A DNA stretch of 64,000 nt, taken from assembly GCF_006007965.1 (NCBI RefSeq), contig NZ_CP040748.1, forward strand, positions 1,364,001 to 1,428,000. The letters are read 5' to 3'. Each line of letters opens with the position of its first letter. The first letter of the stretch is position 1. The position numbers were made by a program, and so were the translations under genes. The notes below the pieces were generated by a model, which was not told where the DNA came from, searched no databases, and saw nothing but the letters and a program-made list of their open reading frames with translations. Below are positions 1 through 64,000 of the stretch, piece by piece. The DNA is from Nocardioides jishulii (lineage in GTDB: Bacteria; Actinomycetota; Actinomycetes; Propionibacteriales; Nocardioidaceae).

Positions 1-47
1 GACGGCGACCCCGAGAACGCCGTACGCACCATGACGGGAGTAGGACT

Positions 48-51
<4 letters not shown>
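1..51 (+). CDS. trpC: Indole-3-glycerol phosphate synthase, C-terminal end (partial)
   Basis: Only the last 16 codons and the stop are inside the window. The peptide ([16 protein letters not shown]) resembles the C-terminal 'GDPxxAV' helix of actinobacterial TrpC, which follows the last strand of the TIM barrel. The stop codon overlaps the GTG start of trpB by four bases (GTGA), indicating translational coupling in a trp operon that continues from the left. The assignment rests on this short motif plus the position directly before trpB and is therefore moderate. Confidence 0.6.
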
Positions 52-1267
<1,216 letters not shown>

Positions 1268-1268
<1 letters not shown>

Positions 1269-2062
1269 TGAGCACCGCCACCGCCTTCGCACGCGCGAAG
1301 GCCGAGAACCGTGCGGCCCTGGTCGGCTACCTCCCCGCAGGCTTCCCCGACGTGCAGGGCTCGATCGACGCCATGAAGGTGATGGTCGACTCCGGCTGCG
1401 ACGTGATCGAGGTGGGCCTGCCCTACTCCGACCCCGTCATGGACGGCCCGACGATCCAGGCCGCCGCCCAGCAGGCGCTCGACGCCGGCGTACGCACGAA
1501 GGAGGTGCTGGCCGTCGTCGAGGCCGTCGCGGCGACCGGCGTGCCGACCGTCGTGATGACCTACTGGAACCCCGTCGAGCGGTACGGCGTGGAGCGGTTC
1601 GCCGCAGACCTCGCCAGCGCTGGCGGCGCAGGGCTCATCACCCCCGACATCACTCCCGACAGCGGTGAGGAGTGGATCGCCGCCGCCGACGCCCACGACC
1701 TGGACAAGGTCTTCCTGGTGGCGCCGAGCTCGACCGACTCCCGCATCGCGATGACGACTGCGCAGTGCCGCGGATTCGTCTACGCCACCGCCGTCATGGG
1801 CGTCACCGGCGCGCGCGCCTCCACCAGCGACCTGGCAGGCCCGCTCGTGGCGCGCACCAAGGCCACCACCGACCTTCCCGTCGGGGTGGGGCTCGGCGTG
1901 AGCAACGGCGCCCAGGCGGCGGAGATCGCCCAGTTCGCCGACGGCGTCATCGTCGGCTCCGCCTTCGTACGGGTGCTCCAGCAGCACGCCGACGACCCGG
2001 CGACCGGGCTCCGTGCGCTCGCGGCGCTGACCGAGGACCTGGCCAACGGGGTGCGCGCATGA
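1268..2062 (+). CDS. trpA: Tryptophan synthase alpha subunit
   Basis: TIM-barrel alpha subunit that cleaves indole-3-glycerol phosphate to indole and glyceraldehyde 3-phosphate and channels indole to TrpB. It is 264 aa, starting MSTATAFARAKAENRAALVG. The catalytic pair is visible: Glu48 in VIEVGLPYSDP and Asp59 in VMDGPTIQ. The phosphate-binding GVTGARAS and late glycine loop (VGLGVSNG) are present. The ATG overlaps the trpB stop. An in-frame reading extends further upstream inside trpB but is not coding. The stop overlaps the ATG of the Sco1-like gene, so that gene is probably cotranscribed. Confidence 0.97.
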
Positions 2063-2679
2063 CCCGCTTCGTCACGAGGTGTGCCCTCGGCCTGGCAGCC
2101 ACGCTGCTGGCCGCCGGGGCGACGGCGTGCAGCCCTGCTGCCCAGCAGGAACCGTCGGAGGCGGGGATCCACGGCGCCGAGCTGGACCAGCCCTACGCCG
2201 CCTCCACCGCCGAGCTCACCACGACGTCGGGGGAGAAGCGCTCCCTGGCTGACGTGGACAACGACCTGACGCTCGTCTTCTTCGGCTACACCCACTGCCC
2301 CGACATCTGCGGCGTCGTGATGTCGACCATCGCCTCCGCCCTCACCCAGGTCGACGAGGACCTGCGTGACCGGGTCGACATGGTCTTCGTGACCACCGAC
2401 CCGGCCCGCGACGACGCGAAGGTGCTGCGCGGCTACCTGGACCGCTACAACCCCGAGTTCGAAGGGCTGACCGGCGACCTCGACGCCGTCGTGGAGTCCG
2501 GCCGGTCGGTCAAGGTGGCCGTCGAGGAGGGCGAGAAGCTTCCCAGCGGTGGCTACGAGGTGGTCCACTCCGACCACGTCGTCGGCCTCGACGCCGAGGG
2601 CCAGGGTCAGATCGTCTGGACCAAGGACATCTCCGCCAAGCAGATGGCCTCCGACATCGAGACCCTTCTGACCCGCTGA
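2059..2679 (+). CDS. SCO1/SenC-family copper chaperone lipoprotein
   Basis: Predicted extracytoplasmic lipoprotein of 206 aa with a thioredoxin fold. Residues 1-24 form a lipoprotein signal with the lipidated Cys at about 24 (LLAAGATAC). The copper-binding CxxxC motif appears as HCPDICG within FFGYTHCPDICG, and the distal histidine is in EVVHSDHVVG. Family members deliver copper to the CuA centre of cytochrome c oxidase subunit II or act as thiol reductases. The ATG overlaps the trpA stop (ATGA), and lgt follows 17 nt later. The link to lgt is suggestive because this protein would itself be an Lgt substrate. Family call is firm, exact role is not. Confidence 0.9.
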   Translation: MTRFVTRCALGLAATLLAAGATACSPAAQQEPSEAGIHGAELDQPYAASTAELTTTSGEKRSLADVDNDLTLVFFGYTHCPDICGVVMSTIASALTQVDEDLRDRVDMVFVTTDPARDDAKVLRGYLDRYNPEFEGLTGDLDAVVESGRSVKVAVEEGEKLPSGGYEVVHSDHVVGLDAEGQGQIVWTKDISAKQMASDIETLLTR

Positions 2680-2696
2680 CCGTTGACGGAGACACC

Positions 2697-3608
2697 ATGC
2701 TGAGCACGCTCGTCGCCCTCACCATCCCCAGCCCCGACCAGGGCGTGTGGCAGCTGGGGCCGTTCCCGCTGCGTGCGTACGCGCTCTGCATCATCCTGGG
2801 CGTCGTCGTGGCGGTCTGGATGGGGGAGCGGCGGTGGGTCGCGCGTGGTGGCCAGCCCGGTGACGTGCAGGACCTCGCCCTGTGGGCGGTGCCGTTCGGC
2901 CTCGTCGGTGGACGGCTCTACCACGTCGTCACCGACCACCACCTCTACTTCGGGGAGGGCAACGACCCGATCTCCGCGCTCTACGTGTGGCGGGGAGGCC
3001 TGGGCATCTGGGGTGCGGTGGCACTCGGTGCCGTGGGGGTGCTGATCGGGGCCAGGCTCAAGGGCATCAAGGTGCTGCCGTTCCTCGACGCGATCGCTCC
3101 GGGCGTGCTCCTCGCCCAGGGCATCGGACGATGGGGCAACTGGTTCAACCAGGAGCTCTACGGCCGGCCGACCGACCTGCCCTGGGGGCTGGAGATCGAT
3201 GACGCGCACCGGCCCTACGAGTACCTGGGTGCCGACGTCGCCTTCCACCCGACCTTCCTCTACGAGAGCCTGTGGGCGCTCGCGGGGTGCCTGCTGCTGC
3301 TCTGGCTCGACCGCCGACGCACCTTCGCCCCCGGCCAGCTGGTGGCGCTCTACGTGATGGTCTACACGCTGGGTCGCGGTTGGATCGAGAGCCTGCGCAT
3401 CGACTCGGTGCAGTACGACGACCTGCTCGGCCTGCGCCTCAACACCTGGACCTCGATCGTCCTCTTCGTGGTCGCACTCGTCTGCTTCGTGCTGCTGGGT
3501 CGCCGGGCCGCCCGCCATGACGTCGGCGACACAGGCGGCAGTGCGGCAGCGGGCGAGCGCCCCTCCGAGAAGGCCGTTGACGCGGGGCCGGAGGACGACC
3601 GATCCTGA
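2697..3608 (+). CDS. lgt: Prolipoprotein diacylglyceryl transferase
   Basis: Polytopic membrane enzyme that transfers diacylglycerol from phosphatidylglycerol to the lipobox cysteine of prolipoproteins, the first step of lipoprotein maturation. The 303-aa protein has several membrane helices, the Lgt signature around GRWGNWFNQELYGRPT and the downstream HPTFLYES motif. The N-terminus (IPSPDQGVWQLGPFPLRAY) is typical of the family. The C-terminal 35 residues are polar and disordered, as in many actinobacterial Lgt proteins. The ATG follows a weak GGAGA site. It is the last gene before a separate gltB promoter region. Confidence 0.96.
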   Translation: MLSTLVALTIPSPDQGVWQLGPFPLRAYALCIILGVVVAVWMGERRWVARGGQPGDVQDLALWAVPFGLVGGRLYHVVTDHHLYFGEGNDPISALYVWRGGLGIWGAVALGAVGVLIGARLKGIKVLPFLDAIAPGVLLAQGIGRWGNWFNQELYGRPTDLPWGLEIDDAHRPYEYLGADVAFHPTFLYESLWALAGCLLLLWLDRRRTFAPGQLVALYVMVYTLGRGWIESLRIDSVQYDDLLGLRLNTWTSIVLFVVALVCFVLLGRRAARHDVGDTGGSAAAGERPSEKAVDAGPEDDRS

Positions 3609-3653
3609 GGGTGCGGGCCTCCTCCCGTGGTGGGGAGAACGGCTGCCGGGTGG

Positions 3654-3659
3654 TAAAGT
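3654..3659 (+). promoter_or_regulatory. Candidate -10 box for gltBD
   Basis: TAAAGT in the 149-nt gap between lgt and gltB. It would give a leader of about 90 nt. No convincing -35 box was found 17 nt upstream. No riboswitch fold was recognised in the leader. Confidence 0.4.
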
Positions 3660-3757
3660 TCCTCCGTCCGGGCCAACGTCGTCCCGCGAGATCTTCACAT
3701 CGGTGGTCGCTCCTCTCGTTCTGAGGGTGTGGCCGACCACCCAGGACGACGGGAGAA

Positions 3758-8297
<4,540 letters not shown>

Positions 8298-8305
<8 letters not shown>

Positions 8306-9758
8306 CCCGAAGGGCTTCCTCAAGCACGACCGCCAGGTTGCTGGTCGTCGTGACGTCGAGGAGCGAGTCAAGGACTGGAACGAGGTCTACCCGGGCAAGG
8401 TGGGTCGCGCCCTGCTCCCGATCATCACCACGCAGGCGAGCCGGTGCATGGACTGCGGCATCCCGTTCTGCCACCAGGGCTGCCCCCTGGGCAACCTCAT
8501 CCCGGAGTGGAACGACCTGGTCTTCCGCGACGACTGGGACGGGGCGATGGACCGGCTCCACAAGACGAACAACTTCCCGGAGTTCACGGGTCGTCTGTGC
8601 CCGGCGCCGTGCGAGACCGCCTGCGTCCTGGGGATCAACCAGAACCCGGTGACCATCAAGAACGTCGAGGTCTCGATCATCGACCGTGCCTGGGACTCGG
8701 GCTACGTCCGTCCCGAGGCGCCGGAGTGGCTCTCGGGCAAGACCGTCGCCGTCGTGGGTTCGGGTCCGGCCGGCCTGGCTGCGGCCCAGCAGCTCACGCG
8801 CGCCGGCCACACCGTCGCCGTGTACGAGCGGGCGGACAAGCCCGGTGGCCTGCTGCGCTACGGCATCCCCGAGTTCAAGATGGAGAAGGTGCACCTCGAC
8901 CGTCGCCTCGACCAGATGCGGCGCGAGGGCACGATCTTCCGCAGCGGCGTGGAGGTCGGTCAGGGCACGCTCACGGGGGAGCGCCTGCAGCAGCGCTACG
9001 ACGCGGTCGTCCTGGCCGTCGGCTCCACCGTGGCGCGCGACCTGCCCGTCCCCGGGCGTGAGCTCAACGGGATCCACCAGGCCATGGAGTTCCTTCCGCA
9101 GGCCAACCGCGAGGCCCTGGGCCAGACGGTCGAGGGCCAGATCCGGGCTGACGGCAAGCACGTCGTCATCATCGGTGGCGGTGACACCGGTGCTGACTGC
9201 CTCGGTACCTCGATCCGTCACGGCGCCGCCAGCATCACGCAGCTGGAGATCATGCCGGAGCCGACCCCGGACCGGCCCACGGGCCAGCCGTGGCCGACCT
9301 ACCCGATGATCTTCCGGGTCTCCTCGGCGCACGAGGAGGGTGGCGAGCGGGTCTACTCGATCTCCACCACCGAGTTCGTGGGTGACGACGAGGGCAACGT
9401 CACGGCCCTTCGGGTGGTCGAGGTCGACGCCAAGTTCCAGCCCGTGCCCGGCACGGAGCGGGAGATCCCGGCTGACCTGGTGCTCCTGGCCATGGGCTTC
9501 GTCGGCCCCGAGCAGCCAGGCCTGGTCGAGCAGCTGGGCGTCGAGCTCGACGAGCGCGGCAACATCAAGCGCGAGAAGAACTACGAGTCGTCGGTCCCCG
9601 GCGTCTTCGTCGCCGGTGACGCCGGGCGCGGCCAGTCGCTCATCGTGTGGGCCATCGCGGAGGGGCGCGCTGCCGCCGCCGCGGTGGACGAGTTCCTCAC
9701 CGGTTCCACCGAGCTGCCGTCCCCGATCCCGCCCACGGCTCGTCCGCTGGTGGTCTGA
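8298..9758 (+). CDS. gltD: Glutamate synthase small subunit
   Basis: Small GOGAT subunit (486 aa) that passes electrons from NADPH through FAD and 4Fe-4S clusters to GltB. N-terminal cysteine sets are [14 protein letters not shown] and [10 protein letters not shown] dinucleotide-binding [10 protein letters not shown] loop binds FAD and a second, GGGDTGADC, binds NADPH. The ATG is inside the last codons of gltB (8-nt overlap), so the subunits are translationally coupled and should be made in equal amounts. A strong hairpin follows the stop. Confidence 0.97.
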
Positions 9759-9791
9759 CGGCGCGCTGCACGCACGCACGCACTGCACGCA

Positions 9792-9826
9792 CTCGGCCGG
9801 GTCGCCCTCTGGGCGGCCCGGCCGAG
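9792..9826 (+). terminator. Rho-independent-like terminator after gltD
   Basis: A 16-bp inverted repeat (left arm 9792-9807, right arm 9811-9826) with one G-U wobble and a 3-nt loop. It is GC-rich and has only a weak T tract, as is usual in actinobacteria. Confidence 0.75.
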
Positions 9827-9901
9827 GTCAATTCGTGACCGAAGGGGCTGCGTTCATCCCCTTGACACTTCGACGACACGGGGGGAGTCAGCCCGGACCG
9901 C

Positions 9902-9907
9902 TAGACT
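9902..9907 (+). promoter_or_regulatory. -10 box for leaderless pyk transcript
   Basis: TAGACT followed by six bases and then the GTG start of pyk. No Shine-Dalgarno sequence lies between, so the transcript probably begins at or next to the start codon. Confidence 0.65.
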
Positions 9908-9913
9908 CGTCCC

Positions 9914-11362
9914 GTGCGTAGAGCAAAGATCGTCTGCACCCTTGGCCCGGCTGTCGACAGCCCTGAGAAGATCGCGGAGCTCCTCGAGGCGGGGATGAAC
10001 GTCGCCCGCCTGAACATGAGCCACGGCGACCATGCCGAACACGCGCGGAGATACGCGATGGTCCGGGAGGTGAGCGAGCGGACCGGTCGTGCGATCGGGA
10101 TCTTCGCCGACCTCCAGGGGCCGAAGATCCGCCTGGGCGCCTTCCGTGAGGGCTCGGCCGTCCTGATCCCGGGACAGGCGTGGACCATCACCACCCGCGA
10201 CGTCGAGGGGGATGCCGACGAGTGCGGCACGACGTACCAGGGGCTGCCCGGTGACGTGCACCCCGGCGACCCGATCCTCATCGACGACGGCAAGGTCCGA
10301 CTCGAGGTGGTCTCCGTCGACGGTCAGGACGTGCGGACCAAGGTGATCGTGGGAGGCCCCGTCTCGAACCACAAGGGGATCAACCTTCCCGGCGTCGCGG
10401 TCTCCGTGCCGGCCCTGTCCGACAAGGACACCGACGACCTGCGGTGGGCGCTGCACCAGGGCGTCGACTTCATCGCCCTCAGCTTCGTGCGCCATGCCGA
10501 GGACGCCGACGACGTGCGGGCGATCATGGCCGAGGAGGGCATCACCGTCCCGGTCATCGCCAAGATCGAGAAGCCCCAGGCGATCGACAACCGCGAGGCG
10601 ATCATCGACGCGTTCGACGGACTGATGGTGGCGCGCGGCGACCTGGGCGTGGAGTGCCCCCTCGAGCAGGTCCCCCTGCTGCAGAAGACCCTGATCGATC
10701 TGGCCCGCCGTCACGCCAAGCCGGTGATCGTCGCCACCCAGATGCTCGAGTCGATGATCAACGCCCCGGCGCCGACCCGCGCCGAGACCTCCGACGTCGC
10801 CAACGCCGTGCTCGACGGCGCCGACGCCGTGATGCTCTCCGGTGAGACGAGCGTGGGGCGCCACCCGATCGCCACCGTCCGCACGATGGCGCGCATCGTC
10901 GAGAACACCGAGGACCACGGCCTGGCGCGCATGGCGGCGGTCGACTGGCAGCCGCGCACCAAGGGCGGCGTCATCTCCAAGGCGGCCGCCGAGGTGGCCG
11001 GCCGGATGGACGCCAAGTTCATGGTCGCCTTCACCCAGAGCGGTGACTCGGCCCGACGCCTGGCCCGCTACCGGGGCGCCATCCCGCTGCTGGCCTTCAG
11101 CCCCCTGGCCGAAACCGTGCGCCAGCTCTCGCTGAGCTGGGGCGTGGAGCCGCTCCAGACCGCTGACGTGGGCAGCACCGACGAGATGGTGCGCCAGGTC
11201 GACGAGGTGCTGCTGGCCTCCGGCCGGGTGCAGGAGGGGGACTTCATCGTCATCACCGCCGGCACGCCGCCGGGCATCCCCGGCTCCACCAACGCCCTGC
11301 GCGTCCACCGCATGGGAGACGCCATCAAGGGAGTGGCGCCGGCCTACCGGACCGAGGGCTGA
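9914..11362 (+). CDS. pyk: Pyruvate kinase
   Basis: Glycolytic enzyme converting phosphoenolpyruvate and ADP to pyruvate and ATP. The 482-aa length is normal. The N-terminus RRAKIVCTLGPA, the NMSHG segment and the active-site signature around IAKIEKPQAIDN (catalytic Lys in the KIEK motif) are all present. The MVARGDLGVE loop and the C-terminal allosteric domain follow. The GTG start sits six bases after a TAGACT box with no ribosome-binding site. A strong bidirectional hairpin separates the gene from the downstream tRNA on the opposite strand. Confidence 0.97.
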   Translation: MRRAKIVCTLGPAVDSPEKIAELLEAGMNVARLNMSHGDHAEHARRYAMVREVSERTGRAIGIFADLQGPKIRLGAFREGSAVLIPGQAWTITTRDVEGDADECGTTYQGLPGDVHPGDPILIDDGKVRLEVVSVDGQDVRTKVIVGGPVSNHKGINLPGVAVSVPALSDKDTDDLRWALHQGVDFIALSFVRHAEDADDVRAIMAEEGITVPVIAKIEKPQAIDNREAIIDAFDGLMVARGDLGVECPLEQVPLLQKTLIDLARRHAKPVIVATQMLESMINAPAPTRAETSDVANAVLDGADAVMLSGETSVGRHPIATVRTMARIVENTEDHGLARMAAVDWQPRTKGGVISKAAAEVAGRMDAKFMVAFTQSGDSARRLARYRGAIPLLAFSPLAETVRQLSLSWGVEPLQTADVGSTDEMVRQVDEVLLASGRVQEGDFIVITAGTPPGIPGSTNALRVHRMGDAIKGVAPAYRTEG

Positions 11363-11385
11363 CCCACTGACTGACCCACCGCGTG

Positions 11386-11422
11386 ACGAAGGGCGCTCGA
11401 CCACTGGTCGAGCGCCCTTCGT
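11386..11422. terminator. Bidirectional terminator between pyk and tRNA-Leu
   Basis: Near-perfect inverted repeat of about 16-18 bp (ACGAAGGGCGCTCGAC and its complement) with a tiny loop. It lies between two converging genes and can serve both strands. Confidence 0.8.
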
Positions 11423-11428
11423 GGTGCG

Positions 11429-11502
11429 TGCCCCGGGTGGGATTCGAACCCACACTGGACGGTGTTTGAGACCGCTTCCTCTACCGGTTGGGATACCGGG
11501 GC
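11429..11502 (-). tRNA. tRNA-Leu (anticodon CAA), short variable loop
   Basis: 74-nt cloverleaf on the minus strand. The acceptor stem GCCCCGG pairs with CCGGGGC over seven base pairs and the discriminator is A73. The anticodon arm GCGGT-CTCAAAC-ACCGT gives anticodon CAA (reads UUG). The T arm is GTGGG-TTCGAAT-CCCAC. The D loop AACCGGTAGA matches the leucine type, and A15 with U48 can form a Levitt pair. The variable region is only five bases (CCAGT), whereas bacterial tRNA-Leu normally has a long class II arm. CCA is not encoded. Isotype is by anticodon and D loop; the odd shape is discussed in the findings. Confidence 0.85.
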
Positions 11503-11563
11503 CAGCTCACCGCGACACAACTTACTGCAGACCCGTGGCGTCCACGCGCGCCGGGGGAGGGGA

Positions 11564-11569
11564 TAACCT
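11564..11569 (+). promoter_or_regulatory. -10 box for leaderless pdtaR transcript
   Basis: TAACCT, then six bases, then the GTG start of the response regulator. No Shine-Dalgarno sequence is present. Confidence 0.55.
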
Positions 11570-11575
11570 CGGTAC

Positions 11576-12178
11576 GTGACTGCCGCCGCCCTCCCTGCTC
11601 CCACCGTCGTGATCGCCGAGGACGAAGCCCTCATCCGCATGGACCTGGCCGAGATGCTGGCCGAGGAGGGTTACGACGTGGTCGGGCAGGCCGCCGACGG
11701 GCAACGAGCCATCGAGCTCGCTGAGGAGCTGCGTCCGGACCTGGTCATCCTCGACGTCAAGATGCCCGTCCTGGACGGCATCGCGGCCGCTGAGCGCATC
11801 GCCGCCCAGCGGATCTGCCCGGTGGTGATCCTCACCGCGTTCAGCCAGCGAGAGCTGGTCGAGCGTGCCCGGGACGCCGGCGCCATGGCCTACCTGCTCA
11901 AGCCCTTCAGCAAGACCGACCTCGCGCCCACCATCGAGATGGCCGTCGCGCGGTTCGCCGAGGTCCGGGCCCTGGAGTCGGAGGTCGCCGACCTCGCCGA
12001 ACGGCTCGAGACGCGCAAGACGATGGACCGTGCCAAGGGTCTTCTCCAGAACGAGCTGGGCCTGTCGGAGGTCGACGCCTTCCGCTGGATCCAGAAGACC
12101 GCGATGGACCTGCGCCTGTCGATGCGACAGGTCGCAGCGGGCGTCATCGAGCACGGTCCCGGGATCGCCCAAGGCTGA
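11576..12178 (+). CDS. pdtaR: ANTAR-domain response regulator (PdtaR-like)
   Basis: Two-component regulator of 200 aa. A receiver domain occupies residues 9-125, with acidic pocket EDE near 15-17, phospho-acceptor Asp60 in LVILDVKMP, Thr in ILTAF and Lys in LLKPF. A short coiled coil then leads to an ANTAR RNA-binding domain (about 135-190, with AKGLLQNELGLSEVDAFRWI). ANTAR proteins bind dual-hairpin RNAs and prevent transcription termination. In mycobacteria PdtaR is the partner of the sensor kinase PdtaS. No kinase gene lies nearby. The position after pyk and before a liv operon matches my recollection of other actinobacteria. Confidence 0.9.
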   Translation: MTAAALPAPTVVIAEDEALIRMDLAEMLAEEGYDVVGQAADGQRAIELAEELRPDLVILDVKMPVLDGIAAAERIAAQRICPVVILTAFSQRELVERARDAGAMAYLLKPFSKTDLAPTIEMAVARFAEVRALESEVADLAERLETRKTMDRAKGLLQNELGLSEVDAFRWIQKTAMDLRLSMRQVAAGVIEHGPGIAQG

Positions 12179-12268
12179 CTTCTGCGGGGTCTCTCGCCCC
12201 AAGGTCACCATTTGGCATCACTGTGGCCGCTGAGGTGTGAGGTACTGCACAGCGGCTCGATTCCTCCC

Positions 12269-12274
12269 TACACT
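12269..12274 (+). promoter_or_regulatory. Candidate -10 box for livHMGF
   Basis: TACACT about 38 nt before the GTG of livH. It would leave a short leader that contains the GGGAGGA ribosome-binding site. No clear -35 box was seen. Confidence 0.45.
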
Positions 12275-12312
12275 TCGGGTGCGTCCCAGAGGCGCGACGA
12301 TGGGAGGAACGG

Positions 12313-13632
12313 GTGAAGAGTCATCCACGCACGTGGAGCGGTAACGGTCGACGTGGCGCGCTGACGCGCGCCGCTGCCCTGGCCATCGCGGTCGGCCTGA
12401 CGTGGCTGCTGGCCCCGATGCCCGCCCACGCGGCCGACACCTTGTGCATGCCGACGCCGGAGGCGGGCTGCATCGCGGGCACGCTGCGTACGGAGGAAGG
12501 CGTCCTCGAAGGGGTCGACATCAAGCTCGTCTCCCCGTCCGGGGAAGAGCAGAGCGTCACCACGAGCGCGACCGGCAAGTGGAACCTCCAGGTCACCGAG
12601 GAGGGCCCCTGGGAGGTCACCATCGTCGAGGACACGTTGCCTGACGACGTGGCGACCGACGGCAAGGTGACCGCGCGAGCACGGCTCGGCGGCACCACCG
12701 CCGCGCTCATCGAGGTGCGGACGACCAGCTACTCCTCGGAGCGCAGCTTCGCCGAGTACCTCGCCCAGAGCACGGCCAACGGCCTCCGCCTGGGCCTGCT
12801 GCTGGCGCTGGCCTCGGTCGGCCTCTCCCTGATCTACGGCACCACCAAGCTCTCCAACTTCGCCCACGCCGAGCAGGTGACGCTCGGCGGCATGCTGGCC
12901 TACGGCCTGGTCAACGTGGGCGGCCTCAACCTCTGGCTGGGAGCCGCGTTGACCGTCCTCATCTGCGCGATGACCGGGTGGACCCAGGACCGGGTCATCT
13001 GGCAGCCGTTGCGACGTCGCGGGCTCGGCCTCACGCAGATGATGATCGTGACGATCGGTCTCTCGCTCGCCCTGCAGTACTGCTTCCAGTACTTCGTGGG
13101 TGCGGCCACCGTCCGGGTGGTCCGCGAGAACCCCAGCGTGACCGAGATCGGTCCCATCACGATGACCCAGCAGTCGTTCGCCGCCATGGCGATCTCGGTC
13201 GTGGTGCTCGCCGCGGTCGGCTTCGCGCTGCTGCGCACCCGGATCGGCCGGGCGACCCGAGCGGTCGCCGACAACCCGGCTTTGGCCGCCGCCTCCGGCA
13301 TCGACGTCGACAAGGTCATCCGCCTGGTGTGGACGGTCTCTGCCGCTCTGGCCGGCCTGTCCGGGGTCATGTACGCCCTGGTCACCAACGGCATCAAGTG
13401 GGACTCGGGCATGCAGATCCTCCTGCTGCTCTTCGCGGCCGTCACCCTCGGCGGACTCGGCACGGCCTTCGGCGCCCTGGTTGGTTCGCTCATCATCGGC
13501 CTGGTCGTCGAGCTCGCCCCGGTCGTGGGCATCCCGGGTGACTTCAAGTACGCGACCGCCATGCTCATCCTCATCCTCCTCCTGCTGGTGCGGCCCCAGG
13601 GCCTGCTCGGCAAGGCGGAGCGAGTCGGCTAG
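12313..13632 (+). CDS. livH: Branched-chain amino-acid ABC transporter permease LivH with extra N-terminal secreted domain
   Basis: 439 aa against about 290 for ordinary LivH. Residues 1-40 form a signal peptide ending AHAADT. Residues about 45-135 form an extracytoplasmic segment resembling a carboxypeptidase-regulatory-like beta sandwich (GTLRTEEGVLEGVDIKLVSP, then TSATGKWNLQV). The LivH membrane domain starts near 150 with NGLRLGLLLALASVGLSLIYG and carries the family NFAHAE motif. GTG is preceded by GGGAGGA at good spacing. livM, livG and livF follow in the same operon. Substrate is probably a branched-chain or related amino acid. The fused domain may contact the binding protein or the wall; that is inference. 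Confidence 0.88.
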   Translation: MKSHPRTWSGNGRRGALTRAAALAIAVGLTWLLAPMPAHAADTLCMPTPEAGCIAGTLRTEEGVLEGVDIKLVSPSGEEQSVTTSATGKWNLQVTEEGPWEVTIVEDTLPDDVATDGKVTARARLGGTTAALIEVRTTSYSSERSFAEYLAQSTANGLRLGLLLALASVGLSLIYGTTKLSNFAHAEQVTLGGMLAYGLVNVGGLNLWLGAALTVLICAMTGWTQDRVIWQPLRRRGLGLTQMMIVTIGLSLALQYCFQYFVGAATVRVVRENPSVTEIGPITMTQQSFAAMAISVVVLAAVGFALLRTRIGRATRAVADNPALAAASGIDVDKVIRLVWTVSAALAGLSGVMYALVTNGIKWDSGMQILLLLFAAVTLGGLGTAFGALVGSLIIGLVVELAPVVGIPGDFKYATAMLILILLLLVRPQGLLGKAERVG

Positions 13633-13643
13633 AAGGGGACACG

Positions 13644-14765
13644 ATGTCGATCGACGCAGAGGCTCGAAGCCTCACCGAAACGACCGAGTCGCGGCGCTCC
13701 CCGGCTCGTCGGGCACTCCTGATCGCCGCCTCGATGCTGGGGGGCTTCGTGCTCCTCCTGCTCGTGGGCGAGTTCGTGCCCGGCGAGGCCGGGTCGATCG
13801 CCCGGGCGATGGCCCGCGAGGCGATCAGCCCCCAGACCGCCGCAGTCGCCATCGCGGTCATCGGGCTCAACGTGCACTTCGGCTTCACCGGCCTGCTCAA
13901 CATGGGTCAGGCCGGGTTCATGCTGCTGGGTGCCTACGGGTTCACCATCTCCCTGATCGAAGGCGTGCCCCTGGTCGGTGCCGTGCTGATCGGCCTGCTC
14001 GTGGCGGCGATCTTCGGCCTCGTGCTGGGCATCCCGACGCTGAAGCTGCGCGGTGACTACCTGGCCATCGTGACCATCTCGGCGGCGGAGATCATCCGCT
14101 ACGTCGGTCGCTCGGCCCTGCTCACCGACGTGACGGGCGCCGCTCAGGGACTGCAGGGCAAGCGGTACCGCGACCCCTTCACCGAGCTGTCCTTCTTCGG
14201 TGACGGCGAGGCCAGCATCTTCTTCCTCGACTACCAGATGACCGGGGTCAACGGATGGTGGGTCCGGTTCGTCGCGTGGTCGCTCGTCGCGCTCTGCGTC
14301 CTGCTCGTCTTCCTGCTGGCCCGCAGCCCCTGGGGCCGCCTGCTGCGGGGCATCCGTGAGGACGAGTTCGCGATCATGAGCCTGGGCAAGAACGCCTTCG
14401 CGGTGAAGATGCAGGCGTTGCTGATCGGCGGCATGCTCGGAGCTCTCGGGGGCATGGTCTACGTGCTGCCGGCCTCGGTGCAGCCCGACTCGATGGGGCG
14501 CGCGATGACCTTCTTCGCCTGGACGGCACTGCTGCTCGGTGGGGCCGCCACCATCTTCGGGCCGGTGCTCGGCTCGATCCTCTTCTTCACCGTGCGCATC
14601 TTCATCAAGGGCACCGCCGACGTGGTCGTGCCCAGCGCCATCATGAACAGCCAGCAGACCGAGCAGTTCTCCTGGATCGTCGTGGGTGTCGCCCTGATGC
14701 TGCTGGTGATCTTCAGGCCTCAGGGGATTCTGGGCGACAAGAGGGAGTTGCGTTTCAATGTCTGA
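13644..14765 (+). CDS. livM: Branched-chain amino-acid ABC transporter permease LivM
   Basis: Second permease of the HAAT-family importer, 373 aa with about nine to ten membrane helices. Family signals include GLNVHFGFTGLLNMGQAGFMLLG in shortened form (NVHFGFTGLLNMGQAGF) and the cytoplasmic EAA-like loop GIREDEFAIMSLGKN that docks the ATPases. It starts 11 nt after livH and its last 8 nt overlap livG. An insertion of about 40 residues after helix four (AAQGLQGKRYRDPFTELSFF) is extracytoplasmic. Forms the heterodimeric membrane channel with LivH. Confidence 0.93.
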   Translation: MSIDAEARSLTETTESRRSPARRALLIAASMLGGFVLLLLVGEFVPGEAGSIARAMAREAISPQTAAVAIAVIGLNVHFGFTGLLNMGQAGFMLLGAYGFTISLIEGVPLVGAVLIGLLVAAIFGLVLGIPTLKLRGDYLAIVTISAAEIIRYVGRSALLTDVTGAAQGLQGKRYRDPFTELSFFGDGEASIFFLDYQMTGVNGWWVRFVAWSLVALCVLLVFLLARSPWGRLLRGIREDEFAIMSLGKNAFAVKMQALLIGGMLGALGGMVYVLPASVQPDSMGRAMTFFAWTALLLGGAATIFGPVLGSILFFTVRIFIKGTADVVVPSAIMNSQQTEQFSWIVVGVALMLLVIFRPQGILGDKRELRFNV

Positions 14766-15717
14766 GAGCTCCACGCCCCGCGTCGTCCACGCGGATCCGG
14801 TTGCCCGTCGCGCCCTCGTGGAGGGCTTCGAGGCCCGCCCGGGCGGCGCCAAGCCCGATCCCATCCTGTCGGTCGACAACATCACCCGCTCGTTCGGCGG
14901 CATCACTGCCGTCGACGTCGAGCACCTCGAGGTGGAACGCGGCATCATCACTGCGTTGATCGGTCCCAACGGCGCGGGCAAGTCCACGTTCTTCAACCTC
15001 ATCACGGGCTTCGACAAGCCCACGTCCGCCGGCAAGGGGGCGCAGTGGAGCTTCGAGGGCAAGAGCATGGGCAAGACCTCTCCGTCCCGGGTCGCCCAGG
15101 CCGGCATGGTCCGCACGTTCCAGCTGACCAAGGCCCTCAACCGGATGACCGTGCTCGACAACATGATGCTCGGGGCGACGGACCAGGCGGGGGAGAACCT
15201 CTTCAAGGCCTGGATCAAGCCGCTCTGGTCGGCCCAGGAGCGTGAGGTCGAGGCCAAGGCCAAGGAGCTGCTCGACCGTTTCAAGCTGCTGGACAAGAAG
15301 GACGACTACGCCGGAAGCCTCTCGGGTGGTCAGCGCAAGCTCCTCGAGATGGCGCGCGCGCTGATGACCGATCCCACCATGATCATGCTCGACGAGCCGA
15401 TGGCCGGCGTGAACCCTGCGCTGACGCAGTCGCTGCTGGGCCACATCCAGAGCCTGCGTGACGAGGGCATGACCGTGCTCTTCGTCGAGCACGACATGCA
15501 CATGGTGCGCCACATCTCCGACTGGGTGGTGGTGATGGCCGAGGGCAAGATCGTGGCCGAGGGCACGGCGGACGTCGTGATGAACGACTCCGCCGTGATC
15601 GATGCCTACCTTGGCGCCCACCACGACGCCGACCTGGGCGACGACTCGTTGCTCACCGACGAGACCATGGCCCAGCTGGCCACGGAGGTCAAGAAGCAGG
15701 AGAACGCGAATGAGTGA
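14758..15717 (+). CDS. livG: Branched-chain amino-acid ABC transporter ATPase LivG
   Basis: ATP-binding subunit of 319 aa. Walker A is GPNGAGKST, the ABC signature is LSGGQRKLLEMARALM, Walker B is IMLDEPMAGVNP, and the switch histidine is in FVEHDMHMV. A 40-residue N-terminal extension precedes the ATPase fold, and about 45 acidic residues follow it. The ATG lies within the end of livM (8-nt overlap) and the stop overlaps livF by 8 nt, so expression of M, G and F is coupled. Confidence 0.95.
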   Translation: MSESSTPRVVHADPVARRALVEGFEARPGGAKPDPILSVDNITRSFGGITAVDVEHLEVERGIITALIGPNGAGKSTFFNLITGFDKPTSAGKGAQWSFEGKSMGKTSPSRVAQAGMVRTFQLTKALNRMTVLDNMMLGATDQAGENLFKAWIKPLWSAQEREVEAKAKELLDRFKLLDKKDDYAGSLSGGQRKLLEMARALMTDPTMIMLDEPMAGVNPALTQSLLGHIQSLRDEGMTVLFVEHDMHMVRHISDWVVVMAEGKIVAEGTADVVMNDSAVIDAYLGAHHDADLGDDSLLTDETMAQLATEVKKQENANE

Positions 15718-16474
15718 CGCGACCTCGAAGCCGGTGGTCATCGAGACGCAGAACCTGGTGGGGGGATACCTCCCGGGCGTCAACATCCTCAACGGCTGCT
15801 CCATCAAGGCGCATGCGGGCGAGATGATCGGCATCATCGGTCCGAACGGCGCTGGCAAGTCGACGTTGCTGAAGGCCATGTTCGGCCTGGTCCAGGTGCA
15901 CGAGGGCACGGTCCGGCTGCACGGCGAGGACATCACCAATGCGCGGACCAACCGTCTCGTGGAGATGGGCGTCGGCTTCGTGCCGCAGACCAACAACGTC
16001 TTCCCGTCGTTGACGGTCGAGGAGAACCTCAGGATGGGGCTCTTCCTGCGCCCCAAGAAGGTGAACGAGCGCCTGGCCGCGATGTGGGACCTCTTCCCCG
16101 TCCTGCACCAGCGCAGCAACCAGCAGGCCGGAGCGCTCTCCGGTGGTGAGCGTCAGTCCCTGGCGATGGCGCGAGCGCTCATGATGGAGCCGTCCGTGCT
16201 GCTGCTCGACGAGCCCTCCGCAGGGCTCTCGCCGGTGCGCCAGGACGAGACCTTCCTGCGCACCCGCATGATCAACAAGACGGGTGTCTGCATCGTGATG
16301 GTGGAGCAGAACGCCCGCCGGTGCCTGCAGATCTGTGACCGCGGCTACGTGCTCGACCAGGGCCGCGACGCCTACACCGGCACCGGGCGGGAGCTCGCCG
16401 ACGACCCCAAGGTGATCCAGCTCTACCTCGGCACGCTTGCGACGGACGTCAAGACGAAGGACGAAGGGGCCTGA
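15710..16474 (+). CDS. livF: Branched-chain amino-acid ABC transporter ATPase LivF
   Basis: Second ATPase of the importer, 254 aa. Walker A GPNGAGKST, signature LSGGERQSLAMARALM, Walker B LLLDEPSAGLSP and H-loop equivalent in MVEQNARRC (the usual His position is Gln, as is typical of LivF). The ATG lies inside livG. A strong hairpin follows, ending the operon before the convergent binding-protein gene. Confidence 0.95.
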   Translation: MSDATSKPVVIETQNLVGGYLPGVNILNGCSIKAHAGEMIGIIGPNGAGKSTLLKAMFGLVQVHEGTVRLHGEDITNARTNRLVEMGVGFVPQTNNVFPSLTVEENLRMGLFLRPKKVNERLAAMWDLFPVLHQRSNQQAGALSGGERQSLAMARALMMEPSVLLLDEPSAGLSPVRQDETFLRTRMINKTGVCIVMVEQNARRCLQICDRGYVLDQGRDAYTGTGRELADDPKVIQLYLGTLATDVKTKDEGA

Positions 16475-16502
16475 GCCCTTCGCGTACGCACGCAGGACGC
16501 CA

Positions 16503-16544
16503 GCACTGAGCCCCGTGCGCCACACGGCGTACGGGGCTCAGTGC
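16503..16544. terminator. Terminator between livF and livK
   Basis: 14-bp perfect inverted repeat (GCACTGAGCCCCGT at 16503-16516 with its complement at 16531-16544), loop about 14 nt. It lies between converging genes. Confidence 0.7.
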
Positions 16545-16618
16545 TTGTGTCGTCGCGCGGTGAGGGCGACGCCTGTCCACAGGTGCGGGCATGACGGTCC
16601 CGGAGCCAGGACGCACGA

Positions 16619-16646
16619 AGGGCCCGGACCTGTCGGTCCGGGCCCT
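16619..16646 (-). terminator. Terminator of livK
   Basis: 12-bp perfect GC-rich stem (AGGGCCCGGACC and complement) with a 4-nt loop, 37 nt past the livK stop on the minus strand. Confidence 0.7.
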
Positions 16647-16682
16647 CCTGCTGCGCTCAGTGCGCGGGAGGTGCGAGTGGCA

Positions 16683-18008
16683 TCAGCTGCTGGACTCGAC
16701 CTCGGTGGCCCACTTGATGGTGTTGTCCTTCTGGAACTGGAAGATTCCGATGAAGGCCGAGCCCGGGTCGTTCTGCTTGTTGATCGGGCCGATGCCGGCA
16801 GGACCCTGGTAGTTGATGTCCTTGCCGTCCTCGAGGAGCTTCACGCAGTCCTCGTAGGTGCTGCACTCCTCGGAGCCGTCCACCGCACCGGAGACCGCAG
16901 CCAGGTTCTTCTGGATGGTCTGCGGAGTGGTGTCGCCACCCTTGGTCGCTGCGAGCGCGGCCAGGATCACGGCGTGGTAGGCCTCCGCGCCGTAGGTGAA
17001 GTCGGTGAGGTCCTTGTTCTCGGCCGACTTGAACCAACCCGACAGGTTGTCCTTGAACTTCTGGTCGGGGTTCGGGCCCGGGATGGTGCCCTGCGCGCCC
17101 TCGAGGGTGCCCTCGTCGAAGACCTCGCTGTAGTCGGCGGTGTTGCCGTCGGTGAAGTAGGTCTTGGACATGTCCCAGCCCTGGTTGGCCAGCTCCGGGA
17201 TGATCGCCTTGGTCTCGTCGAAGGCGAGCACCACGATGGCGTCGGGCTGCGTGTTGAGCGCGGCCGTCACCTCGGCGGAGAACGTGGTCTGTCCGGCCGG
17301 GAACTCGTTGCCGTCACCCTTGCCGCCGTAGACGACCTCGCCGCCGGCTTCCTCGATGGCCTTCTGCGTGGAGTTGCGCAGACCGGTGCCGTAGGTGTCG
17401 TTGAAGACCAGGAAGGCGACCTTCTTGTGACCGTCGGTGGCGATCAGGGTGCCGAGCGCGCTGCCCTGGATGGTGTCCGGGGGAGCGGTGCGGAAGTAGT
17501 AGTCCGAGTAGCCGCTCAGGTCCGTCGCGGTGTTGGCCGGCGAGATCTGGACGATCTTGTTGCTGGTCAGCGTGTCGACGAAGTTCAGCGAGACGCTGGA
17601 CGACGCGGCACCGATGACGACGGAGGGCTTCGCCGAGACCATCTCGCTGGCTGCGGCGGTGGAGACCGAGAGGTCTGTCGAGTCGCCGGAGTCCTCGATC
17701 TGGTGGCACGCCTTGGCGCCGTCGACGCCGCCTGCCGCGTTGATGTCGGAGACGGCCAGGCCTACTCCGGCGATCTCCGGCGGTCCGAGGAACGCCAGGT
17801 TGCCCGTGAGCGGGAGGATGCCACCGACCTTGAAGGTGTCGGCGCTGGTCACGTCGCCCTTGCAGACATCGTTGGTGTACGAAGCGGCGTCTGCGTCCTT
17901 GTCCTTGTCGTTGTCGTTGGACTCGCTGCCGCAGGCGGTGAGGGTGAGCGAGAGCGCTGCGGCTCCGGCCATCACCTTGAGCCACGATGGAGTGCTGGTG
18001 CGATTCAC
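16683..18008 (-). CDS. livK: Branched-chain amino-acid ABC transporter substrate-binding lipoprotein
   Basis: Periplasmic-binding-protein type I (Leu/Ile/Val receptor) of 441 aa. The N-terminus has a basic stretch, a hydrophobic segment and the lipobox LTLTAC, followed by an Asp/Lys-rich linker and the ligand-binding fold (PLTGNLAFLGPPEI..., later GVGLAVSDINAAGGV). The GTG at 18008 was chosen because AGAAAGG lies 8 nt upstream; an ATG further upstream has no such site and would add 15 residues before the signal peptide. It is transcribed towards the livHMGF operon rather than within it, so the receptor can be regulated separately. Confidence 0.92.
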   Translation of the reverse strand: MNRTSTPSWLKVMAGAAALSLTLTACGSESNDNDKDKDADAASYTNDVCKGDVTSADTFKVGGILPLTGNLAFLGPPEIAGVGLAVSDINAAGGVDGAKACHQIEDSGDSTDLSVSTAAASEMVSAKPSVVIGAASSSVSLNFVDTLTSNKIVQISPANTATDLSGYSDYYFRTAPPDTIQGSALGTLIATDGHKKVAFLVFNDTYGTGLRNSTQKAIEEAGGEVVYGGKGDGNEFPAGQTTFSAEVTAALNTQPDAIVVLAFDETKAIIPELANQGWDMSKTYFTDGNTADYSEVFDEGTLEGAQGTIPGPNPDQKFKDNLSGWFKSAENKDLTDFTYGAEAYHAVILAALAATKGGDTTPQTIQKNLAAVSGAVDGSEECSTYEDCVKLLEDGKDINYQGPAGIGPINKQNDPGSAFIGIFQFQKDNTIKWATEVESSS

Positions 18009-18082
18009 GTAGCGAACCTTTCTGGTCTGCACTGCTCGACTGATTCGACCCACGCCCGTCCCGAGGAGGGCCCAGTGGAGTC

Positions 18083-18088
18083 AATGTA
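18083..18088 (-). promoter_or_regulatory. Candidate -10 box for livK
   Basis: TACATT on the minus strand, about 75 nt before the GTG. It predicts a leader of around 65-70 nt that includes the AGAAAGG ribosome-binding site. Confidence 0.45.
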
Positions 18089-18284
18089 GGGGCGGCAGGT
18101 GTGAGAGAGAACACGCACGGCTCGTCGTTGCCGAACCGTTACCGACGGGCGGGAACGCGCTGGCGGGGTGCGCTGCCCGACCGGGCGGGGAAGGCACTGG
18201 TGCCCACCGGTCCGATCCATGAGTACTCTGGTGGCGGCGCTGCGGGGGGCTCAGGCGCCGGGGTCAGTCAGTGGGAGGTGTGAC

Positions 18285-18860
18285 ATGTCGCGTGCGTCGG
18301 TGCTCATCCGGACCGCCACCGAGTCGGACGTGGTGGTTCTTCGGGAACTCTGGAGCGACGTGCTCCGTCCGACCACCCGGGAGGAACAGCTGGCCGACCT
18401 CCGTGCCGTGCTCGTCGCCGCAGAGGGGGACGACGACTGCCGCATCGTGGTCGCGGAGATCGACGGCCAGGTGGTCGGTGCGGTCCACCTGCGGGCCTGC
18501 GTCGTGTCGACGCTCAACCTCGAACCGATGGTGCGCACCTTTGCGCCCCACGTGATGCCGGGCCACCACCGTCGCGGCGTCGGCTCGGCCCTGATGGAGG
18601 CGGCTGCCGCCTTCGCCGAGGAGCGAGGCATCGGCATCGTCGGGGCTGCTGCACTCTCGGCCTCGCGTGACGCCAACCGCTTCTTCGCGCGCCTCTCGAT
18701 GGGCCCGGTGGCCACGCTTCGCCTGGCGACGACGACCGGACTGAGGCAGCGCCTCCCCGCCGTACGTCAGTCGCGGATGAGTGCCGTGCCCAGCGGACGC
18801 CACATCGACAAGGTGCTGGCAGCCCGCCGGGGGCGGCGCGCACCGCGCGTCATCTCCTGA
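18285..18860 (+). CDS. GNAT-family N-acetyltransferase
   Basis: 191-aa predicted acetyl-CoA-dependent acyltransferase. The core fold runs from IRTATESDVVVLRELW to about residue 150. The acetyl-CoA-binding motif A appears as VMPGHHRRGVGSALMEAA (R/Q-x-x-G-x-G/A form RRGVGS). The ATG follows GTGGGAGGTG with good spacing; upstream in-frame starts have no such site. A C-terminal tail of about 45 basic residues (ending RRGRRAPRVIS) lies outside the domain. The substrate cannot be predicted. It stands alone between livK and a convergent thioesterase. Confidence 0.82.
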   Translation: MSRASVLIRTATESDVVVLRELWSDVLRPTTREEQLADLRAVLVAAEGDDDCRIVVAEIDGQVVGAVHLRACVVSTLNLEPMVRTFAPHVMPGHHRRGVGSALMEAAAAFAEERGIGIVGAAALSASRDANRFFARLSMGPVATLRLATTTGLRQRLPAVRQSRMSAVPSGRHIDKVLAARRGRRAPRVIS

Positions 18861-18881
18861 CTCGTACGCAGCGACCGCCTC

Positions 18882-19343
18882 TCAGCTGCGCGGAGGGATC
18901 AGCGCGCAGGTGATGCGTGAGGTGCAGAGGCGTCGTCCCTGCTCGTCGGTGATGACGACCTCGTAGCAGGCGCTCGTCCGGCCGAGGTGGACGGCCGTGG
19001 CCACGCCGGTGACGGTGCCCTGGACCGCGGAACGGTGATGGGTGGCGTTGATGTCCACGCCGACGGGGATCCGCTCAGGGTGACCGTGCATCGCGGCACC
19101 GACGGAGCCCAGCGACTCGGCCAGGACCACCGAGGCCCCGCCGTGGAGCAGGCCGTAGGGCTGGGTGTTGCCCTCGACCGGCATGGTTCCGACGACCCGT
19201 TCGGCGCTGACCTCGACCAGCTCGATGCCCATCTTCTCGTTCAACGCGCCCCTCATGTCGCGCAGGCTCGCGAGCAGCTCCTGCGCCGAGGCGTCCTTGA
19301 GGTCGGGGTCGACGTCGGGCACGTTCATGGGGTGGTTGCTCAT
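18882..19343 (-). CDS. PaaI-type hotdog thioesterase
   Basis: 153-aa acyl-CoA thioesterase-like protein. The hotdog core shows YGLLHGGASVVLAES, where the His-Gly-Gly and the downstream Glu/Ser are the usual active-site elements, then GVDINATHHRSA and the strand containing LGRTSACYEVVITDE. Such proteins often hydrolyse 1,4-dihydroxy-2-naphthoyl-CoA or phenylacetyl-CoA. Three in-frame ATGs exist (19352, 19343, 19328) and none has a clear ribosome-binding site, so the start is uncertain by a few residues. Its 5' end faces the polA promoter. Confidence 0.85.
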   Translation of the reverse strand: MSNHPMNVPDVDPDLKDASAQELLASLRDMRGALNEKMGIELVEVSAERVVGTMPVEGNTQPYGLLHGGASVVLAESLGSVGAAMHGHPERIPVGVDINATHHRSAVQGTVTGVATAVHLGRTSACYEVVITDEQGRRLCTSRITCALIPPRS

Positions 19344-19402
19344 GGGCCCCATTGTGCAGACCGGGGGCCGCAGCACCGCGTGGGCACGTCGGTGGCTGCG
19401 GA

Positions 19403-19408
19403 TAAGGT
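19403..19408 (+). promoter_or_regulatory. -10 box for leaderless polA transcript
   Basis: TAAGGT, seven bases, then the GTG start of polA. No Shine-Dalgarno sequence between. Confidence 0.6.
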
Positions 19409-19415
19409 CTCTGTC

Positions 19416-22091
19416 GTGACTGAGACGTCCTCCTCCCGCCCCCGCCTCCTGCTGCTGGACGGCCACTCGTTGGCCTACCGGGCCTTCTTCGCCCTCCCCG
19501 AGGAGAACTTCTCCACGAGCACGGGGCAGCCGACCAACGCGGTCTACGGCTTCACCTCGATGCTCATCAACGTGCTGCGGGACGAGGAGCCGACCCACGT
19601 CGCGGTGGCCTTCGACCTGTCGCGGCAGACCTTCCGCCTCGAGGAGTACTCGGAGTACAAGGCGAAGCGGAACAAGACCCCCGACGGCTTCAAGTCGCAG
19701 GTCCCGCTGATCCAGGAGGTGCTCGACGCGCTCCACATCCCCCACCTCTCCATGGCGGGCTACGAGGCCGACGACATCATCGCGACCCTCTCCACCCAGG
19801 CCGTGGCGGCCGGGATGGACGTCCTGATCCTCACCGGTGACCGTGACTCCCTGCAGCTGGTGGGCGAGCACGCGACCGTGCTCTACCCGATGCGTGGCGT
19901 CTCGGAGCTGGCGCGCATGACGCCGGAGGCCGTGGAGGCGAAGTACGGCGTCCCTCCGCACCGCTACCCCGAGCTCGCGGCGCTGGTGGGCGAGGACTCC
20001 GACAACCTGCCCGGCGTGCCCGGGGTGGGGCCGAAGACGGCCGCGAAGTGGATCACCACCTACGACGGCCTGGACAACGTGATCGCGCAGGCCGACGCGA
20101 TCAAGGGCAAGGCCGGCGACAACCTTCGCGCCCACCTCGGCGACGTCATCCGGAACCGCCGGCTCAACGCGCTGGTGTGCGACCTTGCGCTCGACCTCTT
20201 CCCCGAGGACCTGGTCCGACGTCCGTGGGACCGCCAGGAGGTGCACACGCTCTTCGACGGCCTGGAGTTCCGGGTCCTGCGCGACCGTCTCTTCGACTCG
20301 CTGACCTCCGTCGAGGAGACCGACGACTCCGGCTTCGACGTCACCGGACGCACCCTCGCGCCCGGGGAGGTCGCCGCCTTCCTCGACGAGCACGCCGGCG
20401 ACACCATGGGCCTTCACGTCCGCGGCACGTGGGGCGCCGGCACCGGCAGGATCGAGGGCCTGGCGATGGCCGCCGGGTCGAGCCACGCGGCGTACGTCGA
20501 CGTGGAGACCCTGAGCCCGGAGGACGACGCCGCGCTGGCGGCCTGGTTGGCCGACCCGGCCCGAGGCAAGGTGCTCCACGACGCCAAGGGACCGATGCTG
20601 GCGCTCGCCGCCCACGGGTGGGAGCTGCAGGGGCTGACGAGCGACACCGCCCTGGCGGCCTACCTCGTCCGCCCGGACCAGCGCTCCTACGACCTGGCCG
20701 ACCTCACCGTGCGCTACCTGCGTCGCGAGCTGAAGGAGGAGAGCGACTCCGGCCAGGGGGCGCTCTTCGACGAGGACGACGCGGTCGCCGACAACGCGAT
20801 GCTGCGGGCCCGTGCGGTGCTGGACCTCGCCGAGGCGCTCGCCGAGACGGTCGAGGAGCACGGTGGCACCGCGCTCCTGGCGGAGGTCGAGCTCCCGCTC
20901 GTCCACATCCTCGCCCGGATGGAGCAGACCGGGATCGGGGTCGACCTCGACCACCTCACCGGCCTGGAGCAGGAGTTCGCCGCGGAGGTGCGCAGGGCCG
21001 CCGACGAGGCGTACGCCGTGATCGGCAAGGAGATCAACCTCGGTTCCCCCAAGCAGCTCCAGGTCGTGCTCTTCGACGAGCTGGGCATGCCCAAGACCAA
21101 GAAGACCAAGACCGGGTGGACCACCGACGCTGACGCCCTCCAGCAGCTCTTCGAGAAGACCGAGCACCCGTTCCTGCTGCACCTGCTGCGCCACCGCGAC
21201 GTCACCCGCCTGCGCCAGACCGTCGAGGGACTGCTCAAGACCGTGGCTCCCGACGGCCGCATCCACACGACGTTCAACCAGATCATCGCGGCCACCGGCC
21301 GTCTCTCCAGCACCGACCCGAACCTCCAGAACATCCCGGTCCGGACCCAGGAGGGGCGTCGCATCCGTGAGGCGTTCGTCGTGGGCGAGGGCTACGAGTC
21401 GTTGATGACCGCGGACTACTCCCAGATCGAGATGCGCATCATGGCGCACGTCTCCCAGGACGAGCTCCTCATCGAGGCGTTCCGCTCCGGCCGCGACTTC
21501 CACTCGACCACCGCCTCGCGCGTCTTCGGGGTCGCCCCCGACGAGGTGACGTCGGAGATGCGGGCCAAGATCAAGGCGATGAACTACGGCCTCGCCTACG
21601 GCCTCTCGGCGTTCGGCCTCTCCCAGCAGCTCAAGATCGAGCCGTCCGAGGCTCGGGTGCTGATGGAGGACTACTTCGAGACGTTCGGGGGAGTGCGTGA
21701 CTACCTCCAGGGCACGGTCGACGAGGCGCGGCGCACCGGGTTCACCGAGACCCTGATGGGGCGTCGCCGCTACCTGCCCGACCTGACCAGCGACAACCGG
21801 CAGCGTCGCGAGATGGCCGAGCGGATGGCGCTCAACGCCCCGATCCAGGGGTCGGCGGCCGACCTCGTCAAGGTGGCCATGCGCGGGGTCGACCGGGCAC
21901 TGACCGAGTCGGGCTCGGCGTCGCGGATGCTGCTCCAGGTCCATGACGAGCTCGTCCTCGAGGTCGCTCCGGGCGAGGCGGAGACGCTCGAGGCCCTCGT
22001 CCGCGAGCAGATGGGCGCCGCGGCCGACCTGCTGGTCCCGCTCGACGTCTCCGTGGGCACCGGCCACAGCTGGCACGAGGCCGCGCACTGA
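19416..22091 (+). CDS. polA: DNA polymerase I
   Basis: 891-aa family A polymerase for Okazaki-fragment processing and repair. Residues 1-300 are the 5'-3' exonuclease (LLLLDGHSLAYRAFFALP; acidic cluster AGYEADDIIATLS and GDRDSLQL). The middle domain keeps the fold but not the DxE proofreading residues (for example GLHVRGTWGAG where FDTET is expected), so it probably lacks 3'-5' exonuclease activity. Polymerase motifs are intact: motif A TADYSQIEMRIMAH, motif B RREMAERMALNAPIQGSA, motif C VHDEL. The GTG start lies seven bases after a TAAGGT box. Confidence 0.96.
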   Translation: MTETSSSRPRLLLLDGHSLAYRAFFALPEENFSTSTGQPTNAVYGFTSMLINVLRDEEPTHVAVAFDLSRQTFRLEEYSEYKAKRNKTPDGFKSQVPLIQEVLDALHIPHLSMAGYEADDIIATLSTQAVAAGMDVLILTGDRDSLQLVGEHATVLYPMRGVSELARMTPEAVEAKYGVPPHRYPELAALVGEDSDNLPGVPGVGPKTAAKWITTYDGLDNVIAQADAIKGKAGDNLRAHLGDVIRNRRLNALVCDLALDLFPEDLVRRPWDRQEVHTLFDGLEFRVLRDRLFDSLTSVEETDDSGFDVTGRTLAPGEVAAFLDEHAGDTMGLHVRGTWGAGTGRIEGLAMAAGSSHAAYVDVETLSPEDDAALAAWLADPARGKVLHDAKGPMLALAAHGWELQGLTSDTALAAYLVRPDQRSYDLADLTVRYLRRELKEESDSGQGALFDEDDAVADNAMLRARAVLDLAEALAETVEEHGGTALLAEVELPLVHILARMEQTGIGVDLDHLTGLEQEFAAEVRRAADEAYAVIGKEINLGSPKQLQVVLFDELGMPKTKKTKTGWTTDADALQQLFEKTEHPFLLHLLRHRDVTRLRQTVEGLLKTVAPDGRIHTTFNQIIAATGRLSSTDPNLQNIPVRTQEGRRIREAFVVGEGYESLMTADYSQIEMRIMAHVSQDELLIEAFRSGRDFHSTTASRVFGVAPDEVTSEMRAKIKAMNYGLAYGLSAFGLSQQLKIEPSEARVLMEDYFETFGGVRDYLQGTVDEARRTGFTETLMGRRRYLPDLTSDNRQRREMAERMALNAPIQGSAADLVKVAMRGVDRALTESGSASRMLLQVHDELVLEVAPGEAETLEALVREQMGAAADLLVPLDVSVGTGHSWHEAAH

Positions 22092-22122
22092 GGGCCTGAC
22101 GCTCAGAGCAGGAGTCCGGCGC

Positions 22123-23376
22123 TCAGACCAGAGCGTCGGAGTCCACCCGCGTCACCATGGGCTTGCGCACCAGGTAGTAGCTGACCCCGATCAGCAGCGC
22201 GAGCAGCGAGCCGATCACGAGCATGACCCAGGTCAGCAGCCCCCCGACGCTCTCGGTGGTGAGTCCGCCTGCCACGAGCACGGCCAGGGCGGCCCACACG
22301 ACGTACGAGGACCGCTGCCCCTGACGGGCGAGCACGGAGTAGACGACGAGGTGGAGCAGGGCGAGCATCGTGCCGAGCAGGGCGAAGACCCACAGCTTGC
22401 CCTGGATCTCGGCGAACTCCTGGCCGCCGACGAGGGAGAGCACCAGCGGCGCGGCGATCGTCACCGCTGTGGTGCACAGCAGACCCAGCCCGGCCACGGC
22501 GAAGAGGCTGCGGGTGAGGGCACGCGTCCGCTCGCCGGCGGTGGCCATCGAAGGGAAGGCCACGACGACGACGAACTGGGGCAGGAAGGTCAACATCTTG
22601 GCCAGGATCAGGCCGCTCGCGTAGAGACCCGCCTGGTGGCCGTCGAGGGTGTTGCGCGCGACGATCACGTCCACGTTGGAGAGCGCGAAGAAGGCCAGCA
22701 GCGCCTGGGAGTTGTGGACCATCTCGCGCAGGACGGCCGCTCCGGAGTGGGAGTCGCTGCGTTCGCTGGCGGCGCGGGAGCCGCGCAGGATCCACCATCC
22801 CAGTGCGACCGGGACCAGGGAGCCGAGGACGACGGCCAGGAAGGCGATCAGGGCGCTCGGCCTCCACGCCATCAGAGCCACCCCGATGGCGAGCCGCGGG
22901 ACTCCGCTGGCCATGTAGAGGACACCGAGAGGGAGCCAGCGCCGTTCGCCCTGGAGGATGCCGAAGTAGCCACCGGCCACCGTCAGGGGGACTGACGCGG
23001 CTGCGATCAGCAGCGAGAGAGCGAGGTTGTCCAGCTTCAGCACCCGGTCGACGACCGGAGCGAGGAGCAGCAGGGCAAAGCCCAGGCCCCAGGCCACCCT
23101 CCACGAGATGCGCAGGATCTCGGCCTCGATCTGGGCGACGCTCTCCGGGTGTGCCGAGATGCGGCGGGCACCGGTGGCCTGCAGCCCGAGGGCCCCCACC
23201 CCGATCACCAGCAGCAGGTTCATGGAGGCGGCCAGCACGCCGTACTCGCCGGGCCCGAGCATGCGGGCCGCCAGCATCGTGAGGCCGTAGCTGCCCACAT
23301 TCATCACCACCATGGCGACGGCGATGCCGGCGCCCGTGCTCATGACGGCTCCAGCCCTGCGGGTCAGCGAACTCAC
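22123..23376 (-). CDS. Wzx-like polysaccharide/lipid-linked oligosaccharide flippase (MOP superfamily)
   Basis: 417-aa membrane protein with about 12 hydrophobic segments. The N-terminal pattern (AVAMVVMNVGSYGLTMLAARMLGPGEYGVLAA) is typical of polysaccharide-biosynthesis flippases, including the LGPxEYG motif. It would move a lipid-linked glycan across the membrane. The GTG at 23376 lies seven bases after a minus-strand TAGACT box; a GTG six codons upstream (23394) would lie over that box. First gene of the envelope-glycan island and divergent from the acyltransferase. The substrate is unknown; assignment to the same pathway as the neighbours is inference. Confidence 0.8.
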   Translation of the reverse strand: MSSLTRRAGAVMSTGAGIAVAMVVMNVGSYGLTMLAARMLGPGEYGVLAASMNLLLVIGVGALGLQATGARRISAHPESVAQIEAEILRISWRVAWGLGFALLLLAPVVDRVLKLDNLALSLLIAAASVPLTVAGGYFGILQGERRWLPLGVLYMASGVPRLAIGVALMAWRPSALIAFLAVVLGSLVPVALGWWILRGSRAASERSDSHSGAAVLREMVHNSQALLAFFALSNVDVIVARNTLDGHQAGLYASGLILAKMLTFLPQFVVVVAFPSMATAGERTRALTRSLFAVAGLGLLCTTAVTIAAPLVLSLVGGQEFAEIQGKLWVFALLGTMLALLHLVVYSVLARQGQRSSYVVWAALAVLVAGGLTTESVGGLLTWVMLVIGSLLALLIGVSYYLVRKPMVTRVDSDALV

Positions 23377-23383
23377 TCGCGCG

Positions 23384-23389
23384 AGTCTA
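23384..23389 (-). promoter_or_regulatory. -10 box for leaderless flippase transcript
   Basis: TAGACT on the minus strand, seven bases before GTG 23376. Same arrangement as upstream of pyk. Confidence 0.6.
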
Positions 23390-23490
23390 GGCACATGCCC
23401 TACCCGCGGGTAAGGGGACGCGGCTTCCTGGCCTCCCGGAGCCTGCCGATCACGTGAGACAGAGCACGTTCGTCGTGCTTAGATGTGGCC

Positions 23491-24732
23491 GTGGCAGCGA
23501 CAGAAGTGACCGGGGTCGACCCCTCCGTCAGGCAGGTGAGGGACGCCCAGATCTCGTCGCTCACCGGCATGCGTGGATTCGCCGCCATCATGGTCGTGGT
23601 CATCCACACGGCTGGGCGCACGGAGTATCCGTGGCTGGGGGTCCACGGCTACGGGCCGATCGCTCTCTTCGTGCTCTCGGGCTTCCTGCTCTACCGGCCG
23701 TTCAGCCGTTGGACGCTCGGGGTGGGACCGCTGCCCTCGTTGCGCAACTACTCGATCCGACGCATCCTGCGCATCTTCCCGGCCTACTGGGCGGTGCTCC
23801 ACGTCTGGTACTTCATCTACCCGGCGGCGGTGCCCAGCTCGTTCGGGCAGTACCTCAAGGAGCTCACCCTCCTGAACACGCTGCAGTACTTCGGGCTGAC
23901 CCAAGGGCTCCAGCAGGCCTGGTCGATGGGCACCGAGCTCACCTGGTACGTGTTCGTCCCGGCCCTGGCGGCCATCTCGTTCGTGGTGATGAGCCGCGTG
24001 CCCGCCAGGCACCGCGTGAAGGTGCAGGTGTGGCTGATGCTCACCGCGCTCCCCATCTCCGCCGGCTGGGTGTGGTACGTCCACGAGGGTGCGCCGTGGC
24101 AGAGCGCGGGGATGTGGCTGCTCAAGTACATCGTCTGCTTCGCGTTCGGGGCGATGGTCGCCACGGTGATGGAGGCCGAGCGGGCAGGGATGCTCAGCAT
24201 CTCTCGTGGGCGCCTGCTCATGGAGGACCCGTGGCTGCTGCCGCTGCTGGCGCTGCTCTTCGCCCTCGTCGGGACCTCCCAGTTCGGCGGCGAGCACAAC
24301 TTCGGCTTCCTGAGCCTGTCGGAGGAGCTGGTCCGTGACGGATGCGCCTTCGGGCTGGCGGGCACCCTGCTGCTGATCGCGATCTTCTCGCCGCCCAGAG
24401 CCCCCTTCAACCGTTTCCTCGCCACGCGCTGGATGCAGGCCAGCGGCCGCTGGTCGTACGGCATCTACCTGTGGCACCTGCCCCTGGTCGTCATGCTGTA
24501 CGAGGACTACACGTTCCCCGAGGGGGTCTTCGGACTCGTCGTGTGGTTGCTGGCCATCCTCCCGCTCTCCTACCTCCTCGGAGCCGCGAGCTATGCCTGG
24601 GTCGAGGTGCCGGCGATGAACCTCTCGAAGAGGCTCACCCCCTCGAGTCCCAGGGGAGGCGCGCGCGCCGCGCGTCCGGCTGGCGTGCGCGTCGCGAGCG
24701 CCGACGAGGCCCGGGGAGGGACGGCCACGTGA
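23491..24732 (+). CDS. Acyltransferase-3 family membrane protein
   Basis: 413-aa integral membrane O-acyltransferase. The N-terminus has the family signature SLTGMRGFAAIMVVVIHTAG with the catalytic His, then SGFLLYRPF and IRRILRIFPAYW. About ten membrane helices follow. It would add acetyl or longer acyl groups to an envelope glycan. Two GTG codons are possible (23485 and 23491); neither has a ribosome-binding site, and a TTAGAT sequence six bases before 23491 favours a leaderless start there. The C-terminal 35 residues are polar and rich in Arg and Ala. The stop overlaps the GTG of the next gene (GTGA), so the two are coupled. Confidence 0.85.
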   Translation: MAATEVTGVDPSVRQVRDAQISSLTGMRGFAAIMVVVIHTAGRTEYPWLGVHGYGPIALFVLSGFLLYRPFSRWTLGVGPLPSLRNYSIRRILRIFPAYWAVLHVWYFIYPAAVPSSFGQYLKELTLLNTLQYFGLTQGLQQAWSMGTELTWYVFVPALAAISFVVMSRVPARHRVKVQVWLMLTALPISAGWVWYVHEGAPWQSAGMWLLKYIVCFAFGAMVATVMEAERAGMLSISRGRLLMEDPWLLPLLALLFALVGTSQFGGEHNFGFLSLSEELVRDGCAFGLAGTLLLIAIFSPPRAPFNRFLATRWMQASGRWSYGIYLWHLPLVVMLYEDYTFPEGVFGLVVWLLAILPLSYLLGAASYAWVEVPAMNLSKRLTPSSPRGGARAARPAGVRVASADEARGGTAT

Positions 24733-25853
24733 CCCCGGCGCAGGGGCCCGACCGGCCGCCCCTCGCGCCGGTGGCTGTGCCCGAGGTGGATGGCGCCGAG
24801 GCGCTGAGGATGGCCCGGGCGGTCGTCGGTCTCTACGGCGATCCCGACGTCACGTGGGGCATCTCCTTGGAGGCGACCTTCGACGCCCCGGTGGACCTCG
24901 CCGAGGTGGGCGCCCGGATCAATGCCCTGGTCGCGGCGCACCCGCACCTGGGCGTGGTGCCCACGCTGCAGGTCGTCGGGGAGGACGAGTGGACGGACGT
25001 ACGCGAGCAGAGCGCGAGCGCGCCGTTCGGCGACGACGGTCACCTCGTACGGCTGCTGGCGTCGCAGGACGCCACCACCTTCTTCGTCACCGCCCACCAC
25101 GGGGTCTGCGACGGCCTCGGCCTGATCGCCATCATGTCGGCGGTGGTCGGGCGTCCCCTCGCCTCGTCCGCCCGGGGCGTGGGGGAGCGGACGTCGTCAC
25201 GCGGCTTCCTGCTCTCCAGCGTGCTGCGCCTGGCCGAGGCGATCGTCGCGCCGCCCGCGCGGTTCTCGGGGACGCCGGAGCCCGAGGCGGCCGGACGGCC
25301 GGAGCGGCTGCGGCAGCTGCGGGAGCCCTCCGGCACGGTCAACGGCGCCCGGGTCTGCGCCGCCCTGAACTCGATCCATGCCTCGTGGCCGCGGCGCGGC
25401 ACCAGCGGCGGACGGCGCTTCCTGGTCGTCATGGGTGCCTCGCGCCGGGTGCCGGGGGAGACCGCTCCGGACCGGCAGACCGCGTACTTCCGCATCGCCC
25501 TCAAACCCCAGTGGGGGCTCGACGAGGTGAGGCAGGCCCTGCGTGCCGCGGAGCCCGAGCCGACCTTTCCGGAGACGTCGGCCGGCGGGATCGGCCCGAT
25601 GGTCACGCGAGCGCTGAAGAACCGGCTGGGCTACACCGTCAACGTCAGCAACCTGGGCATCGTGACGGGGGAGGGGCTCGTCTCGATGGCGATGTTCCCC
25701 GCGGTCAACGGTCCCCAGGCGGTGGGTGTGGGTCTGGTGTCGACGACGCACGGCTCCACGCTGTCCTTGCGGACGCGTCGCAGCGACTTCTCCGACGACG
25801 AGGCGCAGACGCTGCTGCGCCTCGTCGAGGAGCGGGTGGGCTCGACCCCGTAG
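24729..25853 (+). CDS. Condensation-fold (HHxxxDG) acyltransferase-like protein
   Basis: 374 aa. Residues 118-129 read FFVTAHHGVCDG, the HHxxxDG active site (His123, His124, Asp128) of the chloramphenicol-acetyltransferase/condensation superfamily. That superfamily includes NRPS condensation domains, PapA and wax-ester synthases. The C-terminal half has the second lobe with YTVNVSNLGIV, equivalent to the 'SNLG' segment of the family. No carrier-protein or adenylation domain is present, so it is a stand-alone enzyme. It overlaps the acyltransferase-3 gene by 4 nt, suggesting both modify the same acceptor. Donor and acceptor are unknown. Confidence 0.7.
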   Translation: MTPAQGPDRPPLAPVAVPEVDGAEALRMARAVVGLYGDPDVTWGISLEATFDAPVDLAEVGARINALVAAHPHLGVVPTLQVVGEDEWTDVREQSASAPFGDDGHLVRLLASQDATTFFVTAHHGVCDGLGLIAIMSAVVGRPLASSARGVGERTSSRGFLLSSVLRLAEAIVAPPARFSGTPEPEAAGRPERLRQLREPSGTVNGARVCAALNSIHASWPRRGTSGGRRFLVVMGASRRVPGETAPDRQTAYFRIALKPQWGLDEVRQALRAAEPEPTFPETSAGGIGPMVTRALKNRLGYTVNVSNLGIVTGEGLVSMAMFPAVNGPQAVGVGLVSTTHGSTLSLRTRRSDFSDDEAQTLLRLVEERVGSTP

Positions 25854-25873
25854 CCCCGAGCCGCCAGGTCGGC

Positions 25874-26623
25874 TCAGTAGGGGTCGTAGGGCGAGTCGTG
25901 ACCGACCAGCCGGGCGAGCGGTCGCAGACGCAGGCGCAGCAGCACCTTGATGAAGACGTTGCGGATCCACCACGGCATCTCGGCCAGGATCCGCGCGCGG
26001 TCCGCAGCGCTCGGCCGGCCGACCCGGAAGAGCGCCTGGGAGTTGCTGCGACGCTCGTAGGCGATGGTCGACGAGAAGAGGACGTGGCGCAGGATGCCGA
26101 GCGTCACGCCGATCGACGAGAAGCAGTCATGGATGACGATGGCCCCGCCCTCGGGCAGGTGGACGCTCCACCTGAGGTCGTCCGACAGCGTCCAGTAGTC
26201 GTGCTTGCCGTCGATGTAGAGCATGTCGAAGCTCGTGGTCCAGCCGGGGCGCAGACCGGTGCTGTAGTCCTGCACCAGCTCGACGACCGAGCCGAGGTCG
26301 TTCGCGGCGATGTTGCGCTCGAACTTCTCCTTCGTCGACAGACCACCGAAGAGGCGCCCTTCGACGAAGGGGTCCACGGCGTAGACCGTGCCGTGCTTGG
26401 CGCGCAGTGCCTCGCCCAGGATGATCGTGGAACGACCCTGGTGGGAACCGATCTCGAGGACCTTGGCGCCGGGGCCGAGCTTGCTGGCCTCGTCCCACAG
26501 GATCCGCGCCTGGCCCTCCTTCAGCCAGCCCGGCACGTCCTGGACGGCTGCCCAGGCCTCGTCGAACGTCACGGGGGCTGAACCGCGCTCGCTGGGCACG
26601 TGCGGGACATCTGCCTGGGACAT
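25874..26623 (-). CDS. Class I SAM-dependent methyltransferase (Methyltransf_24/CmcI-like)
   Basis: 249 aa. The SAM-binding motif I is VLEIGSHQGRSTIIL, followed by VYAVDPF, and the motif DMLYIDGKHDYWTLSDDLRW contains the metal-binding-like D...H...D pattern of the rhamnosyl O-methyltransferase/cephalosporin hydroxylase group. GGAIVIHDCF is the next conserved strand. Such enzymes often O-methylate sugars in cell-surface glycans, which fits the position next to aftD. It is divergent from aftD (93 nt between starts). Conserved family, unknown acceptor. Confidence 0.82.
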   Translation of the reverse strand: MSQADVPHVPSERGSAPVTFDEAWAAVQDVPGWLKEGQARILWDEASKLGPGAKVLEIGSHQGRSTIILGEALRAKHGTVYAVDPFVEGRLFGGLSTKEKFERNIAANDLGSVVELVQDYSTGLRPGWTTSFDMLYIDGKHDYWTLSDDLRWSVHLPEGGAIVIHDCFSSIGVTLGILRHVLFSSTIAYERRSNSQALFRVGRPSAADRARILAEMPWWIRNVFIKVLLRLRLRPLARLVGHDSPYDPY

Positions 26624-26715
26624 TGCTTTGGACCCCTCGTGGAGTGAGTGTGCTGCAGGTAAGGTGCCCCGCAGGTTACTACCGAGTTGTCTTATTGCAA
26701 GGCGGGATTCTCACT

Positions 26716-29700
26716 GTGCGGTTGGGTCTGAGGACAGCGTTCACCGATGTCCACCGACGGTTCTGGCCGCACGTGCTCGTGTGGGCGGCCCTCATGGCGT
26801 TCTCCTTCCGCCAGCGCGTGGGTGACACGACCTTCGACACGAAGCTCGACCTCTCCGTCGACGCCAGCGGATTCCTCGACCGCACGCTGACCGCATGGAA
26901 CCCGATGAGCGCCTTCGGGGAGATGCAGAACCAGGCCTACGGCTACCTGTTCCCGCACGGCGCCTTCTTCTACGCCGGCGAGGTGGCAGGGCTCCCGGAG
27001 TGGGTGGTCCAGCGACTGTGGTCCGGGCTGCTGCTCGTGGTGGCGTACGAAGGAGCGCGGCGGTTGTTCACCGTGCTGGACGCGCCCCGTTCCCGCCCGT
27101 GGCTGCCGATGCTCGCGGGGTTGGCGTACGCCTTCTCGCCGCGCCTCCTCGGCCTGTCCGGCCCGCTGACGGGCGAGATCCACCCGACCGCCATGCTGCC
27201 CTGGGTCGTGCTGCCCCTCGTGCTGGCCCTGCGTGGCCACCTCTCGCCGTTGCTCGGCGCGGCGTGGTCGGGCGTCGCGGTCCTGCTGATGGGGGGCGTC
27301 AACGCCACCGAGGTCCTGATGGCGCTGCCCCTTCCGGGGTTCGTGATCCTCTGTGCGATGAAGGAGCGCACCGGCCGCCGCCTGGCGTTGTGGTGGCCGC
27401 TCGCCGTCATCCTCGCCACCCTGTGGTGGGTGCTCGCCCTGCTCACCCAGGGCAAGTACAGCCCTCCGTTCCTGAACTACATCGAGACGGCCGCCTCGAC
27501 CACCGCCCCGCTGGGATGGGCCAACGTCGCGCGCGGCGCCGACCACTGGCTCTCGTTCGTCTGGGTCGGCGGACGCCCGTGGTGGCCGGGTTCCTACGAG
27601 CTGTCCACCGACCCCTGGCTCGTCGGCATCACGGGAGCCGTCGCTGCCGTGAGCCTCTTCGGCCTCTTCCACCCCCGGATGCCGTGGCGGTTGCCGCTCG
27701 CCCTCAGCGCCCTGACGGGGATCCTGCTCCTGGGCATGGGGCACAACGACGTCCTGGCCGGGCCGTTCGCACCCACGTTCCGTGAGCTGCTCGACGGTGT
27801 CCTCAGCCCGTTCCGCAACATCCACAAGCTCGACCCCATCGTGCGCCTGCCGATGGCCATGGGCTTCGCCCACGGCGTCGGCGTGCTCGGCTCGTGGGCC
27901 GTGGGCCTGACGCGGCAGCGCCTCGGCGCCGAGCGGGCACGGTACGCCCGTCCCGTCGTGCTGGGGCTCTCGGTCGTCCTGCTGCTCGCCTCCGCCCAGC
28001 CGCTCTTCGTGGACCAGATCCGCAAGCCGGGCTGGAAGGAGATTCCGCAGGCCTGGTACGAGGCTGCCGACTACCTCGAGACCCACTCGGGACAGGGGCG
28101 GACCCTGATCCTCCCGGGCGCCGGATTCGGCCAGCAGACGTGGGGCTGGACCATCGACGAGCCCATCCAGCCGTTGGCCAGGTCGCCCTGGGTGTCGCGC
28201 AGCCAGGTGCCGCTCGCCCCGGGCGCCACCATCCGCTACCTCGACGCGATCGAGGAGCGCATCCAGGACGGCGTGGGCTCCCCGGTGCTCGCCGACGCGC
28301 TGGCACGCGCCGGCATCAAGCACGTCCTCGTACGCCGTGACCTCGACCTGTGGGCCACCGAGGCGCCTTCCCCTGCCCGTGTCGACCAGGCGCTGAGCCT
28401 GAGCCCGGGGCTGGAGAAGGTGGCCTCCTACGGCACCGCCGCGGTCGGTGGGCAGTCGATGATCGACATCTTCGAGGTCGACCGCAACGTCCCGTTGCTC
28501 GAGGCCGTCGACATCGACTCCGTCAAGACGCTCGCGGGTGGCCCCGAGGACACCCTGTCGGCGATGGAGGCCGGGTTGCTGAACCCCGGCGAGGTGACGG
28601 TCAACCGCTCCGAGGAGGGCTGGTCGCAGACGCCCGACGTGGTCGGCGACGGCTTCCGGCGTCGTGAGCGCCAGTTCGGCCGACTCGCCGACTCCGTCAG
28701 CCAGGTGATGTCGTCCGAAGAGGCCTACCGCGTCAAGCGGGTGGCCCACGACTACCCGGGCGTCTCGGAGAGCGACCGCGTGGTGGCCCAGTACACCTCC
28801 CTCGCGGCGGTGACCGCCTCGTCCTCGTCCGGCTACGTCGACTCGCTCGGGGCCATCCAGCCCGAGATGGGGCCTTTTGCCGCGGTCGACGGGGAGGAGC
28901 AGACGTACTGGCGCTCCGCCCCCATGGAGTCGCCGACGGGGCAGTGGCTCGAGCTGCGCTTCTCCGAGCCCGAGCCGCTCGACGAGATCCGTCTCGTGGC
29001 TGCGGTCGACCTCGCCTCCACCGTGCCGATCCGCAAGGTCCGCGTGGAGGTCGGGAACCGCACCTTCGAGCGCAGCGTCGACCCGGCCACCGGCGAGGTC
29101 GTGATCCCGCTGACCGGAGCACCGACCTCGAAGGTGCGCATCACCGTCCTCGAGGTCTTCGGAGACCCCGAGTACGGCTACGTCGCCCTGCGCGAGGTCT
29201 CCTTCCGCGGCGTGGAGATCGAGCGCAGCCTCGTCCTGCCTGACAGCGGCGCCGACGGTGACTCCTCCTTCGTCTTCCGTGCCCGCCCGCACCGGCGCGC
29301 CTGCGTCGACATCGGCTTCGGCCCGCAGTGCGACGTCAGCACCGCGCGCGCGAGCGAGGAGGAGCACGGCCTCAACCGACGGTTCGCGACGTCGGGCAAG
29401 GGTCGCTACACCGTGCGGGCGCAGGTGGTGGCCCGCAGCACCGAGGAGGCAGCGGTGCTCCTCAACCCGTTCCCGAAGAAGCTCAAGGCGTTCGCGACCA
29501 GCACGACGGCCTGGGACCCGTCGGTGAGCGGCCAGCGAGCCGTCGACGACAACCCGACGACTCCGTGGGTCGCCGCGCCCGGTGAGACCAACCCCGGCCT
29601 CAACCTCGAGTGGGGAGTCGAGCGGACCATCGACCGGATCCGCTACGACCTCGCCTCGCTCAACTCCTCCCAGCCGGTCAAGGCCATCATCGAGGCGGGC

Positions 29701-30780
29701 GGCGAACGCCGCGAGGTCGACCTGCGCGAGGGCTCGCTGGGCCGCTTCGAGCCCATCACGGCCACGGGCGCACGGATCACGTTCCCCACGCTCGCCAACC
29801 GCCCCAGCGGTGAGGAGCTCCCTCCGCTGGCCATCGGCGAGCTCTACCTCGACGGGGTCGACGACCTGAAGGTGCCGTGGCTCCCCAACCAGGTCACCGG
29901 CGCCGGCTGCGGGTTCGGCCCCGAGCTCATGGTCGACGGCGAGAAGTACCGCACCAAGGTCATCGGTGAGACCGGCGCGGTGGTGGCCGGGACGCCGCTC
30001 GACCTTGAGCTGTGCAGTGACGACGACCTCGTGCTCGAGGCGGGGCAGCACCGGCTCTCGGTCACCTCGACGGACCAGTTCGCGGTCACGACGCTGACGC
30101 TCACGCCGGCCGGGGGAGCTCCGCTGCAGGAGCGCAGGCGCGGACGTGAGGTGGCGATCCTCGACTGGGGTCCGACCGAGCGTCGGGTCTCCGTCGGGGC
30201 GGGCCCCGAAGGCGTGCTGCGCATCCCGGAGAACGTCAACATCGGGTGGCGCGCCACCCTCGACGGTGAGGAGCTCGAGCCGCTGCGGCTCGACAGCTGG
30301 CAGCAGGGCTTCAAGCTGCCCGAGGGCGCGGGCGGCGAGGTGACGCTCCAGTTCGTCCCTGACCTGACCTACCGCACGCAGCTGTACGTCGGCGCCGTGG
30401 CCGCCCTGCTGCTCTTCGCCGTGGCCGTGGTGCTCGAGCTGCGGCGCGGGGGCCGCTCGAACGGTCGCGAGGCCGTCCAGCCGCTGCGGTGTCTGCGTCG
30501 TCGCTCCCGCCTGTTCTACGTCGCCCTCGCCGTCATGGCCTGGATCCTGACGGGCGTCCCCGTCGCCGTGGGCATCCTCATCGGGTTGTTCCTGATCGAC
30601 CGCGCCGCACCTCGCCTGGTGCTACCGTCCGTGCTCGTCGTGGTGGCCACGACCGCGCAGGCAGTCTCCGCGTGGCGGGGCGAGGGCGTGCACGTGTCGT
30701 GGGCCGACTGGACCGCTGGGGTGGCGGTGGGTCTGCTGCTGATGAGCCTGGTGCGACCGGACGGGGAAGAGGAACGATGA
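26716..30780 (+). CDS. AftD-like alpha-(1->3)-arabinofuranosyltransferase (DUF3367)
   Basis: 1354-aa polytopic GT-C glycosyltransferase. After the first membrane helix the conserved loop DTKLDLSVDA (41-50) and the segment NQAYGYLFPHGAFFYAGE match my recollection of mycobacterial AftD, where acidic residues of this loop are catalytic. About ten to twelve helices fill residues 1-450. The long extracytoplasmic part carries at least two discoidin/carbohydrate-binding-like modules (about 695-840 and 930-1040), and two or more helices close the C-terminus. GTG 26716 was chosen because GGCGGGA precedes it; an ATG 31 codons upstream lacks a site. It overlaps the next gene by 4 nt. Donor would be decaprenylphosphoryl-arabinose; linkage is inferred. 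Confidence 0.82.
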   Translation: MRLGLRTAFTDVHRRFWPHVLVWAALMAFSFRQRVGDTTFDTKLDLSVDASGFLDRTLTAWNPMSAFGEMQNQAYGYLFPHGAFFYAGEVAGLPEWVVQRLWSGLLLVVAYEGARRLFTVLDAPRSRPWLPMLAGLAYAFSPRLLGLSGPLTGEIHPTAMLPWVVLPLVLALRGHLSPLLGAAWSGVAVLLMGGVNATEVLMALPLPGFVILCAMKERTGRRLALWWPLAVILATLWWVLALLTQGKYSPPFLNYIETAASTTAPLGWANVARGADHWLSFVWVGGRPWWPGSYELSTDPWLVGITGAVAAVSLFGLFHPRMPWRLPLALSALTGILLLGMGHNDVLAGPFAPTFRELLDGVLSPFRNIHKLDPIVRLPMAMGFAHGVGVLGSWAVGLTRQRLGAERARYARPVVLGLSVVLLLASAQPLFVDQIRKPGWKEIPQAWYEAADYLETHSGQGRTLILPGAGFGQQTWGWTIDEPIQPLARSPWVSRSQVPLAPGATIRYLDAIEERIQDGVGSPVLADALARAGIKHVLVRRDLDLWATEAPSPARVDQALSLSPGLEKVASYGTAAVGGQSMIDIFEVDRNVPLLEAVDIDSVKTLAGGPEDTLSAMEAGLLNPGEVTVNRSEEGWSQTPDVVGDGFRRRERQFGRLADSVSQVMSSEEAYRVKRVAHDYPGVSESDRVVAQYTSLAAVTASSSSGYVDSLGAIQPEMGPFAAVDGEEQTYWRSAPMESPTGQWLELRFSEPEPLDEIRLVAAVDLASTVPIRKVRVEVGNRTFERSVDPATGEVVIPLTGAPTSKVRITVLEVFGDPEYGYVALREVSFRGVEIERSLVLPDSGADGDSSFVFRARPHRRACVDIGFGPQCDVSTARASEEEHGLNRRFATSGKGRYTVRAQVVARSTEEAAVLLNPFPKKLKAFATSTTAWDPSVSGQRAVDDNPTTPWVAAPGETNPGLNLEWGVERTIDRIRYDLASLNSSQPVKAIIEAGGERREVDLREGSLGRFEPITATGARITFPTLANRPSGEELPPLAIGELYLDGVDDLKVPWLPNQVTGAGCGFGPELMVDGEKYRTKVIGETGAVVAGTPLDLELCSDDDLVLEAGQHRLSVTSTDQFAVTTLTLTPAGGAPLQERRRGREVAILDWGPTERRVSVGAGPEGVLRIPENVNIGWRATLDGEELEPLRLDSWQQGFKLPEGAGGEVTLQFVPDLTYRTQLYVGAVAALLLFAVAVVLELRRGGRSNGREAVQPLRCLRRRSRLFYVALAVMAWILTGVPVAVGILIGLFLIDRAAPRLVLPSVLVVVATTAQAVSAWRGEGVHVSWADWTAGVAVGLLLMSLVRPDGEEER

Positions 30781-32645
30781 GCGACACCGACACCGAGGTC
30801 CACCCCACCAGGACGCAGCCGCGACGCCGCGCTGAGGCGCCTGCGAACTTCTCGTGGCTCGCCATGGCCAAGGACTCGTTCCGGTCGCCGGTCGGGATCG
30901 TGGCCGTCCTGCTCATCACGGTCCAGGCGATCTGGCGCGGCACCTCGGTCGCCGGTGGCTTCTTCACGCAGGACGACTACCTCATGCTCCGCCGAGCGGC
31001 GGACGAACCGCTCGACCTGGCCCACCTGGCCGCGCCGCACGCCGGTGAGTTCTCGCCGATCGGCAACCTCGTCTTCTGGGCGACGACGCGTGTGGCCGGC
31101 ATTGACTGGGGTGCCGTGACGCTCGTGGTCGTGGTCCTGCAGGCCGTGGCGGCGGTGCTCATGTGGGTGGTGCTCACCCAGATCCTCGCCGACCGCTGGG
31201 TCAAGCTCCCGCTCCTCGCGGTAGCGCTCTTCACGCCCCTGACCCTCGGCACGACGATGTGGTGGAGCCTCGCTTCGACCCACCTCCCCACGGTCGTCCT
31301 CCTGCTGCTCGGGGTCTCCGCCCTCCTGGCGAACCTCCGGCGTGGGTGGCAGCCGGGCGTGGGCGTGGGCACCGTCTGCCTCCTGCTCGTCCTGGTGTGC
31401 AGCGACCGGTCCCTGGCGCTGCCGTTCCTCGCGTTCGTCGTGGTGGCCGCGATGCTCCCCGACGAGGAGGCCGGCGTCGGCGCCCGGTTGTGGGGCGCCG
31501 CGACCCGCTACGCCAAGACGTGGCTCCTGCTCGTGGTCGCCCTCGTCGCGCGGGTCATCGTCGGGGTCGGGCGAGAGGGCTCCGGCTACGGGTGGAACAA
31601 CTCCTTCTCCGACGTGAAGTACGTGCTGGAGCAGTACGTCCGTCAAGGCGTCTCCGGCCTGCTCGGCGGGCCGTGGGGCGGCACCATGAACTCCACGGTC
31701 CTCGAGCCAGAGGAGAACTGGCCACTCGCGGTGGCCGCGGCGCTCTGCCTGCTGCTCCTCGTCCCGATCGTGCGTTCCCTGCGTCACCCCGTGGTGCTCG
31801 TGGCCGGGGTGGGGCTGGTGGTCAACTTCCTGCTGGGGGGCGTCGTCCTGCTCCTGACCAAGGAGGGTCTCACCGCCATGGGGATGGTCTCGCGCTTCGT
31901 CGCGGACGTCGTCCCGGTGGTCGTGGTGATCGTTGCCCTGGCGTTGCGCAAGACGCTGGTCCCGGCCGAGCTGCGTCGCGTGGTCGTCGCCTCGCCCGTG
32001 GCGGTGGCCCTCGGGCTGACGGTCGCGGTGACGGTGTCGGCGGGCGTGACCACCCGGGTGATGGTGCCCGAGCTGGACAACTCCGACGACCGCTCCTACG
32101 TGGACTACATCCGGTCAGGACTTGAGCTCGATCCCCGCATCGTCCTGCTCGACGGGCCGGTCCCCGAGGGCATCATGTCGGCGCTGTTCGGCAAGGACGC
32201 GACGGTCTCGACCGTCGTGGGGCTCTTGCCGCAGCAGCCCACCTTCGACATGCCCAGCGAGGTGCTGAGGATCGTCGACGGGGCAGGCATCCTGCGCGAG
32301 GTCAACGTCGACATGGCGGTGTCCTCGAAGCCGGCGCCGCCGGGTGACTGCGGGTGGGCCGTGACCGGTGCCCGCAGCACGATCCCGATGCGGGAGGAGG
32401 TGCCGGACGGCGACCACGTCATGGAGATCGCCTACCTCAGCGGAGGAGACACCTACGCCGAGGTGCAGGCGGGCGACTCGACGGTGCGGATCCCGATCCG
32501 GTCCGGCGTCCACGAGGTGACCCTGCCGGTGAAGTCTTCGTTCTCCGAGGTGACCTTCGTGCTCGAGGACCCGGCGCAGACCGTCTGCGTCGCCACCCTG
32601 GTGGCGGGCGCGCCCGGGGCGGCGCCCCTGCCCGACATGCCGTGA
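30777..32645 (+). CDS. Large GT-C-like integral membrane protein
   Basis: 622 aa with about ten to eleven predicted membrane helices, ending in a 150-residue extracytoplasmic domain. The first loop carries GGFFTQDDYLMLRRA, an acidic pair at the position where GT-C enzymes keep their catalytic Asp. A later segment (RFVADVVPVVVVIVALAL) precedes the last helices. I do not recognise a named family. The start ATG follows GGAAGAGGAACG and overlaps the aftD stop, so it is translationally coupled to aftD and is probably part of the same glycan assembly machinery, either as a polyprenyl-phosphate-sugar-dependent transferase or as a polymerase/ligase. Confidence 0.6.
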   Translation: MSDTDTEVHPTRTQPRRRAEAPANFSWLAMAKDSFRSPVGIVAVLLITVQAIWRGTSVAGGFFTQDDYLMLRRAADEPLDLAHLAAPHAGEFSPIGNLVFWATTRVAGIDWGAVTLVVVVLQAVAAVLMWVVLTQILADRWVKLPLLAVALFTPLTLGTTMWWSLASTHLPTVVLLLLGVSALLANLRRGWQPGVGVGTVCLLLVLVCSDRSLALPFLAFVVVAAMLPDEEAGVGARLWGAATRYAKTWLLLVVALVARVIVGVGREGSGYGWNNSFSDVKYVLEQYVRQGVSGLLGGPWGGTMNSTVLEPEENWPLAVAAALCLLLLVPIVRSLRHPVVLVAGVGLVVNFLLGGVVLLLTKEGLTAMGMVSRFVADVVPVVVVIVALALRKTLVPAELRRVVVASPVAVALGLTVAVTVSAGVTTRVMVPELDNSDDRSYVDYIRSGLELDPRIVLLDGPVPEGIMSALFGKDATVSTVVGLLPQQPTFDMPSEVLRIVDGAGILREVNVDMAVSSKPAPPGDCGWAVTGARSTIPMREEVPDGDHVMEIAYLSGGDTYAEVQAGDSTVRIPIRSGVHEVTLPVKSSFSEVTFVLEDPAQTVCVATLVAGAPGAAPLPDMP

Positions 32646-32655
32646 CGAGGGCCCG

Positions 32656-34356
32656 GTGACCGTGCTGGGAGGCCGCCGCCTGTCGAGGTGGCCCGACCTG
32701 GTGCTGACGATCGGCGTGATGCTGCTCGTGCTCGGGCCCGTGCTGTTCGACCGCGGGTTCGTCCTGGTGGGTGACATGGTCTTCGTCCCTGACCAGCCGT
32801 GGAAGGACACCTGGACCGGCGGCGACGGGGGAGTGCCCCGCGCCGTGCCCGGTGACGCGATCGTCTCGCTCCTGACCACCGTGGTCCCCGGTGAGCTCCT
32901 GCAACGGCTGGTGCTGACCGGCACGTTCATCGCCGCGGGTGCGGGCATGTCGCGCCTGACGAGGAACCTGCCGTTCCTCGCCCGTGCCGCCGGCATCGTC
33001 CTCTTCCTGTGGAACCCCTACGTCCACGAGCGCCTCGCGATCGGGCACTGGGCGCTCCTGTGCGGGTACGCCGCGCTGCCCTGGGTGGCGGACGCCGTCG
33101 CCACCCTCCGTTCCGACGAGGGAGGGCGGGCCAGGCATCGCGCCTGGGCGCTGCTCGTGGTGGCGCTCGCGGTGGCCGGGTGGGGGTCGCCCACAGGAGG
33201 CGTGCTCACCACGGTGACGGCGCTGGTGCTCGCGCTGGGCCAGTGGCGCACGGCCGCGCGCGTCCTGGGACTCGGCCTCTTCGTCAACCTGCCGTGGATC
33301 GTCCCGGCGTTCGGCAACGGTGCCGACCAGCTGCCCCCGGACGCGTTCGGGGTGGAGGCCTTCGCCTCGTCGTCCGACACCCCCTTCGGGGTGCTGGGGT
33401 CACTCCTCACGTTCGGGGGCATCTGGAAGGAGTCGATCGTCCCGGCAGACCGCGGGGACGTGCTGTCGGCGACGCTCGGCCTCGCGCTGGTGCTCGTGGC
33501 CGCGTACGGGTGGTGGGCCTCGCGCCGGGCTCCGGTCCTCCCGTGGCGCCAGGCACTGGCGCTGGGCCTGGGATCGGTGCTCGTCGCCGCCGTCGGAGGC
33601 GTGGGTCCCCTCCAGGGAGCGGTCGAGTGGTGCGTGCTCCACGTGCCCGGAGGGGGCCTGCTGCGCGACGGACAGAAGTGGGTCGCTCCGTGGGTGCTGG
33701 TCGCCGCCGTCGGGCTCTCCGCAGCGGTGGCGCGGCTGGCTGAGTGGTCGACGGGCCGCAGTGGTGCGGGTCGGGCCTGGCTGGTCTGCTTCCTGCTCGC
33801 CCCGGTGGCCGCACTTCCGTCGTTCGCCCTGGGGCTCGGCGGCTTCCTGCACTCCGACGAGTTCCCCGCGCAATGGCACGACGTCCGCGCGGAGATGGAG
33901 CGGCTCGACGTCGACGACGACCTCGTCGTGGTGCTGCCCTTCTCCACCTACCGTCGCTTCGACTGGACCCCACGCACCATCCTCGACCCCGCACCGCGCT
34001 TCTTCCCCGGGCGCATGGTGACCGAGGATGCGCTGACGGTGCCCGAGGGGACGGTCGGTGGAGAGAGTGCGCTGTCCGCCCGGGTCCGTGGGGCCGACGA
34101 CGCCGACGAGCTGGCCGACGTGCTCAGCGCGGCGGGGGTGCGCTGGGCGCTGGTCCACCGCAGCACGGAGGACGTCGTCCTGCCCGCCGGCACGCAGGTC
34201 GTCGCCGAGGGCGACCAGCTCACCCTGCTGCGTCTGCGCGAGCCGACCGGGGACGCTGCGTACGCGGGGGAGTGGCGGCCCGTGGCGTACGCCGTCCTCG
34301 ACCTGCTGGTCCTCTGCGGAACGGCGGGCCTGGCGCTCCGGCTCACGCTCAGGTGA
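32656..34356 (+). CDS. GT-C-like integral membrane protein
   Basis: 566 aa with about eleven helices. The N-terminal extracytoplasmic loop has GDMVFVPDQPW. A conserved-looking stretch FLWNPYVHERLAIGHWALL resembles the loop-and-helix pattern of the aftD-type N-terminal domain. A soluble segment (residues about 405-535) follows with VVVLPFSTYRRFDWTPRTIL. It lies 10 nt after the previous gene, starting at GTG, in the aftD operon. In mycobacteria a membrane protein of similar size also lies near aftD, but orthology cannot be shown here. Function unknown; envelope glycan synthesis is inferred from context. Confidence 0.58.
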   Translation: MTVLGGRRLSRWPDLVLTIGVMLLVLGPVLFDRGFVLVGDMVFVPDQPWKDTWTGGDGGVPRAVPGDAIVSLLTTVVPGELLQRLVLTGTFIAAGAGMSRLTRNLPFLARAAGIVLFLWNPYVHERLAIGHWALLCGYAALPWVADAVATLRSDEGGRARHRAWALLVVALAVAGWGSPTGGVLTTVTALVLALGQWRTAARVLGLGLFVNLPWIVPAFGNGADQLPPDAFGVEAFASSSDTPFGVLGSLLTFGGIWKESIVPADRGDVLSATLGLALVLVAAYGWWASRRAPVLPWRQALALGLGSVLVAAVGGVGPLQGAVEWCVLHVPGGGLLRDGQKWVAPWVLVAAVGLSAAVARLAEWSTGRSGAGRAWLVCFLLAPVAALPSFALGLGGFLHSDEFPAQWHDVRAEMERLDVDDDLVVVLPFSTYRRFDWTPRTILDPAPRFFPGRMVTEDALTVPEGTVGGESALSARVRGADDADELADVLSAAGVRWALVHRSTEDVVLPAGTQVVAEGDQLTLLRLREPTGDAAYAGEWRPVAYAVLDLLVLCGTAGLALRLTLR

Positions 34357-34409
34357 CGACTCAGGTCCGCAACGTGGGCAATGTCTCCCACGCCCGGGCT
34401 GGGGATGCC

Positions 34410-34415
34410 TATACT
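34410..34415 (+). promoter_or_regulatory. -10 box of the small membrane protein gene
   Basis: TATACT, the best -10 match in this part of the window, 31 nt before the ATG. The leader would hold GGGAGG. This AT-rich box stands out in otherwise GC-rich sequence. Confidence 0.65.
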
Positions 34416-34446
34416 GCAAGGAAGTAACGAGGTCTGGGAGGACTAC

Positions 34447-34596
34447 ATGTTCGGGTTTGGTTGGCTGATTTCGCTCCTCACGGGCGCTGTTGCCGCAGTC
34501 ATCACCGTGATCATCGCTGTTGCCAGCCTGACCGGTGTCGACGCGGACCACGAAGGTCCCGGCTCCCCGGGCGCCGGCCAGTACGGCGACGACTGA
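34447..34596 (+). CDS. Small membrane protein (49 aa)
   Basis: 49 aa starting MFGFGWLISLLTGAVAAVITV. One transmembrane helix spans residues 4-28 and a short acidic, Gly/Asp-rich tail follows (VDADHEGPGSPG, ending QYGDD). The ATG is preceded by GGGAGG at 5-nt spacing, by a clear TATACT promoter, and is followed by a hairpin with a T tract. It is therefore a free-standing, probably well-expressed gene. No family recognised. It lies next to the aftD operon, and a small exported protein (Rv0236A, from memory) also accompanies mycobacterial aftD; similarity between them was not tested. Confidence 0.68.
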   Translation: MFGFGWLISLLTGAVAAVITVIIAVASLTGVDADHEGPGSPGAGQYGDD

Positions 34597-34629
34597 CACT
34601 TCGGTCGGCCACCCGACCTCACGTCTTCG

Positions 34630-34661
34630 AACCTCGGACGGACCTTGGTCCTTCCGAGGTT
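34630..34661 (+). terminator. Terminator of the small membrane protein gene
   Basis: 15-bp stem with one mismatch (34630-34644 with 34647-34661), 2-nt nominal loop, followed by TTCG. The right arm ends in TT, giving a short U tract. Confidence 0.75.
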
Positions 34662-34706
34662 TTCGTGCGTCCCCGTGATGCGGCAGAGACGTTCCTCCGT
34701 CAGCCT

Positions 34707-34744
34707 GAAGAAGGCCTCGACCCGGAGGGGTCGAGGCCTTCTTC
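34707..34744 (-). terminator. Terminator of the GT4 glycosyltransferase gene
   Basis: 16-bp perfect stem (GAAGAAGGCCTCGACC and complement) with a 6-nt loop. On the minus strand it lies about 25 nt past the stop at 34770. Confidence 0.75.
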
Positions 34745-34769
34745 GCGAGCGGCGCGCGGGGGCGCCGGG

Positions 34770-35858
34770 TCAGGCCGGCAGGCAGCCCTCGACCACGGCG
34801 GTCGTGGCCTCCCAGGTGAACTGTTCGCTGCGCATCTGCGCCTTGGTGCCCAATCCCTCGCGCAGGGCGCGGTCGGCGAGCAGACGGCGTACGCAGTCGG
34901 TGAAGTCGTCCTGGTCCTGGGCCAGGAGTCCGGTCACGCCGTCGAGGATCGACTCCTGGACGCCTCCGGCGGAGCGGTAGGCGACCGACGGCACTCCTAC
35001 GTGTGCGGCCTCGACGATCGAGAGGCCCCACCCTTCCTTCAAGGAGGGCATGACGTGCACCCAGGCGCGTGAGAGCTCCTCGAACTTGGTCGTGTCGTCG
35101 ACGTGGCCGAGCAGGCGTACGCGGTCCTCGAGGTCGAGCTCGACGACCATCTCGCGCAGCTGGTCCGCCCACCAGCCGTCGCCCATGACGGTGAGCGTCG
35201 CGTCCGGGACCTCGTCGCGCAGGGCGTGCAGGGTACGGACGGCGTGCTCGATCTGCTTGTGCGGGACGAGCCGGCTGAGCGCCACCAGGCTCGGGTGCGG
35301 GTCTCGCGGGGGAGCAGTGAACTCGGGCACCGGAGGCACGCCGTTGTAGGCGATGCGGATGCGGTCCTCGGCGACGCCCAGCGAGACGAGCTCGGCAGCC
35401 GTGATCTGGCTGACGGCCACGTAGTCGTTGGAGCGGTTCACCCAAGGGGCGACCCGGGACTCCATGAACCATCCCACCTTCGCCAGCAGAGGGCCGACGA
35501 CCGGCCACTGCTCGCGGTGGACGTGGTGGACCAGCACGGTCACCTTGGCGCGGGTGAAGAGGTGCGCGAGGAACGGCATGCCGTTCTGCACCTCGATCAC
35601 GTGGTCGATGCGTCCGAGCCGCCGGGTCATCAGGTAGAAGGCGGCCCAGAGGTAGACGGTCATGTGCTGGCCGACGCGCACGTAGCGCACCCCGTCGATG
35701 ACCTCTTCCTTCGGGCTCCCGGGATAGCGAGCGGTCAGGGTCGTGACCTGGTGCCCCGCAGCCGCGAGGCGCGTGGACACCTGGAGCAGGTAGGTCTCCG
35801 AGCCCCCGCCCTCGGGGTGCCGGTGGTCACGCCAGTTGAGGATGGCGACGTGGCTCAT
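34770..35858 (-). CDS. GT4-family glycosyltransferase
   Basis: 362-aa cytoplasmic GT-B enzyme. The N-terminal lobe begins HVAILNWRDHRHPEGGGSE, the glycine-rich acceptor loop of the family. The C-terminal lobe has VALSRLVPHKQIE for the nucleotide-sugar phosphate and the EX7E motif in KEGWGLSIVEA. The ATG follows a strong GAGGAGG site. It would add a sugar to a lipid-linked or cytoplasmic glycan intermediate. The adjacent gene on the other strand is a methyltransferase, and in mycobacteria a similar glycosyltransferase/methyltransferase pair (Rv0225/Rv0224c, recalled) accompanies the aftD region. Confidence 0.87.
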   Translation of the reverse strand: MSHVAILNWRDHRHPEGGGSETYLLQVSTRLAAAGHQVTTLTARYPGSPKEEVIDGVRYVRVGQHMTVYLWAAFYLMTRRLGRIDHVIEVQNGMPFLAHLFTRAKVTVLVHHVHREQWPVVGPLLAKVGWFMESRVAPWVNRSNDYVAVSQITAAELVSLGVAEDRIRIAYNGVPPVPEFTAPPRDPHPSLVALSRLVPHKQIEHAVRTLHALRDEVPDATLTVMGDGWWADQLREMVVELDLEDRVRLLGHVDDTTKFEELSRAWVHVMPSLKEGWGLSIVEAAHVGVPSVAYRSAGGVQESILDGVTGLLAQDQDDFTDCVRRLLADRALREGLGTKAQMRSEQFTWEATTAVVEGCLPA

Positions 35859-35944
35859 GCGTGCCGCCTCCTCGTACCGACAGACTGGACCGTTCGGATG
35901 GTGAACACCACCTGGTCTCCCTCCTGGTGCTGATTACTCGAGGG

Positions 35945-35950
35945 TAGCAT
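35945..35950 (+). promoter_or_regulatory. -10 box for leaderless methyltransferase transcript
   Basis: TAGCAT, seven bases, then GTG 35958. No Shine-Dalgarno sequence. Confidence 0.62.
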
Positions 35951-35957
35951 CCGCGAT

Positions 35958-36731
35958 GTGAGCCATTCCACAGACCAGATCAGTTCTTCGCGACCGCCGG
36001 CGGGTGGTCTCGCCCGCGACGACTGGCGCCGTTCGGTGAAGCTCTTCCGGTCGTTCCTGACCGAGCAGACCGACCCGGAGGGCTTCTACGGGTTGATCGC
36101 GGACGACACCCTCGACCTCCTGCGTCGTCACGTGGACATCGAGGGCAGGACGATCGCCGACTTCGGTGGGGCGGCCGGCTTCTACTCCGACGCCTTCCGG
36201 CGCGCCGGCGCGACGTCACTGGTGGTCGACCTCGACCACACCGAGATCGTGGCGCACGGGGTGAAGCACCCGTTGTCGGTCGTCGCACGTGCCGAGCAGT
36301 CCCCCTTGCGCGACGAGTCCGTCGACATCGGCTTCTCGAGCAACATGCTGGAGCACGTGCCGGACCTGGCTTCGGTGGCCGACCAGATCGCTCGCGTGGT
36401 CAAGCCAGGTGGCTACGTGGTGCTGTCCTACACCGCTTGGTACGGACCGTGGGGTGGTCACGAGACCTCGCCCTGGCACCTGCTGGGAGGTGAACGTGCG
36501 GCGCGTCGCTACGAGCGCAAGACCGGGCGCCCGCCCAAGAACGTCTTCGGCGAGAGCATGTACGCCGCGACCGTGGCCGAGGGGATGGCGTGGGCGCGCT
36601 CGCGTGACGACCTGGTCCTGCTCGAGGAGCGGCCCCGTTACCTCCCGCCGGCGAGTCGGCACCTGCTCAAGGTGCCGGGTCTGCGTGAGGTGTTGACCTG
36701 GAACCTGTGGCAGGTTCTGCGCAAGAAGTGA
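35958..36731 (+). CDS. Class I SAM-dependent methyltransferase (Methyltransf_11-like)
   Basis: 257 aa. SAM motif I is IADFGGAAGFYSDAF, followed by VVDLD and the post-I region LRDESVDIGFSSNMLEHVPD, then VVKPGGYVVLSYT. The pattern MLEHVPD is typical of Methyltransf_11 enzymes. A C-terminal extension (PRYLPPASRHLLKVPGLREV) contains amphipathic residues that may associate with the membrane. Leaderless start from TAGCAT. Divergent from the GT4 gene. Probably methylates a sugar or lipid intermediate of the same pathway (inference from position). Confidence 0.85.
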   Translation: MSHSTDQISSSRPPAGGLARDDWRRSVKLFRSFLTEQTDPEGFYGLIADDTLDLLRRHVDIEGRTIADFGGAAGFYSDAFRRAGATSLVVDLDHTEIVAHGVKHPLSVVARAEQSPLRDESVDIGFSSNMLEHVPDLASVADQIARVVKPGGYVVLSYTAWYGPWGGHETSPWHLLGGERAARRYERKTGRPPKNVFGESMYAATVAEGMAWARSRDDLVLLEERPRYLPPASRHLLKVPGLREVLTWNLWQVLRKK

Positions 36732-36879
36732 TCCACCTCATGGTGTGATCACCCCAGGGGCCTTCGGGTCAGTCGCGCCCCCGGCTCAGCCGACACATTG
36801 TGGGCTGCGTCACCGTTTCGTCTACCGGCTGGTAGCGTGCGGCTACTTATTGGCAGGGATGTCTGGAGGGAGCACGCAA

Positions 36880-37818
36880 GTGCGAGGAAAGTTGGGCCCG
36901 ATCCTCTCGGGCATTGGTGGGTTCCTACTCGTCGTGGGGATCCTCCTGAACGTGTACGCATACCCGAGGTTGGCCACGGCTCCGCTGGACCAGGACAGCA
37001 CCTCGACGCTGTCCGGCCCTGGTGCGACCGTCTTCGACACAGGTTCGCTGACCGAGATCGACACTGAGCTCACCACCACCGCGAAGACCGTCGGTGACGT
37101 CGAGGACTCCGAGGAGGCTGGCGACAACGTCCGTGTCTGGGTCAACGCCACCTCGACGAAGTCGGCCGACGGCGTGGTTCGTTCGCGCACCATCGAACGT
37201 GTGGCGTTCGACGGCTTCACCGGCGAGGCCGTGGACTGCTGCAACGCTTGGTCCGAGATGGAGATGGGCCAGTCCGAGGAGACGAAGTTCGAGGGACAGG
37301 TCTTCAAGTTCCCCTTCCAGACCGAGAAGAAGACGTACAAGTGGTGGGACGGCACGCTGAAGCGGGCCTTCGACGCCGAGTACGAGCGTGAGGAGAAGGT
37401 CAAGGGGATCAACACCTACGTCTTCGTCCAGACGATCGAGCCGGAGATCTGGACCCAGGCCCCCGCACTGCCCCCGGAGATCCTCGGTCTCAAGGGCAAG
37501 GAGCCGATCGTCGCCGACCGCACGTACGGCAACATCCGTACCTTCTGGGTCGAGCCCGAGACCGGCGTCGTCATCAACCGCGTCGAGCAGCAGTCGGCCG
37601 CCCTCCAGGTCGACGGTGAGGACAAGATCACCGTGACCGACGTGGAGACGCAGTTCACCGACGAGACCGTGGCCGCCAACGTCAAGGAGTACGGCGACAA
37701 GGCGAAGCAGCTCAAGCTGATCCGCTCGACCCTGCCTCTTGCGCTGGGCATCGGCGGTCTCGTGCTGATCCTGGTCGGCTTCCTGCTCCACCGCCGCGCC
37801 AAGGCTTCGGAGTACTGA
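36880..37818 (+). CDS. DUF3068 (PorA-family) membrane protein
   Basis: 312 aa with one N-terminal membrane helix (GPILSGIGGFLLVVGILLNV), a large extracytoplasmic beta-rich domain, and a C-terminal helix (LPLALGIGGLVLILVGFLL) ending in a basic tail. This topology and the YxxPRLA segment after helix 1 fit DUF3068. The domain is annotated as PorA-like but has no proven channel function. GTG 36880 was chosen because GGAGGG lies nine bases upstream. Mycobacterial DUF3068 genes (for example Rv0227c, recalled) sit in the aftD neighbourhood, matching this location. Role unknown, likely in envelope glycan or glycolipid export. Confidence 0.8.
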   Translation: MRGKLGPILSGIGGFLLVVGILLNVYAYPRLATAPLDQDSTSTLSGPGATVFDTGSLTEIDTELTTTAKTVGDVEDSEEAGDNVRVWVNATSTKSADGVVRSRTIERVAFDGFTGEAVDCCNAWSEMEMGQSEETKFEGQVFKFPFQTEKKTYKWWDGTLKRAFDAEYEREEKVKGINTYVFVQTIEPEIWTQAPALPPEILGLKGKEPIVADRTYGNIRTFWVEPETGVVINRVEQQSAALQVDGEDKITVTDVETQFTDETVAANVKEYGDKAKQLKLIRSTLPLALGIGGLVLILVGFLLHRRAKASEY

Positions 37819-37846
37819 GCCGACGCACAGAAGCACGCACCCCCTC

Positions 37847-37883
37847 AGGAGCTCGGTCGGACCACTGGTCCGGTCGGGCTCCT
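37847..37883. terminator. Hairpin between DUF3068 gene and convergent methyltransferase
   Basis: Interrupted inverted repeat: outer AGGAGC/GCTCCT and inner CGGACC/GGTCCG around a short loop. It lies between converging genes. Confidence 0.5.
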
Positions 37884-37928
37884 GGTGCGTTCGGAGGGAT
37901 CCGTCGGTGACTGCCTCGTGTGGGGCCC

Positions 37929-38768
37929 TCAGGGGGCGAGGTCGGTGACGAAGAGCGCGGTCCCCGGGGTCAGTGAGCCACGCGTACGCGACCAGCCTTC
38001 CCAGACGCGTTCGTGCCCCTCGGGCCACTCGGGCTCGAGGAGGTCGACGAGGCGGAAGCCCGTGGCGGCCAGCAGCCGCACCCAGTCGCCCAACGTGCGG
38101 TGGTGCTCCACGTAGGTGACGATGCCGGTCTGCGGGTCGGTCTCCACGTAGGGGGTGCGGTCCCAGTAGGACTGCGAGGCGGTCAGCCCTTCGGGCCCGG
38201 GATCGTCCGGGAAGGACCACCGCGTCGGGTGGGTGATGGAGAAGGCGAACCGGCCGCCCGGACGCAGCACTCGCGCCGTCTCCTCCACCGCGGCGTCGAG
38301 GTCCGCCACGAACTGCAGGGCGCCGAAGGACGAGAAGACCACGTCGAAGCTCGCGTCCCGGAACGGCAGCTGGGTCGCCGTCCCCAGGACTGACGGGACG
38401 GGTGTGCCCGTCTCGAGGTCGATGCGGCGTGCGTGCTGCAGCTGGCGCATCGACAGGTCGATCCCGATGCCGGTCCCGCCCTGCTGGCGCACCCAGCGCG
38501 AGCACTGGCCGGCCCCGCTGCCCACCTCCAGGACCCGGCGACCGCGCAGCTCACCCAGGGCGCCTGCCTCCTGCTCGGTCAGTCCCTCGGGGCCCCAGAC
38601 GAAGCCGATGTCGCCGAGGAACTCGCCGTGCGTGGCCTGGTACTCGTCGGCGTAGCGGTCCCACTCAGGGCCGTTGGCCCGGCGTGACTCCTCCTCCGAG
38701 ACCTCTCGGCGGTCGACGGAGACGGACTGTGGCAGGTGTTCCCACTGCGGGGTGCGCGACTCGGACAC
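37929..38768 (-). CDS. Class I SAM-dependent methyltransferase
   Basis: 279 aa. SAM motif I VLEVGSGAGQCSRWV, then GIGIDLSMRQL, FDVVFSSFGALQFV and RPGGRFAFSITHP. Actinobacterial proteins of this layout have an N-terminal segment (ANGPEWDRYADEYQATHG) that closes over the active site. GTG start lies seven bases after a minus-strand TAGCAT box. Divergent from the phosphotransferase gene. The substrate cannot be predicted; it may not belong to the glycan pathway. Confidence 0.85.
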   Translation of the reverse strand: MSESRTPQWEHLPQSVSVDRREVSEEESRRANGPEWDRYADEYQATHGEFLGDIGFVWGPEGLTEQEAGALGELRGRRVLEVGSGAGQCSRWVRQQGGTGIGIDLSMRQLQHARRIDLETGTPVPSVLGTATQLPFRDASFDVVFSSFGALQFVADLDAAVEETARVLRPGGRFAFSITHPTRWSFPDDPGPEGLTASQSYWDRTPYVETDPQTGIVTYVEHHRTLGDWVRLLAATGFRLVDLLEPEWPEGHERVWEGWSRTRGSLTPGTALFVTDLAP

Positions 38769-38775
38769 CCCTCGG

Positions 38776-38781
38776 ATGCTA
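38776..38781 (-). promoter_or_regulatory. -10 box for leaderless methyltransferase transcript
   Basis: TAGCAT on the minus strand, seven bases before GTG 38768. The same box and spacing occur before the methyltransferase at 35958. Confidence 0.6.
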
Positions 38782-38842
38782 GTCGTGCGTGGTTGCGTCG
38801 TCCTGGGGCAGGCGTCGCCCAGGGAGGGGTGGGAGTGGCACC

Positions 38843-39754
38843 ATGCCGCGGGTGGACATGCGGATGGACCTGGGGATGGACATGGAGTGGCAGCCGCTGC
38901 CCGGCGGGTGGTCGGGGGAGAGCTTCCTCACCGGGATCGGTGACGAACGGTCGGTGGTGCGCATCTTCGCCAGCGCCGGTGAGGGGCGTCCGTACGCCGC
39001 CCAGGTCGACGCTGCCCTGATGCGACTGGTGAGAGGTCTCGTCCCGGTGCCGGAGGTGCTGGAGGTGCGTCCGGCGACCGCCGGGTCGCCGCCGCTCCTC
39101 GTCACGCGCTACGTTCCGGGTGCCCGCGCCGACGACGTCGTACGCGACGCTGACGACGTGGTGCTCGCGGAGGTCGGCCGACACCTCGGACACCTCGCCG
39201 GCACCCTCGCCGGGATGCCGACCCTGCGGGCGGGGGAGTTCGCGGACGAGGACCTGCGGATCGAACCGTTCCCCGGGGACCGTGGCGACCTCCCCGCTCA
39301 CGTCGAGGCGCACCTCGACGACCTGCGAGCGCTGGACGATGCCGGCCGTGACGGCCTGCGGCGACTGGTCCGCGAGGCGCAGGACGTGCTCGACGAGGTG
39401 GGGCGCACCTGCCTGGTCCACGGCGACCTGACGCCCAAGAACGTGGTCCTCACCCCTGAGGGAGACGTCGCCGCACTGGTCGACTGGGAGCACGCGCACA
39501 GCGGCATGCCGCACGCCGACCTGGGCAGCCTGCTGCGCTTCGACCGGCACCCTGCGTGGGAGGACGCGGTCGTCGCCGGGTGGTGCGAGGTGCGCGACGA
39601 GGAACCAGCCCTGGCGAGGGAGCGGGCGCGCTGCGCCGACCTCTTCGCGCTGGTGGACCTGGGTGCGCGTCAGGGAGGCAACCTGGTGGTCGACCTGGCC
39701 GAGCTGTTCCTGGCCGAGATCGTGCGGACCCAGGACGTGCACGCCCACCCTTAG
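38843..39754 (+). CDS. Aminoglycoside phosphotransferase-fold kinase
   Basis: 303-aa APH/choline-kinase-type protein. The catalytic loop is LVHGDLTPKNVVL (Asp and Asn in HGDxxxxN) and the metal-binding segment is LVDWEHAHSGMPHADLG. The N-lobe is short. The start is uncertain: ATG 38843 follows GGGAG/GTGGGAG sequence, and several Met codons occur in the next 12 residues. Likely phosphorylates a small hydroxylated metabolite; resistance to antibiotics should not be assumed from the fold. Confidence 0.8.
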   Translation: MPRVDMRMDLGMDMEWQPLPGGWSGESFLTGIGDERSVVRIFASAGEGRPYAAQVDAALMRLVRGLVPVPEVLEVRPATAGSPPLLVTRYVPGARADDVVRDADDVVLAEVGRHLGHLAGTLAGMPTLRAGEFADEDLRIEPFPGDRGDLPAHVEAHLDDLRALDDAGRDGLRRLVREAQDVLDEVGRTCLVHGDLTPKNVVLTPEGDVAALVDWEHAHSGMPHADLGSLLRFDRHPAWEDAVVAGWCEVRDEEPALARERARCADLFALVDLGARQGGNLVVDLAELFLAEIVRTQDVHAHP

Positions 39755-39855
39755 CAGCGGAGCGGGCAACGCTCTGGTCAGGGCAGCGGGCAGGACGCGG
39801 GCAGGACTGCGGGATGGGCCGTCTCCCCGGTTGGACGCCTGACGTGCCCGCTGAG

Positions 39856-39861
39856 TAGAGT
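39856..39861 (+). promoter_or_regulatory. -10 box for rpsA
   Basis: TAGAGT 133 nt before the rpsA ATG, implying a leader of about 125 nt. Long leaders are common for rpsA, where S1 can regulate its own translation. Confidence 0.5.
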
Positions 39862-39993
39862 GGGCCATTGCGCCAGAGGTCTGCGACGAGCCCATACGGA
39901 GCGGTTCCTCGCTCATCGTGAACGGTCGCGGTGAACAACGGATTCTCCGGCGCTCCGAACGACTCCATCCATCCCCAAGGACAACTCTTCCTA

Positions 39994-41469
39994 ATGACGA
40001 GCACCAGCATCCCTCTTCCCGACTACGACGCCCCCCAGGTGGCGATCAACGACATCGGTTCTGAAGAGGACTTCCTCGCCGCGATCGACGCGACGATCAA
40101 GTACTTCAACGACGGCGACATCGTCGACGGCATCATCGTGAAGGTCGACCGTGACGAGGTGCTCCTCGACATCGGTTACAAGACCGAAGGTGTCATTCCC
40201 TCCCGTGAGCTCTCGATCAAGCACGACGTCGACCCGTCCGAGGTCGTCTCGATCGGCGACAAGGTTGAGGCCCTCGTTCTCCAGAAGGAGGACAAGGAAG
40301 GTCGTCTGATCCTGTCGAAGAAGCGCGCCCAGTACGAGCGCGCCTGGGGCACCATCGAGCAGGTCAAGGAAGAGGACGGCGTCGTCGAGGGCACCGTCAT
40401 CGAGGTCGTCAAGGGTGGTCTCATCCTGGACATCGGCCTGCGCGGCTTCCTGCCCGCCTCGCTCGTCGAGATGCGTCGCGTCCGCGACCTGCAGCCCTAC
40501 GTGGGTCAGACCCTCGAGGCCAAGATCATCGAGCTCGACAAGAACCGCAACAACGTGGTCCTGTCGCGCCGTGCCTGGCTCGAGCAGACCCAGTCCGAGG
40601 TTCGCCACGGCTTCCTGACCCAGCTCCAGAAGGGTCAGATCCGCAAGGGTGTCGTCTCCTCGATCGTCAACTTCGGTGCGTTCGTCGACCTCGGCGGCGT
40701 CGACGGTCTCGTCCACGTCTCCGAGCTCTCCTGGAAGCACATCGACCACCCCTCCGAGGTCGTCACCGTCGGCGACGAGGTCACCGTCGAGGTCCTCGAC
40801 GTCGACATGGACCGCGAGCGCGTGTCCCTGTCGCTCAAGGCCACGCAGGAAGACCCGTGGCAGCACTTCGCCCGCACCCACCAGATCGGTCAGATCGTGC
40901 CCGGAAAGGTCACCAAGCTGGTGCCCTTCGGTTCGTTCGTCCGCGTCGAGGAGGGCATCGAGGGCCTCGTGCACATCTCCGAGCTGGCCGAGCGCCACGT
41001 GGAGATCCCGGAGCAGGTCGTCCAGGTCAACGACGACGTCATGGTCAAGATCATCGACATCGACCTCGAGCGTCGCCGGATCTCGCTGTCCCTCAAGCAG
41101 GCCAACGAGACCTCCGCTGCCGCCGACGTCGACGAGTTCGACCCGACGCTCTACGGCATGGCTGCCACGTACGACGACCAGGGCAACTACGTCTACCCCG
41201 AGGGCTTCGACCCGGAGACCGGCGAGTGGCTCGAGGGCTTCGACGAGCAGCGCGCGACCTGGGAGGAGCAGTACGCCAAGGCGCACGCTCGCTGGGAGCA
41301 GCACGTCAAGCAGCAGGCGGAGGCCAAGCAGGCCGAGGCCGAGGCTGGCGAGGCCACCTCGTACAGCTCCGGTGGCGACGTCGAGGCTGCCGAGGAGGTC
41401 GGCGGTTCGCTGGCGTCCGACGAGGCCCTGCAGGCCCTGCGCGAGAAGCTGACCGGCGGCGCCAACTGA
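39994..41469 (+). CDS. rpsA: 30S ribosomal protein S1
   Basis: 491 aa with four S1 RNA-binding domains (about 37-106, 123-189, 209-278 and 294-364) and a 120-residue acidic, Gln/Ala-rich tail, the usual actinobacterial layout (six domains in Escherichia coli). Repeat units are clear, for example GVVSSIVNFGAFVDLGGVDG and GKVTKLVPFGSFVRVEEG. ATG 39994 is preceded by AAGGA at 12 nt; an upstream in-frame ATG is not supported. Helps initiate translation on leadered mRNAs. Confidence 0.96.
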   Translation: MTSTSIPLPDYDAPQVAINDIGSEEDFLAAIDATIKYFNDGDIVDGIIVKVDRDEVLLDIGYKTEGVIPSRELSIKHDVDPSEVVSIGDKVEALVLQKEDKEGRLILSKKRAQYERAWGTIEQVKEEDGVVEGTVIEVVKGGLILDIGLRGFLPASLVEMRRVRDLQPYVGQTLEAKIIELDKNRNNVVLSRRAWLEQTQSEVRHGFLTQLQKGQIRKGVVSSIVNFGAFVDLGGVDGLVHVSELSWKHIDHPSEVVTVGDEVTVEVLDVDMDRERVSLSLKATQEDPWQHFARTHQIGQIVPGKVTKLVPFGSFVRVEEGIEGLVHISELAERHVEIPEQVVQVNDDVMVKIIDIDLERRRISLSLKQANETSAAADVDEFDPTLYGMAATYDDQGNYVYPEGFDPETGEWLEGFDEQRATWEEQYAKAHARWEQHVKQQAEAKQAEAEAGEATSYSSGGDVEAAEEVGGSLASDEALQALREKLTGGAN

Positions 41470-41494
41470 GCCACGGCTCACCCGCACGTCACGA

Positions 41495-41528
41495 GACGGC
41501 CCGCCCGGAGAGATCCGGGCGGGCCGTC
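41495..41528 (+). terminator. Terminator of rpsA
   Basis: 15-bp perfect GC-rich stem (41495-41509 with 41514-41528) and GAGA loop, followed by CCCGCATTTCCC. Confidence 0.8.
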
Positions 41529-41573
41529 CCGCATTTCCCGCCCACGCACGCGCGCCGCACGGACCACCTTGCT

Positions 41574-41579
41574 ACTGTC
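41574..41579 (+). promoter_or_regulatory. Candidate -10 box for coaE
   Basis: TACTGT about 46 nt before GTG 41626. The transcript would carry the GGAGGAG site, so this gene is leadered in contrast to many neighbours. Confidence 0.4.
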
Positions 41580-41625
41580 GCGCCGTCCAGCGATGCGCCG
41601 TTTCGTCATGGTGGAGGAGTGCACA

Positions 41626-42228
41626 GTGGTGGTGAGGGTCGGTCTGACCGGAGGCGTGGCATCGGGCAAGAGCACGGTGTCGGCGCTCCTCGCGGAGCGT
41701 GGCGCCGTCGTCGTGGACGCGGACCTGCTGGCCCGTGAAGTCGTCGCCCCCGGCACTGACGGGCTCGCCGCCGTGCTGGCGGAGTTCGGGCCGGAGGTCC
41801 TCGCCGAGGACGGCTCCCTCGACCGTGCTGCACTGGGCGCCGTCGTCTTCGCGGACGAGTCCAGGCGTCGTGCGCTGGAGGCGATCATCCACCCGCGGGT
41901 GCGCGCCGCCGGCGCCGCCCTCGAGGCCGCCGCCACCGGTGACGCGATCGTGGTGCACGACATCCCGCTGCTCGTGGAGACCGGGCAGGCCGAGCTCTTC
42001 GACGTCGTGGTCGTGGTCGACGTGCCGGTCGAGGAGCAGCTGCGCCGCATGGTCGGGCTGCGAGGGATGACCGAGGCAGACGCGCGGGCGCGGGTGGCGG
42101 CCCAGGCGAGTCGCGAGCAGCGGCTGGCGGTGGCCGACCACGTCATCGACAACACCGGGGACCTCGAGCAGCTGCGGGCCCGAGTGGACGAGGTCTACGA
42201 CGCACTACGGGCCCGCACCGACGCCTGA
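41626..42228 (+). CDS. coaE: Dephospho-CoA kinase
   Basis: 200-aa final enzyme of coenzyme A synthesis, phosphorylating the 3'-OH of dephospho-CoA. P-loop [12 protein letters not shown] is at the N-terminus, followed by the substrate-binding segment [12 protein letters not shown] and the HDIPLLVE motif. The GTG at 41626 was chosen because GGAGGAG ends six bases before it; two more GTG codons follow directly. The protein lacks the C-terminal UPF0157 fusion seen in some mycobacterial CoaE. Downstream of rpsA, as in other actinobacteria. Confidence 0.95.
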
Positions 42229-42267
42229 CGGCATCGATACGGGCCCGTGTCAGCCCCCGGAGGAGGG

Positions 42268-43233
<966 letters not shown>

Positions 43234-43444
43234 CGTCTTGCCTCCTGCTCCGTGTCCGCTCGTAGCGGTCACACCGTGGTCAACGGTCGGTGGAGCCGGA
43301 TGATTCCCCTGCGTTCTGGGTTCAACCCTGCGCATCCACCGATCGAGTCTCTCGGTGGTTTGACGAGTGGCAGAGCCCTGAAGTTGCCGGGTGGGCCGAC
43401 TCTCAGGGAGTTTTCAGCCCACCCCGGCGTCTCTCCGGAAACCC

Positions 43445-45622
43445 TCAGGGTTGGGAGGCTCGATCAGGCGCGGCGTGCGCCAGACCCATCCGGTCCAGGA
43501 TCCAGGCCAGCGAGAACGCGCGGTCGTGCCAGGCCTTGTAACGGCCCGAGACGCCGCCGTGGCCGGCGCTCATCTCGGTGCGCAGCAGGAAGTCACGTCG
43601 GCCCACGGCGGTGGCGCGCAGCTTCGCGATCCACTTGGCAGGCTCCACGTAGAGGACCCGGGTGTCGTTGAGCGACGTCTCCGCCAGGATCGGGGGATAG
43701 TCCACCGCTGCCACGTTGTCGTACGGGGCGTAGGAGGACATCAGGGCGTAGACGTCGGGGTCGGCCTCGGGGTTGCCCCACTCCTCGTACTCGCCGATCG
43801 TCAGCGGGAGCGTCGCGTCGAGCATCGTGGTCAGCGCGTCGACGAAGGGCACGTTGGCGACGACGCCGGCGAAGAGCTCGGGCGCCTGGTTGACCACCGC
43901 ACCCATGAGCAGGCCGCCGGCGCTGCCGCCCTCCGCGACGAGGGTCTCGGGCGACGACCAACCGGTCTCGACCAGGTGGCGTGCGACGTCGACGAAGTCG
44001 TTGAACGTGTTGGGCTTGTGGTCGAGCTTGCCCTCGTCGTACCAGCGCCGTCCCATCTCGCCGCCCCCCCGCACGTGGGCGATGGCGAAGGCGGCGCCGC
44101 GGTCCAGGAGCGACAGGCGTGGCACGGAGAAGTAGGGGTCGATCGAGGCCTCGTACGCCCCGTAGCCGTAGAGCAGGGTGGGCAGCGGGCGGCCGCCGTC
44201 GTGGGCGCCCTTGCGGCACACGAGCGAGACGGGCACCTGGACCCCGTCACGGGCGGTCGCCCAGAGCCGGTGCTCCTCGTAGTCGTCGACGTCGAAGCCG
44301 CCGAGCACGGGCGTACGCCGCAGCAGCGTCAGCTCGCGGGTGCGTACGTCGTAGTCGTAGACCGACGATGGCACGGCCAGGGAGGTGTAGCCCAGGCGCA
44401 CGGTCGGCTGGGTGAACTCCGGGTTGGAGCCGGAGCCGATGGTGTAGACCGCCCGGTCGAACTCGACCAGGTGGCCCTCGCCGACGCCGTCCGGGCCGAG
44501 CGGAAGGATGCGCAGCTGGGTCAGGCCCTCGCTGCGCTGGTGCAGCACGAGGTGGGTGGCGAACGCGTCCACGTCCTCGAGACGCACCGCGGGGTCGTGC
44601 GCCACCAGCGGGGCCCACTGGGCGGGCGTGGCCGGTGCCGGTGGGGAGACGGCGAGCTCGAAGTCAGGACCGGTGCCGTTGTGCAGTACGAGGAACGCCG
44701 GGGCGTCGGCGATGACGGCCGACTCGAGGTGGTACTCCAGCCCGTCGGTGCGGGGGTGGAAGACGGTGAACTGCGCCTGCTCGTCGGTGGTGTCCAGGAT
44801 CGACCACTCGGTCGTGGTCTTCGAGCCGGAGACGACGTACAGCCAGCGGTCGTCGCGGCTGCGGCCCACCGCCACCCAGTAGCGCGCGTCGGTCTCGTGG
44901 TGCACCAGCTCGTCCTCGGCCTGCGACGTCCCGAGCCGGTGTCGCCACACCTTGTCGGAGCGCCACGCCTCGTCGACGGTCGTGTAGAAGAAGGAGGTGC
45001 TGTCCGGGTGCCAGGTGACTCCGCCGAGCACGCCCTCGACGACGTCGTCGAGGAGGGTGCCGTCGGCCAGACGCTTGACGCGCACGGTGTAGCGCTCGTC
45101 GCCGGCGGTGTCGACCGAGTAGGCCAGCAGGGTGTCGTCCAGCGAGAGTGCGGAGCCGCCGAGGGAGAAGAACTCGTGGCCCTCGGCCAGCTCGTTGAGG
45201 TCGAGCAGCACCTCTTCGCCGGGCAGGGCCGGTTCGTCGACCTTGGCGTCGGCGTCGGGGACCGGCGGGGTCCAGTCGTCAGGGTCGCTGACCGGCACGC
45301 GGCAGCTGGCGCCGTACTCCTTGCCCTCGAAGGTGCGCCCGTAGAACCACCATCCGCGGTTGCGGGTCGGGACCGACAGGTCGGTCTCCTTGGTGCGTGC
45401 CCGGGTCTCCTCGAAGAGCGATGCCCGCAGGTCCGCGAGGTGGGCGGTGGCCTGCTCGGTCCAGGCGTTCTCGGCCTCCAGGTGGGCGAGCACCTCCGGG
45501 GAGTCCTTCTCCCGCAACCACTCGTAGTCGTCGGTACGGGTGACTCCGTGCCACTCGCGGCTCACCGGGTGGCGGGGAGCGACGGGTGGCTGGGCGGGGG
45601 ACGACTGGGCGCTGTCGGACAT
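43445..45622 (-). CDS. ptrB: Oligopeptidase B (prolyl oligopeptidase family, S9)
   Basis: 725-aa cytoplasmic serine peptidase with N-terminal beta-propeller and C-terminal alpha/beta-hydrolase. The nucleophile is in EGGSAGGLLMGAV, and the catalytic His in MSAGHGGVSGRY. The HGVTRTDDYEWLRE N-terminus is typical of oligopeptidase B, which cuts peptides after Arg/Lys. ATG 45622 lies seven bases after a minus-strand TACGCT box. The basic-residue specificity is inferred from family only. Confidence 0.9.
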   Translation of the reverse strand: MSDSAQSSPAQPPVAPRHPVSREWHGVTRTDDYEWLREKDSPEVLAHLEAENAWTEQATAHLADLRASLFEETRARTKETDLSVPTRNRGWWFYGRTFEGKEYGASCRVPVSDPDDWTPPVPDADAKVDEPALPGEEVLLDLNELAEGHEFFSLGGSALSLDDTLLAYSVDTAGDERYTVRVKRLADGTLLDDVVEGVLGGVTWHPDSTSFFYTTVDEAWRSDKVWRHRLGTSQAEDELVHHETDARYWVAVGRSRDDRWLYVVSGSKTTTEWSILDTTDEQAQFTVFHPRTDGLEYHLESAVIADAPAFLVLHNGTGPDFELAVSPPAPATPAQWAPLVAHDPAVRLEDVDAFATHLVLHQRSEGLTQLRILPLGPDGVGEGHLVEFDRAVYTIGSGSNPEFTQPTVRLGYTSLAVPSSVYDYDVRTRELTLLRRTPVLGGFDVDDYEEHRLWATARDGVQVPVSLVCRKGAHDGGRPLPTLLYGYGAYEASIDPYFSVPRLSLLDRGAAFAIAHVRGGGEMGRRWYDEGKLDHKPNTFNDFVDVARHLVETGWSSPETLVAEGGSAGGLLMGAVVNQAPELFAGVVANVPFVDALTTMLDATLPLTIGEYEEWGNPEADPDVYALMSSYAPYDNVAAVDYPPILAETSLNDTRVLYVEPAKWIAKLRATAVGRRDFLLRTEMSAGHGGVSGRYKAWHDRAFSLAWILDRMGLAHAAPDRASQP

Positions 45623-45629
45623 GGCCGAC

Positions 45630-45635
45630 AGCGTA
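45630..45635 (-). promoter_or_regulatory. -10 box for leaderless ptrB transcript
   Basis: TACGCT on the minus strand, seven bases before ATG 45622, without a Shine-Dalgarno sequence. Confidence 0.55.
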
Positions 45636-45720
45636 CGGGGCAGCGCCGACCGCGGCGAGGACCCGTCGGACTTCGTCGACACCTGACGTCCACGACGCGG
45701 AGAGGCGTCAGAATGGCTCC

Positions 45721-46410
45721 GTGCACCTGGACCTGAATGCCGACCTCGGCGAGGAGATCACCGACGACGCGGCCCTCCTGGGGGTCGTCTCGAGCGCCAA
45801 CGTGGCGTGCGGCTATCACGCCGGGTCGGTGGCGATCATGCGTGAGGTCTGCGCTCGCGCGGTGACGTCCGGGGTCTCGGTGGGGGCACAGGTCTCCTAC
45901 GCGGACCGCGAGAACTTCGGGCGCCTGGATCGTGACGTGCCGGCCTCCGTGCTGCGGGAGCAGGTGGCTGACCAGGTCGGGACCCTCGCCGCGATCGCCG
46001 CTGCCGAGGGCACCAGCGTCCGCTACGTCAAGCCGCACGGCGCGCTCTACCACCGCGTGATCGACGACGAGGTCCAGGCCACTGCCGTGCTCGACGGGTC
46101 CGGCGAGCTGCCGGTGCTCGCCATGGTGCCCGGGGCGCTCGCCCACCTGGCGAGTGAGCGCGGCCGCACGGTCTGGTCCGAGGCGTTCCCCGACCGGGGG
46201 TACACCGACCAGGGGCGACTCGTGCCGCGTGGCGAGCCCGGGGCCCTGGTCGAGGGGGAGGCGGCGATCGCGTCCCGGGCGGTCGAGCTCGCCGCCCGTC
46301 CCGACATCCACTCGCTCTGCCTCCACGGCGACAGCCCAGGTGCCGTGGCCGCCGCCCGCGCGGTGCGGTCGGCGCTGCGGGGTGCCGGCTGGCAGCTGCG
46401 CGGACTGTGA
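45721..46410 (+). CDS. pxpA: 5-oxoprolinase subunit A (LamB/YcsF family)
   Basis: 229 aa, slightly shorter than the usual 245-255. N-terminal DLNADLGEEITDD and the conserved SSANVACGYHAG and KPHGALYH motifs define the family. With PxpB and PxpC it forms the ATP-dependent 5-oxoprolinase that opens 5-oxoproline (pyroglutamate) to glutamate. GTG 45721 lacks a ribosome-binding site; a CAGAAT box six bases before it suggests leaderless initiation. The last 4 nt overlap pxpB. Confidence 0.92.
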   Translation: MHLDLNADLGEEITDDAALLGVVSSANVACGYHAGSVAIMREVCARAVTSGVSVGAQVSYADRENFGRLDRDVPASVLREQVADQVGTLAAIAAAEGTSVRYVKPHGALYHRVIDDEVQATAVLDGSGELPVLAMVPGALAHLASERGRTVWSEAFPDRGYTDQGRLVPRGEPGALVEGEAAIASRAVELAARPDIHSLCLHGDSPGAVAAARAVRSALRGAGWQLRGL

Positions 46411-47045
46411 GGGCGTACGCCGTGCCCTCCGACCGTCCACTGCCGCTGGGGGCCGTGCGCCTCGGATCGGACGCCTGGCTGCTCCGGGTGGACGGCGCCG
46501 AGCAGGCAGCATCGCTGGCGACAGCTCTGCGTCACGGAGCGCTGCGGTGCAGCGACGTCGTGCCGGCCGCCACGACGGTGCTGGTCGACGGCGTCGAGGA
46601 GCCCGATGAGCTGTGGCGGATCGTCGAGGGGTGGGACCCGACGGCGGTGCAGGCCCACGCCGGTGAGCTGGTCGAGGTCCCGGTCATCTACGACGGGGCG
46701 GATCTCGACCGAGTCGCCGCCCACTGGGGCGTCGACGTCGGCGGGGTGGTCGCGCGGCACACCGGCCTCGAGTTCGTCGCCACCTTCTCCGGCTTCGCGC
46801 CGGGCTTCAGCTATCTGAGCGGTCTGCCCGCGGAGTGGGCGGTGCCGCGCCTGGCGTCGCCGCGCAGCCGGGTGCCGGCCGGCTCGGTCGCGCTGGCAGA
46901 TCGCTGGTGCGGTATCTATCCCTCGGAGTCGCCGGGAGGCTGGAGCCTGCTGGGCCGCACCGAGCTGGCGGTCTGGGACCTCGGGCGGGGGGAGGCCCCG
47001 GCCCTCCTGGTGCCGGGTGCGCGGGTGCGGTTCGTGGTCGCGTGA
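46407..47045 (+). CDS. pxpB: 5-oxoprolinase subunit B (KipI/allophanate hydrolase subunit 1-like)
   Basis: 212 aa, cyclophilin-like fold. Family motifs: FVATFSGFAPGFSYLSGL and RSRVPAGSVALADRW, then YPSESPGGWSLLGRT. Start GTG overlaps pxpA (GTGA) and the stop overlaps pxpC, so subunits are coupled. Complements PxpA and PxpC. Confidence 0.92.
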   Translation: MRAYAVPSDRPLPLGAVRLGSDAWLLRVDGAEQAASLATALRHGALRCSDVVPAATTVLVDGVEEPDELWRIVEGWDPTAVQAHAGELVEVPVIYDGADLDRVAAHWGVDVGGVVARHTGLEFVATFSGFAPGFSYLSGLPAEWAVPRLASPRSRVPAGSVALADRWCGIYPSESPGGWSLLGRTELAVWDLGRGEAPALLVPGARVRFVVA

Positions 47046-47875
47046 GCGTGCACGTCGTCGAGCCCGGTCCGCTCACCACCGTCCAGGACGCCGGCCGTCC
47101 CGGCTGGGCGCACCTCGGCGTGCCGCGGGCGGGCTTCCTGGACGCAGGGGCAGCGACGCTGGCCAACCGGCTCGTCGGCAACCCGGAGGGTGCCGCGCTG
47201 CTGGAGACCACCGCTGGCGGCCTGCGCTTCGTGCTCGGCGCGGCCCGGACGCTGGCGGTGACCGGAGCCCGGTGCCCCGTCACGGCGGCAGGCCGGTCAC
47301 TGCCGTTCGCCGAGGCCGTGACCCTGGCAGCGGGCACCGAGGTCGTCATCGGCACTCCCACGCACGGTCTGCGGACGTACGTCGCCCTGGCCGGCGCCAT
47401 CGACGTGGCGCCCGTCCTGGGCTCCCGCTCGACCGACACGCTCGCCGGGGTCGGACCCCCCGTGGTGCGGGCCGGCCAGGTGCTGCCGCTCGGCGTCCCC
47501 GGCCGCGTGCCGGCGGCCGGAGTGGTGGTCCGGCCCCCGGCAGAGGCCGTGCTGCGCCTGCACCCCGGACCGCAGGCGGACTGGTTGACGCGTCCCGACG
47601 ACCTCGACGGTGCCGTCGTCCGGGTGGGCGCGGCGTCGAACCGGGTCGGCCTGCGGCTGGAGGGCGTACGCGTGGGGCGTCGCCCCGGGGAGCTGCCGAG
47701 CGAGGGCATGGTGCTCGGTGCCGTGCAGGCTCCCGAGGGTGGCGAGCTCGTCGTCTTCCTCAATGACCACCCGCCCACCGGCGGCTACCCCGTGGTGGCG
47801 GTCGTGGCCCGGGCGGACCTGGCCTGGTGCGCCCAGGCACGCCCCGGCGACGAGGTCGTGCTCGAGCTGCTCTGA
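47042..47875 (+). CDS. pxpC: 5-oxoprolinase subunit C (KipA/allophanate hydrolase subunit 2-like)
   Basis: 277 aa. Begins VHVVEPGPLTTVQDAGRPGW, the biotin-dependent carboxyltransferase-like family signature, and contains VAASNRVGLRLEG in altered form (GAASNRVGLRLEG) and FLNDHPPTGGYPV. Start overlaps pxpB by 4 nt. Last gene of the pxpABC operon, which converges on dinB. No transporter is linked. Confidence 0.92.
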   Translation: MSVHVVEPGPLTTVQDAGRPGWAHLGVPRAGFLDAGAATLANRLVGNPEGAALLETTAGGLRFVLGAARTLAVTGARCPVTAAGRSLPFAEAVTLAAGTEVVIGTPTHGLRTYVALAGAIDVAPVLGSRSTDTLAGVGPPVVRAGQVLPLGVPGRVPAAGVVVRPPAEAVLRLHPGPQADWLTRPDDLDGAVVRVGAASNRVGLRLEGVRVGRRPGELPSEGMVLGAVQAPEGGELVVFLNDHPPTGGYPVVAVVARADLAWCAQARPGDEVVLELL

Positions 47876-47890
47876 CGCAGGCGCCGGACG

Positions 47891-49204
47891 TCAGTCGGCG
47901 TCGAGCGTCCCGTGCTCCAGGAGGGTCAGTGCGCGATCCTCCAGGGAGAAGGAACGCACCGGCCCCGGACCGGTCTCGGCCGTCTCGAACCGGACCGTGA
48001 CCACGCCTCGGCCCGAGCCCCAGACCCATCCGGGACCGTGGTCGGCGTGCACGACGTCGGAGCCGGGCGCCCAGGCCGGGCGACGTGACGGCGGTGCGGC
48101 GTCCACAGGAATGGGCTCCTCCTGCTCGACCTCGTCGCCGAAGAGCCCTTCCTGGATCCAGTCCGCGAGTCCGGAGACGCCGACTCCGAGGAGGCGGACG
48201 CCGCCGGCGGTCTCCACCTCACCCAGCAGGCGTCGGGCGGTGCGGGCGATGACCTGGGCGTCGTCGGTGGGGGAGTCGAGGGTGGAGGACCGGCTGAGCG
48301 TGGTGAAGTCGTGCAGCCGCACCTTGATGCTCACCGTGCGTCCTGACTGACGCGCCTTGGACAGTCGCTGCGCGACGGTGGTGGCCTGGCGTGCCAGCAG
48401 CCCCTCCATCAGCACCCGGTCGTTCACGTCCTCGGAGTAGGTGTCCTCGACGCTGACCGACTTGGCCTCGCGCTCGGCCACGACCGGCCGGTGGTCGACC
48501 GCGTGGGCCAGACGGTGGAGGCCGTGGCCGTGTGCCTTGCCGACCAGCCGGACGACCTCCTCCTCGCTGGCCCGGGCCAGGTCGGCGACGGTGTGGATGC
48601 CGTCGCGCCGCAGTCGCTCCACGGTGGCCGGTCCGACCCCGGGGATGACGCGTACGTGCATGGGCCACAGCAGCTCCAGCTCGGTGCCCGGGGCGACCAC
48701 GGTGAGCCCGTCGGGCTTGTCCAGCTCGCTGGCCACCTTGGCCATGAACTTGGAGCTGGCCACGCCCACCGTCGCGGTGAGGCCGCCGGTCACCTCGCTC
48801 ACCTGCTGGCGCAGCTCCTCGGCGACGCCGGCGACCGTCTCCAGCGACAGGTCCGGCAGGTCGGCGGCAGCGAGGTCGACGAACGCCTCGTCGAGGGAGA
48901 GGGGCTCGACCAGCGGGGACACCTCACGCAGGGCCTTCATCACGAGCCTGCTGGCTGCGCGGTAGGCGTGGAACCGTCCGGAGAGGAAGGCCGCGTGCGG
49001 ACAACGGGCGCGGGCCTCGCGGGTCGACATCGCCGACCGCACACCGAAGGTCCGCGCTTCGTAGGAGGCGGTGGCCACGACGCCCCGACCCCCGACACCG
49101 CCGACCACGACGGGCTTGCCGCGCAGCGAGGGCTTGTCACGTTGCTCGACGGCAGCGAAGAAGGCGTCGAGGTCCAGATGGAGGATCGAGGCGGTGGCAC
49201 GCAT
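47891..49204 (-). CDS. dinB: DNA polymerase IV (Y family)
   Basis: 437-aa translesion polymerase. Catalytic acidic residues are in LHLDLDAFFAAVEQ and LSLDEAFVD. The steric-gate region FFAAVE, the helix-hairpin-helix IPGVGPATVERL and little-finger domain are present. After the little finger an actinobacterial C-terminal extension (about 370-437; VVHADHGPGWVWGSGRGVVTV) replaces the usual beta-clamp tail and may act as a small binding module. Two possible starts, GTG 49207 and ATG 49204; GAGG favours the ATG. Confidence 0.93.
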   Translation of the reverse strand: MRATASILHLDLDAFFAAVEQRDKPSLRGKPVVVGGVGGRGVVATASYEARTFGVRSAMSTREARARCPHAAFLSGRFHAYRAASRLVMKALREVSPLVEPLSLDEAFVDLAAADLPDLSLETVAGVAEELRQQVSEVTGGLTATVGVASSKFMAKVASELDKPDGLTVVAPGTELELLWPMHVRVIPGVGPATVERLRRDGIHTVADLARASEEEVVRLVGKAHGHGLHRLAHAVDHRPVVAEREAKSVSVEDTYSEDVNDRVLMEGLLARQATTVAQRLSKARQSGRTVSIKVRLHDFTTLSRSSTLDSPTDDAQVIARTARRLLGEVETAGGVRLLGVGVSGLADWIQEGLFGDEVEQEEPIPVDAAPPSRRPAWAPGSDVVHADHGPGWVWGSGRGVVTVRFETAETGPGPVRSFSLEDRALTLLEHGTLDAD

Positions 49205-49361
49205 CACGACCTCGCGTCCCGGCAGCCCGCACTCATGCCCCCATTGTCGTCGTCACCGCCGACGATGTGGAAAAGCCGCAGCTTCTCCCCAGGCGATGGC
49301 CCCTCCACAGGGCCCTCCGTGGCGGCTGCGAGCGGGGAGCCGGCCGGGCCAGAGTCGCGGC

Positions 49362-50333
49362 ATGACTCCCACCTCGCTCACCGTCCGTACGCCCGACGAC
49401 CTGCTGGCATGCGTGCCACTGCTGCTGGGCTTCCTGCCGCAGCGTTCGGCCGTGGTGGTCTCGCTGCCACCGGGCAGCGGGCCCCACGCCCGGGCCGACA
49501 TCCTCGACGACACCGACCTGTCCGAGCTGGCGGACGGACTGCTCGACCCGCTGCTGCGGCACGGGGTGAGGCGGGTGGCGGTGGTCACCTACGCCGACCT
49601 CGACCGGGCGCGCTGGGTCGGTGCCCACCTCGCTGAGGTGTTCGGTGCCGCCGGGGTCGAGGTGGCCGCCGCTGTCGCTGCCGACGGCTCCCACTGGGTC
49701 TCGGTGACACCGCCGACGACGGTGCCGCGGGAGTACGACGCCATGAGCCATCCCTTCGTCGCCGAGGCGGTGGTGGGCGGCCAGGTCGTCCTGGGGTCCC
49801 GGGAGGCGCTGCGTGACCAGCTGCGGCCCGACCCTGCTTTCTGTGGCGAGGTCGGGAGGAGACGGGCTGACGTCGCTGACCGGCTCGACTCCGGGGTCGA
49901 CGCCGCGTGGGTGCTGGAGTGCCTGGACGGACATCTGCGGGAGCACACGTTGCCGGACGCCGCGGAGGTGGCGCGGCTGTGCCTGGGGGTCGCCCACCAG
50001 GACGGGCGGGACGCGGCGTGGGGGTGGGTCGAGCGGAGCGACGCGCGCCAGCACGTCGAGATCTGGCTGCGGGTCCTGCGCGGGTGTCCGCCCGACGAAC
50101 GGGCGGCGCCCGCGGCGGTCCTGGCCTTCCACGCGTGGTTGGCCGGCGACGGGGCGCTGGCGTGGTGCGCGGTCGAGGTCTCGCAGGCGTCGGGGGAGAC
50201 ATGCTCCCTCGCCCGTCTGGTCGAGGACCTGCTCACCCGCGCCGCTCCACCGGCGCTGTGGCAGCCCTTGCTGGAGGGGCCGCACCGAGGCGGGTCGGCG
50301 GGGAGGGACCGGTCTGGACACGACGTCGCGTGA
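49362..50333 (+). CDS. DUF4192 protein
   Basis: 323 aa. Begins TVRTPDDLLACVPLLLGFLPQRSAVVVSL, the DUF4192 signature found across actinobacteria. No known catalytic motif is visible. Helical C-terminal half (DAAWGWVERSDARQHVEIW) with tetratricopeptide-like spacing but no clear repeats. ATG lies six bases after CAGAGT, again without a ribosome-binding site. Divergent from dinB. Function unknown. Confidence 0.8.
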   Translation: MTPTSLTVRTPDDLLACVPLLLGFLPQRSAVVVSLPPGSGPHARADILDDTDLSELADGLLDPLLRHGVRRVAVVTYADLDRARWVGAHLAEVFGAAGVEVAAAVAADGSHWVSVTPPTTVPREYDAMSHPFVAEAVVGGQVVLGSREALRDQLRPDPAFCGEVGRRRADVADRLDSGVDAAWVLECLDGHLREHTLPDAAEVARLCLGVAHQDGRDAAWGWVERSDARQHVEIWLRVLRGCPPDERAAPAAVLAFHAWLAGDGALAWCAVEVSQASGETCSLARLVEDLLTRAAPPALWQPLLEGPHRGGSAGRDRSGHDVA

Positions 50334-50367
50334 TGTGGGACGAGGTTTCGACGGCCACCGGGGTGGC

Positions 50368-50373
50368 TATCGT
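50368..50373 (+). promoter_or_regulatory. -10 box for leaderless GCL-like transcript
   Basis: TATCGT, six bases, then ATG 50380. No Shine-Dalgarno sequence. Confidence 0.55.
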
Positions 50374-50379
50374 CGCGGC

Positions 50380-51843
50380 ATGGGCGAAGAAGTCGACGCA
50401 CAGGAATTCTCCCGGGGTGACCGGACCCGTCACCGCGCGAAGGTGCGCCAGTGCCTGGACGTCTTCGCCCGCATGCTGGCTGACTCGCGCTTCGACACCG
50501 AGGACCCGATGACCGGTCTCGAGGTGGAGTTCAACCTCGTCGACCAGCTGGGCGACCCCGCGTTGAAGAACGAGGAGGCGCTGGCCGCGATCGCCGACCC
50601 TGCCTTCCAGACGGAGCTGGGCCGGTTCAACGTCGAGATCAACACCGAGCCCGGCCGACTGCGACAAGGCGCGCTCTCGACCTTCGAGGCAGGGCTGCGT
50701 GAGAGCCTCAACCGGGCCGAGAAACGGTCCAGTGACGTGGGCGCCCACCTGGTGATGATCGGGATCCTGCCGACCCTGGGGGCGATCCACTTCGCCGAGG
50801 AGGCACTCAGCGCCAACGCGCGCTACCGCTTGCTCAGTGAGCAGATCCTCGACGCGCGGGGCGAGGACATCGAGATCGCCATCGACGGTCCGGAGTCGCT
50901 GCGTACGACCACGGACTCGATCATCCCGGAGGCTGCCTGCACGAGCACCCAGTTCCACGTGCAGACCACTCCGGAGGAGTTCGCCTCGCACTGGAACGCC
51001 AGCCAGGCGATCTCAGCCGTCCAGGTGGCCCTCGGCGCCAACTCGCCCTTCCTCCTGGGGCGCGAGCTGTGGCACGAGACGCGCATCCCCCTCTTCGAGC
51101 AGGCCACGGACACGCGCAGCGCCGAGCTCAAGGCCCAGGGCGTGAGGCCCCGTGTCTGGTTCGGCGAGCGGTGGATCACCTCGGTCTTCGACCTCTTCGA
51201 GGAGAACGTGCGGTTCTTCCCCGCCCTCCTCCCGGTCACCGACGACGAGGACCCCGACGAAGTGCTGGCGGCCGGCGGAGTCCCGACCCTCCACGAGTTG
51301 AGGCTGCACAACGGGACGATCTACCGCTGGAACCGGCCCATCTACGACATCGCCGACGGCCGGCCCCACCTGCGGGTGGAGAACAGGGTGCTCGGAGCCG
51401 GTCCTACGGTGGTGGACATGATCGCCAACGCGGCCTTCTACTTCGGGCTTGTCCGTGCGCTGGCCCGCAGCGAGCGCCCCTTGTGGTCGCGGATGTCGTT
51501 CAGTGCGGCGGAGGACAACTTCCACGTGGCGGCCCAGCAGGGGATCGGCGCCCAGCTCTACTGGCCGGGCTACGGCCAGGTCGACGCGACCGAGCTGACG
51601 CTGCGCTCGTTGCTCCCCCTCGCCCACGAAGGGCTGGAGAGCTGGGGAGTGGACCAGCGCGAGCGTGACCACTACCTCGGGGTCATCGAGCAGCGGTGCC
51701 TGACCGGGATGAACGGCGCCTCGTGGTTCATCCGCGAGGTCAGGCGGCACGGTGCAACGGACCGTTCGGCCGCGCTCCGCCGGGTGCTGGAGGACTACCG
51801 CTCGAACATGCACACCAACGAGCCGGTGCACACCTGGGCCTGA
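50380..51843 (+). CDS. Glutamate-cysteine ligase-family protein (GCS2-like carboxylate-amine ligase)
   Basis: 487 aa. Family features: GLEVEFNLVD (metal/glutamate-binding Glu residues), FNVEINTEPGRL, and RVENRVLGAGPTVVDMIANAAF. The layout is that of actinobacterial glutamate-cysteine ligase-like proteins, which are longer than YbdK. Actinobacteria of this kind usually make mycothiol rather than glutathione, so ATP-dependent ligation of an amino acid is likely but the physiological product is unknown. It could act in ergothioneine or another gamma-glutamyl pathway; no such genes are nearby. Confidence 0.78.
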   Translation: MGEEVDAQEFSRGDRTRHRAKVRQCLDVFARMLADSRFDTEDPMTGLEVEFNLVDQLGDPALKNEEALAAIADPAFQTELGRFNVEINTEPGRLRQGALSTFEAGLRESLNRAEKRSSDVGAHLVMIGILPTLGAIHFAEEALSANARYRLLSEQILDARGEDIEIAIDGPESLRTTTDSIIPEAACTSTQFHVQTTPEEFASHWNASQAISAVQVALGANSPFLLGRELWHETRIPLFEQATDTRSAELKAQGVRPRVWFGERWITSVFDLFEENVRFFPALLPVTDDEDPDEVLAAGGVPTLHELRLHNGTIYRWNRPIYDIADGRPHLRVENRVLGAGPTVVDMIANAAFYFGLVRALARSERPLWSRMSFSAAEDNFHVAAQQGIGAQLYWPGYGQVDATELTLRSLLPLAHEGLESWGVDQRERDHYLGVIEQRCLTGMNGASWFIREVRRHGATDRSAALRRVLEDYRSNMHTNEPVHTWA

Positions 51844-51877
51844 CCGCTCACGCGGTGGCCCGAGGGTCCCGGGTGCC

Positions 51878-52345
51878 TCAGGCCCGCAGGCGTTTCCAGC
51901 GGTGCACCGTGCCGCTGGGCTCGTGGTGCCACCCCTCGCGGGTCACGACGGCGAACTGGTGCTCCAGGTCGAGGACGTCGCATGCCCCTCGGGTGGCCGC
52001 GAGCCAGGACAGGTCCGGGTCGCACAGGTCCGGGGTTCCGGACCGCGTCACCCAGAAGATCGGTGCGCGCACCAACGGTCGTACGACGTGGGCCAGGGCG
52101 AGGGCGACCTCCAGGTGGTCGCTCCGGTCGAGCGTCTGGCGGCGCGGCACGACCCCGGTGTCGAACGCGGCGGCACGGGCCTCCTCGCCCGGGACCCCGG
52201 CCCACAGGACGGGGGAGACGTGGCCGCGCGCACGTCTGGCCTTGAGGTCGAGGGCGACCGAGCGCAGGCCCTGACGCAACCATCGGGGCACGGTGGTGTC
52301 TCGGGGCAGAGAAGCGTCGAGGGGTGCGTTGGCGTCGAGGGGCAC
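51878..52345 (-). CDS. Conserved hypothetical protein
   Basis: 155 aa from GTG 52345; a GACAGT box lies six bases before it. The sequence has no signal or membrane segment. Visible features are a basic central stretch (LKARRARGHVSP), an acidic middle (DRSDHLEVALALAHVVRPLV) and a C-terminus with GCDVLDLEHQFAVVT in slightly altered form and WHHEPSGTVHRWKRLRA. No family recognised. Its reading frame stays open far upstream on this strand, but that part is antisense to other genes and is not coding. Confidence 0.5.
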   Translation of the reverse strand: MPLDANAPLDASLPRDTTVPRWLRQGLRSVALDLKARRARGHVSPVLWAGVPGEEARAAAFDTGVVPRRQTLDRSDHLEVALALAHVVRPLVRAPIFWVTRSGTPDLCDPDLSWLAATRGACDVLDLEHQFAVVTREGWHHEPSGTVHRWKRLRA

Positions 52346-52420
52346 GGGACCACTGTCGCGCACGCGGGCGCGGGGGCGAGCCCACCTTCCACAGGCCTCC
52401 CCAACGTCTCCCGTACCGGG

Positions 52421-52426
52421 TACGGT
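52421..52426 (+). promoter_or_regulatory. Candidate -10 box for the universal stress protein gene
   Basis: TACGGT about 44 nt before ATG 52470, with GTGGAGGAGGGG in the predicted leader. Confidence 0.4.
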
Positions 52427-52469
52427 CAGGGCAGGTCCGGCCGGGCCGCATGCGTGGAGGAGGGGCCCG

Positions 52470-52868
52470 ATGAGCACGGTGGTCGTGGGATACGTCGCGA
52501 CGGCGGAGGGCGAGGCAGCCCTGGATCGAGCGGTGCAGGAGGCGCGTCTGCGCAACGCCCAGCTCGTCGTCGTGAGCTCGCACCGAGGGGGCAACGACTT
52601 CGACGGGGAGGACTCCATCAGGGTCGAGGCCCAGACCGAGAAGGTGCGGGAGCGGCTGCAGGGCGAAGGGCTCGACTTCGAGATCCGGACCCTGGTCCGC
52701 GGCTTCGAGCCGGCCGAAGACCTGATCGGCATCGCCGAGGCCGGCGGCGCCGAGCTCATCGTGATCGGTCTGAGGCGCCGTAGCCCCGTCGGCAAGCTGC
52801 TGCTGGGCAGCAACGCGCAGCGCATCCTCCTCGACGCCCCCTGCCCGGTCCTGGCCGTCAAGGCCTGA
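52470..52868 (+). CDS. Universal stress protein family (UspA fold)
   Basis: 132 aa, single Usp domain. Begins TVVVGYVATAEGEAALDRAV. The ATP-binding motif G-2x-G-9x-G(S/T) is partly kept: GLRRRSPVGKLLLGS has the first and last glycines, but the second is replaced, so ATP binding is uncertain. Final strand APCPVLAVKA is typical. Strong GGAGGAGG ribosome-binding site. Confidence 0.88.
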   Translation: MSTVVVGYVATAEGEAALDRAVQEARLRNAQLVVVSSHRGGNDFDGEDSIRVEAQTEKVRERLQGEGLDFEIRTLVRGFEPAEDLIGIAEAGGAELIVIGLRRRSPVGKLLLGSNAQRILLDAPCPVLAVKA

Positions 52869-52912
52869 CACCAGCAGTCCAGGGCGCGGACCCGGACTGG
52901 CATGCTGGCCCC

Positions 52913-53473
52913 ATGGCCATCCAGATCTGCCAGGACCCTGCCGCTGACGCCCTGCTCGCGGAGTCGGACTTCGCTCTGCTGATCGGCATGATGCTCGACC
53001 AGCAGTATCCGATGGAGCACGCCTTCCGCGGGCCCGAGAAGATCCGCGAGCGCCTCGGATCCTTCGAGGTGGAGGAGATCGCCCACGCCGACCCGGAGGC
53101 GTTCGCTGCCATGGCTGCGACCACCCCGGCGATCCACCGGTTCCCCGGCTCGATGGCCGCACGGGTGCAGGAGATCGCGCGGATCGTGCTCGAGGAGTAC
53201 GGCGGCGACACCTCTCGGCTGTGGACCGAGGCCAAGGACGGCAAGGACCTGATGAAGCGCGTGACGGCGCTCCCGGGCTTCGGCAAGCAGAAGGCCCAGA
53301 TCTTCGTGGCGCTGCTGGCCAAGCAGCGAGGCGTCAAGCCCCAGGGATGGGAGTCCGTGGCGGGGGACTACGCCCTGGACGGGTTCCGCTCGGTGGCCGA
53401 CGTGATCGACGCCGACTCCTTGCAGAAGGTGCGTGACTTCAAGAAGGCGAAGAAGGCAGCTGCGAAGGGCTGA
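52913..53473 (+). CDS. HhH-GPD-type base-excision repair protein (TIGR03252-like)
   Basis: 186 aa. The helix-hairpin-helix is LMKRVTALPGFGKQKAQIFVALLAKQ and the N-terminal helices (LLIGMMLDQQYPMEHAFRGP) match a small actinobacterial family. The usual glycosylase catalytic Lys/Asp are not evident: the Asp after the hairpin lies in VAGDYALDGF. ATG lies six bases after CATGCT. A Lys-rich tail ([10 protein letters not shown]) may bind DNA. Activity has to be treated as unproven. Confidence 0.82.
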   Translation: MAIQICQDPAADALLAESDFALLIGMMLDQQYPMEHAFRGPEKIRERLGSFEVEEIAHADPEAFAAMAATTPAIHRFPGSMAARVQEIARIVLEEYGGDTSRLWTEAKDGKDLMKRVTALPGFGKQKAQIFVALLAKQRGVKPQGWESVAGDYALDGFRSVADVIDADSLQKVRDFKKAKKAAAKG

Positions 53474-53502
53474 CCCTCCGACCGCGGCCGCCACCAGCTC
53501 GC

Positions 53503-54261
53503 TCAGGCCGGGCAGGCGTCCAGCATCTCGGTGAGAGCGCGCCGCTCGCTGTCGTCCACCGCCAGGGCCCAGACATGCTTCACCTGGACCCAGCGCGCCG
53601 CGTACGCACACTGGTGCGCCTGGCGCGGTCGCCACGCCGCCGGGTCGGCGTCGCCCTTCGACATGTTGGTGGGGCCGTCGACCGCCAGCAGGCCGTCGAG
53701 GTGGTTGGCGAAGCTGCGGCGCTGGTCCGGCGTCCAGCGGTGGGCACCGGAGCGCCATGCCTCGGCCAGCGGGACGACGTGGTCGATCTGCACGGACTGG
53801 GCCTGGGACCGCTCCTTCAGGTCGTCGAGAACCAGTCGCCGGCCGCTGTAGGGATCGACCCAGGTGCCTGCCAGGACGTCGTGCGAGCACGTCCCCTGGC
53901 GGGCGACGACGGTCGTCCCGGGCTCTGCGTCGCGGAGCAGGACGTCGTCGCGCTGGTTGCACCCGTTGCCGTCGACGTCGTGCCACGCCCGGCCGAAGGC
54001 GTCTCGGTCGTACGCCGGGAGAGTGGTCGGGGCACGCGGGACCCGAGGCAACGACGCGAGCGCCGCCAAGGACTCGACCGGCGATGGCAGGTCGGCCGAC
54101 GGGTCCGGCGGCCGTGCCTCTTCCGAGCCACCCAGCCCGACGACGGAGCAGCCCGTGGCCGCCAGCAGGAGGGCGAGGACCCCGTGAGCCAGGGCCATGA
54201 CCCGACGTCGGGGCGACGACGTACGCGACGCTGCGGCGGGAAGGACGGGGGAGTCGGGCAC
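53503..54261 (-). CDS. Exported HNH-type nuclease, DUF1524
   Basis: 252 aa. Residues 1-40: proline-rich start, basic RRR, hydrophobic HGVLALLLAATGC with a probable lipobox, then a low-complexity linker. The nuclease domain has AWHDVDGNGCNQRDDVLLRD and the HNH core VQIDHVVPLAEAWRSGA (Asp-His) and the Asn in GPTNMSKGD, with a nearby His in AHQCAYA. Such proteins degrade external DNA. GTG 54261 lies six bases after CACGCT. In-frame codons upstream are possible but lack support. Confidence 0.85.
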   Translation of the reverse strand: MPDSPVLPAAASRTSSPRRRVMALAHGVLALLLAATGCSVVGLGGSEEARPPDPSADLPSPVESLAALASLPRVPRAPTTLPAYDRDAFGRAWHDVDGNGCNQRDDVLLRDAEPGTTVVARQGTCSHDVLAGTWVDPYSGRRLVLDDLKERSQAQSVQIDHVVPLAEAWRSGAHRWTPDQRRSFANHLDGLLAVDGPTNMSKGDADPAAWRPRQAHQCAYAARWVQVKHVWALAVDDSERRALTEMLDACPA

Positions 54262-54439
54262 GCGAAGAGCGTGCCACGTGCCACCGACACCCGCCTGCGA
54301 GCCCTCGCCGCGGCGTCTCGTACGCGCCTCGCGACGAGGGCGGCGGCGTGCGTCACCCACCCCATGGCACAATGGTTGATGCGGCTCTTGACGTTACCGG
54401 GCCTCGCCGCGCCCCTTTTCCGTTCCCCGAGAGGTGTCA

Positions 54440-55945
54440 GTGTCTTCGAGCGCACGCAAGATGCTCCCCGCCGAGGTGCTCACGCACCCTGCAATCGTCC
54501 TCCTGGTGGAGGCCGGTTCCATCGATGGCACCGTGACCCCCGACCAGGTCCGGCAGGCCAGTGACGCTGCCGCGGTCGAGCCCCGGCACCTCAAGGCGCT
54601 GCTGACCCACCTCAGTGGCGTCGGCATCACCGTCGACGTGAGCGCCGCTCCTGTGGCGCGCGCCGCGGCTGCGGAGAGTGGCCGCCGCGCCACGACCGCC
54701 AAGGCTGCCAAGAAGGCGCCGGCCGCGAAGGCCGACGGCGCCGAGGCGCCGGCCAAGAAGGCGACGGCGAAGAAGGCCACCGCCAAGAAGGCCACCGCGA
54801 AGAAGGCGGCCGCCAAGGGCGCCGTCGACGTCGTCGAGGTCAACGCGACCGATGCGGCCGAGGTGGTCGTTCTCGGTCCCGACGGCAAGAAGATCCTGCC
54901 GGACATCCCGGACGAGCAGTTCGAGAAGGACGTCGTGGCCGACCCCACGATCAAGGAGGACGAGAAGGAAGCATCCTTCGTCGTCTCCGCGGCCGACGAC
55001 ACCGACGAGCCCGAGCAGCAGGTCATGGTCGCCGGCGCCACCGCCGACCCGGTCAAGGACTACCTCAAGCAGATCGGCAAGGTGCCGCTCCTCAACGCCG
55101 AGATGGAGGTCGAGCTCGCCAAGCGCATCGAGGCCGGGCTCTTCTCCGAGGAGAAGCTCGCCAAGGGCGGCAAGCTCAGCCCGAAGACACTCGAGGAGCT
55201 CGAGTGGATCGTCGAGGACGGTCGCCGCGCCAAGAACCACCTGCTCGAGGCCAACCTGCGACTCGTCGTCTCGCTGGCCAAGCGCTACACCGGTCGCGGC
55301 ATGCTCTTCCTCGACCTGATCCAGGAAGGCAACCTGGGCCTGATCCGTGCGGTCGAGAAGTTCGACTACACCAAGGGCTACAAGTTCTCGACCTACGCGA
55401 CGTGGTGGATCCGTCAGGCCATCACCCGCGCGATGGCCGACCAGGCGCGCACGATCCGCATCCCCGTGCACATGGTCGAGGTCATCAACAAGCTCGCCCG
55501 CGTGCAGCGCCAGATGCTCCAGGACCTGGGCCGCGAGCCCACCCCGGAGGAGCTGGCCAAGGAGCTCGACATGACCCCGGAGAAGGTCATCGAGGTCCAG
55601 AAGTACGGCCGCGAGCCCATCTCCCTCCACACGCCGCTGGGCGAGGACGGAGACTCCGAGTTCGGTGACCTCATCGAGGACTCCGAGGCCATCGTCCCCG
55701 CGGACGCCGTCTCGTTCACCCTCCTGCAGGAGCAGCTCCACGCCGTGCTCGACACGCTCTCCGAGCGTGAGGCGGGCGTGGTCTCCATGCGCTTCGGCCT
55801 CACCGACGGTCAGCCCAAGACGCTCGACGAGATCGGCAAGGTCTACGGCGTGACGCGCGAGCGCATCCGTCAGATCGAGTCCAAGACGATGTCGAAGCTG
55901 CGTCACCCGAGCCGCTCGCAGGTCCTGCGCGACTACCTCGACTGA
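54440..55945 (+). CDS. sigA: Principal RNA polymerase sigma factor
   Basis: 501 aa. Region 1.1 (about 5-65), then a low-complexity Lys/Ala stretch with AKKAT repeats (about 85-125), then acidic residues and the complete sigma-70 core: 1.2 [15 protein letters not shown], 2 [20 protein letters not shown], 2.4 [13 protein letters not shown], 3, and 4.2 [19 protein letters not shown]. HrdB/SigA class, essential. A GTG six bases upstream (54434) is possible; GAGAGG at five bases favours 54440. Followed by a terminator. Confidence 0.95.
54752..54817 (+). repeat. 15-bp tandem repeat encoding AKKAT units in sigA
   Basis: Four consecutive 15-bp units (start 54752, 54767, 54782, 54797) and a partial fifth, each starting GC(C/G)AAGAAGGC. 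They encode [10 protein letters not shown] repeats of the disordered sigma linker. Confidence 0.9.
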
Positions 55946-55964
55946 CGCCTCTGGCAGCAGCGAT

Positions 55965-55993
55965 CTCCCCGTCCGGCACGCCCGGGCGGGGAG
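55965..55993 (+). terminator. Terminator of sigA
   Basis: 12-bp stem with one wobble pair (CTCCCCGTCCGG with CCGGGCGGGGAG) and short loop, then TTCTGCGTTT. Confidence 0.7.
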
Positions 55994-56059
55994 TTCTGCG
56001 TTTCAGGGCCACGGTGGTCCATCCCGCGTCCCGCTCTGGAGTGGTGTGGCCCCACCGGC

Positions 56060-56065
56060 TAGGTT
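56060..56065 (+). promoter_or_regulatory. -10 box for leaderless SGNH hydrolase transcript
   Basis: TAGGTT, six bases, then GTG 56072. No Shine-Dalgarno sequence. Confidence 0.6.
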
Positions 56066-56071
56066 TCCGGG

Positions 56072-57280
56072 GTGCCCCGACGAGTGAGATACCTCCTGTA
56101 CGCCACGGTCATCGCGGTGATGGTGGTCTACGTCGGTGTGAAGGCGTGGGACCGCTCCTCCTCCGACGCGTCAGTGGCCGCCGGGCTCGAGGATTTCCTC
56201 GAGCCGTGGTACGACGCGGTCGAGAACCAGGACGAGGAGCCCGCCACCGTCGTCTTCGTCGGTGACTCGATCTCCGAGGGAGTCCTGCTGCCCGCCCCCG
56301 TCTACGAGAACCGCATGGTCGGCCGGCTGCAGACCGCCCTGCGCGACGCGGTGGACGTCGACGGGGGAGTCGGGTTCATGCCGCCGTACTACGGCGACAT
56401 GAGAGGGCCCGACGACACCGTGCGTACGGGGCTCCCGATGGTGGAGCAGACCTTCGGCCGGTGGGGCCTGGGGCTGCGCTCGCTCTCCATGCCGGGCGGC
56501 TCGGAGCTCACCTACCCCGACCAGAGGGCGACCCACGTACGCGTCTGGTACGGGCAGATGTCGCTCCTGGGTGGCCAGGGCAAGGTCTTCGTCGACGGCG
56601 TGGACGTCACGGCACAGGGCGAGCTGAGCACCGGTGAGGCCAGCGGTGAGACGCTCAGCTCGGTCGGCGCCGAGAACGCCTCGGGGCTGTACTGGACCTC
56701 GCCCGAGCTCAGCAGCACCAGCCACGTCGTGCAGGTGAAGAGCGTGGCGCCGTCGACCTCGTTCATCCACACGGGCGTGGACTTCTTCGACGGTGACGAG
56801 GACTCGGGTGTGCACGTCGTCGACGCCTCGCACTCCGGTGCCACGGCAGCCCACTTCACCAGCGACCGTGCGGTGGCCGGCCACTGGGAGGACGTCGCGG
56901 CACGGGAGCCCGACCTGGTCGTGGTCAACCTCGGGACCAACGTCGAGGCGGACTATGCAGGCGCCCTGCGCAAGCTCGTCGACCAGGCGTTGGCGGCGGC
57001 TCCGAGCGCGCGGGTCCTCCTGGTGGACGGCTACGAACCCGGGACCTGGACGACCGAGGCGTGGCAGGGCATCCGTCAGGCGCGCCAGGACGTGGCAGCC
57101 GACCACCCCGACCGGGTCGCTGTCTTCGACCTCGCGGCCCACTGGCCCACGCTGGCGAAGGACGGCACGACCAACGACGGACTCATGCTCGAGGACGCCC
57201 GGCCGGTGCACCCCAACCTGGTGGGCAACCAGCGGATGGCGGAGATCTACGCAGAACTACTGACCCCTTCCGGAAACTGA
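56072..57280 (+). CDS. Membrane-anchored SGNH/GDSL hydrolase
   Basis: 402 aa. One N-terminal membrane helix (LLYATVIAVMVVYVGV) then a large extracytoplasmic domain. Block I is VFVGDSISEG (catalytic Ser), a block containing NLGTN supplies oxyanion residues, and block V is DARPVHPN (Asp and His). A jelly-roll-like insertion (residues about 100-240) separates blocks I and III. Likely a deacetylase or esterase of wall polymers. Whether it removes groups added by the acyltransferases of the glycan island is speculative. Confidence 0.82.
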   Translation: MPRRVRYLLYATVIAVMVVYVGVKAWDRSSSDASVAAGLEDFLEPWYDAVENQDEEPATVVFVGDSISEGVLLPAPVYENRMVGRLQTALRDAVDVDGGVGFMPPYYGDMRGPDDTVRTGLPMVEQTFGRWGLGLRSLSMPGGSELTYPDQRATHVRVWYGQMSLLGGQGKVFVDGVDVTAQGELSTGEASGETLSSVGAENASGLYWTSPELSSTSHVVQVKSVAPSTSFIHTGVDFFDGDEDSGVHVVDASHSGATAAHFTSDRAVAGHWEDVAAREPDLVVVNLGTNVEADYAGALRKLVDQALAAAPSARVLLVDGYEPGTWTTEAWQGIRQARQDVAADHPDRVAVFDLAAHWPTLAKDGTTNDGLMLEDARPVHPNLVGNQRMAEIYAELLTPSGN

Positions 57281-57283
57281 CTT

Positions 57284-57304
57284 GAGAGGGTGGTCAGCCC
57301 TCTC
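57284..57304 (+). terminator. Weak hairpin after the SGNH hydrolase gene
   Basis: 7-bp perfect inverted repeat GAGAGGG/CCCTCTC with a 7-nt loop directly after the stop codon. Confidence 0.35.
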
Positions 57305-57368
57305 GGCACGCGCGTAGCGTCGCCGAGGTCGGAGGGCCATTCGGGGTCCTCCACCAAGGGGGATCATC

Positions 57369-57911
57369 ATGAAGAAGAGTCATGTCGTGGCGGTTGCTGG
57401 CACTGCGCTGATGAGTGTCGCCGCCCTCGTGCCACCCGCGAGCGCGGCTGCGGTCACCGTGGTCGACGGGAACGACAGTGAGGCCGCTGCCGACCTCCTG
57501 CGCGTCCGGGTCACCCACACGCCCAAGCAGGTCCGCGTCCGCATGGTCCACGACAACCTGTTCCACAACGGCATCAAGGCCAGCCAGGGTGTCTCCGTCT
57601 TCCTCGACACCGACCCCGACGACCCGGGGCCCGAGTTCCGCCTCCTGTCCGGGCTCAACGGTGGCACCGACTACGTCTTCGAGCGGGTGGGCCGCTGGCA
57701 GGGCAAGGGGTCCCCGGTCAGCTGTCGCTACCAGTTCTCGATCTCGTGGAAGGACGACGTGGCCGTCTTCACCACGGGGCGTGGCTGCCTGGGGCGTCCC
57801 GACCGAGTGAAGGTGGCCGTGAAGGTGGGGGAGACCAGTCACGAGGGGGAGGAGTACGTCGACTGGATGACGGGCGTTCGCCGCTTCACCCCGCCCGTCG
57901 AGGTGGGGTGA
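57369..57911 (+). CDS. Secreted hypothetical protein
   Basis: 180 aa with a Sec signal peptide (MKKSHVVAVAGTALMSVAAL, cleavage near SAAA, about residue 27). The mature part is rich in beta strands (VTVVDGNDSEAAADLLRVRV, FLDTDPDDPGPEF) and has two Cys residues that could form a disulfide. The ATG follows AAGGGGG. No family recognised. Confidence 0.72.
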   Translation: MKKSHVVAVAGTALMSVAALVPPASAAAVTVVDGNDSEAAADLLRVRVTHTPKQVRVRMVHDNLFHNGIKASQGVSVFLDTDPDDPGPEFRLLSGLNGGTDYVFERVGRWQGKGSPVSCRYQFSISWKDDVAVFTTGRGCLGRPDRVKVAVKVGETSHEGEEYVDWMTGVRRFTPPVEVG

Positions 57912-57920
57912 TCCAGCACG

Positions 57921-58397
57921 TCACACGAGGACGAGGCCGACGCCCCAGGTCAGGGCGGCGAGCACGGCGGCGACGAGTTCGATGAGGATGCTGAGCCCCA
58001 CGGCTCGCAGGGCGCCCTTCGTTGCCGGCCAGGCCCGCTCCGGACCGAGGCGGCGGTACTCCGCCAGGTAGACGCCGAGCGGGAAGCCGAGGAAGAGTCC
58101 CACCACCGGGACGACGAAGAAGCCGACGATGCCCAGCGCGGCGCCGAACCAGAGCGTCGAGCTCGGGACCCCAGCCGTCTGCAGGCGCCGCCCCGGGACG
58201 AGGAACTTCACCACGGTCCCGGCGACGAGGAAGGTGGCGGCGACGGCGAAGACCACCCAGGCGGCCGGTGCGTCGTGCACGATGGCCCAGGCGAGGACGG
58301 CGCCTCCCACCAACAAGGATCCGGGCAGGACGGGCACCACGATGCCGACCAGGCCGATGGCGATCGCTGCGCCCACGAGGACGTTCGTCAAAGTCAC
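57921..58397 (-). CDS. DUF456 membrane protein
   Basis: 158 aa with about four to five helices. Conserved features: VGIVVPVLPGSLLVGGAVLAW near the N-terminus, and VVGLFLGFPLGVYLAEYRR. Family proteins are small inner-membrane proteins with glycine-zipper-like helices; function unknown. GTG 58397 was chosen because AAGGTG ends six bases upstream. Confidence 0.82.
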   Translation of the reverse strand: MTLTNVLVGAAIAIGLVGIVVPVLPGSLLVGGAVLAWAIVHDAPAAWVVFAVAATFLVAGTVVKFLVPGRRLQTAGVPSSTLWFGAALGIVGFFVVPVVGLFLGFPLGVYLAEYRRLGPERAWPATKGALRAVGLSILIELVAAVLAALTWGVGLVLV

Positions 58398-58463
58398 GCG
58401 GCACACCTTGTCACACGCGTTGTCAGGCCCCGCGCCCTGTCACGTCGTGGGAGGTGAGGAACG

Positions 58464-58499
58464 CGAAAGGCCCCGGACCATGAGGTCCGGGGCCTTTCG
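58464..58499 (-). terminator. Terminator of the DUF7455 gene
   Basis: 16-bp perfect stem (CGAAAGGCCCCGGACC and complement) with ATGA loop, just past the stop at 58518 on the minus strand. Confidence 0.8.
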
Positions 58500-58517
58500 T
58501 GACGTCTCGGTTCGGGG

Positions 58518-58721
58518 TCAGCGCTCGTCGAGTCGGTGGGTCTCGTCGACGACGGTCGCCGCGATCTCACGGATCTTGTCTCCGTGCTCACGCGCGTGGT
58601 GGGCGCAGAAGAGCAACTCGCCACCGCTCTGGAGCTCCACCCGGAGGTAGGCCTGGGCTCCGCACCGGTCGCAGCGATCCTCCGCCGTGAGGGCGGGGTT
58701 GGGGGCAACTGCTGTAGTCAC
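58518..58721 (-). CDS. DUF7455 small zinc-ribbon-like protein
   Basis: 67 aa. Likely metal site: CDRCGAQAYLRVEL (CxxC) and FCAHHAREHG (CxxH). Small actinobacterial family usually located between the principal sigma factor and parE, as here. GTG 58721 is preceded by ATGAGG at five bases. Long open frame continues upstream but is noncoding. Function unknown; possible RNA polymerase or DNA-associated zinc protein. Confidence 0.85.
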   Translation of the reverse strand: MTTAVAPNPALTAEDRCDRCGAQAYLRVELQSGGELLFCAHHAREHGDKIREIAATVVDETHRLDER

Positions 58722-58890
58722 ATCGGCCTCATTTCTGTGCTTCGGTGTCAGGACCAACGTACCGGTGAGGGAAAAGATTCCCTGCGGGTCCTCACCAGAA
58801 ACCATCCAACCACGGAGTTGGTCGGAACGCCTCACATTCCACCCTCTGGTGTGCCAGGCGTGGCGGCGACGATGCAGTGGTGACGCCGGG

Positions 58891-58896
58891 TAGATT
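58891..58896 (+). promoter_or_regulatory. -10 box for leaderless parE transcript
   Basis: TAGATT followed by eight bases and the GTG of parE, with no Shine-Dalgarno sequence. Confidence 0.55.
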
Positions 58897-58904
58897 CGGC
58901 TCCC

Positions 58905-60977
58905 GTGGCAGCCCCCAGCGACAACACGTACAACGCAGCACACCTGCTCGTCCTCGAAGGACTCGAGGCGGTGCGCAAGCGTCCCGGCATGTACATCGGC
59001 TCGACCGACACCCGCGGTCTCATGCACTGCCTGTGGGAGATCATCGACAACGGCGTGGACGAGGCGCTTGCTGGCCACGCCAGCAACGTCGAGGTCACCA
59101 TCCACCGCGACGGGTCGGTCGAGGTCTTCGACGACGGCCGAGGCATCCCGACCGACAAGGAGCCGAAGACGGGCCTCCCGGGAGTCGAGGTGGTGGCCAC
59201 CAAGCTCCACGCCGGTGGCAAGTTCGGTGGCGGTTCCTACAACGCCACCGGCGGTCTGCACGGCGTGGGTCTCTCGGTCGTCAACGCCCTGAGCGCGCGC
59301 GTCGACATCGACGTCGACCGCTCGCCCGCCCAGCAAGGAATTTCCTTCCGGCGCGGTGTGCCCGGCATCTTCGACGGCGAGGGACCGGAGGCACCCTTCA
59401 CGCCGCAGTCGGGCATCACTCGCAAGGGCAAGAAGGTGGCCAAGGGGCGCAGCGGCACCCGCATCCGCTTCTGGCCCGACCGCCAGATCTTCACCTCCGA
59501 CGCCCGCATCGAGCTGGAGGGCCTCGTCGGTCGCGCCCGCCAGACCTCGTACATCGTGCCCGGCCTCGGGCTGACGATCACCGACCTGCGTCCCGAGGAG
59601 CCGGTCACCGAGAGCTTCCGTCACGAGGGCGGCATCGCCGAGTTCGTCGACTACCTCTCCGGCGGCGAGAAGGTCACCGACGTCCTGCGGCTCCAGGGCC
59701 AGGGCTCCTTCACCGAGACCGTGCCGCTGCTCGACGAGCACGGCCACATGACGCCCCAGGAGGTCGAGCGCGAGCTCGGCGTCGACATCGCCCTGAAGTG
59801 GGACATGGGCTACGACTCCAACATCCGCTCGTACGTCAACGTGATCGCCACCCCCAAGGGAGGCACGCACGTCAGCGGCTTCGAGCAGGGCCTCACCAAG
59901 ACCTTCAACGAGGTGATGCGCACGACCAAGGCGCTCAAGGTCAACGACGCCGACGTCGTCAAGGACGACGTCATCGAGGGCCTCACCGCCGTCGTCACCG
60001 TGCGGCTGGCCGAGCCGCAGTTCGAGGGCCAGACCAAGGAGATCCTCGGCACCCCCGCGGCGCGCAACATCGTGCGCAAGGTCGTGCAGACTGAGCTGAA
60101 GAAGTACCTCACCTCCAGCAAGCGCGACGAGAAGGCCGCCGCGAAGCTCGTCATGGACAAGGTGGCCGGTGCCGCCCGCACCCGTCTGACGCTGCGCCAG
60201 CAGAAGGAGACCCAGCGCCGCAAGAACGCCCTGGAGTCCTCGGCGCTGCCCGCCAAGCTCGCCGACTGTCGCGCGACGGACAACGAGCGCACCGAGCTCT
60301 TCATCGTCGAGGGTGACTCGGCGCTCGGCACGGCCAAGCTGGCCCGCAACTCCGAGTACCAGGCGCTGCTGCCCATCCGCGGCAAGATCCTCAACGTGCA
60401 GAAGGCCTCGGTCGCCGACATGCTGAAGAACGCCGAGTGCGCCTCGATCATCCAGGTGGTGGGCGCGGGCTCGGGGCGCACCTTCGACCTCGAGGCCCGT
60501 CGCTACGGCCGCATCATCTTCATGGCCGACGCCGACTCCGACGGTGCCCACATCCGGTGCCTGCTGGCGACGCTCTTCTTCAAGTACATGCCAGGCCTGC
60601 TCGAGGACGGTCGCGTCTACACCGCGGTGCCGCCGCTGCACCGGATCGAGCTGACCAACCCCAAGAAGGGGATGGACAAGTACGTCTACACGTACTCCGA
60701 CGACGAGCTGCAGCGGAAGCTGGCCGAGCTCAAGAAGAAGAACGTGCGGTGGAAGGACCCGGTCCAGCGGTACAAGGGTCTGGGCGAGATGGACGCCGAC
60801 CAGCTCCAGGAGACCACGATGGACCCGCGGCACCGTACGCTGCGCCGGCTCACCGTCGACGACGCCGCAGAGGCCGCCGAGGTCTTCGAGCTGCTGATGG
60901 GCTCCGACGTCGCTCCGCGCAAGGAGTTCATCGTGCAGGGTGCCTACGAGGTCGACATGGCTCTGCTGGACGCCTGA
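58905..60977 (+). CDS. parE: DNA topoisomerase IV subunit B (GyrB/ParE family)
   Basis: 690-aa type IIA topoisomerase ATPase subunit. GHKL ATP-binding motifs: EIIDNGVDEAL, DDGRGIP, GLHGVGLSVVNAL; the TOPRIM domain has VEGDSALGTAKLARN and FMADADSDGAHIRC; C-terminal KGLGEMDADQLQETTMD. Location near sigA and DUF7455 matches the second gyrB-like gene (parE) of Streptomyces as I recall, not gyrB itself, which normally lies near dnaA. The partner parC is outside the window or elsewhere. Confidence 0.92.
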   Translation: MAAPSDNTYNAAHLLVLEGLEAVRKRPGMYIGSTDTRGLMHCLWEIIDNGVDEALAGHASNVEVTIHRDGSVEVFDDGRGIPTDKEPKTGLPGVEVVATKLHAGGKFGGGSYNATGGLHGVGLSVVNALSARVDIDVDRSPAQQGISFRRGVPGIFDGEGPEAPFTPQSGITRKGKKVAKGRSGTRIRFWPDRQIFTSDARIELEGLVGRARQTSYIVPGLGLTITDLRPEEPVTESFRHEGGIAEFVDYLSGGEKVTDVLRLQGQGSFTETVPLLDEHGHMTPQEVERELGVDIALKWDMGYDSNIRSYVNVIATPKGGTHVSGFEQGLTKTFNEVMRTTKALKVNDADVVKDDVIEGLTAVVTVRLAEPQFEGQTKEILGTPAARNIVRKVVQTELKKYLTSSKRDEKAAAKLVMDKVAGAARTRLTLRQQKETQRRKNALESSALPAKLADCRATDNERTELFIVEGDSALGTAKLARNSEYQALLPIRGKILNVQKASVADMLKNAECASIIQVVGAGSGRTFDLEARRYGRIIFMADADSDGAHIRCLLATLFFKYMPGLLEDGRVYTAVPPLHRIELTNPKKGMDKYVYTYSDDELQRKLAELKKKNVRWKDPVQRYKGLGEMDADQLQETTMDPRHRTLRRLTVDDAAEAAEVFELLMGSDVAPRKEFIVQGAYEVDMALLDA

Positions 60978-61047
60978 CGGCGCTGCGCGGCGCGCCGGAG
61001 GCAAGCGGGACAGGGCGCCACGATCAGGAAGTGGCAGGATCGTGGTC

Positions 61048-61455
61048 GTGCCGTCCACCGCTGTGCCGCGCCCAAGGTCCTGGAGGCCGCGACGACGTAC
61101 GTGGGTGCTCGCGGTGGGTGTCCTGACCCTGGCGCTCGTGGGCGCGCTCGCGTGGTGGGTGCTGGTCAGGACGGAGCCACGGCCCTGGGGCACGGTCGAC
61201 GTCGAGGGCGACGTGGTGCGCGTGCACTACGTCGGAGGCGAGTGCGACCGCGGCGAACGGCTCGAGGTCGAGGAGACGGCCACCGAGGTGGTGCTCACGG
61301 TGCGGCTCAGGGCCTGGGAGATGTCGTGCAGCGACGTGGGCGTGCCGCGCACGCTGAGCGCGACGCTCGACTCCCCGGTGGGGGAGCGAGAAGTCGTCGA
61401 CGGAGCCTGCCGGGAGCCGGAGCACGCCACGAGCATGGCGTGCAGCGACGACTGA
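61048..61455 (+). CDS. Small membrane-anchored hypothetical protein
   Basis: 135 aa. Basic N-terminus (RPRSWRPRRRTW), one helix (VLAVGVLTLALVGALAWWVLV) and a soluble extracytoplasmic domain with four Cys residues (VGGECDRG, EMSCSDV, DGACREP, SMACSDD), which may form two disulfides. The start is ambiguous (GTG at 61042 or 61048); a CAGGAT box lies seven bases before 61048. No family recognised. Confidence 0.62.
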   Translation: MPSTAVPRPRSWRPRRRTWVLAVGVLTLALVGALAWWVLVRTEPRPWGTVDVEGDVVRVHYVGGECDRGERLEVEETATEVVLTVRLRAWEMSCSDVGVPRTLSATLDSPVGEREVVDGACREPEHATSMACSDD

Positions 61456-61480
61456 GGACGACAGGCAGGCCCCGTCGGCG

Positions 61481-61977
61481 TCACTCGACGGGGGAGAGGA
61501 GTCCCGTGTCGACGTCGTAGATGAAGCCGCCCACCGTGACGGTGTCCGGGATGAGCGGGTGCGACTGCACCTTGCGTACGTCCTCGCGCAGGCCGGCGAC
61601 CTGGTCGGGGACCACGCCGAAGGACTGCCACGAGGCGTCGACGCCGGAGGCCTTGGTGATCAGCTCGCGCAGGACGGGCTCGCTGTGCTTGGTCATCGCG
61701 CACTTGGTGTGCGGCACCACGAGGATGCGCTCCACTCCGAGCAGGTGGACGCCGAGCACGAGCGCCTCCAGCGCCTGAGGCGTCACGCGCCCGCCCGGGT
61801 TGCGGAAGATCTTCGCGTCGCCGTGCTTCAGCCCGAGCATCGCCAAGGGGTCGATGCGCGAGTCCATGCAGGTCACGAGCGCGACACCAGCGTGTGCCTT
61901 GCCGTCGAACCCGCCCACAGGTCGAAGTTGTCGGCAAATGACTTGTTGGCCTCGAGGAGGTCGTCGAATTCACCCAT
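61481..61977 (-). pseudogene. Beta-carbonic anhydrase gene with a one-base frameshift
   Basis: The ATG at 61977 starts MGEFDDLLEANKSFADNFDL, a normal family N-terminus, which then runs out of frame (stop about 45 nt later). The rest of the enzyme resumes in another frame from about 61918: VALVTCMDSRIDP with zinc Cys and the Asp-Arg pair, then VVPHTKCAMT with zinc His and Cys. Adding one base within 61916-61921 (CACAGG to CACCAGG on the plus strand) would restore one protein of about 166 aa. Could be a real frameshift or a sequencing error. Last gene of the LprG-MFS operon, overlapping the MFS gene by 8 nt. Confidence 0.75.
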
Positions 61978-63778
61978 GCGGCAAGCCTAGACCTGCCTGT
62001 GCGCGCACCTGCGAGGGAGTCGCCGTTCGGAACACCCACAGGGCCACCAGTGCGGCCAGCGCGGCCACGAGCGCCGCCCCGGCGAAGACGGTCGTCTCCT
62101 GGGCGATGCCCGCCTCCTTCAGCAGGAGGGTGAACTCCGCGCAGCGCGAGCGGCCGTCGCAGACCTCGCGTACGGCGGGGAAGTCGGCCTGCACCGCGTA
62201 GTAGCGGTGCAGACCCACGGCGGTCAGTGCCGAGACGCCGACGAGCATCCCGACCATGCGCGCCACCACGACCAACGCGCTGCTCAGCCCGTGCACCGAG
62301 GGGGCGGTGAACGCCAGGACGGCCGCGTTGACGGGCGCGAGCGCCAGCCCGAACCCGAGGCCGCAGACGACGAGCGACACGCTCGAGTGCCACTGCTCAA
62401 GAGCGTCCAGGCCCCAGCGCGACATCGCCGCGAAGGCGCCCGCGGCCAGCGCCATGCCGAGCGCCGTCGTGGGGCCGGACCCCCACCAGCGGGTGAGCCA
62501 CCCGCCCGCCACGGCGCCGACGGGCAGGGCGATGAGGAAGCGTACGAGGACGAGGCCTGCCATGAGCTGGGAGTCGCTGTGGACGGTCGTGCGCGCGAAG
62601 AGCGGGATGTCGACCACCGCCGCGATCAGGGCGGCCCCGACCAGGAAGCTGACCACCAGCGCCCCGCTGGCCGGCAGTGCCGAGAACGTGCCACGGGGGA
62701 TCAGCGGGTCATGGGCCCGACGAAGGTGGACGACCAGGCAGACGGTCGCCAGCGCGGCACCCAGGAGGTACCACTCACCCTGCTCCGCGAAGAGCTGCAC
62801 CTTCGGGTCGGCGGTCGCGAAGGCCAGGATCACGCCCCCGAGCGCCACCGCCAGGAAGGCCGAGCCGACGAGGTCGGCGTCGCGCGCGGCGCGCAGCCAC
62901 GGACGTACGTCGAACAGGGGACGACGGGCGGTCAGGAGTCGCAGCACGAACAGCAGCGCGGCGAACATCGCGACGCTCCCGACCGGGCTGAGCCAACGCC
63001 CGTCAGGGACGAACGGCACGAACATCTCGCCCCAGACCAAGTCGCGCATCACCGCAGCCGGCCGCAGCACGACGAGGCCTGCGGCGACGAGGGTGAGGAG
63101 CAGCAGGGCGGCTCCCAGCAGGTCGAACGAGTCGCTGCGCGCGCGCCGTTCGGCCAGCAGGGCCCGCGCCCGGTCGTCCAGGAGCTGCGGACGTCGCGTG
63201 GCGAGCACCCGCAGGGCAGCGGCCAGCACGCAGGCCACGGCCAGGTTGAGCGCGAAGATCGCTCGCCAGTCGGACAGGACCAGCACCGCCGCCCCCAGCA
63301 GCGGCCCCAGCACGGAACCTGCCTCCTGCACCGCGGAGACCACGCCCAGCGGCACCCCGCGGCGATCGGCGGGGTAGAGGTCGGCGACCAGCGCCAGCGT
63401 CGCGGGCACCAGGGCCCCACCGCCGACCCCTTGGAAGAAGCGACCCACCACCATCGAGGGCAGGTCGTAGGCCATCGCCGTGACCAACGACCCGACCGCG
63501 AAGACGGCCAGGGCCAGGACCAGCACCGGCACCCGTCCGTGCAGGTCGGCGATCCGTCCGATCAGCGGGAGCATCGCGACGTAGCCCAGCAGGAAGCTCG
63601 ACACGATCGGGGCAGCCCGCTGCAGCTGGTCGATCGGGATGCCGGCGCTGCCCATCATGTCGGGCAGGGCGAGCACCACCACGTAGGTGTCGGCCGCAGC
63701 AAAGGCGACGGCGATCGCCGCCAGTGCCAGCAGGGCACGCGTGCCCGGCGGTGCCACGGGCCGGGCCTGCCCGGTCAC
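61970..63778 (-). CDS. MFS exporter (P55/EmrB-like, 14 helices)
   Basis: 602 aa drug:H+ antiporter-2 type. Motif A between helices 2 and 3 is GRIADLHGRVPVLV and motif C is GSVLGPLLGAAVL. Starts at GTG overlapping the stop of the LprG-like gene by 4 nt. In mycobacteria an LprG-P55 pair (Rv1411c-Rv1410c) exports triacylglycerides and other lipids; this order and overlap are the same. It is about 80 residues longer than P55, with a larger extracytoplasmic loop near the C-terminus (VREVCDGRSRCAEF). Confidence 0.85.
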   Translation of the reverse strand: MTGQARPVAPPGTRALLALAAIAVAFAAADTYVVVLALPDMMGSAGIPIDQLQRAAPIVSSFLLGYVAMLPLIGRIADLHGRVPVLVLALAVFAVGSLVTAMAYDLPSMVVGRFFQGVGGGALVPATLALVADLYPADRRGVPLGVVSAVQEAGSVLGPLLGAAVLVLSDWRAIFALNLAVACVLAAALRVLATRRPQLLDDRARALLAERRARSDSFDLLGAALLLLTLVAAGLVVLRPAAVMRDLVWGEMFVPFVPDGRWLSPVGSVAMFAALLFVLRLLTARRPLFDVRPWLRAARDADLVGSAFLAVALGGVILAFATADPKVQLFAEQGEWYLLGAALATVCLVVHLRRAHDPLIPRGTFSALPASGALVVSFLVGAALIAAVVDIPLFARTTVHSDSQLMAGLVLVRFLIALPVGAVAGGWLTRWWGSGPTTALGMALAAGAFAAMSRWGLDALEQWHSSVSLVVCGLGFGLALAPVNAAVLAFTAPSVHGLSSALVVVARMVGMLVGVSALTAVGLHRYYAVQADFPAVREVCDGRSRCAEFTLLLKEAGIAQETTVFAGAALVAALAALVALWVFRTATPSQVRAQAGLGLPHG

Positions 63779-64000
63779 GGCTTCCTGATCGTCTTCTCGA
63801 GGCCGTAGTCGGTGATGTCGAGGACGTAGGTCATCTCGTCGTTGCCCTCGTAGAAGACGCCGGTCACCTCGGCGCGACGGAGCTCGCCGTCGTCGGTGAC
63901 CAGGTAGGTGGCGTCGAACTCGGAGCTGGCGCTGCTGCTCGGGATCACCCGCTTCACCACCTCGCCGGGGATGGTGCCGGTGTAGGAGGTGAGCACCTCG
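63775..64000 (-). CDS. LprG/LppX-like lipid-binding lipoprotein, C-terminal part (partial)
   Basis: The first ~75 codons of sense visible here are the C-terminal end; the start is outside the window. Visible strands ATYLVTDDGELRRAEVTGVF and EMTYVLDITDYGLEKTI resemble the LolA-like half-barrel of LppX/LprG proteins, which carry lipids to the outer envelope. The overlap of its stop with the MFS GTG supports the LprG-P55 interpretation. Confidence 0.6.
   Translation of the reverse strand, partial: EVLTSYTGTIPGEVVKRVIPSSSASSEFDATYLVTDDGELRRAEVTGVFYEGNDEMTYVLDITDYGLEKTIRKP

Follow-up and report, generated by a model that had tools for sequence, protein, structure and literature searches.

The tRNA-Leu(CAA) encoded in the window, by which we mean the whole 64,000-nucleotide stretch of Nocardioides jishulii DNA analysed here, lacks the long variable arm of a class II tRNA. 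We put at roughly nine in ten the probability that it functions as a leucine tRNA, with no other CAA one found in its genome, and that the cell's one leucyl-tRNA synthetase (LeuRS), of ordinary bacterial type, charges it with leucine; its charging, structure and expression we infer rather than compute. The arm-less form of UUR-reading leucine tRNA, which has a rewired core, is widespread in Actinobacteria; phages and a small number of records from other bacteria have it too. It is very probably a real, functional tRNA variant that has been little noticed.

The original prediction was of a tRNA-Leu(CAA) with a five-base variable loop in place of the long arm, and ARAGORN, Rfam and inspection of the sequence all agree with it (Table 1). 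ARAGORN calls tRNA-Leu(caa) on the minus strand at 11428-11502, counting one extra 3′ base, as the sole tRNA gene of the window, whilst Rfam family RF00005 matches 11429-11502 over its full length (1-71) with 55.5 bits and an E-value of 7.4e-11. The acceptor stem has 7 bp and the T stem 5 bp, as opposed to the 8/4 or 9/3 bp of allo-tRNAs, and the variable region of 5 nt falls short of the 10 nt or more of a class II arm. The anticodon is one for a leucine codon, and CCA is not encoded in the gene. A73 and a leucine-type D loop (CAACCGGTAGA / CAACCGGUAGA) had also been claimed and can both be read in the sequence; the last base of the variable loop, U48, would form the A15-U48 pair. Single-sequence folding recovered three stems, those of the acceptor, anticodon and T arms, with a z of −2.11; of 200 shuffled sequences, 5 folded equally well. 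The D stem is absent from that fold and is seen instead through covariation over relatives.

Table 1. Features of the short-armed leucine tRNA gene and its surroundings, in window coordinates.
Feature	Position	Strand	Details and basis
tRNA-Leu(CAA), short variable loop	11429..11502	(-)	74 nt; sequence inspection, ARAGORN, Rfam
Anticodon CAA, UUG reader	11466..11468	(-)	Inspection and ARAGORN
Variable loop CCAGU (gene CCAGT), five nt, positions 44-48	11454..11458	(-)	Between anticodon stem and T stem
D arm: 3-bp stem UCC/GGA, C13, A14, A15, G18 G19, then U A G A	11477..11493	(-)	Inspection; stem covariation and C13 / C12-G23 signature
pyk, pyruvate kinase, conserved convergent neighbour	9914..11362	(+)	NCBIfam pyruvate kinase; synteny
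Response regulator of PdtaR type, conserved divergent neighbour	11576..12178	(+)	Receiver domain; synteny
18-bp perfect inverted repeat, arms 11386-11403 and 11405-11422	11386..11422	(.)	Between convergent pyk and tRNA genes; inspection

The gene was also expected to lie by pyk, and pyk does end, convergently with it, at 11362. On the other side, a receiver domain was matched in the response regulator and, among the families shown, none scored above its cut-off; ANTAR/PdtaR is the name we use for it. The inverted repeat, which lies 6 bases past the 3′ end of the tRNA and has no T run, is perhaps a transcription stop shared by pyk and the tRNA gene, although promoter and terminator scans of 11340-11600 found nothing, the repeat included. 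Weak Rfam matches to mir-2830 (which overlaps the repeat), Plastid-ycf2, mascRNA-menRNA and IRES_HIF1 were all far below their gathering scores and were rejected as chance.

The source genome is a single contig of 3,536,142 bases with completeness 100 and gave 51 tRNA matches, 50 of which were taken as stretches and typed by ARAGORN, the 51st being the window tRNA. Its leucine tRNAs with anticodons UAG, GAG and CAG are all class II; those with UAA and CAA are both short-armed, and no long-armed CAA or UAA tRNA was found among the 51. The second, canonical class II CAA tRNA that could have spoken against the original prediction was therefore looked for in this set and not found. Three further genomes were treated in the same spirit, one of the same genus (G149) and two from two other families (G192 and G139), with every tRNA match of span 79 or more being typed. 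The tRNAs of class II length (9, 6 and 8 in G149, G192 and G139, respectively) are Ser, Tyr and Leu CUN, plus one long Gln in G149, with no Leu UUR among them, and the two UUR tRNAs taken from each genome are all short-armed. Thus no long-arm UUR tRNA was found in any of the four genomes searched, which represent three families of the class. As a separate observation, the tRNA-Gln(TTG) at 652911-652989 of the source genome is unusually long (81 nt by ARAGORN) and has the lowest RF00005 score of the genome; a similar one is found in G149.

How such a tRNA is charged had been called not obvious. Among 8 matched stretches of the source genome, one LeuRS match lies above the family cut-off, and it aligns to residue 876 of 878 of the best solved LeuRS, 1h3n of Thermus. 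Within its own genome the nearest relatives of the window tRNA are Leu(UAA) at 0.86, class I Arg(UCU) at 0.65 and Glu at 0.61. When 130 short UUR tRNAs were compared over 60 positions, a comparison that placed 44 of the 50 other tRNAs of the source genome, mean similarity was 0.786 to Leu(UAA), 0.676 to Arg(UCU), 0.671 to Asn and only 0.546 to two Leu CUN tRNAs. Judged by likeness of sequence, then, the tRNA appears to have no firm tie to another amino acid, nor does it seem to point to class II leucine. The elements by which E. coli LeuRS is known to recognise its substrate (A73, A14, A15-U48, G18G19 and A20a, as listed in the available part of PMC9976931) are all present in the window tRNA; in relatives found by pattern, G19, Y20, A20a, G20b and A21 are fixed by the search pattern itself. 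We suggest that LeuRS would recognise A73 together with these D-loop and core elements, and that the long arm would not be needed. The same part of PMC9976931 reports that the long arm is not crucial for E. coli LeuRS, variants without it staying active, and that human mitochondrial tRNALeu(UUR) is charged without one, so that charging looks less mysterious than was first thought. A 2024 review (PMC11295145, in the part available) has LeuRS using A73 and the long variable stem-loop; the short-arm family argues against this as a general rule for LeuRS.

Could UUG have been recoded in these bacteria, with the tRNA carrying some other amino acid? The structure is odd for leucine, and the nearest non-UUR tRNAs by similarity are those for Arg and for Glu or Asn. 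However, in the pyk and pdtaR genes of all short-arm CAA loci together, the columns holding UUR codons are nearly as rich in leucine as those holding CUG/CUC codons, with a mean leucine share of 0.663 (152 sites) against 0.697 (1643 sites). Much of this comes from seven loci grouping with Planktophila, picked by their position in the regulator tree, which supply 109 of the UUR sites with a leucine share of 0.667 against 0.690 for CUN; G192, whose CAA tRNA is identical to that of Planktophila locus L096, is one of the genomes in which no long-arm UUR tRNA was seen. The window's own genus and order offer only 16 UUR sites, with a share of 0.519 against 0.676 for CUG/CUC as judged by the other loci, which leans towards recoding; in 9 of these 16 columns leucine still ranks first. 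UUR is therefore leucine over the short-arm CAA loci taken together, which are mostly of other lineages, and the evidence is weak for the window's genus alone. Searches of solved structures with three window proteins, also aimed at the UUG question, gave one protein without a match, and the other two were left unused, the column test being better. Given A73, the named LeuRS elements and one ordinary LeuRS, we regard recoding as barely credible. Very unlikely, too, is a decayed or spare copy, or a tRNA kept for a side job only, such as donating leucine outside translation. We found no direct support for this, and the most that can be said for it is that demand is low, since mechanically chosen ORFs of the window, 17036 codons in all, contain 59 UUG (two of them at ORF starts) and 2 UUA. 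Against it stand the want of any other CAA tRNA in the genome, stems that are compensated rather than decayed, and a gene place conserved over the class.

That gene place and the form itself extend well beyond Nocardioides. A UUR pattern free of arm length matched at least 135 of 148 genomes of the class; split by arm length, it gave a short-arm UUR tRNA in at least 106 and a long-arm one in at least 57, these counts being lower bounds since variants are missed. Two short-arm matches occur in at least 31 class genomes, and in one (G077) both are CAA. None of the 8 sampled genomes of the window's genus matched the long-arm pattern, and three genomes of another genus of the same family have a long-arm CAA beside a short UAA. 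Beyond the class, a phylum sample (n = 90) gave mostly long-armed rows, and several families there had short ones. When each species was scanned through a single genome, at least 118 short-arm loci came back, of which, among those listed, 106 belong to Actinomycetota, 11 to other phyla (two each in Bacillota and Cyanobacteriota, and one each in Planctomycetota, Rokuibacteriota, Pseudomonadota, Chloroflexota, Myxococcota, Acidobacteriota and Armatimonadota) and one is unplaced; by their titles, 11 of the 12 not placed in Actinomycetota are metagenome bins, for which misbinning is possible. The first 80 loci contain 81 pattern matches, every one typed by ARAGORN as a CAA or UAA leucine tRNA; in each of the remaining 38 loci it identified one UUR tRNA.

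By genus, short CAA tRNAs are found in all six Streptomyces loci and short UAA tRNAs in the loci of Nocardia, Rhodococcus, Gordonia and Corynebacterium, whilst the Mycobacterium loci mostly have a short UAA, one having CAA, and those of Bifidobacterium are of either kind. The suggestion of a similar tRNA by pyk in Streptomyces was borne out, three loci (L093, L102 and L156) having a short-arm CAA with both regulator and pyk nearby. The Streptomyces bldA product, a UAA tRNA, is class II, and a long UAA tRNA of genome G075 (L226) resembles it. The original suggestion that the gene may be a conserved oddity holds in that it is shared across the class; it is not, however, an exception beside canonical tRNAs, as both UUR isoacceptors are short and the state is common. 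Three records deserve separate mention. A Saccharofermentans bin of the Clostridia (L145, about 4480-4792) has a CAA tRNA of 77 nt and a UAA tRNA of 76 nt by ARAGORN, both short and close together; with their other core, of G12-C23 type in the CAA one, they are possibly an independent loss of the arm. A Chloroflexaceae bin (L132, 70-365) has both UUR leucine tRNAs short-armed, about 200 bases apart. Lastly, in the pair L082 and L153, the record titled Sphaerisporangium cinnabarinum falls beside Cellulosimicrobium in the regulator tree, with an identical tRNA sequence, and so may be mislabelled or contaminated.

Phages carry the form as well. Mycobacterium phage Bonray (MK112533.1; L264, 601-674) encodes a short-arm Leu(GAG) with the C12-G23 and C13 core that is 83.8% identical to the window tRNA, so that the compact fold is not confined to UUR readers. 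The Bonray gene after it is a Leu(CAA), also short (75 nt), with a different D arm. Short-arm Leu(UAA) tRNAs are found in a Streptomyces phage and in a Rhodococcus phage, the latter also carrying a long-arm Leu(CAA). Within the portions of the literature available, we found no account of the short-arm tRNALeu as a feature of Actinobacteria, and older papers on Streptomyces leucine tRNA genes may mention it. A passing pointer is given by PMC11541572, where, in the part available, some tRNAs of M. tuberculosis, tRNALeu-2, 3 and 5 especially, are said to have a long variable loop.

Short and long forms differ in more than the arm. We compared 138 distinct short-arm and 31 distinct long-arm sequences, 190 of 191 tRNAs entering the feature counts; the second UUR tRNA of L145 was excluded as it is without GYAGA. 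The long-arm set was chosen for retrieval, and its size is no measure of frequency. Positions 9, 12, 13 and 23 were free in the search pattern, whereas G19-A21, T33, A35-A36, purine 37 and part of the T loop were fixed and are uninformative. At position 13, C is found in all 138 short-arm sequences and G in 28 of the 31 long-arm ones; pair 12-23 is C-G in 137 of 138 against G-C in 30 of 31; and position 9 is A in 128 of 138 against G in 30 of 31. The sole short-arm sequence with the long-type 12-23 pair is the CAA match of L145, which was taken for an unrelated short-loop tRNA and kept in the counts. Among the 138, pair 10-25 takes all four Watson-Crick types (G-C 97, U-A 27, C-G 10, A-U 3, with A-C 1), pair 11-24 is C-G in 116, U-A in 20 and G-C in 2, and the tertiary pair 15-48 is A-U in 133, G-C in 4 and A-C in 1; A73 is present in 137. 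Loss of the arm thus goes with a rewired core of C12-G23, C13 and usually A9, and with a 5-nt loop that usually ends in GU. The window tRNA has the 5-nt loop of class I, and in all 138 sequences C13 could pair with a G placed before a bulged A. Our preferred model, probable on the sequences at hand, has C13 bonded to the G after A21 in GYAGAG, a class-I-like 13-22 pair with one bulged A that would let the short loop pack on the D stem; C13 is invariant, and the G was fixed by the search pattern.

The place of the gene was counted over 110 loci with one tRNA per locus (L044-L073 and L078-L157), L158-L195 (38 loci) being left out. Within 2.5 kb of the 40 short-arm CAA loci there is a PdtaR-like regulator in 36, pyk in 31 and either in 37, whilst neither lies within 2.5 kb of any of the 70 short-arm UAA loci. 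The regulator is also within 2.5 kb in 16 of 21 long-arm CAA loci (L196-L215 and L234), namely 14 of the 15 that belong to the class and 2 of the 6 from elsewhere. In a tree of the regulator from 59 loci (43 short and 16 long), arm state changes 9 times against 14.3 in shuffles, and at least 3 changes are forced by well-supported branches; this is a quick gene tree in which two long branches meet. The source genome groups in it with loci of named Nocardioides and Nocardioidaceae. As the same gene place holds either arm state, and given the changes over the tree, loss of the arm or replacement of the gene has happened there on more than one occasion.

Which of these happened is harder to decide. 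The short form may be a separate class-I-like lineage that took on leucine identity and replaced long-arm genes in place, by conversion or by transfer, phages included, with function unchanged; we hold this only tentatively, at somewhat less than even odds. It would account for core changes that arrive as one package in scattered lineages, and for actinophages that carry the short form, once with the anticodon GAG. The scan loci in other phyla, with the unplaced one, speak for it too, but nearly all are the metagenome bins discussed above. Over the 60 positions, the mean similarity of short UUR tRNAs to long ones, 0.634, is no higher than that to the class I tRNAs Arg(UCU) and Asn. However, the variable loop ends in GU in 126 of 144 short and 28 of 31 long forms, against none of the 37 distinct non-Leu/Ser/Tyr tRNAs of the genome that were read, and the pyk/pdtaR place is common to long-arm CAA genes. 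The CAA and UAA tRNAs share the UCC/GGA D stem in the source genome and in G149, as conversion would give, but their D stems differ in G139 and G192; conversion between them is therefore possible and not general. Neither whole-tRNA similarity in the source genome nor the 60-position comparison separated a class I from a class II origin. Pairwise identity with cheap gaps was uninformative, the closest long UUR tRNA and the closest unrelated one both scoring about 0.9, and was dropped; from that comparison only the counts of the final two bases of the variable loop were kept.

Set against known systems, the tRNA shares much with the canonical bacterial class II tRNALeu: A73, A14, A15-U48, the leucine D loop, the 3-bp D stem, a variable region ending in GU and the pyk/pdtaR gene place. 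It differs in having no long arm and, as a form, in having C12-G23, C13 and usually A9 for G12-C23, G13 and G9. Human mitochondrial tRNALeu(UUR) is likewise a leucine tRNA for UUR codons with no long arm, and its identity is essentially A73 and A14; it is organellar, and its anticodon branch is partly unfolded in the transcript (PMC9976931, in the part available). In contrast, the window tRNA is G+C-rich and well paired, has a fixed core signature and exists beside class II Leu CUN tRNAs. A further parallel is the tRNALeu(TAG) of a mycobacterial tRNA cluster, where a leucine anticodon is again combined with a short variable loop, and again in an actinobacterium; what is available of PMC6582537 takes that cluster as horizontally acquired, beside a normal isoacceptor, whereas the window tRNA is the only copy and sits in a conserved chromosomal place. 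A primate tRNA with seven differences from a tRNAMet also combines the CAA anticodon with the absence of a long arm, but its CAA form is restricted to human, chimp and gorilla and exists alongside a normal Leu(CAA).

In reviews, tRNALeu is characterised by its long variable arm (PMC7609411 and PMC11295145, in the parts available). Genomes in which no long-arm UUR tRNA is found, such as the four searched here, are a natural test of what LeuRS reads, and relatives whose arms differ at a single conserved locus are also on offer. The short arm could moreover explain isotype conflicts in automatic annotation. Lastly, we put forward as a conjecture, possible rather than probable, that tRNALeu has two interchangeable folds, and that the compact class-I-like one (C12-G23, C13 and a short loop ending in GU), accepted by LeuRS, repeatedly replaces the long-arm fold in place, spreads between CAA and UAA and by phages, and is now the sole reader of UUR in several groups of Actinobacteria. 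If this is true, arm state would be an evolvable switch, one that alters which tRNA-binding enzymes and toxins act on UUR decoding.
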